NCBI GenBank assembly: GCA_016794545.1
Contig: JAEUJX010000611.1
Span: 1 to 37,274 of the forward strand
DNA from: Myxococcales bacterium
GTDB taxonomy: Bacteria > Myxococcota_A > Polyangia > Haliangiales > Haliangiaceae
Reading direction: 5' to 3'
DNA length: 37,274 nucleotides
The notes below the pieces were generated by a model. It did no database searches and had not been told where the DNA came from. It saw only the letters and a list, made by a program, of their open reading frames with translations. The position numbers and the translations under genes are program-made. This document shows positions 1-37,274 of this stretch, one piece after another (within the stretch, counting starts at the first letter, position 1; each line of letters begins with the position of its first letter).

Positions 1-2
1 TG

Positions 3-881
3 TTCTTCGGCTCGCGCAACAACCTCATCAAGCCCGGCCCGTCGCTGTCGATGGCGGATGGCTGGGAGACCCGGCGGCGCCGCGGCCCGGGCCACGACTG
101 GGCCGAGATCAACCTGTGCGCGCGGGGCACCGTCGAGCGGCTCGTGGTGGACACGTCGCACTTCAAGGGCAACGCGCCCGCGCTGTGTACCGTCGACGGC
201 TCGACCGACGGGCGGCACTGGACGCGGCTCCTCTCGTCGTCGCTGCAGGCGCACACGGTGCACTCGTTCTCGTCGGAGCTGCGGCGCATCGGGCCGGTCT
301 CGCACCTCAAGGTGTCCGTGTACCCGTGCGGCGGCATCGCGCGGCTCCGCGCGTGGGGCACGCTCGCGCCGGCCGACGACCCGGCGCTCGCGCGGCTGAA
401 CGCGATGGGAGCCGACGAGCTCGGCGCGGCGCTGCGGCGCTGCTGCGGCTCGACGCGGTGGGGCGCGCTCCTCGCCGCGCAGCGGCCGTTCGAGAGCCGC
501 GAGGCGCTGCTGCGGATCGCCGAGCGCGTGTGGTGGTCGCTCGACGAGGCGGATCACCGCGAGGCGTTCGCGGCGCACCCGAAGATCGGCGAGACGAAGG
601 TCCCCGCGTCGGGCGACGCCGCGTGGTCGACGCACGAGCAGAAGGCCGCGGCCGACCTGGCGGCGCACACCGCCGCGCGGCTCGCCGACGCCAACCGCGC
701 GTACGAGCGCGAGCACGGCTTCATCTTCATCGTGTGCGCGACCGGCCGCAGTGCCGAGTCGATGGCCGCGGAGTGCGAGCAGCGCGCGAAGCGCGACACG
801 CGCGACGAGCTGCGCACGGCCGCCGAGGAGCAGATCAAGATCACGCGTCTGCGCCTCGCGAAGCTGCTGGGGGAGTCATGA
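3..881 (+). CDS. alc-uraD: Allantoicase (partial) fused to OHCU decarboxylase
   Basis: The 5' end lies outside the window; the frame is open from base 3. The first ~125 visible residues are the end of allantoicase (allantoate to ureidoglycolate plus urea), recognised by DGWETRRRRGPGHDW and VDTSHFKGN. The following ~165 residues form a complete 2-oxo-4-hydroxy-4-carboxy-5-ureidoimidazoline decarboxylase, with HPKIGE carrying the expected catalytic His, a THEQ segment, and GFIFIVCATGRS. OHCU decarboxylase makes S-allantoin from the product of HIU hydrolase, encoded next. The two fused activities are therefore not consecutive steps (allantoinase lies between them). The stop overlaps the next start as ATGA, so the genes are probably co-translated in the cytoplasm. 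Bifunctional proteins of this order are known in bacteria. Confidence 0.9.
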   Translation, partial: FFGSRNNLIKPGPSLSMADGWETRRRRGPGHDWAEINLCARGTVERLVVDTSHFKGNAPALCTVDGSTDGRHWTRLLSSSLQAHTVHSFSSELRRIGPVSHLKVSVYPCGGIARLRAWGTLAPADDPALARLNAMGADELGAALRRCCGSTRWGALLAAQRPFESREALLRIAERVWWSLDEADHREAFAAHPKIGETKVPASGDAAWSTHEQKAAADLAAHTAARLADANRAYEREHGFIFIVCATGRSAESMAAECEQRAKRDTRDELRTAAEEQIKITRLRLAKLLGES

Positions 882-1210
882 TCACGACGCACGTCCTCGA
901 CACGTCGCTCGGCAGGCCGGGCGCGAACATCGCGGTGGAGCTCGAGCGGGACGACCACGGCGTGTGGCACCTGATCGGGGGCGGCGTCACCGATGCCGAC
1001 GGCCGGTTACGCACGCTCACGCCGCAGGGCCCGGTGACGCCGGGTCGGTATCGAATCCGGTTCCAGACCGGAGCGTACTTCAGTGCCAGTAACGTCGCGG
1101 GGTTCTTCCCGCTCGTCGAGATCCAGTTCACCGTCGCCGACGCCGACGCCCACTACCACGTCCCGCTCTTGCTCTCGCCGTACGGCTACTCGACGTACCG
1201 GGGCAGCTGA
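878..1210 (+). CDS. uraH: 5-hydroxyisourate hydrolase (transthyretin-like)
   Basis: This 110-residue protein has the normal length for HIU hydrolase, which opens the ring of 5-hydroxyisourate formed by urate oxidation. It starts with THVLDTSLGRP (catalytic His near the N-terminus), has the Arg-containing YRIRF segment, and ends with YHVPLLLSPYGYSTYRGS, holding the second catalytic His and the diagnostic C-terminal YRGS tetrapeptide that separates HIU hydrolase from vertebrate transthyretin. The ATG overlaps the uraD stop by four bases. The pair catalyses consecutive steps, which supports one operon. No signal peptide is seen, so it is cytoplasmic. Confidence 0.95.
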   Translation: MITTHVLDTSLGRPGANIAVELERDDHGVWHLIGGGVTDADGRLRTLTPQGPVTPGRYRIRFQTGAYFSASNVAGFFPLVEIQFTVADADAHYHVPLLLSPYGYSTYRGS

Positions 1211-1224
1211 CCGCGAGCGCGTGA

Positions 1225-1230
1225 TACGGT
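1225..1230 (+). promoter_or_regulatory. Possible -10 element (TACGGT) before the DUF6986 gene
   Basis: TACGGT fits the loose TANNNT -10 pattern and ends 8 bases before ATG 1239. Transcription from it would give an almost leaderless message. It lies in the 28-base gap after uraH, so the gene may also be read from the upstream operon. Evidence is motif and position only. Confidence 0.25.
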
Positions 1231-1238
1231 CCGGGCCT

Positions 1239-2588
1239 ATGTCGGTCCGCACCACGCTCTCGGAGAAGAAGCTGTCCAAGACCCTCGATCGCGTCATGAA
1301 GGCGCAGAAGGAGGTCTACGAGCTGTACCCCGGAGACTCCGGCGCACGGCAGCCGGTGCACACCGTCTACGGCGGCGCGCACCTGTTCACGGCCGACACC
1401 GCGAAGAAGCTCGGCGACCTCGCGCTGCGCTCGCTCGACACCTACGCGCCCGACGCGGCGACGTTCGCGGAGGCGATCGGGCTCTCCGGCTCGCTCGGCC
1501 CCAAGGTCTACGAGCGCGTGAAGGACAAGCTCCGCCGCGAGGCGGTCGAGGACTTCCGCATCGACTTCGAGGACGGCTACGGCAACCGCCCCGACGAGGA
1601 GGAGGACGGCCACGCGGTCGCCGCCGCGCAGCAGGTCGCCGCGGGGCTCGAGGCGAGCAAGCTGCCGCCGTTCCTCGGCATCCGCATCAAGCCGCTGACG
1701 CGCGACCTGGCGGCGCGCTCGCTGCGCACGCTCGACATCTTCCTCACCGAGCTGCTCGCGAACACCAACAACCGGCTGCCCGACAACTTCGTCGTCACGC
1801 TGCCCAAGATCCAGAGCAAGACGGACGTCGAGGCCCTGGTCGAGACGTTCGAGCAGCTCGAGGATCGCCTCGACCTGCCGCACCGCACGCTCAAGGTCGA
1901 GTTCATGGTCGAGACGACGCAGTCGATCTTCGATCCGAGCGGCCGCGCCGCGCTGCCGCGCCTGCACCGCGCCGCCGACGGCCGCCTCACCGGCGCGCAC
2001 TTCGGGACGTACGACTACACCGCGAACTGCGACATCACCGCCGCGCACCAGCGGATGCGCCACCCGGCGTGCGACTTCGCGAAGCACGTGATGAAGGTGT
2101 CGTTCGCCGGCACCGGCGTGATGCTGTCTGACGGCGCGACGGTCATCATGCCGGTGCCCGTGCACAAGGGGCAGGACCTCACCGACCTCCAGAAGCGCGA
2201 CAACCGCAACGCGGTCCACGCCGCGTGGCGCCTCCACGCCGACGACGTTCGCCACTCGCTGGTCAACGGCTTCTACCAGGGCTGGGACCTCCACCCGGGC
2301 CAGCTGCCCACCCGCTACGGCGCGGTCTACGGGTTCTTCCTCGACGGCCTCGCTCCCGCCTCGGAGCGGCTCAAGAACTTCGTCGACAAGGCCGCGCAGG
2401 CCACGCTGGTCGGCGACGTGTTCGACGACGCGGCGACCGGGCAGGGCCTGCTCAACTACTTCCTGCGCGGCATCGCGTGCGGCGCGGTGACCGAGGACGA
2501 GGCCCTGGCGACCGGGCTCTCGCTCGAGGAGATCCGCTCGAAGTCGTTCGTGAAGATCATGGCGGCGCGCCGCGCGAAGCAGGCCTGA
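1239..2588 (+). CDS. DUF6986 / HpcH-HpaI aldolase (CitE-like) family protein
   Basis: A 449-residue protein resembling the DUF6986 family of CitE-like, HpcH/HpaI-aldolase-fold proteins also found in actinobacteria. Seen: TRQPVH-like ARQPVHTVYGGAH, the acidic DFRIDFEDGYG, IRIKPLT, VEFMVETTQ with a likely metal-binding Glu, HFGTYDYTANCDI, and YQGWDLHPGQLPTRY. ATG 1239 was chosen because it starts the conserved region; an open frame continues upstream through uraH. It follows uraH by 28 bases. Purine degradation releases glyoxylate, and relatives of this fold can condense glyoxylate with acyl-CoA or cleave citramalyl-CoA. A role in glyoxylate disposal is therefore reasonable but inferred, and the substrate is not known to me. 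Confidence 0.75.
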   Translation: MSVRTTLSEKKLSKTLDRVMKAQKEVYELYPGDSGARQPVHTVYGGAHLFTADTAKKLGDLALRSLDTYAPDAATFAEAIGLSGSLGPKVYERVKDKLRREAVEDFRIDFEDGYGNRPDEEEDGHAVAAAQQVAAGLEASKLPPFLGIRIKPLTRDLAARSLRTLDIFLTELLANTNNRLPDNFVVTLPKIQSKTDVEALVETFEQLEDRLDLPHRTLKVEFMVETTQSIFDPSGRAALPRLHRAADGRLTGAHFGTYDYTANCDITAAHQRMRHPACDFAKHVMKVSFAGTGVMLSDGATVIMPVPVHKGQDLTDLQKRDNRNAVHAAWRLHADDVRHSLVNGFYQGWDLHPGQLPTRYGAVYGFFLDGLAPASERLKNFVDKAAQATLVGDVFDDAATGQGLLNYFLRGIACGAVTEDEALATGLSLEEIRSKSFVKIMAARRAKQA

Positions 2589-2621
2589 CCGCCCCTCGCG
2601 GATGACTCGTTAGCCACGCTT

Positions 2622-2638
2622 GCGTGTCTCAGACACGC
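2622..2638. promoter_or_regulatory. Perfect palindrome GCGTGTCT-C-AGACACGC
   Basis: Eight-base arms around a single C, in the gap after the DUF6986 gene and ~97 bases before the LGFP lipoprotein gene. It has no T-tract, so an operator is as likely as a terminator. The core TGTCTCAGACA has the symmetry of a dimeric regulator site. Confidence 0.4.
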
Positions 2639-2670
2639 GTCGGACAGCGGATCGGACATTCGGGCGATGA

Positions 2671-2687
2671 CAGGTGCCAACCACCTG
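2671..2687. promoter_or_regulatory. Inverted repeat CAGGTG-N5-CACCTG
   Basis: Six-base perfect arms with a 5-base spacer, 48 bases before ATG 2735. Position and symmetry suggest an operator for the LGFP gene or a transcript hairpin. No regulator is identified. Confidence 0.35.
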
Positions 2688-2734
2688 ACATCGCTCGTCT
2701 GGTTTTCGGCCCACTGCTTGCTCGACGCCGCGGC

Positions 2735-3508
2735 ATGAAGACTCCAATGCGAACGATGATGGTGTTGTGGATGGCCGCGGCGGGCTGCGCCGACGTGGTG
2801 GGAGACGTACCGGAGGAAGTCGAGGACACGAGCGAGCTCGCTGGCTGCTACGCGACCATCGACGCCAAGTACGCGGCGTTTGGCGGCGCCGGCGGCTTCC
2901 TCGGGCAGCCGCTGATCCCCCAGTCGGTCACGTCGGGTGGCGATGGCGTGTTCCGCGCCTTCCAGGGGGGGGCCATCTACAAGAAGAACGGCGGCTGTGC
3001 CTACGCCGTGCAGGGTGGAATCGCGGCCAAGTGGGGCGAAGCCAACTGGGAGCGCGGCGTGCTCGGCTTCCCGGTCTCCGACGAGGAGTGGGCCAGCGAC
3101 CACTGGGGGCGCGTCAGCCACTTCGAGCGCGGCTCGATCTACTGGAACCCGTCGACTGGCTCCGCGATCATCCGCTCCACGTTTCGCACCAAGTGGCTCG
3201 CTCTGGGCGGCATCAACAGCCCGCTCGGGTACCCGGTGCGCGACCAGGTCAACGGCGTGCGGCCACCGGCGGTGCAGGTGTTCGAGTGGGGCACCATCTT
3301 CGATCCGGTGATCTCGCCGGCGCGCGCGGTGTTCGGCGCGATCGGCGTGCTGCACCGCGAGCTCGGCTCGGAGAACGGCGTCGCCGGCGTGCCCACCACC
3401 GACGAGTACAACTGCTGGCCGGCCTCGCTTGGCACTCGTTGCCAGCGCTTTCAGCGCGGCATCATCACGTGGACGGCGGCGGGCGGCGCGCGGTTCATTC
3501 CGAACTGA
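2735..3508 (+). CDS. LGFP-repeat exported protein (probable lipoprotein)
   Basis: ATG 2735 gives a short signal peptide, MKTPMRTMMVLWMAAAGCADV, with a lipobox-like AAGC, so the mature protein probably begins with a lipidated Cys near residue 17. The open frame reaches upstream to GTG 2624, but that extension places ~37 residues before the signal. The remaining ~235 residues are tandem LGFP-type repeats: FGGAGGFLGQPL, RGVLGFPVSDE, GGINSPLGYPVRD and ENGVAGVPTTDE, each followed by an aromatic FQGGAIY, FERGSIYW, FEWGTIF or FQRGIITW segment. LGFP repeats occur in cell-surface proteins and are thought to mediate envelope attachment. The partner and role are unknown. Confidence 0.8.
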   Translation: MKTPMRTMMVLWMAAAGCADVVGDVPEEVEDTSELAGCYATIDAKYAAFGGAGGFLGQPLIPQSVTSGGDGVFRAFQGGAIYKKNGGCAYAVQGGIAAKWGEANWERGVLGFPVSDEEWASDHWGRVSHFERGSIYWNPSTGSAIIRSTFRTKWLALGGINSPLGYPVRDQVNGVRPPAVQVFEWGTIFDPVISPARAVFGAIGVLHRELGSENGVAGVPTTDEYNCWPASLGTRCQRFQRGIITWTAAGGARFIPN

Positions 3509-3555
3509 CGATCCGCATACTCGATCCTGACATCTTTGCGATCTGGGAGGTTTCG

Positions 3556-4335
3556 ATGAGGCAAACAGGTTTGGTGGTCTTGGTCCTGGCAATGCTCGCG
3601 ATCCCCGCGGCGGCCGACACGGTGGATCCGAAGGCGGCGTTCGCAGCGGCCGACGCAGGCTGTGCGGCCGGAAAGCCCGAAGACTGCGCGAAGGTCGGGC
3701 ACGCCTATCTGAACGGCAATGGCGTCAAGGCCGACGGGCCGAAGGGCATCGCGCTCCTGACCAAGGCCTGCGGTGACGGCTCGCTCTACGGCTGCAACGT
3801 GCTCGCGATCGCCCACAACAACGGGCAAGGCACGAAGAAGGACCCGAAGCGCCACAACGAGATCAGCGAGAAGCTGTGCAGCGCGACCACCGGAGAGAGC
3901 TTCCAGCGCGGGTCGGCGTGCGGTCGCCTCGCGAAGGCCTACAACAACGGGACTGGCGTCAAGAAGGACGTGAAGAAGGCGAACGAGCTCTATCAGAAGG
4001 CCTGTGACCTCGACACGCCGTTCGGGTGCAGCGTCCTGGGCGTCTCGTACTTGAACGGCGAGGGCGGCCTCGCGCGGGACGTCGAGCGCGGCAAGACGCT
4101 GCTCGAAAAGGCCTGCAAGGGCGGCAACGAATTCGCGTGCAAGCAGCTCGCGAACGCGAACAAGCCAAAGCCGGCCGGTGGTGGGGGCGGCGGCACCTGC
4201 CCGGGCACCGGCGAGATCCGGTGCGGCGGGGTGTGCGTCAACACGCTCAGCCCGAGCAGCCGCAACTGCGGCGGCTGCGGCAACGTCTGCCCGGGGGGCT
4301 TCTACTGCAACAGTGGCTCGTGCACGGCGAGGTGA
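3556..4335 (+). CDS. Secreted Sel1-repeat protein with cysteine-rich C-terminal domain
   Basis: ATG 3556 follows a GGGAGG ribosome binding site (3545-3550) and gives a signal peptide ending AIPAAADT. Residues ~25-205 are Sel1-like/TPR units of the Cys-bearing kind: CAKVGHAYLNGNGV, CNVLAIAHNNGQGTKKD, CGRLAKAYNNGTGVKKD, CSVLGVSYLNGEGG and CKQLANA, each with a paired Cys. A Pro/Gly-rich linker (KPKPAGGGGGG) leads to a ~45-residue Cys-rich domain with CGGVCVN, NCGGCGNVC and CNSGSC, a style common in myxobacterial surface proteins. The disulfide-rich character fits a periplasmic or extracellular location. The next gene starts 7 bases after the stop, so they are probably co-transcribed. Function is unknown. 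Confidence 0.8.
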   Translation: MRQTGLVVLVLAMLAIPAAADTVDPKAAFAAADAGCAAGKPEDCAKVGHAYLNGNGVKADGPKGIALLTKACGDGSLYGCNVLAIAHNNGQGTKKDPKRHNEISEKLCSATTGESFQRGSACGRLAKAYNNGTGVKKDVKKANELYQKACDLDTPFGCSVLGVSYLNGEGGLARDVERGKTLLEKACKGGNEFACKQLANANKPKPAGGGGGGTCPGTGEIRCGGVCVNTLSPSSRNCGGCGNVCPGGFYCNSGSCTAR

Positions 4336-4342
4336 TCTCATC

Positions 4343-4885
4343 ATGAACAACCATCGCTTCCTGATCATCCTGTCGCTCGTCGCCAGCTGCAAAGCGGGCG
4401 GGCTGGTCCCCGGTGGCACCGCGCCTGCGACCGGCGGAGGGCCGACGGCCGATGGGACCGCCGCCGCGGAACCAGCATCGGATGGCGAGATCGCCCTGAA
4501 CCTCGCTGGCCAGACGCACCTCCAGATCTGGGAACAGCTCGCCACGCACGGCCATCAGGGCGATCTCGAGTTCAAGATCACGGCCGAAGAGGAGAAGCCG
4601 TCGCTGATGCGGTTCCAGAAGGGCGGGCAGCAGACGACGGTCACGGTCCGCCAGGACGTCCTCGTGATGATCGATGGTCCGGTCTCCGACAAGAAGAAGC
4701 CGTTTCCGGCGATCGTCGGGATGCCGGTCGCAGGGGCGATCACGGCGCTGACCGACGCCGGCATCATCGAGTTCGCTCTCGAGCGCGTCGACACGTGTGC
4801 CAAGGGGACCGTGTGCGCGACGTTCGAGCGCAAGGCCGGCGACGAGGCCTCGTACTACGCGGGCCGGATCGAGATTGGTAAGTAG
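4343..4885 (+). CDS. Lipoprotein with a PASTA-like C-terminal domain
   Basis: 180 residues. The N-terminus MNNHRFLIILSLVASCKAGG is a lipoprotein signal with lipobox VASC, followed by a low-complexity Gly/Ala/Thr linker. From ~residue 120 the segment FPAIVGMPVAGAITAL-TDAGI, then KGTVCATFERKAGDEA and RIEIGK, follows the PASTA pattern (VvGm...A...L..aG...GtV....p.aG.....i.i). PASTA domains bind peptidoglycan or beta-lactams in kinases and PBPs; a single copy on a lipoprotein is unusual. The PASTA match is by eye and could be coincidental. The gene follows the Sel1 gene closely. Confidence 0.65.
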   Translation: MNNHRFLIILSLVASCKAGGLVPGGTAPATGGGPTADGTAAAEPASDGEIALNLAGQTHLQIWEQLATHGHQGDLEFKITAEEEKPSLMRFQKGGQQTTVTVRQDVLVMIDGPVSDKKKPFPAIVGMPVAGAITALTDAGIIEFALERVDTCAKGTVCATFERKAGDEASYYAGRIEIGK

Positions 4886-4976
4886 GCCTCGACGAAGGCG
4901 ATCGCGACCGGAGCTCCTCGAGCGAGAGCCCGGTTCGTAAAGATCTCGTCGGGCCAAGACCGCTTGAAACAGGGGC

Positions 4977-5005
4977 TTGCGATCCCCCGAAGTCTCGGGT
5001 AGATA
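4977..5005 (+). promoter_or_regulatory. Candidate tRNA-His promoter
   Basis: A -35-like TTGCGA (4977-4982) and a -10-like TAGATA (5000-5005) are separated by 17 bases. The expected start falls around 5012, just before the tRNA at 5018. Both boxes are imperfect. Confidence 0.4.
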
Positions 5006-5017
5006 CGTCTCCTTCAC

Positions 5018-5094
5018 GGCGGTTGTAGCTCAGCTGGTAGAGCGCCAGGTTGTGGTCCTGGATGTCGCGGGTTCGAACCCCGTCGATCGCCCCA
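5018..5094 (+). tRNA. tRNA-His (GTG anticodon)
   Basis: A complete cloverleaf with encoded CCA (5092-5094). The acceptor stem GCGGTTG (5019-5025) pairs with CGATCGC (5084-5090). An extra G at 5018 faces C at 5091, the G-1:C73 pair that identifies tRNA-His. The D-stem is GCTC/GAGC. The anticodon stem CCAGG/CCTGG closes loop TTGTGGT with anticodon GTG at 5052-5054. The T-arm is GCGGG-TTCGAAC-CCCGT. Confidence 0.97.
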
Positions 5095-5246
5095 AGGTTT
5101 CAGTCTTCTACGAGGCGGCCTTCTTCCTTCCTCGTTTCTGTTGTCGTCCTCCTGGAGAGCGACACTGCCAGGGCCGACGGTGTGGCGGCCGATCGTCCGT
5201 CAGTGCGCTCCTGATCGCGCGCCGGCGGTGCGTCCGCTGAGTGCGC

Positions 5247-5252
5247 GATAAT
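5247..5252 (+). promoter_or_regulatory. -10 element GATAAT, leaderless-type
   Basis: GATAAT (5 of 6 matches to TATAAT) ends exactly 6 bases before ATG 5259, so transcription would begin at or next to the start codon. No good -35 or Shine-Dalgarno is visible. Confidence 0.45.
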
Positions 5253-5258
5253 CCCGGC

Positions 5259-5615
5259 ATGAACCTCACGCGCGGCCGCGTCCGAGAACCCCAGGCTCTG
5301 GCTGAGCTCACGCCGCTCGAGCAGGCTCAGCTCGCCGTGGCCGGGGAGCGCTACGACGGCGAGGCGCTGCCCGCTTCGGCAAGGCTGGGAAGCGCGGATG
5401 ACGACGATGAGGCTGTGCTGTCGTCGCTGACCGTGGTCGAGCTGCACGACGAGCGCGGCGACCTGGCCTACGTCGCGTGGACCTACTGCGTGGATTCGGG
5501 CACGGTGTTCGCCGCCGGCGGCACCCACGTCGTGGCCGACGTGATCCAGTTCGGGCTGACCTGCTCCGATCCGGCACTGCGGGCTGCGCTCGAGGCCGCG
5601 GGCTTCGGCCGCTAG
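5259..5615 (+). CDS. Hypothetical protein
   Basis: A soluble, acidic protein of 118 residues that I do not recognise. Codon use matches its neighbours. It has a DDDDEAVL acidic patch near residue 47 and a compact alternating beta-type middle region (VVELHDERGDLAYVAWTYCVDSG). ATG 5259 is chosen over GTG 5241 because of the -10-like GATAAT six bases upstream. Its 3' end converges on, and overlaps by three bases, the small minus-strand gene at 5612. No signal peptide or membrane segment is seen. Confidence 0.6.
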   Translation: MNLTRGRVREPQALAELTPLEQAQLAVAGERYDGEALPASARLGSADDDDEAVLSSLTVVELHDERGDLAYVAWTYCVDSGTVFAAGGTHVVADVIQFGLTCSDPALRAALEAAGFGR

Positions 5616-5779
5616 TCCACCGCCGGCGGGCGCGTCCGGTAGAACGTGACGCCCTCGCAGTTGTCGCCGCCGGTGGACACGGGCGCAGGCTCGCCGTCGT
5701 CCATGCGCGCACCTTGCTGGAACCAACCGTCTCCCGAGAGCTCCGGGATCGTGTGGGCGGCGAGCCTCTCGCGAAGCAT
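5612..5779 (-). CDS. Small hypothetical protein downstream of PilZ gene
   Basis: A 55-residue reading frame from ATG 5779 (MLRERLAAHTIPEL...) to TAG at 5614-5612, with nearly all codons ending in G or C, which supports real coding. The coding-like character continues upstream of the ATG in the same frame to a CTG at 5830. That CTG overlaps the PilZ stop as CTGA, mimicking the ATGA/GTGA couplings common here, and would give 72 residues. Translation from it is speculative. The C-terminus contains TGGDNCEGVTFYRTRPP. Function is unknown. Confidence 0.45.
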   Translation of the reverse strand: MLRERLAAHTIPELSGDGWFQQGARMDDGEPAPVSTGGDNCEGVTFYRTRPPAVD

Positions 5780-5826
5780 CGCGAAGACGGGGCGAACCAG
5801 GTCGGGGATACGTGCGCGAGAGCAGT

Positions 5827-6252
5827 TCAGCGATCGATTCCGAGGGGGCCATCGTGCTCGTGCGGTCGCGGTTCCGCTTCTGCTGCGACGGCTGGATCGC
5901 GTTCCGGCGCGGCGCGAAGCGCGGCGTGCAGCCGTTCTCGCTGAGCATCATCGAGATCTTCGAACACGAGACCGACTCCGGGGTCACCGCCACTGGAGAC
6001 GCGCCACACCACTCGCGCGCGGACCTCGAGCAGAGCCTCATCGCCGATTTGCGCCGAGTCGTTGACGCCGCCGATCGACAGCTCCACGCGCGCGTCCGGC
6101 AGGAGCCACAGGCACTCGGTTGCCGGAACCGCCACGAAGATCCCGCCAGAGGAGAGGTTGCGTGCCTCGAGAATCTCGATCTCTCCTTCACCTCCTCGCG
6201 CCTCCACCTGGGCCCAGAAGTCATACCGCTCGTGTTTGCGTTGATTCGTCAG
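5827..6252 (-). CDS. PilZ-domain c-di-GMP binding protein, probable CTG start
   Basis: From CTG 6252 the protein has 141 residues and contains both PilZ signature motifs: RKHER (RxxxR) at residues ~5-9 and NLSSGG ([D/N]xSxxG) at ~31-36, followed by LLEVRARVVWRV and DPGVGLVFEDLDD. The only conventional in-frame start, GTG 6207, removes the RxxxR motif. No ATG, GTG or TTG exists between the upstream in-frame stop and 6207. CTG 6252 has a GAGG ribosome site (6263-6260) at 7-base spacing. The alternative is a frameshift, since ATG 6269 opens a six-codon frame that stops at 6249 across this CTG. PilZ proteins act as c-di-GMP effectors in motility or envelope control. The last ~30 residues are a Pro/Glu/His-rich tail. 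Confidence 0.8.
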   Translation of the reverse strand: MTNQRKHERYDFWAQVEARGGEGEIEILEARNLSSGGIFVAVPATECLWLLPDARVELSIGGVNDSAQIGDEALLEVRARVVWRVSSGGDPGVGLVFEDLDDAQRERLHAALRAAPERDPAVAAEAEPRPHEHDGPLGIDR

Positions 6253-6259
6253 CGGGGCA

Positions 6260-6263
6260 CCTC
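6260..6263 (-). promoter_or_regulatory. Ribosome binding site GAGG supporting the CTG start
   Basis: GAGG on the minus strand lies 7 bases upstream of CTG 6252-6250. This is the spacing expected for a Shine-Dalgarno site and favours the start that retains the RxxxR motif. Confidence 0.45.
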
Positions 6264-6376
6264 GACCATGATTGCATTCGCGTCCGTGTCACTGGGGTAG
6301 GTGCCGGGTAGAAGCTCGGCAGCCGTCGCCGTTCGGCGCGGTCTGCGTGACAGTTCCGCTGGCGCACGGGCCGAGG

Positions 6377-6382
6377 GATAGT
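6377..6382 (+). promoter_or_regulatory. -10 element GATAGT, leaderless-type
   Basis: GATAGT ends six bases before ATG 6389, the same geometry as GATAAT before ATG 5259. No Shine-Dalgarno precedes the start. Confidence 0.4.
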
Positions 6383-6388
6383 GCGTGC

Positions 6389-6901
6389 ATGCGCTACGCA
6401 CTGAAGCAGAGACTATGGCAGCGCCGCGGCACGTTCAGGATTCAAGACGACGCGGGCGAGGACGTGATGACGGCCACCCCGACCGTGCTGAGCACGAGTT
6501 TCGAGGTCGTGTTTCGGGATCTCGCCGGTCGTGAGCTCCTCGCGATCCGGAACCGCGCGATGTCGGTGCGGCGCACCTGGGACATCTACCGCGGCGGCGA
6601 GCCGATCGCGGTCATCGTCGGCGGGAGAGACACGGCGACGTTCGTCGGGATCCGGTTCGACATCGGCAAGCCGACGTTCAGGTTCGACGTCGACGTGCCG
6701 GGCCCTGACGATCTGGTCGTGAAGGGCAGCATCGAGGAGCACGAGTACACGATGAAGCGCGGCGACCGGACGGTGGCGACGGTGTCGAAGACGTGGTTCT
6801 CCTGGGACGACTCCTATGGCGTCGAGATCGTCGATGGCGAGGACATCCCGCTGGTCCTCGCCTCGACGGTCGCGATCGACATCGTGATCGGATACGACTG
6901 A
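6389..6901 (+). CDS. LURP-one-related (LOR/tubby-like) protein
   Basis: 170 residues beginning MRYALKQRLWQRRGTFRIQDDAG, typical of LURP-one-related proteins, which fold as a tubby-like 12-stranded barrel around a central helix. Seen in order: RIQDDAGEDVMTA, FRDLAGRELLAIRNRAMSVRRTWDIYRGGE, a VKGSIEEHEYTMKRGDRTVATVSKTWFSWDDSYGVEI segment, and the hydrophobic C-terminal helix LVLASTVAIDIVIGYD. The role of bacterial members is poorly known; relatives resemble phospholipid scramblases and plant defence proteins. It is monocistronic and converges on the SPFH operon 28 bases away. Confidence 0.85.
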   Translation: MRYALKQRLWQRRGTFRIQDDAGEDVMTATPTVLSTSFEVVFRDLAGRELLAIRNRAMSVRRTWDIYRGGEPIAVIVGGRDTATFVGIRFDIGKPTFRFDVDVPGPDDLVVKGSIEEHEYTMKRGDRTVATVSKTWFSWDDSYGVEIVDGEDIPLVLASTVAIDIVIGYD

Positions 6902-6908
6902 GACGAGG

Positions 6909-6939
6909 GCCGAGCCGATCAGACCAGGGTCAGCTCGGC
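6909..6939. terminator. Inverted repeat between convergent genes
   Basis: GCCGAGC (6909-6915) and GCTCGGC (6933-6939) form a 7-base stem with a 17-base loop between the convergent LOR and SPFH genes, overlapping the last codons of the latter. There is no T-tract, so a bidirectional terminator role is only suggested by position. Confidence 0.3.
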
Positions 6940-7796
6940 GGAGGCTGCAGCATCGCGGCCTCGAGCGCGCGCATCTCGCCCGGCTCGAAGTCCTTGAACA
7001 CCACGGTCTGCTGCGGGCGCACCATCGAGAGGTCGTAGAGCTCCTTGTACGCGGCGAACACGGCCGGCTTGGGCTTCAAGGCAGCATACGCGCGGCCGAC
7101 GGCGGCGGGGTACTGCCCCTTGGACTCGCCGACCAGCTCCGCGATCCGGGCGCTGGTCTCGGCCTGGAGCATCGCCACGCGCTGCCGGCCGTGCTCCTCG
7201 AGATCCGCCTTCGCGCGCTCGAGCCGCGCGGCGACCGCGTGAAACAGCTGCTGGTTGACCTCCGGCAGCAGGCTGATGTTCTTGATGAACGCCAGCTCGA
7301 CCTTGATCCCCCAGCGCGCGGTCTCGGTGCCGATGTCCTTGCGCAGCATCTCGCCGAGCTCGGTGCGGTCGGCGAGGATCTCCTGGAACTCGCGATTGCC
7401 GAGGATCGAGATCACGGCGTGCGAGACCAGGTTCTTCAGCGCGTGGTGCCAGTCGGCGATCTCGAACGTCGCCTTCGCCGGGTCGACGACGCGAAACTCG
7501 AGCCAGACATCGACGACGACCGTGGTTCCACGGGAGTCGTTGATGCAGATGTTCGGGAAGTCGCAGAAGTCACTCTGCAGCGAGACGCGGTAGGTCTTCG
7601 TCCACGGTGCGACGCGATCGAACAGCCAGTGCCAGCCCGGCCGATCGAGGCGCGCGGCGAGCTTGCCGAACCGGGTGACGAGCACGGACTCGCCATCCTC
7701 GACCTCGACGCGGAACATCCGCAGCGCGAGGGCGGCGAACGGGATGATCGCGATACCGAGGAGGATTCCGAACACGAACAGGTTGGTGTCGCTCAC
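6930..7796 (-). CDS. SPFH/band-7 family membrane protein (second in pair)
   Basis: 288 residues. The N-terminal membrane segment is LFVFGILLGIAIIPFAALAL. It is followed by the band-7 start (VEDGESVLVTRFGKLAARLDRPGWHWLF), the RVSLQSDFCDF and VVVDVWLEFRVVDPAKATFEIADW strands, and a Glu/Ala/Arg-rich coiled-coil helix (AARLERAKADLEEHGRQRVAMLQAETSARIAELV). Starts at GTG 7796, overlapping the previous stop as GTGA. SPFH proteins form large membrane-bound oligomers that scaffold or regulate transporters and proteases. Two unequal SPFH genes in tandem suggest a hetero-oligomer, as for HflK/HflC, although no HflB-type protease is encoded here. Position after a bicarbonate-type transporter suggests it organises that transporter (inference). 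Confidence 0.88.
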   Translation of the reverse strand: MSDTNLFVFGILLGIAIIPFAALALRMFRVEVEDGESVLVTRFGKLAARLDRPGWHWLFDRVAPWTKTYRVSLQSDFCDFPNICINDSRGTTVVVDVWLEFRVVDPAKATFEIADWHHALKNLVSHAVISILGNREFQEILADRTELGEMLRKDIGTETARWGIKVELAFIKNISLLPEVNQQLFHAVAARLERAKADLEEHGRQRVAMLQAETSARIAELVGESKGQYPAAVGRAYAALKPKPAVFAAYKELYDLSMVRPQQTVVFKDFEPGEMRALEAAMLQPPPS

Positions 7797-8638
7797 GATG
7801 CACTCCGCATGTAGAGGGTCTTGGCCTGGGAGATGACTTCGGACCGGCGCCGCGCGATGTAGTCGGGGAGCGTGCCGTCTGCCTCGAGCTGCTCGAGGTA
7901 CGAGCCGAGCTTGGCGATCTCGCGCTCGACCGCGACGCCCTTGGCCTTCGCGATCTCGACGCCGCGCTCGGCCGCGACCACGCGTTGCTGAGACTCGGCC
8001 TCGGCGTGCGCGTACAGGCTCTCCGCCTCGGTCTGCGCGTTGATCACGGCGTTGAGCGCCTCGGCGAGCTCGTCGGGAGGCAGGATGTCGGTGAGGTCGA
8101 CCGCGTTGAACTGCACGCCGTAGCGCCGGCCGATCTGCGTGCGGCAGAAGTCCTCGATCCGCCGGTTGAGCACCCCGCGCGCGCGCCGGATCGCGGCGTA
8201 GGCGCCGCCGTCGTCCGTGCCGCCCTCGGGGCGAAAGTTCGCGATCTCGTTACGCAGGAGCGAGGTGAACAGACCGGTGATGTGCTCGTGCGGATTCTTC
8301 AGGTCGAACAGGAAGTGCTCGAGCTCGTCCTCCACGGGATGGAAGCGCAAGATCGAGTCGAACCGCAGGACCGTGCCGTCGTAGGCCATCGCGGTGCGAC
8401 CGCCCTCTTCGCCCGACAGCTCCAGGCTCTGCTCCATCATCGCGACGCGGTGGACGCGCTGCCACGGCCACTTGAAGTGGAGGCCGGGCTTGTAGGTGAC
8501 GAGCTTGCCGCGGGCCTTCTTCGCGGCCCCGAACGTGGTGAGCACGCCGAGGTAACCCTGCTCGATGCGAAAGCCGCAGCTCGCGAGCAGGTACACGCAG
8601 AAGGCGGCAGCTCCGACGATCATTCCGAGGAACAGCAT
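7793..8638 (-). CDS. SPFH/band-7 family membrane protein (first in pair)
   Basis: 281 residues with N-terminal membrane segment MLFLGMIVGAAAFCVYLLASCGF and then the SPFH domain: EQGYLGVLTTFGAAKKARGKLVTYKPGLHFKWPWQRVHRV, an FDSILRFHPVED strand, YGVQFNAVDLTDILPPDELAEALNAVINAQTEAES, and a coiled-coil Ala/Glu-rich helix (HAEAESQQRVVAAERGVEIAKAKG). ATG 8638 is preceded by AAGGAG at proper spacing, only 14 bases after the SulP-carbonic anhydrase stop, so the three genes form one operon. LASCG near residue 21 could pass for a lipobox, but a membrane-anchored SPFH protein is more likely. Confidence 0.88.
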   Translation of the reverse strand: MLFLGMIVGAAAFCVYLLASCGFRIEQGYLGVLTTFGAAKKARGKLVTYKPGLHFKWPWQRVHRVAMMEQSLELSGEEGGRTAMAYDGTVLRFDSILRFHPVEDELEHFLFDLKNPHEHITGLFTSLLRNEIANFRPEGGTDDGGAYAAIRRARGVLNRRIEDFCRTQIGRRYGVQFNAVDLTDILPPDELAEALNAVINAQTEAESLYAHAEAESQQRVVAAERGVEIAKAKGVAVEREIAKLGSYLEQLEADGTLPDYIARRRSEVISQAKTLYMRSAS

Positions 8639-8652
8639 GGGAGATCTCCTTT

Positions 8653-10734
8653 CTAGAACCGGTCGTGATCGAGGCTCGGCGCGTCCCAGCCGGCCTCGCG
8701 GGCGACGCGCGTGCGCGTCACCGTGGGTTTGTGGTGGTGGTTGCTCGAGCCGCCGTTGGTGTGCGTGTGGTGGTACGCCGCGGCGAGCCCGCGGTTGACC
8801 TCGACGACGTCGTCGTTGAAGTGCATGTGCGCCTCGCTCGCCGGCGGCAGGTCCTTCACCTTCGCGGGGCTGTCGATGATCATCCCGTGCGGCACGAACT
8901 TGCCGTCGGGGATCTCGACTCCGACCACGACGGCGCCGATGCCGATGAAGCAGCGCTCGCCGACCACCGAGTCGTGCACCACGGCCTTGAAGCCGATGAA
9001 CGTGCCGTCGCCGACGTAGCACGGGCCGTGAACGAGCGCGTCGTGTGCCATCGAGACGTTGCGCCCGACGTACACGGCCCACTCCTCTCCGCCGACCTGC
9101 ACGTAGCGATCCTTGAGCGCGTGGATCACCACACCGTCCTGGATGTTCGACGACGACCCGATGAAGAAGGGCGCGCCCTCGTCGGCGCGCACCGACGCGG
9201 ACGCGGCGACGTTGACGTGATCGCCGAGCACGACATCGCCGATCACGCTCGCCTTGTCGTGGATGAACGCCGACGGAGCGAGCCGCGCGCGCGCCTTGAG
9301 GTGTGCGATCCACTTCTGGCGCTCGTTCGAGATCGGCACCACGTGCGCCGGCCTGCGGGCGCCCGCCTTGTCCGTGTGCAGCACGGCGCGCACCACCCTC
9401 GGGTGATGCTGCCGGACGGTGTTGTGCTCGACCGCCGGCTGGGCGACCGGCACGCCGAGAGCCTCGACGATCTTCCACACGCCGAAGATCACGAGCGAGC
9501 TCAGCACGCCGGTGAGGAAGTCGGTGATGATCACCATCACCGCCGTGAAGATCATCAGCGCCGTGTGGCCGCGCCCCATGTGAAGCACCTCGGTCACCTC
9601 GGAGGGCTTGACCATGTTCGTGGCGACGAACAGGAGGATGCCGGCGATGCAGGCCGTCGGGACGAGCTCGAGGTAGCGCGCGAGGTAGTACGCGATCAGC
9701 AGTTTGAGCGCGAACTTGAACACTCCGGCGAGCGGCGAGATCGCGCCGAGCTTGATGTTGGTCGCCGTGCGCGCGAGCGCACCCGTGTGCGGGAACCCGT
9801 TGAGCAGCGGCACGAACGCCATCACCAGCGACTGGCCGAACAGCTCCTTGTTCGGGTTGTAGGGCAGCCCCTTGTTGTTCGCGAGCCGGTCCGCCATGCG
9901 CGAGCACAGCAGGCTCTCGATCGCCGCGACGAACACGATCGCGAGCGTGTAGTAGACGAGATCGCCCGCGTACTCGGCCGACAGGTAGTCGCCCGGAGGG
10001 GTCCACGCCCACGACTCCGCCGGGATCGAGCCGTACTTCTCGCCGATCAGGGTCAGGTTCTGCTGCCCGAGCAGCGTGTTGGCGAGCAGCGCTCCGATCC
10101 CCAGCGCGATCAGCGGCGCGGGGATGAAGGCCGTGATCTTGAGGACCCGCTTGACGAACAGGAACGTCCCGAGCGCCAGCACCAGCGCCCACACGTTGAA
10201 CTCGTCGATGTGCCGGCTGACGCCCTCGATCTTCTCGAAGAAGCCGTAGCCGAGCGCGGACTCGAGCCCGAGCAGCTCGCCCAGCTGCGACGCCGCGATC
10301 GTGAACGCGATGCCGAGCGTGAACCCGACGATGATCGAGTGCGGCACCAGCTTGACGATCCGACCCGCGCCCGCGAACGACATCAGCATCAGCACCGCGC
10401 CCGCGAGCAGTGCCACGAGCACGAGAAAGCCGTGGTCGTACTCGAGCATGATCGCGGCGATCACCGGGATGAATGCTGCGGTCGGGCCATAGACCTGGTA
10501 CTTCGAGCCGCCCCACAGCGCACCGATCACGCCTGCGACGGCGCCGCCGACGATGCCCTGCTCCGGTCGCAGCCCGGACGCCATCGCGAATCCCATCGCC
10601 AGCGGGATCGCGACCATCGCGACCACCAGCCCCGCCATGAAGTCCCGCATGACGTTGAGGACGGGATTGCCTTTGCGCAGATCCTCGTACCGCCCGTCGA
10701 ACGGGTTAATGAACAGCTTGAATGTTTTCCACAC
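8653..10734 (-). CDS. SulP anion transporter fused to gamma-class carbonic anhydrase
   Basis: 693 residues from GTG 10734. Residues ~25-425 are a SulP permease with about 10-12 hydrophobic segments: DFMAGLVVAMVAIPLAMGFAMASG, YQVYGPTAAF, and FGQSLVMAFVPLLNGFPHTGALARTATNIKLGA. The usual STAS domain is missing. After a ~55-residue linker comes a left-handed beta-helix carbonic anhydrase (~485-630) with the three zinc-ligand His in place: SNIQDGVVIHAL (H538) and MAHDALVHG (H564, H569), plus VRADEG (R516, E519). The tail is His-rich (HMHFND, YHHTHTNGG, NHHHK). The architecture predicts bicarbonate transport coupled to CO2 hydration at the inner membrane. GTG 10734 is preferred over GTG 10749 because GGAGG sits six bases upstream. 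Confidence 0.93.
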   Translation of the reverse strand: MWKTFKLFINPFDGRYEDLRKGNPVLNVMRDFMAGLVVAMVAIPLAMGFAMASGLRPEQGIVGGAVAGVIGALWGGSKYQVYGPTAAFIPVIAAIMLEYDHGFLVLVALLAGAVLMLMSFAGAGRIVKLVPHSIIVGFTLGIAFTIAASQLGELLGLESALGYGFFEKIEGVSRHIDEFNVWALVLALGTFLFVKRVLKITAFIPAPLIALGIGALLANTLLGQQNLTLIGEKYGSIPAESWAWTPPGDYLSAEYAGDLVYYTLAIVFVAAIESLLCSRMADRLANNKGLPYNPNKELFGQSLVMAFVPLLNGFPHTGALARTATNIKLGAISPLAGVFKFALKLLIAYYLARYLELVPTACIAGILLFVATNMVKPSEVTEVLHMGRGHTALMIFTAVMVIITDFLTGVLSSLVIFGVWKIVEALGVPVAQPAVEHNTVRQHHPRVVRAVLHTDKAGARRPAHVVPISNERQKWIAHLKARARLAPSAFIHDKASVIGDVVLGDHVNVAASASVRADEGAPFFIGSSSNIQDGVVIHALKDRYVQVGGEEWAVYVGRNVSMAHDALVHGPCYVGDGTFIGFKAVVHDSVVGERCFIGIGAVVVGVEIPDGKFVPHGMIIDSPAKVKDLPPASEAHMHFNDDVVEVNRGLAAAYHHTHTNGGSSNHHHKPTVTRTRVAREAGWDAPSLDHDRF

Positions 10735-10740
10735 GAGAGT

Positions 10741-10745
10741 CCTCC
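10741..10745 (-). promoter_or_regulatory. Ribosome binding site GGAGG fixing the SulP start
   Basis: GGAGG on the minus strand, six bases before GTG 10734. The alternative upstream start at GTG 10749 would overlap this site and has no site of its own. Confidence 0.6.
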
Positions 10746-10766
10746 GCACGCGCGCGAGGCGCGTGC
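10746..10766 (-). promoter_or_regulatory. GC-rich hairpin abutting the SulP ribosome binding site
   Basis: GCACGCGC (10746-10753) and GCGCGTGC (10759-10766) form an 8-base perfect stem with a 5-base loop. On the transcript it ends directly next to GGAGG. There is no T-tract. It could gate translation of the transporter or separate it from the upstream small gene. Confidence 0.4.
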
Positions 10767-10814
10767 ACGAACGAGTCGAGACGAATCACGGAGACGACGA
10801 TGCGGTCCCGTGAC

Positions 10815-11114
10815 TCATCTCAATCGGCGTTCGGAGAACCTCGCTGGATGGAGCGGAAGCGCCGGGGTGGGCGTCCAGCTCCGGTGGTGGTGCCGAGGCG
10901 CGACGCTCGCGATCGCGACCACGCGTCGCTGCGGTCGAAGCCCCACGTGCGGCGCCTGCTCGTCACGCCCTTCGATGCTCTTGTGCTCGGATTCCTCGGT
11001 CGGGTCCTGGTGACCCGACGCCTGCTGCAGCGCCGGCTTGAGGGCAACGCCCAGGGCCGGTGCAACGACGAGCACCAGCGTGAGCGCGAGCTGCACGACA
11101 AAACGGATCACCAT
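10815..11114 (-). CDS. Small membrane-anchored hypothetical protein
   Basis: 99 residues from ATG 11114 in front of the SulP gene. Residues 1-24 (MVIRFVVQLALTLVLVVAPALGVA) form one membrane segment or uncleaved signal. The rest is hydrophilic, His- and Arg-rich (PRHHHRSWTP), without a known domain. Third-position G/C bias is strong, supporting coding. The frame is open 15 codons further to TTG 11159. An 80-base gap with a hairpin separates it from the SulP start. It might be the first gene of that operon, but this is not certain. Confidence 0.5.
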   Translation of the reverse strand: MVIRFVVQLALTLVLVVAPALGVALKPALQQASGHQDPTEESEHKSIEGRDEQAPHVGLRPQRRVVAIASVAPRHHHRSWTPTPALPLHPARFSERRLR

Positions 11115-11207
11115 CGGGCCCACCAAACCCGACGCCTGGTATTCCCGATCCTGGACCAAAAGGAAAGAGCGGGGGGCATGTCATCGGACGCGGCGTGCGG
11201 ATTCGCG

Positions 11208-11220
11208 CGACACGATGTCG
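11208..11220. promoter_or_regulatory. Distal activator site CGACA-N3-TGTCG
   Basis: Perfect 5-base arms around CGA. An identical-arm repeat lies 42 bases downstream (four helical turns) and another precedes the Ehr operon at 13391. It lies ~124 bases before the -12 element of the methyltransferase promoter, a normal distance for a sigma54 enhancer. Confidence 0.6.
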
Positions 11221-11249
11221 GAGGTCGCGCCGGCGGAGCGGATCGAACG

Positions 11250-11262
11250 CGACAGGGTGTCG
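11250..11262. promoter_or_regulatory. Proximal activator site CGACA-N3-TGTCG
   Basis: Perfect arms around GGG, extendable to six bases each side (GCGACA/TGTCGC). It lies ~82 bases before the -12 element. With the 11208 copy it forms a two-site enhancer on the same helix face. Confidence 0.6.
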
Positions 11263-11323
11263 CCGACGCGCGGGACGGGAGGCCACGGCCGAGGAGGGGG
11301 GCGGATTCCAGGCAGTTACTCGC

Positions 11324-11339
11324 TGGCGTGCACCCTGCA
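11324..11339 (+). promoter_or_regulatory. Sigma54-type promoter of the methyltransferase gene
   Basis: TGGCGTGCACCCTGCA has the invariant GG (-24) and GC (-12) separated by exactly 10 bases; consensus is TGGCAC-N5-TTGCA. The -12 C (11338) is 18 bases before GTG 11356, the same distance as in the Ehr operon promoter. The match outside GG/GC is moderate. Confidence 0.5.
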
Positions 11340-11355
11340 CGGAGCATGATCAGCC

Positions 11356-11967
11356 GTGCCCGAGACACCCGCGATCGCCAGCCCACTCCAGAACGACCTC
11401 GTCCTTTCGGACCGGCTGTTCGATCGCGTGTTTCCGTTCAGCCAGCGCCTCCGATCGCACGTCCACTGGACGCCGGTCGAGATCGCGAAGCGCGCGTGCA
11501 GCTTGCTCTCTGGGGGAGCGAGCCGTCGCGTGCTCGACGTCGGCGCCGGCGTCGGCAAGCTCTGTCTCGTCGGCGCCCTCACGACGCCGTGCGCGTGGAC
11601 GGGGATCGAGAGCGACGAGCGCATGGTGGACGCCGCTCGCCGGGCGGCCGCGGCGCTCGGCGTCGAGAGCCGGGTGACGTTTGTCCACGGCGACGCGACG
11701 GCCCACGACTGGTCGGAGTTCGAGGCCATCTACCTGTTCAATCCGTTCGCCGAGATCCTGACCGACTCGCGCCTCGATCCGATGATGAGGCGGGACGTGT
11801 ACGTCGAGACGGTCGCGCGAGCGCAGTCCCGGCTCGTCGAGACCAGGCCGGGGACGCGGGTCGTCACCTACCACGGGTTCGGAGGCGAGATGCCGACGGG
11901 GCTCGCGCTGCTCGAGCGTCATCCGGCAGAGCTCGACGAGCTGTGCTTGTGGGTGCGCGAGGGGTGA
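11356..11967 (+). CDS. Class I SAM-dependent methyltransferase, family copy 1
   Basis: 203 residues from GTG 11356. The Rossmann methyltransferase core starts with VLDVGAGVGKLC (~59-70, SAM-binding motif I), then WTGIESDERMV (motif II acidic residue) and FVHGDATAHDW. Three further family marks are shared with the proteins at 20663 and 22626: HWTPV (37-41), FEAIYLFNPFAE (~122-133) and VVTYHGFG (169-176). The substrate is unknown. The NPF in the motif IV position recalls the NPPY of N-methylating enzymes but is not the same. This copy stands apart from the other two, across the activator gene at 12283, yet has its own sigma54-type promoter and two CGACA-N3-TGTCG sites, suggesting co-regulation with the Ehr operon. 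Confidence 0.85.
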   Translation: MPETPAIASPLQNDLVLSDRLFDRVFPFSQRLRSHVHWTPVEIAKRACSLLSGGASRRVLDVGAGVGKLCLVGALTTPCAWTGIESDERMVDAARRAAAALGVESRVTFVHGDATAHDWSEFEAIYLFNPFAEILTDSRLDPMMRRDVYVETVARAQSRLVETRPGTRVVTYHGFGGEMPTGLALLERHPAELDELCLWVREG

Positions 11968-12151
11968 CGAGCCGCGCCCGCGGAAGCTGGACGGTCTCGT
12001 AGGCCTGCCAGTGCCGGACGACGACGAGCAGCAGGCAGAATGCCAGGACGATCGCGAGCCCGTCGCGGAGCGGCAGCGTGCCGGCGGCGACGACGAAGAT
12101 CACCGCGACATCGAACGCGGCGTTGCTTCGCGACGAGTCTCCGTACTTCAT
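11864..12151 (-). CDS. Possible small membrane protein overlapping methyltransferase 3' end
   Basis: 95 residues from ATG 12151: MKYGDSSRSNAAFDVAVIFVVAAGTLPLRDGLAIVLAFCLLLVVVRHWQAYETV reads like two short membrane helices joined by a charged turn, then a basic Arg-rich tail. The final 104 bases overlap the convergent methyltransferase. No clear ribosome site is visible. The hydrophobic pattern is the main support, and it could be a chance frame. If it is not a gene, 11968-12282 holds nothing else I can identify. Confidence 0.35.
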   Translation of the reverse strand: MKYGDSSRSNAAFDVAVIFVVAAGTLPLRDGLAIVLAFCLLLVVVRHWQAYETVQLPRARLVTPRAPTSTARRALPDDARAARAPSASRLRTRGR

Positions 12152-12282
12152 GCGCCTGCCGCTCGCTGCACGGTGCGGGCCAGCCGTAACCCACGGCCCC
12201 CCGCCTCACGAGAGCGCGGCGCGACGTCGGGGCGCCCTGTGGCCCGGGCGCGGACCACGTCACGTTGTCGCGTCTGGAGCCG

Positions 12283-13248
12283 TCAGCGCTTCGAGCGGCG
12301 CTGCAACGTGCGAACGCTGACCTTCAGGCGCTGCGCGGCGCGCGTCAGGTTGCCGTTCTCGGCCGCGATCGCGGCGTCGATCACGAGATCGAGGATCTCG
12401 GCGAGGGGTCGGTTGGTCGGCACCACGAGCGCGTCGCCGGCCGCGGTCTGATCGGCGCGGCCCTGCCGGATCGCCGGCGGCAGATCCTGCGGCCGCACCG
12501 GCTTTCCCTCGCGGAGAATGCAGAGCAGCTCGACGACGTTCCGGAGCTCGCGGACGTTGCCAGGCCAGTCGTACGCCATGAGCGCCGTGCGCGTGGACCG
12601 CACGAACACCGGCGGCGCGACGTCGTGGATCGCGGATAGCTGGGCGATGAAGGCGTCGAGCAGCTGGGGGATATCCCGGCGGCGGGCGCGGAGCGGCGGC
12701 ACCTCGAGCACGATGCCCTGGATCCGGTAGTAGAGGTCCGGGCGGAACCGGCCGGCGCGGACCTCCTGCTCGAGGGGGCGCAGCGTCGCGAGGACGAGGC
12801 GGACGTCGGCCTCGATCTTCTTCGCCCCGCCGACGCGCATGTAGCGGCGGGTCTCGAGGAACCGGAGCATCTTGGCCTGGAGCCCGAGCGGCATCTCGGC
12901 GATCTCGTCGAGAAACAGCGTGCCGCCGTTCGCGACCTCGATCTTGCCGGTCGAGCGCTCGTTCGCTCCGGTGTAAGCACCGCGCTCGTGGCCGAACAGC
13001 TCGCTCTCGAACAGCGCCTCGGGGATCGCCGCGCAGTTGATCGGCACGAACGGACCGCCGCGGCGCGGCGAGAGCTCGTGAAGGCGGCGCGCCATCACCT
13101 CCTTGCCGGAGCCGCTCTCGCCCGCGAACGTCACCGTCACCTCCTTCACCGCGACCGCCCGCAGGAAGCGGTCGAACGAGCGCATGACCGGCGACGACAT
13201 CGCCGGCTCCAGCACGACAGACGGGTTCGCGCGGAGGCGCTTCGGCAT
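12283..13248 (-). CDS. Sigma54-dependent activator, PspF-like, GAYTGA variant
   Basis: 321 residues. Almost the whole protein is the AAA+ enhancer-binding-protein core: Walker A GESGSGKE (43-50), GAYTGA loop (90-95, Tyr in place of Phe), Walker B GGTLFLDEIAEM (108-119), FRPDLYYRI (168-176), and WPGNVREL (228-235). A C-terminal Fis-type helix-turn-helix follows (NGNLTRAAQRLKVSVRTLQRR, ~298-318). Only ~20 residues precede the core, so it lacks its own sensor, as in PspF, and must be controlled by a partner or by expression. ATG 13248 is chosen; TAGACT eight bases upstream may be its -10. It is divergent from the Ehr operon, whose upstream region carries a sigma54 promoter and inverted repeats, making that operon the likely target. 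Confidence 0.9.
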   Translation of the reverse strand: MPKRLRANPSVVLEPAMSSPVMRSFDRFLRAVAVKEVTVTFAGESGSGKEVMARRLHELSPRRGGPFVPINCAAIPEALFESELFGHERGAYTGANERSTGKIEVANGGTLFLDEIAEMPLGLQAKMLRFLETRRYMRVGGAKKIEADVRLVLATLRPLEQEVRAGRFRPDLYYRIQGIVLEVPPLRARRRDIPQLLDAFIAQLSAIHDVAPPVFVRSTRTALMAYDWPGNVRELRNVVELLCILREGKPVRPQDLPPAIRQGRADQTAAGDALVVPTNRPLAEILDLVIDAAIAAENGNLTRAAQRLKVSVRTLQRRSKR

Positions 13249-13256
13249 GCGGGTGC

Positions 13257-13262
13257 AGTCTA
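13257..13262 (-). promoter_or_regulatory. Possible -10 element TAGACT of the activator gene
   Basis: On the minus strand TAGACT (TANNNT type) ends eight bases before ATG 13248, consistent with a nearly leaderless housekeeping promoter for the activator. Confidence 0.3.
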
Positions 13263-13390
13263 CGCGAACCGGGCGGGCACGCATGCGAGTGGGGTGACCG
13301 CGCGGCGTCCGCGTGTCGGGATCCGGGGCCCTCGACCGTGTTCCTGCCTCCGGGATGACGGTACCCCTGCGGTGGCTGGCGCTTCCGCTA

Positions 13391-13403
13391 CGACAACCTG
13401 TCG
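13391..13403. promoter_or_regulatory. Activator site CGACA-N3-TGTCG before the Ehr operon
   Basis: Perfect arms around ACC, identical to the two sites before the methyltransferase at 11356. It is centred ~105 bases upstream of the -12 element of the sigma54 promoter. A degenerate second copy (CGTCC-N3-TGTCG) may lie at 13306-13318. Confidence 0.6.
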
Positions 13404-13429
13404 CACGCCGGTCGCCCGCATCCCGAGGT

Positions 13430-13449
13430 CATTCCGAACACCTGGAATG
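13430..13449. promoter_or_regulatory. Inverted repeat CATTCC-N8-GGAATG
   Basis: Six-base perfect arms, 38 bases upstream of the sigma54 -24 element in the activator/Ehr intergenic region. It could be a second regulator site or an IHF-zone structure. I did not find a full copy at the methyltransferase promoter, only an ATTCC half at 11305. Confidence 0.4.
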
Positions 13450-13487
13450 CACCGGCGCCATCCCGCGCGAGCGCGACGCCGGCGCCG

Positions 13488-13503
13488 TGGCGCACTGCTT
13501 GCA
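13488..13503 (+). promoter_or_regulatory. Sigma54 promoter of the Ehr operon
   Basis: TGGCGCACTGCTTGCA matches the consensus TGGCAC-N5-TTGCA with one mismatch; GG and GC are exactly 10 bases apart. The -12 C is 13502, giving a start near 13514, only ~6 bases before ATG 13520, so the message is nearly leaderless. The divergent gene encodes a sigma54 activator. Confidence 0.75.
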
Positions 13504-13519
13504 CTTTCGGCCGGCACCG

Positions 13520-15508
13520 ATGGTCGCCTCCGGTCTGTTCCTGGCGAGCGTGCCCGTGCTCCTGATCGGAGCGGCACTCGCGGCGGGCTTGCGTGGCAAC
13601 CGGGCGCGCGGGCTGGCCGCACTCGGCTCGCAGGCGATCGCGATCGTGCTCGTCAGCCTGAGCGTCGTTCCGATCCTCGCGGGCGACGGCAGCCTCGAGG
13701 TCACCTGGTCGTGGCCCTCGCCGATCGACAGCATCGCGTTCCGCGTGGATGCGCTCGGCGCGTTCTTCCTCGTGTGGTCGCTGCCGATGACGTTCCTCGG
13801 CACGCTGTACTCGGTGGGCTACCTGCAGCCGTATTTCCACCACGGCCGCAACGGAGGCCCGCACTTCGCGCTGCTCAACCTGACCTCGCTGTCGTTCGTG
13901 CTGATCTACGCGGTCCAGAACGCGCTCGTGTTCCTGCTCGGCTGGGAGATCGCGGCGGTCGCGGCGTGGCTGATGGTCATCTGGGACTACCGCAATCAGA
14001 AGATCCGCTTCGCCGGCTTCAACTACCTCGTGTCGACGCACGTCGGGCTGTTCGTGCTCGTCGCCGCGTTCATGCTGCTTCACGGCTCGACAGGCTCGAT
14101 GGACTTCGCCGACTTCGGCCGCTACCTGTCCGCGCACCCCGCCGGGCAGGGCACGCTGTTCCTCCTCCTCGGCATCTCGTTCGCGCTCAAGTCCGCGTTC
14201 TTCCCGTTCCACACCTGGCTACCGCGCGCGCACTCCGCCGCGCCGGCCCACGTCTCCGCGCTGATGTCCGGCGTCATCCACAAGGCCGGTCTGTTCGCGT
14301 TCCTGCGCTTCACGCTGCTCGGCGGGAAGCCCGAACCCTGGATGGGCTGGGCGGTGCTGACGTTCGGTGCCCTGTCCGCCGTGTTCGGCGTGCTCTACAC
14401 CGCCGCGCAGCGCGACCTCAAGCGCATGCTCGGCTACTCGTCGACGGAGAACGTCGGCATCGCCGCGATGGGGTTCGGCATCGGGATGCTCGGCTGGTCG
14501 TGGTCGGATCCGGCGCTCGCGACGCTCGGGTTCGGCGGCGGCCTGCTGCACGTCCTGAATCACGCGCTGTTCAAGTGCTCGCTGTTCTACGCCGCGGGCG
14601 CGATCTACCGCGCGACGCACACGATCGATCTCGAGCGGCTCGGCGGGCTCGCGCGCCGGATGCCGAGGACGGCGATCTTCTTCCTGCTCGGTGGCCTCGC
14701 CATGTGCGGGTTGCCTCCGTTCAACGGCTTCATCAGCGAGTTCCTCGTCTACTCGGGCCTGCTGTCGGGCGCGGCGCCGAGCATCGAAGGCGACGTCGTG
14801 CTCGTGTGCGCGGCGGCGGTCCTCGCCTTCGTCGGCGCGGTCGGGGCGCTGTCGACGACGCGAGCGTTCGGGCTCGCCTTCCTCGGCGTGCCTCGGGATC
14901 CGTCGATCCGCGCCGGCGAGGACGCGCCCCGCTCGATGGCGGTCCCGATGGTCGTGCACAGCGTGGGCATCATCGTCCTCGGGGTGTTCCCGACGGCCGC
15001 GCTCGCCCTCGTCGAGCCCGTGCTCGCGCTGTTCCCGGTCGGTGGCGGCGCCGCCCACGGACCCGAGCTCGCCGACGTGCTCGGGCCGGTGGTGTGGGCG
15101 TGCCGCGGCCTCGCGTGTGCGCTCGCGATCGCGATGTTCGCGACGTGGCGGCGCCGCCGGAGCGCTCGCGAGAGCGTGACGTGGGGCTGCGGCTACACCG
15201 CGGGGACCGCGCGCATGCAGTACACCGGCAGCTCGTTCTCGGCGCAGCTCTCGTCGCTGTTCCGGCCGGCGCTGCCGGTGTTGACGCGCGAGGAGCTCCC
15301 GACCGATCCGTTCCCGCAGCACTCCTCGCACCTGTCCACGCACCACGTGGATGCCGTCGAGAAGCGCATGTACGAGGTGATCGGGCAGGGCGAGCAGTTC
15401 GTGCAGGACGCCTCGTCGCGGATCCCCGAGCAGCCGCGCTTCGCCTTCGCCGCGGGTCTGCTGGCGCTCGTCGTGCTGGCGCTCGTCGCTCTCCGGGAGG
15501 GTCTGTGA
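13520..15508 (+). CDS. hyfB: HyfB/HycC-like antiporter-type subunit of an Ehr complex
   Basis: 662 residues, about 15 hydrophobic segments, related to hydrogenase-4 component B and to the NuoL-type proton-pumping subunits. Seen: VFLLGWEIAAVAAWLMV with a membrane Glu, FALKSAFFPFHTWLPRAHSAAPAHVSALMSGVIHKAGLFAFLR (pump-channel Lys and His), and AAQRDLKRMLGYSSTENVGIAAMGFG, the STEN form typical of HyfB rather than NuoL. A soluble loop and one final membrane helix follow. ATG 13520 agrees with the sigma54 start site; the frame is open further upstream but runs through the promoter. First gene of an operon whose members overlap by 1-4 bases. Confidence 0.9.
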   Translation: MVASGLFLASVPVLLIGAALAAGLRGNRARGLAALGSQAIAIVLVSLSVVPILAGDGSLEVTWSWPSPIDSIAFRVDALGAFFLVWSLPMTFLGTLYSVGYLQPYFHHGRNGGPHFALLNLTSLSFVLIYAVQNALVFLLGWEIAAVAAWLMVIWDYRNQKIRFAGFNYLVSTHVGLFVLVAAFMLLHGSTGSMDFADFGRYLSAHPAGQGTLFLLLGISFALKSAFFPFHTWLPRAHSAAPAHVSALMSGVIHKAGLFAFLRFTLLGGKPEPWMGWAVLTFGALSAVFGVLYTAAQRDLKRMLGYSSTENVGIAAMGFGIGMLGWSWSDPALATLGFGGGLLHVLNHALFKCSLFYAAGAIYRATHTIDLERLGGLARRMPRTAIFFLLGGLAMCGLPPFNGFISEFLVYSGLLSGAAPSIEGDVVLVCAAAVLAFVGAVGALSTTRAFGLAFLGVPRDPSIRAGEDAPRSMAVPMVVHSVGIIVLGVFPTAALALVEPVLALFPVGGGAAHGPELADVLGPVVWACRGLACALAIAMFATWRRRRSARESVTWGCGYTAGTARMQYTGSSFSAQLSSLFRPALPVLTREELPTDPFPQHSSHLSTHHVDAVEKRMYEVIGQGEQFVQDASSRIPEQPRFAFAAGLLALVVLALVALREGL

Positions 15509-16422
15509 CGAGCGCCATCGCGAACATCCTCGCGCTGCTCGTGATGCCGATCGTCGTGACCGGCACGATCAACCGCGTCAAGGCGCGGTGGGCCGGACGC
15601 GTCGGGCCGCCGATCTTCCAGCTCGCGTTCGATCTGTGGCGGCTCGTTCGCAAGACGCCGGTCTACAGCAAGGTCACCACGCCCGTGTTCCGCGTCGGGC
15701 CCGCGATCGTCCTCGTCACCTCGGTCGCGTCCGCGTGCATCGTGCCGCTCGCCGGAACGGGGTCGCTCGTCGCGTTCTCGTTCGACTTCGTCTGGTTCGC
15801 CTACGTGTGGTCGTTCGGGCGGGTCGCGCTGATGCTGGGAGCGCTCGACACCGGGAGCTCGTTCGAGGGCATGGGGGCCTCGCGCGAGGCGACGTTCGCG
15901 ACGCTGCTCGAGCCCGTGCTGTTCCTCGTGGCGGGTGCGCTCTGTCTCCACGGCGGCGTCCGCAGCTTCGAGGCCGCGCTCGTCCCTCACCTCGATGGCC
16001 CCTCCGCCGTCGTCATGTGGCTCTGTGCGATCGGCGCGCTGATGATCGTCATCCAGGTCGAGGCCGCGCGCATGCCGGTCGACGACCCGACCACGCACCT
16101 CGAGCTCACGATGGTCCACGAGGTGATGATCCTCGATCACGGCGGGCCCGAGCTCGCGATGCTGCAGGCCGCGTCCGCGATCAAGACGTTCGTCGCGATC
16201 TCGGTGGCCGCGACGCTGCTCGATCCGCTCGCGGGCGAGTCGTCGATCCTCGCGATCGGAGCCCACCTCGGCATCTGCCTCGCGATCGCGATCGGGCTCG
16301 GGATGATCGAGTCCCTCGTGGCGCGCCTCAAGCTGCGCATCGTGCCGCAGTACATCGTGGTCGCCCTGGTCTCGGCGGGGATCGCGCTGCTGTCGACGCT
16401 GGGCCGCGGAGGCTTCTCGTGA
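15505..16422 (+). CDS. hyfC: HyfC/NuoH-like membrane subunit
   Basis: 305 residues, eight or so membrane helices. GTINRVKARWAGRVGPPIFQLAFDLWRLVRKTPVYSK is the conserved quinone/connector loop of HyfC and HycD (compare NuoH). GSSFEGMGASREATFATLLEPVL and ARMPVDDPTTHLELTMVHEVMILDHGGPELAM carry the acidic residues that form the E-channel between the soluble module and the pump. GTG 15505 overlaps the hyfB stop as GTGA. It anchors the HyfG/HyfI soluble arm to the membrane. Confidence 0.92.
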   Translation: MTSAIANILALLVMPIVVTGTINRVKARWAGRVGPPIFQLAFDLWRLVRKTPVYSKVTTPVFRVGPAIVLVTSVASACIVPLAGTGSLVAFSFDFVWFAYVWSFGRVALMLGALDTGSSFEGMGASREATFATLLEPVLFLVAGALCLHGGVRSFEAALVPHLDGPSAVVMWLCAIGALMIVIQVEAARMPVDDPTTHLELTMVHEVMILDHGGPELAMLQAASAIKTFVAISVAATLLDPLAGESSILAIGAHLGICLAIAIGLGMIESLVARLKLRIVPQYIVVALVSAGIALLSTLGRGGFS

Positions 16423-17039
16423 ACCCGATCCTGATCGCGTTCGTGGGCGTCCTGATGCTGCCGCAGTTCGTCGCGTCGTGGCGGCTCACCCTGTTCAGCC
16501 TCTCCCTGCAGGGCCTGCTGATGGCGTGGATCAGCTACGACCTCCACACCTCGCTCGACTCCGTCGGCGCCTGGATCCAGATGTTCGATCTGGCGATCGT
16601 CCGCGGCCTCGCGGCGCCGATCGCGCTCTACGCGGTGCTGCGCGGCCAGCGGGCGAGCGCGCGCCACGACGTCATCCCGCCCAACCTGATGTCGTGGACG
16701 CTGGTGCTGGTGCTCGTGCTCGTCGCGTTTCGCTTCGCGGACATGCTCCTGCCCGCCGGCGGCCCGGACCACTCGTTCGTGGCCGCCGCCTGTGCCGGCG
16801 TCCTGCTCGGCGTCCTCGTGCTGTCGACGCAGACCGGACCGTTCAGCCAGATGGCCGGCGCCCTGGGGATCGAGAACGGGATCGCGATGTTCGAGCTGCG
16901 CGGCCACCACGACCCGGCGATGCAGATCGCGCAGACGCTGATCCTCGTCGCGACGATCCTGCTGTTCCGGTGGTACCTGAAGACCCTGCCTCGCGCCAGC
17001 GCGGTGAAGGTCAGCGCCGTCGAAGGGATGCACCCGTGA
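16419..17039 (+). CDS. hyfE: HyfE-like membrane subunit
   Basis: 206 residues, six to seven hydrophobic segments, in the position and size range of hydrogenase-4 component E, whose C-terminal part resembles NuoK. The ending GPFSQMAGALGIENGIAMFELRGHHDPAMQIAQTLILVATILLFRWYLKTL includes the membrane Glu of IENG expected in a NuoK-like helix. It starts at GTG 16419, overlapping the previous stop by four bases. HyfE is absent from the simplest group-4 hydrogenases, so its presence places this complex in the Hyf/Ehr type. Confidence 0.85.
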   Translation: MNPILIAFVGVLMLPQFVASWRLTLFSLSLQGLLMAWISYDLHTSLDSVGAWIQMFDLAIVRGLAAPIALYAVLRGQRASARHDVIPPNLMSWTLVLVLVLVAFRFADMLLPAGGPDHSFVAAACAGVLLGVLVLSTQTGPFSQMAGALGIENGIAMFELRGHHDPAMQIAQTLILVATILLFRWYLKTLPRASAVKVSAVEGMHP

Positions 17040-18457
17040 CCTGGCTCCTCCTCGTCGGCATCCCCGTCGTGAGCGCGCTCGCCGTGTGGATGACGCCCGC
17101 GGGTGCCCGCGCCTCGACGGTCCTCCTCGTGACCGCCTCGATGACGTCGATCGTCGCGGTGGTCCACGCCGCGCTGCCGACCGAGCCGCCGTTCCTCGGG
17201 GGCTATGTCCGCGGCGACGCGACCGTGCAGCTGTTCGCGCCGGTCATCAATGTCATCTTCGCGGGGATCGCGGTCTACGTGCGCGCGCGTGTCGCGATCG
17301 AGCCGGCGTCGCGGCGGTTCGTGTTTCTCGCGCTCGGCTTCCTTGCCGCGTCGAACCTCGCGCTCCTTGGCAATCACCTCCTGCTGATGTGGATCGGGCT
17401 CGAGGCGACCACGCTCGCGGCGGCGCTGCTGATCGTTCGCGCGGACGTGCCGTCCTCGCGGCTCGCGTCGTGGCGCTACCTCCTGTTCTCGTCGGTCGGG
17501 CTCGGCCTGGTGCTGCTCGGGCTGTCGTGCCTGACGCGCAGCATGGAGATGTCGGGCCACGCGGGGACGCTGTTCCTCGACGAGATGCCCGCCGCGGTCG
17601 CGGGGCCCGCGGATGGCTGGCGCCAGCTCGGCGTGGCCTTGACGCTGCTCGGGCTCGGCACGAAGCTCGGGCTCGCGCCGATGTACAGCTGGCTGCCGGA
17701 GGCCTACGACGAGGCACCGGCGCCGGTGACCGCGATGCTCGGGGCCGTGCAGTTCAACGTGGCGCTCGTGCTGCTCCTGCGCGTGCTCCACGTCTACCGC
17801 GCCGGCAGCGGAGACCTGATCGCCGGCCAGCTCCTGACGATCGGGCTCGCCTCGATCGCGGTCTCGACGGCCAGCATCGTCGCGACCCGCAACGTCAAGC
17901 GGCTCCTGGCCTACGCCTCGATCAACCACGCCGGCGTCATCGCGATCGGGCTGGGCCTGGGCCACTCGGCGTCGTTCGGGGTGCTGCTCTACGTGCTCAG
18001 CAACGCCTTCATCAAGGCGATCCTGTTCCTCACCGCCGGCAAGATCGAGGCGCACTACGGGACGAAAGACACGAAGTCGATCGCCGGGCTCATCAAGGAT
18101 CTGCCGTTCAGCGGCGTGTTCCTCATGGTCGGCACCTTCGCGCTGCTCGGGTTCCCGCCGTTCGGCAGCTTCCTCGGCGAGCTGCTGATCCTGTCGGCGC
18201 TCGTGAGCAGCGGGCAGATGTTCGTGTTCGCCGGCTTCTGCATGCTGATCACGGTCTCGTTCGTCGCGACGGGCCGCACGATCTTCCCGATGATCTGGGG
18301 CGAGCCGAAGCAGGTGAGGACCTGGCCGCGCCAGCGGCTCGGCGGCGCGCTGCACAAGCTGATCTTCCTCGTGCTGCTGCTCGTCCTCGGCATCTACATC
18401 CCGCCGCAGCTGAACGTGCTCATGAACGAGGTCGCTCACACGCTGGAGGGGCCGTGA
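17036..18457 (+). CDS. hyfF: HyfF-like antiporter-type subunit
   Basis: 473 residues, about 14 membrane helices, NuoN/NuoM-like pump fold. Seen: LLLMWIGLEATTLAAALLI with the conserved Glu, GTKLGLAPMYSWLPEAYDEAPAPVTAMLGAVQFNVALVLLLR (channel Lys, Trp-Leu-Pro motif), ATRNVKRLLAYASINHAGVIAIGLGLG, and a C-terminal helix after KLIFLVLLLVLGIYIP. GTG 17036 overlaps the hyfE stop. The operon therefore encodes two pump-type subunits (HyfB and HyfF), implying ion translocation coupled to a soluble redox module. Confidence 0.9.
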   Translation: MTWLLLVGIPVVSALAVWMTPAGARASTVLLVTASMTSIVAVVHAALPTEPPFLGGYVRGDATVQLFAPVINVIFAGIAVYVRARVAIEPASRRFVFLALGFLAASNLALLGNHLLLMWIGLEATTLAAALLIVRADVPSSRLASWRYLLFSSVGLGLVLLGLSCLTRSMEMSGHAGTLFLDEMPAAVAGPADGWRQLGVALTLLGLGTKLGLAPMYSWLPEAYDEAPAPVTAMLGAVQFNVALVLLLRVLHVYRAGSGDLIAGQLLTIGLASIAVSTASIVATRNVKRLLAYASINHAGVIAIGLGLGHSASFGVLLYVLSNAFIKAILFLTAGKIEAHYGTKDTKSIAGLIKDLPFSGVFLMVGTFALLGFPPFGSFLGELLILSALVSSGQMFVFAGFCMLITVSFVATGRTIFPMIWGEPKQVRTWPRQRLGGALHKLIFLVLLLVLGIYIPPQLNVLMNEVAHTLEGP

Positions 18458-19917
18458 GCTCCGTCCTCGCGCGGGCGATCCCGGTGGGAGAGATCGAGGT
18501 GCTGGCGATCGATGCGTGGCGCGCGCAGCTCCTCGCGCGTGCGCAGGCGCGAGCACGGCCGGTGATCGTCTATGGCCGGCGCGATGCGGCGCGCGTCGTC
18601 CTGACCGCCGTGCACCAGGACGGCGCGGGGCTGGTCGCCGCGCGGACCTCGGTCGATCCGGCGACCGGCTACCACGAGCTGACGTCGAGCCTGCCCGCGC
18701 TCCACTGCTTCGAGCGCGAGCTGCACGAACAGCTCGGGGTCCGCGTCGCCGGGCATCCCTGGCTCAAGCCGGTGCGCTTCGAGGGCAGGGACCAGGCCGC
18801 GATGGGCTCGTATCCGTTCTATCGCGTCGACGGCAAGGAGGTGCACGAGGTCGCGGTCGGCCCGATCCACGCCGGCGTGATCGAGCCGGGCTCGTTCCGC
18901 TTCATGTGCTTCGGCGAGCACGTGCTGCACCTCGAGATCCACCTCGGCTACCAGCACCGCGGGGTCGAGGCGCGGCTCCTGCAGCGCGACCCGCGCGCGC
19001 TCGCGCCATGGGCCGAGACCATCGCCGGGGACACCACGATCGGACACGCGTGGGCCTACGCGGCCGCCCTCGAAGCTCTCGCGGGCCACGAGGTCGCCCC
19101 CGAGCACGAGCTCGCGCGCGCGGTGATGCTCGAGCTGGAGCGCGTCGCGATGCACCTCGCCGGCCTCGCCGGCCTGGCGGCCGACGTCGGCTTCCTCCCC
19201 GGCGCCGCGACGTACGGCCGCCTGCGGACGACCGCGATCAACAGCTCGATGCGGCTGTGCGGCAGCCGGTTCGGGCGCGGCGCGGTCCGGCCGTGCGGCA
19301 GCGGCGTCACGCTCGATGACGAGCTGCGCGAGCTCCTGCGCGCGAACGTGCAGCTGCTCCGCCGCGATGGCGCGATCATCGATGACTCGTTCGAGCACGC
19401 GCGGTCGGTGCGCCACCGCCTCGCCGGCGTCGGGGTGGTGTCGGCGGACCTGGCGATGCAGCTCGGTCTCGTCGGGATGGCGGCCCGCAGCGCCGGCGTG
19501 GCGATCGACACGCGGATGCCCGCCCACGGGCTGTACGAACACCACCCGATCGCGCTGTGCACCGAGACCGGCGGCGACTGCTGGGCGCGCGCGCAGCTGC
19601 GGATCTCCGAGATCCGCGCCTCGCTCGACTGGCTCGATCGCGTGCTCGCGGAGCGGCCCACCTGGCGGCCCGCGCGGGATCCGGTGCCGGCACTCGCGCC
19701 CTCGCGGCTCGCGATCGCGGTCGTGGAAGGGTGGCGCGGCGAGGTCGTCCACTGCCTCGAGACGGGCGAGGACGGCGCACTGGTGCACTACAAGGCGCAG
19801 GACCCGTCGCTGCGCAACTGGATGGGCCTCGCGCTCGCCGTGCGCGGCAACGACATCTCCGACTTTCCGATCTGCAACAAGAGCTTCGATCTCTCCTACT
19901 GCGGGAACGACCTGTGA
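18454..19917 (+). CDS. hyfG: HyfG/NuoCD-like large subunit without NiFe ligands (Ehr)
   Basis: 487 residues. Residues ~1-130 resemble the NuoC-like 30-kDa domain; the rest is the NuoD/hydrogenase-large-subunit fold (HLEIHLGYQHRGVEARL, LELERVAMHLAGLAGLAADVGF, FPICNKSFDLSYCGNDL). In NiFe hydrogenases two CxxC pairs hold the metal. Here the N-terminal pair position reads ETIAGDTTIGHAWAY (~188-202), with no Cys. The C-terminus has a lone C473 in FPIC and C483, not a CxxC. The protein is therefore very unlikely to bind NiFe and belongs with energy-converting-hydrogenase-related (Ehr) large subunits, whose reaction is unknown. GTG 18454 overlaps the hyfF stop. No hydrogenase maturation gene or C-terminal processing signal is seen. 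Confidence 0.88.
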   Translation: MSSVLARAIPVGEIEVLAIDAWRAQLLARAQARARPVIVYGRRDAARVVLTAVHQDGAGLVAARTSVDPATGYHELTSSLPALHCFERELHEQLGVRVAGHPWLKPVRFEGRDQAAMGSYPFYRVDGKEVHEVAVGPIHAGVIEPGSFRFMCFGEHVLHLEIHLGYQHRGVEARLLQRDPRALAPWAETIAGDTTIGHAWAYAAALEALAGHEVAPEHELARAVMLELERVAMHLAGLAGLAADVGFLPGAATYGRLRTTAINSSMRLCGSRFGRGAVRPCGSGVTLDDELRELLRANVQLLRRDGAIIDDSFEHARSVRHRLAGVGVVSADLAMQLGLVGMAARSAGVAIDTRMPAHGLYEHHPIALCTETGGDCWARAQLRISEIRASLDWLDRVLAERPTWRPARDPVPALAPSRLAIAVVEGWRGEVVHCLETGEDGALVHYKAQDPSLRNWMGLALAVRGNDISDFPICNKSFDLSYCGNDL

Positions 19918-20666
19918 TGTTCAAGTCGCTACGTGTCCGGCTCTCCCAGGGCAAGCAGTTCATCCCCGACGTGCGCGCGGCCAAGCCGGCCGGCTTTCGC
20001 GGCATGCCCCGGATCGGGCCGGCGCCGTGCGCGGCCGGGTGTGACGCGTGCGTCGCCGTCTGCCCGACGGCGGCCATCCGCACGGACCCGCTGTCGATCG
20101 ACCTCGGACGGTGCGTGTTCTGCAACGAGTGCGTGTCGGCGTGCCCCGAGGCCAAGCTCGAGCTGACCCCCGAGCCGCGGATGGGCGCGGCGTCGCGGGC
20201 GGATCTCGCCGTGGGGCCCGGCGCGGAGGAGCGCATTCGCATCCGGGCGAACGAGGGTCTCGCGAGACTGTTCGGCCGTTCGCTCAAGCTGCGCCAGGTG
20301 TCCGCGGGTGGCTGCAACGGCTGCGAGCTGGAGCTCAACGCCACCGCGAACGTCAACTTCGATCTCCAGCGCTTCGGGATCGAGTGGGTCGCGTCGCCGC
20401 GGCACGCGGATGCGCTCGTGCTCTCGGGCGCGCTCACCCGCACGATGAAGGACGCCGTGCGCCTCGCCTGGGAGGCGATGCCCGAGCCGCGCTTCGTCAT
20501 CGCGGTGGGCGCCTGCGCGATCTCCGGAGGACTCTACGAGGGAGCCTCCGGCGTCGAGCGCACGTTCCTCGACGAGGTGATCCCGGTCCTGTACGTGCCG
20601 GGGTGCCCACCGCACCCGCTCACGTTCGTGAACGCGGTCCTCGATCTGCTCGGAGTGGCCGAGTGA
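19917..20666 (+). CDS. hyfI: Ferredoxin-HyfI fusion: small subunit of the Ehr complex
   Basis: 249 residues combining two usually separate subunits. Residues ~35-80 hold two [4Fe-4S] ferredoxin motifs: CAAGCDACVAVCP (C38, C42, C45, C49, first spacing one longer than usual) and the classic CVFCNECVSACP (C66, C69, C72, C76). Residues ~120-249 are the NuoB/HyfI small subunit with the ligands of the proximal cluster: GGCNGCE (C133, C136), GACAISGG (C200), PGCPPHP (C230). In Hyf and Nuo the ferredoxin part is a separate HyfH/NuoI protein. Electrons should thus run from an outside donor through the 2x[4Fe-4S] domain to the N2-like cluster near the large-subunit cavity. ATG 19917 overlaps the hyfG stop as TGATG. 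Confidence 0.92.
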   Translation: MFKSLRVRLSQGKQFIPDVRAAKPAGFRGMPRIGPAPCAAGCDACVAVCPTAAIRTDPLSIDLGRCVFCNECVSACPEAKLELTPEPRMGAASRADLAVGPGAEERIRIRANEGLARLFGRSLKLRQVSAGGCNGCELELNATANVNFDLQRFGIEWVASPRHADALVLSGALTRTMKDAVRLAWEAMPEPRFVIAVGACAISGGLYEGASGVERTFLDEVIPVLYVPGCPPHPLTFVNAVLDLLGVAE

Positions 20667-21301
20667 GCGGCGAGGCACGGAACCTCCTGTTCGACGAGGA
20701 CGAGCTGTTCGACCTCCAGCTGCCGCCGCGCATGCGCCTGAAGTCCTCGATCCACTTCACCCCGGTCACCGTCGCGCGGCTCGCGGCGCGGATGCTCGCG
20801 CCGCGCCCGGGGATGCGCGTGCTCGACGTCGGCTCGGGACCGGGGAAGTTCTGCATCGTCGCGGCGCGCGAGGTGCCGAGCGCGACCTTCGTGGGCGTCG
20901 AGATCCGTCCGCACCTCGTTCGCATCGCGCGCCGGCTCGCCTCGCGCGCCGGCCTCGAGAACGCCGCGTTCATCGAGGGCAACGCGATGGACACGGACTG
21001 GCGCGCCTTCGACGCGTTCTACCTCTACAACCCGTTCGCCGAGCAGCTGCGCGACGACGAGCACGTGCTCGACCGCTCGATGACCTTCGCGCCGGCGAAG
21101 TTCGCCGAGTACGTGCGCGGGGCGAGGGAGCGCCTGTCGGCTGCCCCGGCCGGGACGCGCGTCGTCACCTATCACAGCTTCGGGGCACCGGCCCCGCTCG
21201 GCTACGAGCTCGTCGAGGACCTCCCGATCGAGACGGACCGGCTCGAGCTCTGGGTGAAGTCGGGGCAACGCAGCAACCACGAGCGAGGTGCGATGTCATG
21301 A
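20663..21301 (+). CDS. Class I SAM-dependent methyltransferase, family copy 2
   Basis: 212 residues from GTG 20663, overlapping the small-subunit stop as GTGA. The core has HFTPV (31-35), VLDVGSGPGKFC (~53-64), FVGVEIRPHLV, FIEGNAMDTDWRAFDAFYLYNPFAEQL (~103-129) and VVTYHSFG, the same set and order as the proteins at 11356 and 22626. The invariant Cys after GK in motif I and the YNPF in place of motif IV are family marks. Its place directly after the redox module, translationally coupled, argues for a role in the same process, for example modifying a complex subunit or a small cofactor. This is inference and the substrate is unknown. Confidence 0.85.
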   Translation: MSGEARNLLFDEDELFDLQLPPRMRLKSSIHFTPVTVARLAARMLAPRPGMRVLDVGSGPGKFCIVAAREVPSATFVGVEIRPHLVRIARRLASRAGLENAAFIEGNAMDTDWRAFDAFYLYNPFAEQLRDDEHVLDRSMTFAPAKFAEYVRGARERLSAAPAGTRVVTYHSFGAPAPLGYELVEDLPIETDRLELWVKSGQRSNHERGAMS

Positions 21302-22629
21302 AGTCCAGCAGCGTCGATACCGTCCTGGAGGTCCGCCTCCGCCACGAGCCCGGCACGCTGGCTCGCCTCGCCGCGGCGATCGCGAGCGAGGGTGGCTTGC
21401 TCTGCGAGATCGAGACGCTCCGCATCGGAGACGAGCAGACGCTGCGGGAGATCACCGTCGAGACGCGCAGCTCGGGGGAGGTCGCGCGCATGATCGCCGC
21501 GGTCGAGAAGGTGGAGGGGGTGACCGTGATGTCGACCCGGAACCGGGTGATGGATGCGCACCGCGGCGGCAAGATCCGCGTGGCGTCCCGGCTGCCGCTC
21601 GCCAGCGTGCGAGACCTCAGGACGATCTACACGCCCGGCGTCGCGCAGGTCGTGCGGGCGATCCAGGACGATCCGAGCGTCGCGTACACGACCACGTGGC
21701 GCGGGAGCAACGTCGCGATCGTCACGGACGGCACCCGCGTGCTCGGCCTCGGCAACGTGGGACCACTCGCAGCGCTGCCGGTGATGGAGGGCAAGGCGGT
21801 GCTGTACGACAAGCTCGCCGACGTCTCGGCGATCCCGCTCGTTCTCGACGTCGCGACGCCGGCGGAGTTCGTCGAGACCGTCGCGCGCATCTCGCCGGGC
21901 TTCGCGGCGATTCACCTGGAGGACATCCGGTCGCCCGACTGCTTCGAGATCGAGGAGCGCCTCGCCGAGCGGCTGCGCAAGCCGGTCTTTCACGACGACC
22001 AGCACGGGACGGCGACCGCGGTGCTGGCGGCCATCATCAACGCCGCGAAGGCCACGAAGGTCCCGCTCGCGCGCGCGCGTGTCGGCGTGATCGGGCTCGG
22101 CGCGGCCGGGACCGCGATCGCCCGGCTCGTGAAGCGGTTCGGCGTCGACGAGCTGCTCTGTCACGATCCCGATCCGAGCGCCGCGGCGCGCGCGATCGCG
22201 GTCGGGGCGCAGACGGTCGCCTTCTCGCACCTGATGGCGAACGCGGACATCGTCGTCGCGGTGACCGGGCGCGGCAAGCTGATCGCACCGGAGCTGATCA
22301 AGAAGGGCCAGATCGTCCTCGCGCTCTCCAACCCGGATCCGGAGATCGAGCCGAGGGTGGCTCTCGCTGCGGGAGCCGCGCTCGCCTCCGACGGGCGCGC
22401 GATCAACAACGCGCTCGCGTTCCCGGGGCTGATGCGAGGAGCGATCGAGGCGCGGGCGCGTTCGATCAACCAGGAGATGATGATCGAGACCGCTCGCCTG
22501 ATCGCGAGCCGCACCGAGCCGGGCGAGCTCGTTCCGTCACCGCTCGCCCGCGAGCTGCACGACGCGATCGCCGCCGGAGTCGTGAGGCACGCGCGCAAGA
22601 CGGGCATGGCCGGGACGGCGGCGCCATGA
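21298..22629 (+). CDS. Malic enzyme with N-terminal ACT domain
   Basis: 443 residues from ATG 21298 (ATGA overlap). Residues ~7-80 are an ACT regulatory domain (LEVRLRHEPGTLARLAAAIASEGGLLCEIETL). The catalytic part shows TIYTPGVAQV (active Tyr), MEGKAVLYDKLADV, HLEDIRSPDCFEIEERL and FHDDQHGTATAV (metal-binding acids), GLGAAGTAIARL (NAD(P) site), LALSNPDPEI and AINNALAFPGLM. It decarboxylates malate to pyruvate with reduction of NAD(P)+; coenzyme choice cannot be read safely by eye. ACT domains usually bind an amino acid effector. Presence inside the Ehr operon suggests it supplies reductant or responds to it, but no direct link is visible. Confidence 0.92.
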   Translation: MKSSSVDTVLEVRLRHEPGTLARLAAAIASEGGLLCEIETLRIGDEQTLREITVETRSSGEVARMIAAVEKVEGVTVMSTRNRVMDAHRGGKIRVASRLPLASVRDLRTIYTPGVAQVVRAIQDDPSVAYTTTWRGSNVAIVTDGTRVLGLGNVGPLAALPVMEGKAVLYDKLADVSAIPLVLDVATPAEFVETVARISPGFAAIHLEDIRSPDCFEIEERLAERLRKPVFHDDQHGTATAVLAAIINAAKATKVPLARARVGVIGLGAAGTAIARLVKRFGVDELLCHDPDPSAAARAIAVGAQTVAFSHLMANADIVVAVTGRGKLIAPELIKKGQIVLALSNPDPEIEPRVALAAGAALASDGRAINNALAFPGLMRGAIEARARSINQEMMIETARLIASRTEPGELVPSPLARELHDAIAAGVVRHARKTGMAGTAAP

Positions 22630-23258
22630 GCCCTCCGTCCCGCAACCGCCGCCGCTGCACCTGCCGCAGCGCGAGCCTCGACGAACAGTTCGATCGGCTC
22701 CTGCCGGACGAGCTGAGGCACCTCTCGGCGACGCACTGGACGCCGGTCCGCGCCGCGGTGCGAGCGGCCAGCCTGCTGACCGGGAGCAAGCGGACGCGCA
22801 TCCTCGACATCGGCTCCGGCGTGGGCAAGGTCTGCGCGATCGGCGCGCTGTCGGGGCAGGGCACCTGGGTCGGCGTCGAGCAGCACCCGGCGCTGGTGGA
22901 ACCGGCGGCGGAGCTCGCCCGCGCGCTCGGGGTCGCGGACCGCACGCGGTTCGTGCAGGCCGATGCGTTCTCCCTCGACTGGACCGAGTTCGACGCGCTG
23001 TACCTCTACAACCCGTTCGAGCTGCCGCTGTTTCGCGACGTGCCGCCGGGCGCCTCGCTCGCCGAGCAGACCGCGCAGGTCCAGCGCCGGCTGGCGGCGA
23101 TGCCGAGCTGCGCGCGGGTGGTGACGCTCCACGGCTTCGGCGGGACCATGCCGGCGAGCTACGAGCTGCTCTATCACGAGGTCATCCCGGGCGTCGGGCT
23201 CGATCTCGCGATGTGGATCCAGCGCGGGCACGCCGTCACCTGGAGTGCGGCGTCATGA
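22626..23258 (+). CDS. Class I SAM-dependent methyltransferase, family copy 3
   Basis: 210 residues from ATG 22626 (ATGA overlap with the malic enzyme). It shares all family blocks: HWTPV (37-41), ILDIGSGVGKVC (~59-70), WVGVEQHPALV, FVQADAFSLDWTEFDALYLYNPFELPLF (~109-136) and VVTLHGFG. It looks closer to copy 1 than to copy 2 in motif I spacing and in the DW.EF segment. The N-terminus is basic with two Cys (RRRCTCR). Two paralogues in one operon plus a third under a similar promoter imply different substrates or a hetero-oligomer. Confidence 0.85.
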   Translation: MSPPSRNRRRCTCRSASLDEQFDRLLPDELRHLSATHWTPVRAAVRAASLLTGSKRTRILDIGSGVGKVCAIGALSGQGTWVGVEQHPALVEPAAELARALGVADRTRFVQADAFSLDWTEFDALYLYNPFELPLFRDVPPGASLAEQTAQVQRRLAAMPSCARVVTLHGFGGTMPASYELLYHEVIPGVGLDLAMWIQRGHAVTWSAAS

Positions 23259-23614
23259 AGCCGAACGCGGTGGCGCTCGTCGCACCGCCCGACGCCTCGC
23301 GGGGGCAGATCGCGAGGTACCTGCGCGAGCGCGGCTACGACGTGTTCGAGTGCGACGACCTTGCCATCTCGGGCCAGTTCGAGAGCGTCGTCATGGTCGA
23401 TCTCGAGGCGAGTGATGCGGCGCGCGCCCGCGTGCAGGCCTGGCTCCGGGGAACGACGGCGCCTCGGGTGGTGGTGGTCAGCTCCCGGCCGTCGGCCTGG
23501 AAGGCGCTGTCGATGGCACGCAGCGATGATCTCTACGTGCTCGCCGCCCCCGCGTTCGAGTGGGAGATCGTCGATGCCCTGCGGGCGACCACGCCGACCT
23601 TGCCACACGCATGA
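23255..23614 (+). CDS. Degenerate response-regulator receiver-like protein
   Basis: 119 residues, start ATG 23255 overlapping the previous stop as ATGA. The five beta-strand/helix rhythm of a CheY-like domain is visible: AVALVAPPD, YDVFECDD, SVVMVDLEA (D49 where the phospho-acceptor would be), RVVVVSSRPS (Ser in the Thr/Ser switch place) and LYVLAAPAF. The conserved Lys of strand 5 is replaced (AAP instead of KP) and the strand-1 acidic pair is reduced to D13, so normal phosphorylation is doubtful. It has no output domain. Within this operon it may be a protein-protein adaptor, possibly for the sensor-less activator at 12283 (inference). Confidence 0.6.
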   Translation: MKPNAVALVAPPDASRGQIARYLRERGYDVFECDDLAISGQFESVVMVDLEASDAARARVQAWLRGTTAPRVVVVSSRPSAWKALSMARSDDLYVLAAPAFEWEIVDALRATTPTLPHA

Positions 23615-23982
23615 GACGCGCCGCGGCTCCCCTCGTGCTCCTGTCGCTGCTCGCGGGCTGCGGCGACCCGGAGACGCGCGCGGCGCCCGCGCATGCGACC
23701 GAGCGCGCTGGTTCCGCCGAGCCCGCACGGGACGACAATGGCCGCGCGAGACGGCAGCGTGCGGTCGAGCGCGCGAACGAGGCGGTCGCGACGCTGGAGG
23801 CCGAGCTCGCCTGGCGCGAGCAGGAGGGCCTCGTCATCAAGGTGGCCGTCGGTCGGGGCCGCTGCACCCGGGGCCTCCTCGCGAAGCTCGTCGCGACGAT
23901 CAAGCGGGCCGGCCTCGATCTGCGCGCAGAGGGGTTCGGGAAGATCGAGTGCACGGTGGACCCGCCATCGCTGGACCTGTGA
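23611..23982 (+). CDS. Small lipoprotein ending the Ehr operon
   Basis: 123 residues from ATG 23611 (ATGA overlap). MRRAAAPLVLLSLLAGCGD is a lipoprotein signal with lipobox LAGC (Cys 17). A hydrophilic linker leads to a predicted helix (RARRQRAVERANEAVATLEAELAWREQEG) and a compact C-terminal part with two Cys (GRGRCTRGLL, GKIECTVDPP) that could form a disulfide in the periplasm. No family is recognised. It is the last gene of the overlapping series, and the next gene converges 3 bases away. Confidence 0.75.
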   Translation: MRRAAAPLVLLSLLAGCGDPETRAAPAHATERAGSAEPARDDNGRARRQRAVERANEAVATLEAELAWREQEGLVIKVAVGRGRCTRGLLAKLVATIKRAGLDLRAEGFGKIECTVDPPSLDL

Positions 23983-23985
23983 TCG

Positions 23986-26706
23986 CTACTCGTCGGGCGC
24001 GGGCACGAAGGCCGGGATCGTGACGGCGATGTCGATCGAGGCCTCGCCCTTGGCGACGTTGACCTGCTTGCAGAACACCGGCAGGTTGTCGCCCTCGCGG
24101 ACCAGGTAGTCCTCGACCTCGAAGCCGACCTCGCCGGGGAACGGCGACGCGCAGACGGTGTAGAGGCCGGGCGCGAGCTTCTCGAGCCGGGCGGGGTTGC
24201 CGGCGATCGCCATGGCGAAGCCCGACTGACCGGCGTCGAGCGCGAGCGTCTTCGTCTCGAGCTCCTTCGCGGTCCTCGCCGCCACCGCGCCCCGGACGCT
24301 GTAGACCATCGCGAACACCACCGGCGTGGTCGCCGTCGGCCGCACGACCAGCACGGCGTCGCCGGTCTCCACCGCGAGGTCGAGCCTGGTGGGCTTGCCC
24401 GACCGTACGGTCGTGGTGCGCGCGTGGAACCCGAAGCCCTGCATCGGGTCGGCGCCGAGCATCGCGGACACCGAGTAGGTGTCGGGCGCGAGACGATCGA
24501 AGCGATACGAGCCGTCGGTGCTCGTGACGACGCTGTACATCGTCTCCGGGACGGTCTTGGACTGCGCGTTGACCACGATGCGGCTCGCGGGCTCGCGGCC
24601 CAGCGTCACCTTGCCTTCGAGCGCACCGAACGCGACGAGCGTGACCTGGACGTCGGTCGCGGAGCGATCGGTCGTCGGGAGCGTGATCGGCACGGAGCGC
24701 CCCAGCGTGTCGTGCTCCGCGACGAGGTGCCTCGGACCACGGCCCACGCCGGTGATCACGAACTCGCCGCGCTCGTCGGTCGTCGCCTCCTTGATCCCGC
24801 TCGCGCCGGGCGGGCCCCCCATGCCGGAGGGCGCGCTCGCCTTCGAGCCGGTCCCCCACAACGTCGAGCCGGCGAGCACGGTCGCGCCCGCGACGGGCGT
24901 GCCCCGCGCGTCGACCACCCGACCGGAGATGCTGCGGCCCGCGTGCACGGTGATCGTGCCGAGGTCGGCGGTCTTGCCGGGCGCGACGGTGATCGCGGGC
25001 AGCGATCGCTCGGCGAAGCCGGCGCCGCGGATCGTGATCCGGTACTCGCGCGGCGGCAGGTCGCGCAGCTCGAACGAGCCGTCCTTCGTGGACACGGTGC
25101 GCGCGCTGCCCCAGCCCCCGAGGCTCGCGACGAACAGCATCGCCGGCTTGCCGTCCGCGAACACGACCTTGCCCGTGACCGCGCCGTCGCCGGCCAGCAC
25201 GAGCTTCACGGCGCGGTCGCCGACGGTCGCCTTGACCTCGGGGCGCAGGAGCAGCGTCTCGTAGTCCGGCGTCGCACCCGGTGGGTGCGCGCGCAGCGTG
25301 TAGCGGCCCGGCGAGAGCCCGCGAAACGCGAACGCGCCGGCGCCGTCGGTGAGCGCGACCTGTTCGCCGCGCAGCTGCGCATCGCCCGCGCTGCCGCCGT
25401 CGCTCGCGTCGCGGTACGCCCACACCTGGCCTCCCTCGACCGGCTCGCCACGGCCGTCGACGACGTTGCCCGCGATCTGCCCCTCGAGGTCGAGCACCAG
25501 CTCGACGCGCGCGGTGGCCGACGTCGCGAGGTCGACGCGCGCGGTCGTGCTCGTCCGGTCCTCGCCGAGCGCGACGACGTGCACGCTGGTGCGCGGCAGA
25601 CCGGCGAACCGGAACGTGCCCGCGGCATCCGTCGTGACCTGCCGCGTCCGCTGCATCGGCAAGCCCGCGGTCTCCTCGCGCACGCGCACGCGCGCCGCGG
25701 GCACCGGCACGCGCGCCGCGTCGAGCACGACGCCTTCGAGCACCGCGCCCGGGCGCAGCTGGATCGTGATCCCCTCGCGCGCGGTCGCGCCGTCGAGGAC
25801 GAGCGTGTCGGTGACGCCGGGCGCGTGCTCGTCGTGCCGCGCCTCGAACCGGAAGCTACCGGCGGGGAGCGCCGCGATCCGAAACCGGCCGTCCGCGCCG
25901 GTCTCGATCGCGTCGCTCGGTGCCTGCGTCCAGTCGGAGACGCCCTCGTACCGGACCCGGGCGCCAGCGATCGGCGCGCCCGCGGGATCGACGACGCGTC
26001 CGGAGACCGGGGCGCCGGAGACGAGCTCGAGGCGGACGTGCGCCGTGCTCGAGGTGACCTCGAGGAACGTCGTCGACGGAGCGAAGCCGCTCGCGGAGGC
26101 GACCACCAGGTACCAGCCCGGTGGAACGCCGCGCAGCGCGGCGGTCCCCGTCGGTCCCGTGGTCGCCCCGCGGTCGACGAGGCCGTTCAGCTCGACGCGC
26201 GCGCCGCTCACCGGCGACCGGTCGCGGGCGAGCGCGACGGCCACCTCGACGGTCGCGCCGGCCGCGAGCCGCAGGATCACCGGCTCGGTGCGCGCGTGGA
26301 CCTGGACGCCGATCGGTCCGCCGACCAGGTCGCCCGCGGTCGCGACGAGCTCGTAGCTGCGCGCGGTCAGATCCTCGATCGCGAACGAGCCATCGGCCTC
26401 GCTGGTGACGGTGCGCGACGGACGCGTGTCGATCGCGATCGTCGCTCCGGCGACCGGGTTCGCGTCGGCATCGATCACCTGCCCCTCCAGCCGGATCGTC
26501 CCGGCGACGTCGTCGTCGAGCTCCACCGAGCGGTCGGCCCGCTTCGGCAGCTCCGCGCGCGGCGGGCTCGCCTCGACGGTCGGACCGGGCCGTGCGGGGC
26601 CGCGGGCGGCGGCGCTCGACGGCTGGCGGGCCGAGCGAAGCACGAACACGCCGCCGATCACGGCGGCGATCACGGCGAGTGCGATCCACACGCGTCGATG
26701 GTTCAT
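23986..26706 (-). CDS. Membrane-anchored carboxypeptidase-regulatory-like repeat protein
   Basis: 906 residues. An N-terminal signal anchor (VWIALAVIAAVIGGVFVLR, ~6-24) is followed by a Pro/Ala-rich stretch and about eight beta-sandwich repeats of the carboxypeptidase-regulatory-like type: GQVIDADANPVAGATI, GRVVDPAGAPIAGARV, GVVLDAARVPVPAARV, GNVVDGRGEPVEGGQVW, GRVVDARGTPVAGATVL and others, each ending in a DGSF.I..L..G.Y.L strand pair. Such repeats are extracytoplasmic and form adhesive or structural rods. No peptidase or other enzyme motif is seen. It follows the kinase gene at 26836 on the same strand by 129 bases, in which I see no clear promoter or terminator. Confidence 0.82.
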   Translation of the reverse strand: MNHRRVWIALAVIAAVIGGVFVLRSARQPSSAAARGPARPGPTVEASPPRAELPKRADRSVELDDDVAGTIRLEGQVIDADANPVAGATIAIDTRPSRTVTSEADGSFAIEDLTARSYELVATAGDLVGGPIGVQVHARTEPVILRLAAGATVEVAVALARDRSPVSGARVELNGLVDRGATTGPTGTAALRGVPPGWYLVVASASGFAPSTTFLEVTSSTAHVRLELVSGAPVSGRVVDPAGAPIAGARVRYEGVSDWTQAPSDAIETGADGRFRIAALPAGSFRFEARHDEHAPGVTDTLVLDGATAREGITIQLRPGAVLEGVVLDAARVPVPAARVRVREETAGLPMQRTRQVTTDAAGTFRFAGLPRTSVHVVALGEDRTSTTARVDLATSATARVELVLDLEGQIAGNVVDGRGEPVEGGQVWAYRDASDGGSAGDAQLRGEQVALTDGAGAFAFRGLSPGRYTLRAHPPGATPDYETLLLRPEVKATVGDRAVKLVLAGDGAVTGKVVFADGKPAMLFVASLGGWGSARTVSTKDGSFELRDLPPREYRITIRGAGFAERSLPAITVAPGKTADLGTITVHAGRSISGRVVDARGTPVAGATVLAGSTLWGTGSKASAPSGMGGPPGASGIKEATTDERGEFVITGVGRGPRHLVAEHDTLGRSVPITLPTTDRSATDVQVTLVAFGALEGKVTLGREPASRIVVNAQSKTVPETMYSVVTSTDGSYRFDRLAPDTYSVSAMLGADPMQGFGFHARTTTVRSGKPTRLDLAVETGDAVLVVRPTATTPVVFAMVYSVRGAVAARTAKELETKTLALDAGQSGFAMAIAGNPARLEKLAPGLYTVCASPFPGEVGFEVEDYLVREGDNLPVFCKQVNVAKGEASIDIAVTIPAFVPAPDE

Positions 26707-26835
26707 GGCGGCGTGGGTGTGCAGCGGACATGCCGCGCTCGCCGCGCGGATCTCCCGCTACTTGCGCGACGCTGCGACCCGGCTGCGACGGTCGCGCTGG
26801 GGCAGCCGCCTGTTGCAGGTGTTGCACCCGGCGAC

Positions 26836-29800
26836 TCAGCGCGCCGCGGCCGCGAGCCAGGCGCGCAGCGCGGCCGGATCCCGCGGGAGCTCGTCGGACC
26901 ACACGCGGACCGTGCCGTCGCGGCTCGAGGTCGCGAGCCGGGTTCCGTCGGCGAACCACTGCACCTGCCACACCCACGCCGCGTGACCCGCCAGCTCGCG
27001 CGACTCGCCGGCGCCGACGTCCCACAGCCGGGCCGTCCCGTCGAGACACGCACTCGCGAGCGTTCGGCCATCCGGGGAGAACGCGAGATCGAGCACGGTC
27101 TCGGCGTGCCGCCCGATCACGCGGGGAGCGCCGGTCGCCACATCCCACAGCCGGACCTGCTTGTCGGTCCCCGCGGTCGCGAGGGTCCGGCCGCTCGGAT
27201 CGAACGCGGCCGCGAGCACCCAGCCCTCGTGTGCTGCGAGCACGCGCGGCGGGCCGCCCGCGACCGGCCACAGCCGGACCGAGGCGCGCTCGTCGGTGGC
27301 CGCGAGCCAGCTGCCATCGGGAGAGAACACGAGCGCGCGGATCGGCGCGTGGTGCGTGCCGAGGATCTTCGACGTGCCATCCGCCGTGCTCCACACGCGC
27401 ACGGTGTGATCCGCGCCCGCGGTCGCGAGGACGCCGCCCGGCGAGAACGCGAGCGCGAGCGGGATCCCGGTGTGACCCACGAACGAGCGCACGGCGCCGG
27501 TCCGCACGCTCCACACGGAGATGTCGCGCTGGTCTCCGATCGCGGCGAGCAGCTCTCCGTCGGGCGAGAACCGCAGGCCGCGCTGGCCGCGGCCGGGCAG
27601 GAGCACGCTGCGCCCGGCGCGGGGCTCCCACAGCCGCACGCGGTGATCGTCGTCGAGCGCCGCGATCAGCGCGCCGTTCGGCGAGAACACGGCGTGCTGC
27701 ACCGTGGCCTGGTGTCCGCGCAGATCGCGCGTCTGCCGCGTGGCGAGGTCGGTGATGCGCAGCGTCCATCCCGGTCCGCCCGACGCGAGCGTGGTGCCAT
27801 CGGGCGACAGTCCCGCGCGGCGGGCGAGCTCGCCGGCCTGGAACACGCGCGCGCCCCCGCGGGTGGTCGTCCACGCGAGCAGCTCGCGCTCGACGCCGAA
27901 CGCGATCACGCGGTCGTCGTCGGCGAACCGCGCTTCGCCGCGCGAACCCGCGAGCGCCTGGCCCGACTTCGTGCGCGTGTCGAGCAGGTGCACCGCGCCC
28001 TCGCTGCTCCAGGCGGCGACGAGCGCCCCGTCCGCGCGGACCTGGAGCCCCGTGATCGGCCGGGTGAGCCCGCGGTACGCCCAGCTCTGCTTCGCCGGGT
28101 CGCGGACGAGCATCGCGCCGACCGACGTGCCGATCACGATCGTGCCATCGCGGCCGATCGCGAGCGCGGTGCAGCGGTCGGAGAGCTCGCGGAGCACGGT
28201 CTCCGCACCCGACGCGAGGTCGCGCGTGAGGACCTTGCCGTCACCCGCGATCAGGAGCGTCGACGTCCCGGGCAGGAACGCGGCGCACCGCTGGCCGAGC
28301 TCGAGGACGCGCTTCCCGGTGGCGAGGTCCCAGAGCGCGCGGCCCTCCTGCGGCTCGGTCGCGATCAGCAGCTTCGCGTCTGGAGACAGCTCGCGGGCGA
28401 ACAGCAGCGCCGGCAGCTCGCGCGCCTCGCCCGTCGCGAGGGACCACACGCGGGTGACGCGGTCCAGGCTGCTCGAGATCGCGTGCGTGTCATCGCCGGA
28501 GAGCTCGACACCGAGCACGTACCCGCGATGACCGCGGAGCCGGCGCGGTGGGCTGCCGTCGAGGGACCAGATCGCGACGGTGTTGTCTCGGCTCGCCGTC
28601 GCGATCCGCGTGCCGTCGCGCGAGAACACCACGTCGCTGATCTCCGCGTCGTGCGAGCCGAGCACGCGCTCGGTGCCGCTGGCGAGCTCGCGGAGGCGCA
28701 GCTCGGCATCCCGGGCATACGCCGCCAGCTTGCCGTCGGGCGACAGCTCGAGCTCGTCGACCGACCGCGCCTCCCAGACCACGGTCGGGAGGCCCCGGGC
28801 CACGGCATCCGACGCGACCATGCGCGCGGCGGGCCAGTGGACCGAGCCGAGCGACAGCTCGGAGAGCACGGTGATCGCCTTCAGCGGATCCGACTCGACC
28901 GTCGCGCGGGCCTGCGCGAGCACGAGCGCGTCGGCGCGAGCCGAGGCGACCTGCTCGGCCGCGCGCGCGCGATCGCGCTCGCGCACGATGCCGATGACGC
29001 TGGCGGTGCCGAGCGCCGCGAGCACGACAGCGGCGACGGCGCCGACGAGCACGGCGCCGCGGTGGCGGCGCAGCCAGCGCGTGAACAGCTGGCGCCTCGT
29101 GTACCGGTGCGCCGCGACGAGCTGGCCGGTCTGGAAGCGGGCGAGGTCGGTGGCGAGCTCCTTCGCGCTCGGATACCGCTCGTCGCGATCCCGCGCCATC
29201 GCGCGCGCGACGATGGTCTGGAGGTCGACGGGGATCCGCGGCTCGAGCTCGCCGACCGGGCGCGGGGCCTCCTCGAGGACGCGCGCCATGATGCTCGCCG
29301 CGTCGCCGCCGACGAACGGCGGAGCTCCCGTGAGGACGGTGTAGAGGATGGCGCCGAGCGCGTAGACATCCGTGCGCTCGTCGGCGTCCTCGCCGCGCGC
29401 CTGCTCCGGCGCCATGAACGACGGCGTGCCGAGGATGGAGCCGGCGGCCGTCATCTGCGAGTCCGCGCCGCGCGCGAGCGAGGGCAGCGGGTCCGGTGCG
29501 TCGTCGGCGGCGCGCAGGTCCTTCGCCAGTCCCCAGTCGATGACGACGGTCTCGCCGAACTCCCCGACGAGGACGTTCGCCGGCTTGAGGTCGCGGTGGA
29601 TGATGCCGCGGTCGTGCGCGTACGCGAGCGCGTCGACGATCGCGATCGTGCTGGCCAGGAGGCCGAGCCGCTCGTCGAGCGTCTTCCTGCGCTCGATGGC
29701 CTCCTTGAGCGACTGGCCGCTGACCTTCTTCATCGCGAAGAACGGCTCGCCGCTCGGCCACCGCCCGGCCTCGAGCAGGCTCACGATCGAGGGGTGCTGC

Positions 29801-30132
29801 AGGCGCGCGGTGATCTGGATCTCGCGGTGAAACCTCGCCACGAGTCCCGGGTCCCGCGCGATCAGCTCCTTGATCGCGATCACCCGGCCGAGGCGCTTGT
29901 CGCGGACCTCGGCGATCCGGCCCATCCCGCCTCGCGCGAAGTAGCGGCCGAACACGTAGGTGTCGGGGTCGACGACGGGCAGCTCCGCGAGGTCCTGCGC
30001 CGCCGACTCGAGGTCGCCCGTGCGCTCGCTCGGCGCGGTGCGCTCGGGGATGGCCGTCGGCGTGGAGCCCGGTCGCGCGGGCAGCGTCGCCGTCCGGGCA
30101 GGATCTCCGTCGCTATCGGGCGCGTCCACCAC
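26836..30132 (-). CDS. Ser/Thr protein kinase with transmembrane helix and WD40 repeats
   Basis: 1098 residues. The kinase domain (~60-335) has a Gly-rich loop FARGGMGRIAEV, AIKE (K88), HRDLKPANVL (D181), a DWG (199-201) in place of DFG, GTPSFMAPEQARG, and DVYALGAILY; all catalytic residues are present. A membrane segment (~359-383) places the C-terminal part outside the cytoplasm. That part is a long WD40-type beta-propeller array of a dozen or more blades with motifs such as FSPDGSWLAA, RVWSTADG, VRLWDVATG and HDAEISDVVFSRDG, enough for two propellers. WD40 domains bind proteins, so this looks like a transmembrane sensor kinase. Start is GTG 30132, or GTG 30129, better spaced from GAGG. It overlaps the lipoprotein gene upstream by 20 bases. 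Confidence 0.92.
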   Translation of the reverse strand: MVDAPDSDGDPARTATLPARPGSTPTAIPERTAPSERTGDLESAAQDLAELPVVDPDTYVFGRYFARGGMGRIAEVRDKRLGRVIAIKELIARDPGLVARFHREIQITARLQHPSIVSLLEAGRWPSGEPFFAMKKVSGQSLKEAIERRKTLDERLGLLASTIAIVDALAYAHDRGIIHRDLKPANVLVGEFGETVVIDWGLAKDLRAADDAPDPLPSLARGADSQMTAAGSILGTPSFMAPEQARGEDADERTDVYALGAILYTVLTGAPPFVGGDAASIMARVLEEAPRPVGELEPRIPVDLQTIVARAMARDRDERYPSAKELATDLARFQTGQLVAAHRYTRRQLFTRWLRRHRGAVLVGAVAAVVLAALGTASVIGIVRERDRARAAEQVASARADALVLAQARATVESDPLKAITVLSELSLGSVHWPAARMVASDAVARGLPTVVWEARSVDELELSPDGKLAAYARDAELRLRELASGTERVLGSHDAEISDVVFSRDGTRIATASRDNTVAIWSLDGSPPRRLRGHRGYVLGVELSGDDTHAISSSLDRVTRVWSLATGEARELPALLFARELSPDAKLLIATEPQEGRALWDLATGKRVLELGQRCAAFLPGTSTLLIAGDGKVLTRDLASGAETVLRELSDRCTALAIGRDGTIVIGTSVGAMLVRDPAKQSWAYRGLTRPITGLQVRADGALVAAWSSEGAVHLLDTRTKSGQALAGSRGEARFADDDRVIAFGVERELLAWTTTRGGARVFQAGELARRAGLSPDGTTLASGGPGWTLRITDLATRQTRDLRGHQATVQHAVFSPNGALIAALDDDHRVRLWEPRAGRSVLLPGRGQRGLRFSPDGELLAAIGDQRDISVWSVRTGAVRSFVGHTGIPLALAFSPGGVLATAGADHTVRVWSTADGTSKILGTHHAPIRALVFSPDGSWLAATDERASVRLWPVAGGPPRVLAAHEGWVLAAAFDPSGRTLATAGTDKQVRLWDVATGAPRVIGRHAETVLDLAFSPDGRTLASACLDGTARLWDVGAGESRELAGHAAWVWQVQWFADGTRLATSSRDGTVRVWSDELPRDPAALRAWLAAAAR

Positions 30133-31096
30133 GATCCTCGGTGACGCGGAGCTTCGCGTCGTACGTCATCGTGATGGCGTACGTGGTGGTCTGCGTGCCG
30201 TCGAGGCGACGGATCCGCATGTCCGCGGTGAAGTCGAACGTCGTCGTCGCATCGGTCGGCAGGGGGCGCTCGAGCGAGAACGTCAGGTCGCCCGAGCCGG
30301 TGGAGCGAAACGCGACCATCTCGAACATGGTCACGGGATCGTCGGCATACGACGTCACCAGCTGCGGCCAGCTGCCCTGGGCGAGCGTCGCGCGCGTACG
30401 CCCGGACGTGGGTGACAGCTCGACGAGCTCGTGCGTGTCGACGGACTGGAGCCCGAGCCCGTTGCGCTGCATCCGCGAGTGGACCTCCCAGCGCGCGCCG
30501 CGGCCGACCGGCTCCTCGGGGAGCAGCATCAGGTAGTCCGTGAGCTGGAACGCCTCGCGGGCGAGCTCGCTGGTCTCGATGAACGGCAGGTTGGTCTCCA
30601 GCAGGCGGCCGCGATCGCTCATCACGAAGGTGCCCTGCTGGTTCGCGAGGGACTCCGGCTTCGTGAAGTTGGTCGGGTCGTACGAGGGTGCCTTCAGCTC
30701 GATCACGTCGACCTTGACGGTGATGCGCTCGCCGTCGACGCGCTCGACGCGCAGCACGACGCGCCCCTCGGTCGTTCCCTGCTGCGCGAGCATCCGGTGT
30801 CCGCCGGCGGTCATCGCCATGTCCATGCCGGTCTCGAGCACGATCGTCTGCTCGTCGCCGGGGCGCGGCCGATATCGCAGCAGCCGGCGCGGCTCGGCGC
30901 CGGGCGACAGCACGCGGAGCCCGATGGTCTCCTCGTGAGGCGGCTCCGGCAGCGCGGTCGGGCCTGCGACCGGCCGCGCCGGCGGGGCGCGCTCCGGTGC
31001 TCGATCGGCGACCGGATCGTCGGCGCAGGCCGCACAGAGCGCGACAGCCGCGAGCCACCAGCGACCGACCATACGGACTTGTACCGCATACGCCAT
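30113..31096 (-). CDS. Lipoprotein of unknown function, operon with the kinase
   Basis: 327 residues from ATG 31096 (or 319 from ATG 31072). Both starts give a lipoprotein signal ending LCAACADD. TACGAT nine bases before 31096 is -10-like and favours that start. The mature part has an all-beta appearance: RLLRYRPRPGDEQTIVLETGMDMAM, VVLRVERVDGERITVKVDVIELKAP, an SDRGRLLETNLPF strand and FTADMRIRRLDGTQTTTYAITMTYDAKLRV. It resembles proteins annotated DUF6263, but I am not sure. Its 3' end overlaps the kinase start by 20 bases, implying coupled expression; it may be a ligand or partner for the external WD40 domain (inference). Confidence 0.75.
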   Translation of the reverse strand: MAYAVQVRMVGRWWLAAVALCAACADDPVADRAPERAPPARPVAGPTALPEPPHEETIGLRVLSPGAEPRRLLRYRPRPGDEQTIVLETGMDMAMTAGGHRMLAQQGTTEGRVVLRVERVDGERITVKVDVIELKAPSYDPTNFTKPESLANQQGTFVMSDRGRLLETNLPFIETSELAREAFQLTDYLMLLPEEPVGRGARWEVHSRMQRNGLGLQSVDTHELVELSPTSGRTRATLAQGSWPQLVTSYADDPVTMFEMVAFRSTGSGDLTFSLERPLPTDATTTFDFTADMRIRRLDGTQTTTYAITMTYDAKLRVTEDRGGRAR

Positions 31097-31115
31097 CGGG
31101 CCAGGATCGTAAGTC

Positions 31116-32498
31116 GTGTCGGACCCGACGCAAGCCACGCTCTCGGTGCGGCCGGCGAGCAGCGCTGCGGAGGTGCCGGCGCCGGCGCTGTTCGTCGCGT
31201 TCGAAGGCGCGCGTCCGCTCGCGCTCGCCGCGCGGTTCTCGCTCGCGGACGTCGACCTGGTCACGCTCGGGCGCGGCCCCGAGCGCGCGGCGTCGCGCAC
31301 GACGGTCGATCAGCGGCGCGTCCTCGCGATCACGATCCCCGATCCGCAGATGTCGACCAGGCACGCGGTGCTCGAGCGCGAGCTCGGCCGCTGGATCGCG
31401 AGTGACGCCGGTTCCAAGAACGGCACCTTCCTCGATGGAGCGCCGCTGCGGCGCGCGGTCCTGCCCGACGGCACGTGGCTCGAGCTCGGCCACACGCTCG
31501 TGACGATCGAGCGGCGCGCCGGCGCGACGGATCTCGACGCGAGCACCCTGCCGCACGATCCGCCGGGGCTCGCGACCGTCGATCCGGAGCTCGCCGCCGA
31601 GCTCGCGCAGCTGCGCGCGATGGCACCGTCGCTCGTCCCGATCTCGATCGGCGGCGAGACCGGCACCGGCAAGGAGCTGATCGCCCGCGCCGTTCACGCG
31701 CTGTCCGCGCGCCGGGGGCCGCTGGTCGCCGTGAACTGCGGCGCCTTGCCGCCGACGCTCGTCGAGGCCGAGCTGTTCGGGGTCCGGCGCGGCGCGTTCT
31801 CGGGCGCGACCGAGGATCGCCCCGGGCTCGTTCGCCAGGCGGACGGCGGCACGCTGTTCCTCGATGAGATCGGCGATCTCCCGCTGTCCGCGCAGGCGGC
31901 GCTGCTTCGCGTGCTCCAGGAGCGCGAGGTCAGGGCGGTCGGCGACACCCGCGGTGCCCCCGTCGACTTCCGCCTCGTCACCGCGACGCTGCACGATCTC
32001 GACGCGCGCGTCCGCGCCAGCGCGTTCCGCGCCGACCTGCGCGCGCGGATCTCCGGCTTCCACATCGAGCTGCCGGCGCTGCGCGATCGCCGCGTCGACC
32101 TCGGCCTCCTGATCGGCACGTTGCTCGCGCGGCTCGCGCCCGGTCGCTCGGTCCGCTTCGCGCTCGACGCCGTGCGCGCGCTCGCCCGCCACGCCTGGCC
32201 CGCGAACATCCGCGAGCTCGAGCGCTGCCTCGCGGCCGCGCTGACCCTCGCGGACAGCTCCGGCACGATCGAGGCCGCGCACCTCCCGGCGTCGGTGCGG
32301 AGCGTCGCGCGGTCCGCGGCGGCCGATCTCGACCTGGACGCCGAGCAACGCGCGCTGCGCGACGACCTGGTCGCGCTGCTCCAGGCCAACGGCGGCAACA
32401 TCAGCGCCGTCGCGCGTCAGCTCGGGAAGGCGCGCATGCAGGTGCAGCGCTGGATCGCCCGGTTCGGGCTGGATCCCGCGCGATATCGCAGCCCGTGA
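31116..32498 (+). CDS. FHA-domain sigma54-dependent transcriptional activator
   Basis: 460 residues from GTG 31116. Residues ~48-132 are an FHA domain (LGRGPE, MSTRHAVLE, SDAGSKNGTFLDG), which binds phosphothreonine. The AAA+ core has Walker A GETGTGKE (180-187), GAFSGA in the sigma54-contact loop (226-231, Ser for Thr), Walker B GGTLFLDEIGDL (244-255) and WPANIRELERCL. The C-terminus is a Fis-type helix-turn-helix (NGGNISAVARQLGKARMQVQRWIARFG). FHA-activators responding to Ser/Thr kinases are known from myxobacteria. The divergent kinase gene is an obvious candidate partner. No sigma54 promoter for its targets was found nearby. Confidence 0.92.
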   Translation: MSDPTQATLSVRPASSAAEVPAPALFVAFEGARPLALAARFSLADVDLVTLGRGPERAASRTTVDQRRVLAITIPDPQMSTRHAVLERELGRWIASDAGSKNGTFLDGAPLRRAVLPDGTWLELGHTLVTIERRAGATDLDASTLPHDPPGLATVDPELAAELAQLRAMAPSLVPISIGGETGTGKELIARAVHALSARRGPLVAVNCGALPPTLVEAELFGVRRGAFSGATEDRPGLVRQADGGTLFLDEIGDLPLSAQAALLRVLQEREVRAVGDTRGAPVDFRLVTATLHDLDARVRASAFRADLRARISGFHIELPALRDRRVDLGLLIGTLLARLAPGRSVRFALDAVRALARHAWPANIRELERCLAAALTLADSSGTIEAAHLPASVRSVARSAAADLDLDAEQRALRDDLVALLQANGGNISAVARQLGKARMQVQRWIARFGLDPARYRSP

Positions 32499-32527
32499 GC
32501 TACCCCGTCCCGGGTGGACGCCCCTGA

Positions 32528-32533
32528 TAGGCT
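32528..32533 (+). promoter_or_regulatory. -10 element TAGGCT, leaderless-type
   Basis: TAGGCT followed by exactly six bases and ATG 32540. The identical TAGGCT-N6-ATG occurs at 34611-34625. Confidence 0.45.
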
Positions 32534-32539
32534 ATGCGG

Positions 32540-32794
32540 ATGGGGGATGGAAAGCGGACTCCGCACGTCGTGCGCAAGGAGCGCCCGGCCAGGGCCACGA
32601 CGCCGATCTCGGCGCCGAAGCTCGCGGAGCTCGTCGAGGATCTGCGCACGCCCGAGCCGTCGGCCGCGGCGACGCTCGAGCTGCCCGAGGCCATCCCCGG
32701 CGACGAGGACGTCCTCGAGCTGACGGTCGACGACGACCCGCCGGCGCCGAGGCAGCGCCTCGCACATGTCGTTCGCCGTCCGAAGCAGCCCTGA
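32540..32794 (+). CDS. Small hydrophilic hypothetical protein
   Basis: 84 residues from ATG 32540 (MGDGKRTPHVVRKERPAR...). An in-frame ATG two codons earlier (32534) is less likely because TAGGCT lies six bases before 32540. The protein is charged and Pro-rich, basic at both ends and acidic in the middle (PGDEDVLELTVDDDPPAP), probably largely disordered. Third-position bias supports coding. No family is recognised. Confidence 0.5.
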   Translation: MGDGKRTPHVVRKERPARATTPISAPKLAELVEDLRTPEPSAAATLELPEAIPGDEDVLELTVDDDPPAPRQRLAHVVRRPKQP

Positions 32795-32823
32795 GACGCC
32801 GAGCGGACGCAGAGGGCGTGTGG

Positions 32824-32844
32824 CCCGGTACAAAGCTTACCGGG
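32824..32844. terminator. Hairpin CCCGGTA-N7-TACCGGG
   Basis: A perfect 7-base stem with a 7-base loop, 30 bases after the small gene ending at 32794. No T-tract follows, but the next ~35 bases are unusually A/T-rich for this window and may hold the promoter of the gene at 32933. Confidence 0.4.
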
Positions 32845-32932
32845 AGGCCGAAATTACGTACCCCGCGCGTATCCCTTTCGCACCACGAGGGCGCGCAAGC
32901 TGTCGCTGCTCTTGGTTCGTAGGGGAGGAGCG

Positions 32933-33235
32933 ATGGCCGAACGTCTGCGTCGGTACGTGACCGTGGTTGCTCGTCAGCCGGCTGTGCGCGCGCGCGCGCG
33001 AGCCGAGCTCGTCGAGCGCTTCCAGTACGTGTTCGCGTGCGCCCCCGAGAGTCTCGAGGAGCTCACGCGGACCGTGAAGTTCGATGTCATCGTGTTCGTC
33101 GGGCCGGAGGCCCAGGCGGTGCGCACCTCCGTGGAGCCGGTGCTGTCGGCCTCGCCGGTCGCGGGTCGCCGCGTGCTGGTGATCGACGACCCGTCGTTCG
33201 TGCCCGCGCTCGTCGAGCGCGCGCTCGCGCCCTGA
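32933..33235 (+). CDS. Small receiver-like or hypothetical protein
   Basis: 100 residues from ATG 32933, preceded by GGAGG at 4-base spacing (32924-32928). The pattern of short beta-strands and helices (RYVTVVARQPAVRARARAELVERFQYVFACAP, FDVIVFVGPEA, RRVLVIDDPSF) resembles a cut-down CheY-like fold but lacks the phospho-acceptor Asp (FVGPEA in its place). The match is weak. It converges on rdgB with a 2-base gap. Function is unknown. Confidence 0.55.
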   Translation: MAERLRRYVTVVARQPAVRARARAELVERFQYVFACAPESLEELTRTVKFDVIVFVGPEAQAVRTSVEPVLSASPVAGRRVLVIDDPSFVPALVERALAP

Positions 33236-33237
33236 GC

Positions 33238-33867
33238 TCATCCCCGCGATAGATACGCGAGCAGCTTCGGCTCGATCGCGCGCATCGCACGGGCGCGATG
33301 CGAGAGGTCGCCCTTCGTGCCGACGCCGAGCTCCGCGAAGGTCTGGCCGAGCTCGGGAACCAGGAACAGCGGGTCGTAGCCGAAGCCGCCGGTGCCGCGC
33401 GGCGCGTCGAGGATCTGGCCCTCGCACACGCCGTGCGCGGTGATCGCGCCTGCGCCGAGCGGGCCGTGGACGTCGCACAGCGCGAGCACGGCGTGGAACC
33501 GGCCGGTGCGCTTCGCCTCCGGGACGTTCGCGAGCGCGGCGAGCAGCTTCGCGTTGTTCGCGGCGTCGGCGTCGTGTCCGGACACGCCCGCATAGCGCGC
33601 GCTGTACACGCCGGGCGCGCCGCCGAGCGCGTCGACCTCGAGGCCCGAGTCGTCGGCGAGCGCGGGCAGGCGCGTGAGGTCCGAGACCTCGCGCGCCTTC
33701 TTGACCGCGTTGCCCTCGAACGTGTCGGCGTCCTCGACGACCTCGGGGATCTCGAGGCCGAGCCGCGCCGCGGCCTCGTCGACGCTGAGCACCGAGACGC
33801 CGGGCAGCAGCTGGCGCAGCTCGACGAGCTTGCCCTTGTTGCGCGTCGCGAACACCAGCGGCCGCAT
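33238..33867 (-). CDS. rdgB: Non-canonical purine NTP pyrophosphatase (RdgB/HAM1)
   Basis: 209 residues. It hydrolyses dITP/ITP/XTP to monophosphates and so keeps damaged purines out of nucleic acids. Family motifs: [13 protein letters not shown] at the N-terminus (substrate phosphate binding), [39 protein letters not shown] (catalytic acids), [11 protein letters not shown], and [14 protein letters not shown] near the end. ATG 33867 follows the rph stop by two bases; rph-rdgB pairing is common in bacteria. Length and motifs are complete, so it should be active in the cytoplasm. Confidence 0.97.
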
Positions 33868-33869
33868 GG

Positions 33870-34574
33870 TCACTTCGCGATCGCGGCGCGCTGCGCCTGC
33901 ACGAGCTGCTTGATGCCGACGCCGGCGAGATCGAGCATGGCGTTCAGCTGCGCGCGGTCGAACGTCCCGCGCTCGGCGGTGCCCTGCACCTCGATCAGCG
34001 TGCCGCCCTCGTCGCCGACGACGTTCATGTCGACGTCGGCCTTGCTGTCCTCGAGGTACGGCAGATCGAGCACGCACTCGCCACCGACGATGCCGACCGA
34101 CACCGCGGCGACCGGCGGCATCAGGGCATTCTTGTTCGCGAGCTTGCCCTGCGCGACGAGCTTGTCGATCGCGAGCGCGAGCGCGACCCACGCGCCGGTG
34201 ATCGAGCACACGCGCGTGCCGCCGTCGGCGCACAGCACGTCGCAGTCGACGTTGATCGTGCGCTCGCCGAGCTGCTTGAGGTCGACCGCCGCGCGGAGCG
34301 AGCGGCCGATCAATCGCTGGATCTCCTTGCCGCGGCCGCCGGGGTCACGCTTGCTGCGCGTGTGCGTCGAGCGCGGGAGCATCGCGTACTCGGCGGTCAG
34401 CCAGCCCTTGCCCTTGCCCGCCATCCACGCGGGCACCGTCTCCTCGACGGAGGCCGCGCACAGCACCCACGTGTCGCCGAGCTTGATCAGCGCGGAGCCC
34501 TCCGCGTGCTTCTGGTAGTTCGTGATGATCTCGAGCGAGCGGAGCTGATCGGGGCGACGGCCATCGGGACGCAT
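33870..34574 (-). CDS. rph: Ribonuclease PH
   Basis: 234 residues, normal length. This phosphate-dependent exonuclease trims tRNA 3' ends. Motifs: [16 protein letters not shown] (start), [43 protein letters not shown] (active-site Arg segment), [43 protein letters not shown] (phosphate/metal site) and [21 protein letters not shown] 34574 is clear from the conserved N-terminus. A GGAGG lies 15 bases upstream, too far to serve well, while TAGGGT nine bases upstream could be a -10. It is divergent from the methyltransferase at 34623, the starts being only 48 bases apart. Confidence 0.98.
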
Positions 34575-34583
34575 GTCGCGCGC

Positions 34584-34589
34584 ACCCTA
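34584..34589 (-). promoter_or_regulatory. Possible -10 element TAGGGT of rph
   Basis: TANNNT-type element on the minus strand ending nine bases before ATG 34574, inside the 48-base divergent region. Confidence 0.3.
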
Positions 34590-34610
34590 CCTCCAAACGC
34601 GCGGCGGGCG

Positions 34611-34616
34611 TAGGCT
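34611..34616 (+). promoter_or_regulatory. -10 element TAGGCT, leaderless-type
   Basis: TAGGCT, six bases, then ATG 34623; identical in sequence and spacing to 32528. No Shine-Dalgarno is visible. Confidence 0.45.
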
Positions 34617-34622
34617 CCGCGC

Positions 34623-35459
34623 ATGTCGAATCCACCGTCGTCGCCGCTGACCACGCCGATGCCCTGGGACCTCGTCGCGCCGGCCTACGCCGAGGAGATC
34701 GTGCCGGTGTTCGAGCAGTTCGCGGCCGACGCGTTCCGGCTCGCGGCTCCCGCGCCCGGCGCGCGCGTCGTCGATGTCGCGTGCGGTCCGGGCACGCTCG
34801 CGTTCCTCGCCGCCGACGCCGGCCACCCGGTCGACGCGCTCGACTTCTCGCCGCAGATGATCGAGCGCCTCGCGGCGCGGAAGGGCGCGATCGGTGACAC
34901 GCACGTCACGCCGCACGTCGGCGACGGTCAGGCGCTGCCCTACGCCGACGCCACGTTCGGTGCCGCGTTCTCGATGTTCGGCCTGATGTTCTTCCCCGAT
35001 CGCGCGGCTGGCTTTCGCGAGCTGCGCCGCGTGCTCGTGCCGGGCGCGCGCGCGGTGGTCTCGAGCTGGACGCGGCTCGAGGACAACCCGGTGCTCGCGG
35101 CGATGTTCGGCGCGCTGCGCGAGACGTTGAGCAGGGTGCTCGGCCCGAACGCCCCGAAGCCCGGCTCATCCGAGATGCCGCTCGTCACCGAGGACCTGTG
35201 CCGCACCGAGATGAGCGCGTACTTCTCGGACGTCGAGGTCCACCCGATCGCGCACACCCAGACCCTCGCCTCCGTCGACGACGTCTGGCCGTCGTTCGCC
35301 CGGACCATGGCACCGCTCGCGCTCATGAAGAAGAACCTGCCGGCGCCGGCGTGGGCCGCGGTCTCGGACGCCGCGGACGCCGCGATCAGGAAGGCCATCG
35401 GCGACGGGCCGCCGAGCGCCACGCTGCCCGCGTGGCTCACGGTCGGCGTGGCGCGGTAG
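34623..35459 (+). CDS. Class I SAM-dependent methyltransferase (UbiE-like)
   Basis: 278 residues. Motif I is VVDVACGPGTLAFLAADAG (~47-65), followed by VDALDFSPQMIERLA (motif II), VGDGQALPYADATFGAAFSMFGLMFFPDRAAGFRELRRVLVPGARAVVSSW, the standard order of the UbiE/MenG superfamily. The substrate cannot be named; ubiquinone/menaquinone methylases are shorter and differ at the C-terminus, which here is an ~110-residue helical extension. It does not share the HWTPV and YNPF blocks of the three methyltransferases near the Ehr operon and is not their paralogue at close range. Confidence 0.85.
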   Translation: MSNPPSSPLTTPMPWDLVAPAYAEEIVPVFEQFAADAFRLAAPAPGARVVDVACGPGTLAFLAADAGHPVDALDFSPQMIERLAARKGAIGDTHVTPHVGDGQALPYADATFGAAFSMFGLMFFPDRAAGFRELRRVLVPGARAVVSSWTRLEDNPVLAAMFGALRETLSRVLGPNAPKPGSSEMPLVTEDLCRTEMSAYFSDVEVHPIAHTQTLASVDDVWPSFARTMAPLALMKKNLPAPAWAAVSDAADAAIRKAIGDGPPSATLPAWLTVGVAR

Positions 35460-35474
35460 CGGCGGCGGGCCGCG

Positions 35475-36347
35475 TCAGTCGTTCTTCAGCAGCTTCTTCG
35501 CCTGGTCGCGGACGGCGAATGGATACGCCGTCGCGGTCGAGGCGACCTTGAGCTCGTGCTTGGGCATGAGCCGCAACACGCGCAGGATCTGATCCGTGCC
35601 GAGGCGCGGGTTCGAGAGCAGCGCGCGCCGCACCTCGGGGATCTGGAGCCACGCGCTGTTCGTGACGATCGTCTCGAGCTGCACGCGCGGCAGCGTGCCC
35701 ATGCGCGCGAGCCGCGCGACCTCGGGCGCGGTCAGGCGCGGGTTGCGAAGCAGCGCCTCCCACACCGCCTTGCCGTACATCCGCTCGAGCGCCATGCGGG
35801 TCGCCGGATCGGACGACTGCGCCTTGCGTACCTGCTCGGCGAGCGAGAGGCCGCGCAGCCGCTCCTGCAGGTTGCCCGCGCGCGCCGGTTGACCGTCACC
35901 GTCACCGTTGCCGTCGCCGTCGCTGTCGCTGTCGCTGTCGTCGTCGCCGTCGCCGTCGCCGTCGCTGTCGTCGTCGCCGTCGCCGTCGCCGTCGCTGTCG
36001 TCGTCGCCGTCGGCCGCGAGCGTCAGGAGGCCGTCCGCGCCGAGATCGGCCTCGAGCTCCGGGACCGCCGGGGGCTGCCGGGGCGCGGCGGCGGACTTCG
36101 CGAGCTCCGCGAGCCGCTCCTTCATCGTCGGGCCGCACCCGATCAGCTCGAGGCCCGCGCCGCTCGCGGGATCGACGTAGACGACGCGCGCGGGCAGCGT
36201 CATCTCGCCGGTCGGCGCGCGCACGACGAGGTCGCACTCGGACTGGACCGCGAGCGCGCAGCCGGGCACGAACACGCCGCCGGCGTTGACGTCATCGACA
36301 AACCGCGGATTCGCCGCGAGCTCGAGCACGACGGTGGGCCGGCTCAT
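35475..36347 (-). CDS. PilZ-like protein with Asp-rich repeat and helical C-terminus
   Basis: 290 residues from ATG 36347. Residues ~1-80 resemble a PilZ domain (VVLELAANPRFVDDVNAGGVFVPG, PARVVYVDPASGAGLELIG). There is no RxxxR, and the second motif is changed to DVNAGG, so c-di-GMP binding is doubtful. Residues ~112-152 are almost only Asp, Gly and Ser, encoded by a minisatellite. The last ~130 residues are helical repeats (LRNPRLTAPEVARLARMGTLP, LLSNPRLGTDQILRVLRLMP), resembling a Leu-rich variant or HEAT-like fold. TACAAT eight bases before the ATG is a likely -10, although the FecR-like gene ends only 17 bases upstream. Confidence 0.75.
   Translation of the reverse strand: MSRPTVVLELAANPRFVDDVNAGGVFVPGCALAVQSECDLVVRAPTGEMTLPARVVYVDPASGAGLELIGCGPTMKERLAELAKSAAAPRQPPAVPELEADLGADGLLTLAADGDDDSDGDGDGDDDSDGDGDGDDDSDSDSDGDGNGDGDGQPARAGNLQERLRGLSLAEQVRKAQSSDPATRMALERMYGKAVWEALLRNPRLTAPEVARLARMGTLPRVQLETIVTNSAWLQIPEVRRALLSNPRLGTDQILRVLRLMPKHELKVASTATAYPFAVRDQAKKLLKND
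35890..36012. repeat. GTCGCC-type minisatellite coding for Asp/Ser/Gly repeats
   Basis: A run of six-base GTCGCC/GTCGCT/GTCGTC units. Within it a 30-base unit is perfectly repeated at 35941-35970 and 35971-36000 and partly again to 36012. Unit length is a multiple of three, so copy changes keep the PilZ-like frame and only alter the Asp-rich linker length. Confidence 0.85.
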
Positions 36348-36355
36348 CGCGAACT

Positions 36356-36361
36356 ATTGTA
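36356..36361 (-). promoter_or_regulatory. -10 element TACAAT before the PilZ-like gene
   Basis: TACAAT (5 of 6 matches to TATAAT) on the minus strand, eight bases before ATG 36347, in one of the few A/T-rich spots of the window. Confidence 0.45.
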
Positions 36362-36364
36362 TCG

Positions 36365-37274
36365 CTAATCGCCGAGCGTGACGCGTTCGGCGATCGTACC
36401 GGCGGGCGTGCCGGGGGCGAGCCGCTGGTACGCCGCGGCGGCCTGGCGGCACTCGTCGTCGAGCCCGCGCGTGCACAGGATGCGGAGCTTGAGCCACGCG
36501 ATCGAGGTCCGCTCGGGATAGACCCGGCCCTGCGCGAACCGGCGCTCGTACACCATGATCGTGCGCAGCGCGTCGCCGGTGCGGCCGAGCTTCATCGCCT
36601 GCATGTAGGCGATGCCGTAGTACGCGCGCGACTCCTCCTCGCCGGAGGACTTGGTGCGGATCAGCTCCTGGTACTTGCTGACGGCGCTCGCGGCGACCGG
36701 CTCGCCGAGGTCGAGCGGTGGTTCCACCGGCTGGGCCTTGATCAGCGAGATCAGGCTCCCTGCCGGCGCCGCGCTGCCGCTGCCGCCACCACCGCCGGTC
36801 CCGCCGCGCGGCGGGCGCACGACGTCCGGCCGGGCCGCGCCGCCAGCGGTCGCGCCATCGCCGGAGCCCGTGCGCACCGGCGGCCTCGTGTCCTCGGGCA
36901 CCGCGGCCGTGCGGCCGTGGAGCACGTCGGGGCCCGCGCCCATGTCGATCTCGTACGCGCCGCTGCCGCCGGTCGACACCTCGCCGATCGTCGCGCCGTC
37001 GGGCGCGCTCGGCCCCGGGCGGCTGCCGTCCGCGAGGGCGACGCGCACCTCGGGCGTCGCGTCGACGAGCGCGATCACGCCGCGTGCCGGCTCCCACGCC
37101 TGGTCCGCGGCGACGCGCACTTCCTGGTGGTGCCGCACGACCTTCACGACGCCCTCGGTGACGCGCACGTCCGCGTCGCCGGTGCCGTCGCCGAAGTCGA
37201 CCGAGAAGTGCGTGCCGACGACGATCACGTCCGTGTCGCCGGCGCGCACGACGAGCGGCGGCCGGTTCTCGCGC
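36365..37274 (-). CDS. FecR-domain protein (5' end outside the window)
   Basis: 303 residues are visible; the frame is open through base 37273, so the start is missing. The first ~60 residues are the end of a FecR domain: PPLVVRAGDTDVIVVGTHFSVDFGDGTGDADVRVTEGVVKVVR, with the usual GTxFxV and VxEGxVxV pattern. A long Gly/Pro/Ala-rich linker (GGTGGGGGSGS) follows, then a helical TPR-like C-terminus (SKYQELIRTKSSGEEESRAYYGIAYMQAMKLGRTGDALRTIMVYERRF, DECRQAAAAYQRLAPGT). In myxobacteria such FecR/TPR proteins are often encoded with ECF sigma factors and sit at the membrane. The PilZ-like gene follows by 17 bases. Confidence 0.8.
   Translation of the reverse strand, partial: RENRPPLVVRAGDTDVIVVGTHFSVDFGDGTGDADVRVTEGVVKVVRHHQEVRVAADQAWEPARGVIALVDATPEVRVALADGSRPGPSAPDGATIGEVSTGGSGAYEIDMGAGPDVLHGRTAAVPEDTRPPVRTGSGDGATAGGAARPDVVRPPRGGTGGGGGSGSAAPAGSLISLIKAQPVEPPLDLGEPVAASAVSKYQELIRTKSSGEEESRAYYGIAYMQAMKLGRTGDALRTIMVYERRFAQGRVYPERTSIAWLKLRILCTRGLDDECRQAAAAYQRLAPGTPAGTIAERVTLGD

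Follow-up and report, generated by a model that had tools for sequence, protein, structure and literature searches.

Locus organisation

The window, the whole 37,274-nucleotide stretch of DNA that was analysed, carries three closely spaced genes on the minus strand at positions 6930-10734, encoding a SulP-gamma-carbonic anhydrase (gamma-CA) fusion and two SPFH proteins, SPFH1 and SPFH2. The parts of the locus are as follows.

8653..10734, minus strand: SulP-gamma-carbonic anhydrase fusion gene, a single ORF with PF00916 and a gamma-CA
9490..10647, minus strand: SulP membrane domain of type W, without STAS (residues 35-420; PF00916, BicA/SLC26Dg fold)
9307..9396, minus strand: linker with the conserved motif VVRAVLHTDKAGARRPAH...KWI, common to both transporter types
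8764..9297, minus strand: gamma-carbonic anhydrase domain (residues 485-662; zinc ligands H543, H569 and H574)
8656..8694, minus strand: conserved C-terminal tag AGWDAPSLDHDRF, the end of a predicted-disordered tail with pLDDT below 50
7793..8638, minus strand: SPFH1 gene, 281 residues (PF01145, E 2e-21; Shine-Dalgarno AAAGGAG)
6930..7796, minus strand: SPFH2 gene, 288 residues, GTG start (PF01145, E 1e-23)

The fusion ORF runs unbroken to its stop at 8653 and may start at 10749, which gives the longest reading, or at the GTG at 10734. The GTG was the choice of an earlier note on this DNA and is kept here as the likelier start, with a GGAGG directly upstream; residue numbers refer to the 698-residue reading from 10749. 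Only 14 bases separate the fusion stop from the start of SPFH1, which has a strong Shine-Dalgarno sequence, and the GTG start of SPFH2 overlaps the SPFH1 stop by four bases (GTGA), in keeping with the single operon that the earlier note had proposed. A scan for sigma-70 promoters gave no signal above chance.

AlphaFold models the fusion at a mean pLDDT of 85.5 as a helical SulP domain, the linker, a CA made up of a left-handed beta-helix and a C-terminal helix, and the tail, in that order. Confidence is low for residues 441-474 of the linker, which are predicted to be disordered, and for the tail (667-698).

The transporter half

PF00916 (Sulfate_transp) matches residues 35-400 of the fusion with an E value of 5e-56 (190 bits against a cut-off of 23), and a Foldseek search with the first half of the model returned SULTR4;1, BicA (6ki1) and SLC26Dg. 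The protein thus has the PF00916 membrane domain with the SLC26/UraA fold that marks the SulP/SLC26 family. The STAS domain that is usual, though not universal, at the C-terminus of SulP proteins is absent, and the CA comes directly after the SulP. It had been thought that the CA replaced the STAS domain; for the SulP type found in the window this is rejected, since its nearest relatives are proteins of about 450 residues that were already without STAS.

Immediately upstream of standalone SulPs of this type there is often a gene for a beta-CA (PF00484 at loci L005, L009, L013 and L014, with weaker matches nearby at L008, L090 and L096). In Acidithiobacillus the same gene arrangement led to the inference of bicarbonate transport (PMC6458275). 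From the fused CA and the beta-CA neighbours of its relatives, the substrate of the window SulP is most likely bicarbonate. Two positions that we take to belong to the Na+ site of BicA are changed in the window protein, Asp to Glu and Thr to Cys, so that a BicA-like coupling to sodium is not supported.

The gamma-carbonic anhydrase domain

The best NCBIfam matches to residues 485-662 are CcmM (188.9 bits) and the Cam-type carb_anhyd (175.6 bits), neither of which reaches its full-length cut-off, as is expected where only the single domain is present. The best match in the PDB is the active CcmM (3kwc, E 2e-48), and Foldseek superposed the second half of the fusion model on Cam (1qre) and CcmM (3kwc) at about 1 Å rmsd, with 45-46% identity in the structural alignment. 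By these matches the domain is a member of the Cam/CcmM branch of the gamma-class.

The left-handed beta-helix is accompanied by the complete set of zinc histidines and the Arg/Asp/Gln/Asp residues of a gamma-CA. All three zinc ligands, which the earlier note had picked out, are invariant in the 43 homologous fusion CAs, and the catalytic residues Arg521, Asp523, Gln537 and Asp538 are likewise identical in 43/43. The 10-residue acidic loop of Cam, which bears the proton-shuttle glutamate, is absent, as it is from CcmM. Residues invariant in the fusions and specific to them include His592, Gly603 and Gly605. The metal site of gamma-CAs lies between adjacent subunits, so an active fusion would be expected to form a trimer with three transporters.

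Conservation and linkage of the three genes

The fusion query found matches in 41 of the 318 genomes of the source class, nearly all of them true fusions, and fusions are also present in a second class of Myxococcota and in a named Archangium MAG. The joining of SulP to gamma-CA noted earlier is therefore conserved among relatives as well as lying in one ORF. At E 1e-60 the same query, which did match in Myxococcota, found no fusion among sampled genomes of four other phyla: Acidobacteriota (297), Planctomycetota (216), Cyanobacteriota/Melainabacteria (194) and Bacteroidota (198). The source genome itself holds a second copy of the whole three-gene unit on contig C384, 29% identical to the window copy in the transporter half and about 62% in the CA.

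Of the Myxococcota loci examined, 38 have a complete fusion and enough contig beyond it, and in all 38 SPFH1 and then SPFH2 come directly downstream in the same orientation. The gap between fusion and SPFH1 is -1 to 91 bases and that between SPFH1 and SPFH2 is -4 to 18 bases. The earlier note had made its proposal depend beforehand on such co-occurrence. The recurrence of the unit in dozens of genomes argues against chance or an artefact of assembly. No other neighbour, a protease gene included, recurs across the fusion loci, and the locus lacks FtsH and NfeD genes. A hydrogenase-4/complex-I-like cluster at 13.3-20.7 kb of the window was considered as a partner and rejected, as it is not conserved at the other fusion loci.

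The association also holds from the side of the SPFH genes. When 310 genomes were searched with an SPFH1 profile, matches at E 1e-73 or better lay at fusion loci with two exceptions, a copy at a contig edge with SPFH2 present (G260) and a decayed relic without a fusion, in which SPFH1 has lost its N-terminus and SPFH2 is internally gapped (G261). After a clean break the next-best matches were generic paralogues at 1e-45. This pattern suggests that SPFH1 and SPFH2 are a dedicated pair with the fusion as their single near-obligate client.

The SPFH proteins

Both proteins have the Band_7/SPFH domain (PF01145), and the features of the superfamily, namely this domain, an N-terminal membrane segment and coiled-coil helices, are present. 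The model of SPFH1 (pLDDT 89.4) has an N-terminal TM helix at residues 2-20, SPFH domains and a coiled-coil helix of 65 residues. In fold it comes closest to HflC/HflK, prohibitin, stomatin and QmcA, and it matches subunits that form domes. Profile comparison of the sequences puts SPFH1 closest to HflC, and SPFH2 closest to QmcA and stomatin. The pair was considered as housekeeping HflK/C and rejected: the scores against the HflK and HflC NCBIfam equivalogs are 25 and 38 bits, far under the cut-offs of about 134-159, and further SPFH genes lie elsewhere in the genome, on contigs C235, C269 and C589.

Across the 41 SPFH1 proteins, Lys and Arg are missing ahead of the membrane helix, and every protein has one or more of them shortly behind it. 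SPFH2 shows a bias in the same direction in 28/38 proteins, with 10 ties and none opposite, so that its topology signal is the weaker of the two. By the positive-inside rule, this charge bias would place the bodies of both SPFH proteins in the cytoplasm. The C-terminus of SLC26/SulP proteins is cytoplasmic, and hence the CA and the SPFH bodies would share a compartment. The predicted topology is that of QmcA and is unlike that of HflK/C (PMC10434171).

Exchange of the transporter

The transporter half of the fusion comes in two types, W and C, which are about 29% identical. Type W, that of the window, is found in seven fusions and falls with standalone SulPs from many phyla that lack STAS, while the 35 fusions of type C form a clade of their own. 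A tree in which all W fusions make up one group is rejected both for the TM half (AU p 1e-69) and for the SPFH pair (AU p 5e-82), the latter with the W fusion of G254 included, since in the SPFH tree without it a single W origin is not rejected (p 0.26). The W modules fall among the C modules in the CA and SPFH trees, with weak support in that of the CA.

The breakpoint can be followed in G254. Through roughly the first 440 residues of the aligned protein, its TM half tracks the standalone SulP of its genus, with 20-residue blocks that are 50-100% identical; its linker and CA, beginning near residue 460, track the type-C module of that genus. The linker motif VVRAVLHTDKAGARRPAH...KWI marks where the exchanged module begins. 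Taken together, the trees, the AU tests and this breakpoint indicate two or more replacements of the transporter, during which linker, CA, tag, SPFH1 and SPFH2 remained linked.

The C-terminal tag

Behind the CA the tail varies in both length and sequence, and its conserved part is the very end, W...[DE]RF-COOH. The last residue is Phe in 38/40 fusions and, once near-duplicates are removed, in 27/28, in both transporter types. The ending Arg-Phe is found in 30/40 (Arg at -2 in 23/28 of the non-redundant set) and Trp is frequent at -10 and -14. A terminal Phe was found in no neighbouring SPFH1 or SPFH2 protein. As the tag is common to W and C fusions, it belongs to the module rather than to the transporter. 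SPFH pairs diverge most in the clade whose fusions end in the variant tails LKP[LF], an agreement that would fit docking of the tag on the SPFH proteins; this is weak evidence, as the CA of the clade is divergent too.

Two other readings of the tail were rejected. The earlier note had described it as His-rich, which is true of the window, but the number of histidines ranges from 0 to 11 among homologues and this is not a conserved functional element. Nor is the terminal Phe taken as a signal for an outer-membrane barrel, since the enzyme in front of the tail is cytosolic and is carried by a transporter of the inner membrane.

Discussion

That the fusion is always trailed by the SPFH pair in relatives suggests bicarbonate machinery under a protein dome, and with middling confidence we read the unit as a bicarbonate transporter-CA metabolon that is corralled by a dedicated hetero-SPFH dome and docked there by its tag. 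The SulP would move inorganic carbon through the inner membrane, most probably as bicarbonate, and the tethered gamma-CA would interconvert HCO3- and CO2 at its inner mouth on the cytoplasmic side, the fusion trimer holding three transporters. SPFH1 and SPFH2, probably alternating, would build a dome on the cytoplasmic side around the fusion complex, with the W...RF tag recruiting or holding the fusion in it, so that the exchange between bicarbonate and CO2 would be confined to a space at the membrane. SPFH paralogue pairs of solved structure do alternate in domes (PMC12624060). Stomatin domes corral AQP1 and UT-B, a role for which the term 'membrane encapsulin' has been used (PMC12407830), and stomatin binds AE1 and increases its bicarbonate exchange (PMC5383999). 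The membrane microdomain of the earlier note may in this way be sharpened to an alternating SPFH1/SPFH2 dome. In its boldest form, which we put forward more tentatively, the proposal is of a bacterial bicarbonate membrane encapsulin, an alternating cytoplasmic dome with one cargo, the trimeric SulP-gamma-CA fusion, captured through W...[DE]RF-COOH.

Genetic linkage by itself is no proof of enclosure, and the same metabolon might have the SPFH proteins only as loose lipid-domain scaffolds, or as quality control of the HflK/C kind, with no enclosing dome. Bacterial SPFH proteins are tied to FtsH control and to microdomains, and the profile of SPFH1 is closest to HflC; against this stand the low HflK/HflC equivalog scores (25 and 38 bits against about 134-159), a predicted topology opposite to that of HflK/C, the lack of any recurring protease gene across the fusion loci and the confinement of the pair to one client. 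We think this rather unlikely.

The direction of flux through the proposed dome-enclosed metabolon is a guess, either uptake for carboxylases or pH control. No RuBisCO large subunit was found in the source genome, which is about 97% complete; the host is thus probably a heterotroph, as had been supposed, a link to carboxysomes or the Calvin cycle is rejected, and supply of carboxylases or pH control is the probable use. A heterotrophic host without RuBisCO would also suit a CA that hydrates respiratory CO2 and a SulP that exports or exchanges bicarbonate for pH control or CO2 disposal. There are exchangers among SulP/SLC26 proteins, and pH control has also been proposed for the can2-sulP pair of Acidithiobacillus (PMC6458275). 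This alternative, which we judge unlikely, departs from the dome-enclosed metabolon in direction alone. That the gamma-CA is mainly a trimerising scaffold, with the transporter moving some other anion under tuning by the SPFH proteins, is very unlikely: proteins of this fold can act as scaffolds and the Cam acidic loop with its glutamate is missing, but all seven metal and catalytic residues are retained in 43/43 domains, the nearest match is the active CcmM, two unrelated SulP types are joined to the one CA module and type-W relatives pair with beta-CA genes.

Parts of this arrangement have precedents. SulP-beta-CA fusions are already known (Felce and Saier 2004; Mycobacterium Rv3273), and they and the can2-sulP pairs (PMC6458275) resemble the window protein in having a STAS-less SulP joined to or beside a CA with predicted bicarbonate transport. 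The window unit differs in its gamma-class CA, of unrelated fold and trimeric, and in the conserved linker, C-terminal tag and two dedicated SPFH genes. With the N-terminal gamma-CA of CcmM (3kwc) and with Cam (1qre) the window CA shares the fold and the metal and catalytic residues, and its short loop is CcmM-like; unlike them it is tethered to a transporter in the membrane and has its own fusion-specific invariant residues. In contrast to CcmM and the beta-carboxysome there are no RbcS-like repeats, no carboxysome and no RuBisCO. There is a functional analogy to stomatin with AQP1 and UT-B, and in red cells with AE1 and CA (PMC12407830, PMC5383999), where cytoplasmic SPFH bodies meet an SLC-type anion transporter and a CA. 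Stomatin, however, is a homo-oligomer, whereas the operon encodes two bacterial paralogues whose enclosure of the client is a prediction, and that client is fused to its CA and encoded in the SPFH operon. HflK/HflC, QmcA-YbbJ and other bacterial SPFH proteins share the N-terminal TM helix, SPFH domains and long coiled coil, HflK/C also the pairing of paralogues and QmcA the predicted topology; the window pair differs in serving one transporter-enzyme client and in scoring below the HflK/C cut-offs. SPFH domes around transporters are known from red cells. Neither the joining of a SulP to a gamma-CA nor an SPFH pair devoted to a bicarbonate transporter was found described in the open-licence literature.

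What most bacterial SPFH proteins do, and for which clients, is unclear; the main structural case is HflK/C with FtsH. Here genetics points to one near-obligate client and to a candidate tag for docking, which makes recognition between cage and cargo directly testable. The unit would be an assembly for CO2 and bicarbonate outside carboxysomes and autotrophs, recurrent in Myxococcota with large genomes, and it offers a natural experiment in which different transporters have been plugged into one enzyme-cage module. If the encapsulin proposal is true, it would be a membrane-borne proteinaceous compartment for inorganic carbon in which the transporter was exchanged while enzyme, tag and cage were retained, and a bacterial counterpart of the red-cell set of band 3, CA and stomatin.

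Signature residues of the fusion carbonic anhydrase

Window about 8935-8976, minus strand: H592, D593, G603 and G605 of the fusion carbonic anhydrase (698-residue reading)

Comparison of 43 fusion carbonic anhydrases showed that these four residues are invariant or nearly so, whereas both CcmM and dGCA1 have other residues at the matching positions. By sequence comparison, the four residues are a signature of the fusion carbonic anhydrase subfamily, and perhaps have a role in proton transfer or in contact with the partner proteins.

Genes around the operon

Window 116-2588, plus strand: 364-residue frame with a hydroxyisourate hydrolase domain, then a DUF6986 protein
Window 12283-13284, minus strand: sigma-54 activator-type regulator
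Window 13313-20666, plus strand: hydrogenase-4/formate-hydrogenlyase-like cluster

The hydroxyisourate hydrolase domain is the terminal part of its frame and, with the malate-synthase-like DUF6986 protein encoded next, probably marks a purine-breakdown cluster. The regulator gene is flanked by the SulP-carbonic anhydrase operon and the hydrogenase-like cluster. The latter encodes HyfB-, NuoH- and HyfF-like membrane subunits, a NuoB/ferredoxin-like protein and a NuoC/D-like large subunit that has no CxxC nickel motif. The cluster appears to encode a relative of the energy-converting hydrogenases that lacks a NiFe site.

SulP and SPFH genes at other loci

L015 4047-7829: interrupted SulP of the window's transporter type (type W)
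L135 6585-7455 (genome G261, contig C64): decayed SPFH1/SPFH2 relic

The L015 SulP is split by ~1.4 kb, with the break between query residues 293 and 285, and its C-terminal half is fused to a universal-stress-like protein. The genome from which the window comes has six more SPFH genes, on contigs C235 (L118), C269 (L117) and C589 (L119), and at least two of these three gene groups are adjacent pairs. In the G261 relic SPFH1 is truncated N-terminally and SPFH2 carries an internal deletion. Because both SPFH genes are decayed and no SulP-carbonic anhydrase gene lies beside them, the SulP-carbonic anhydrase-SPFH module seems to be lost as one unit.
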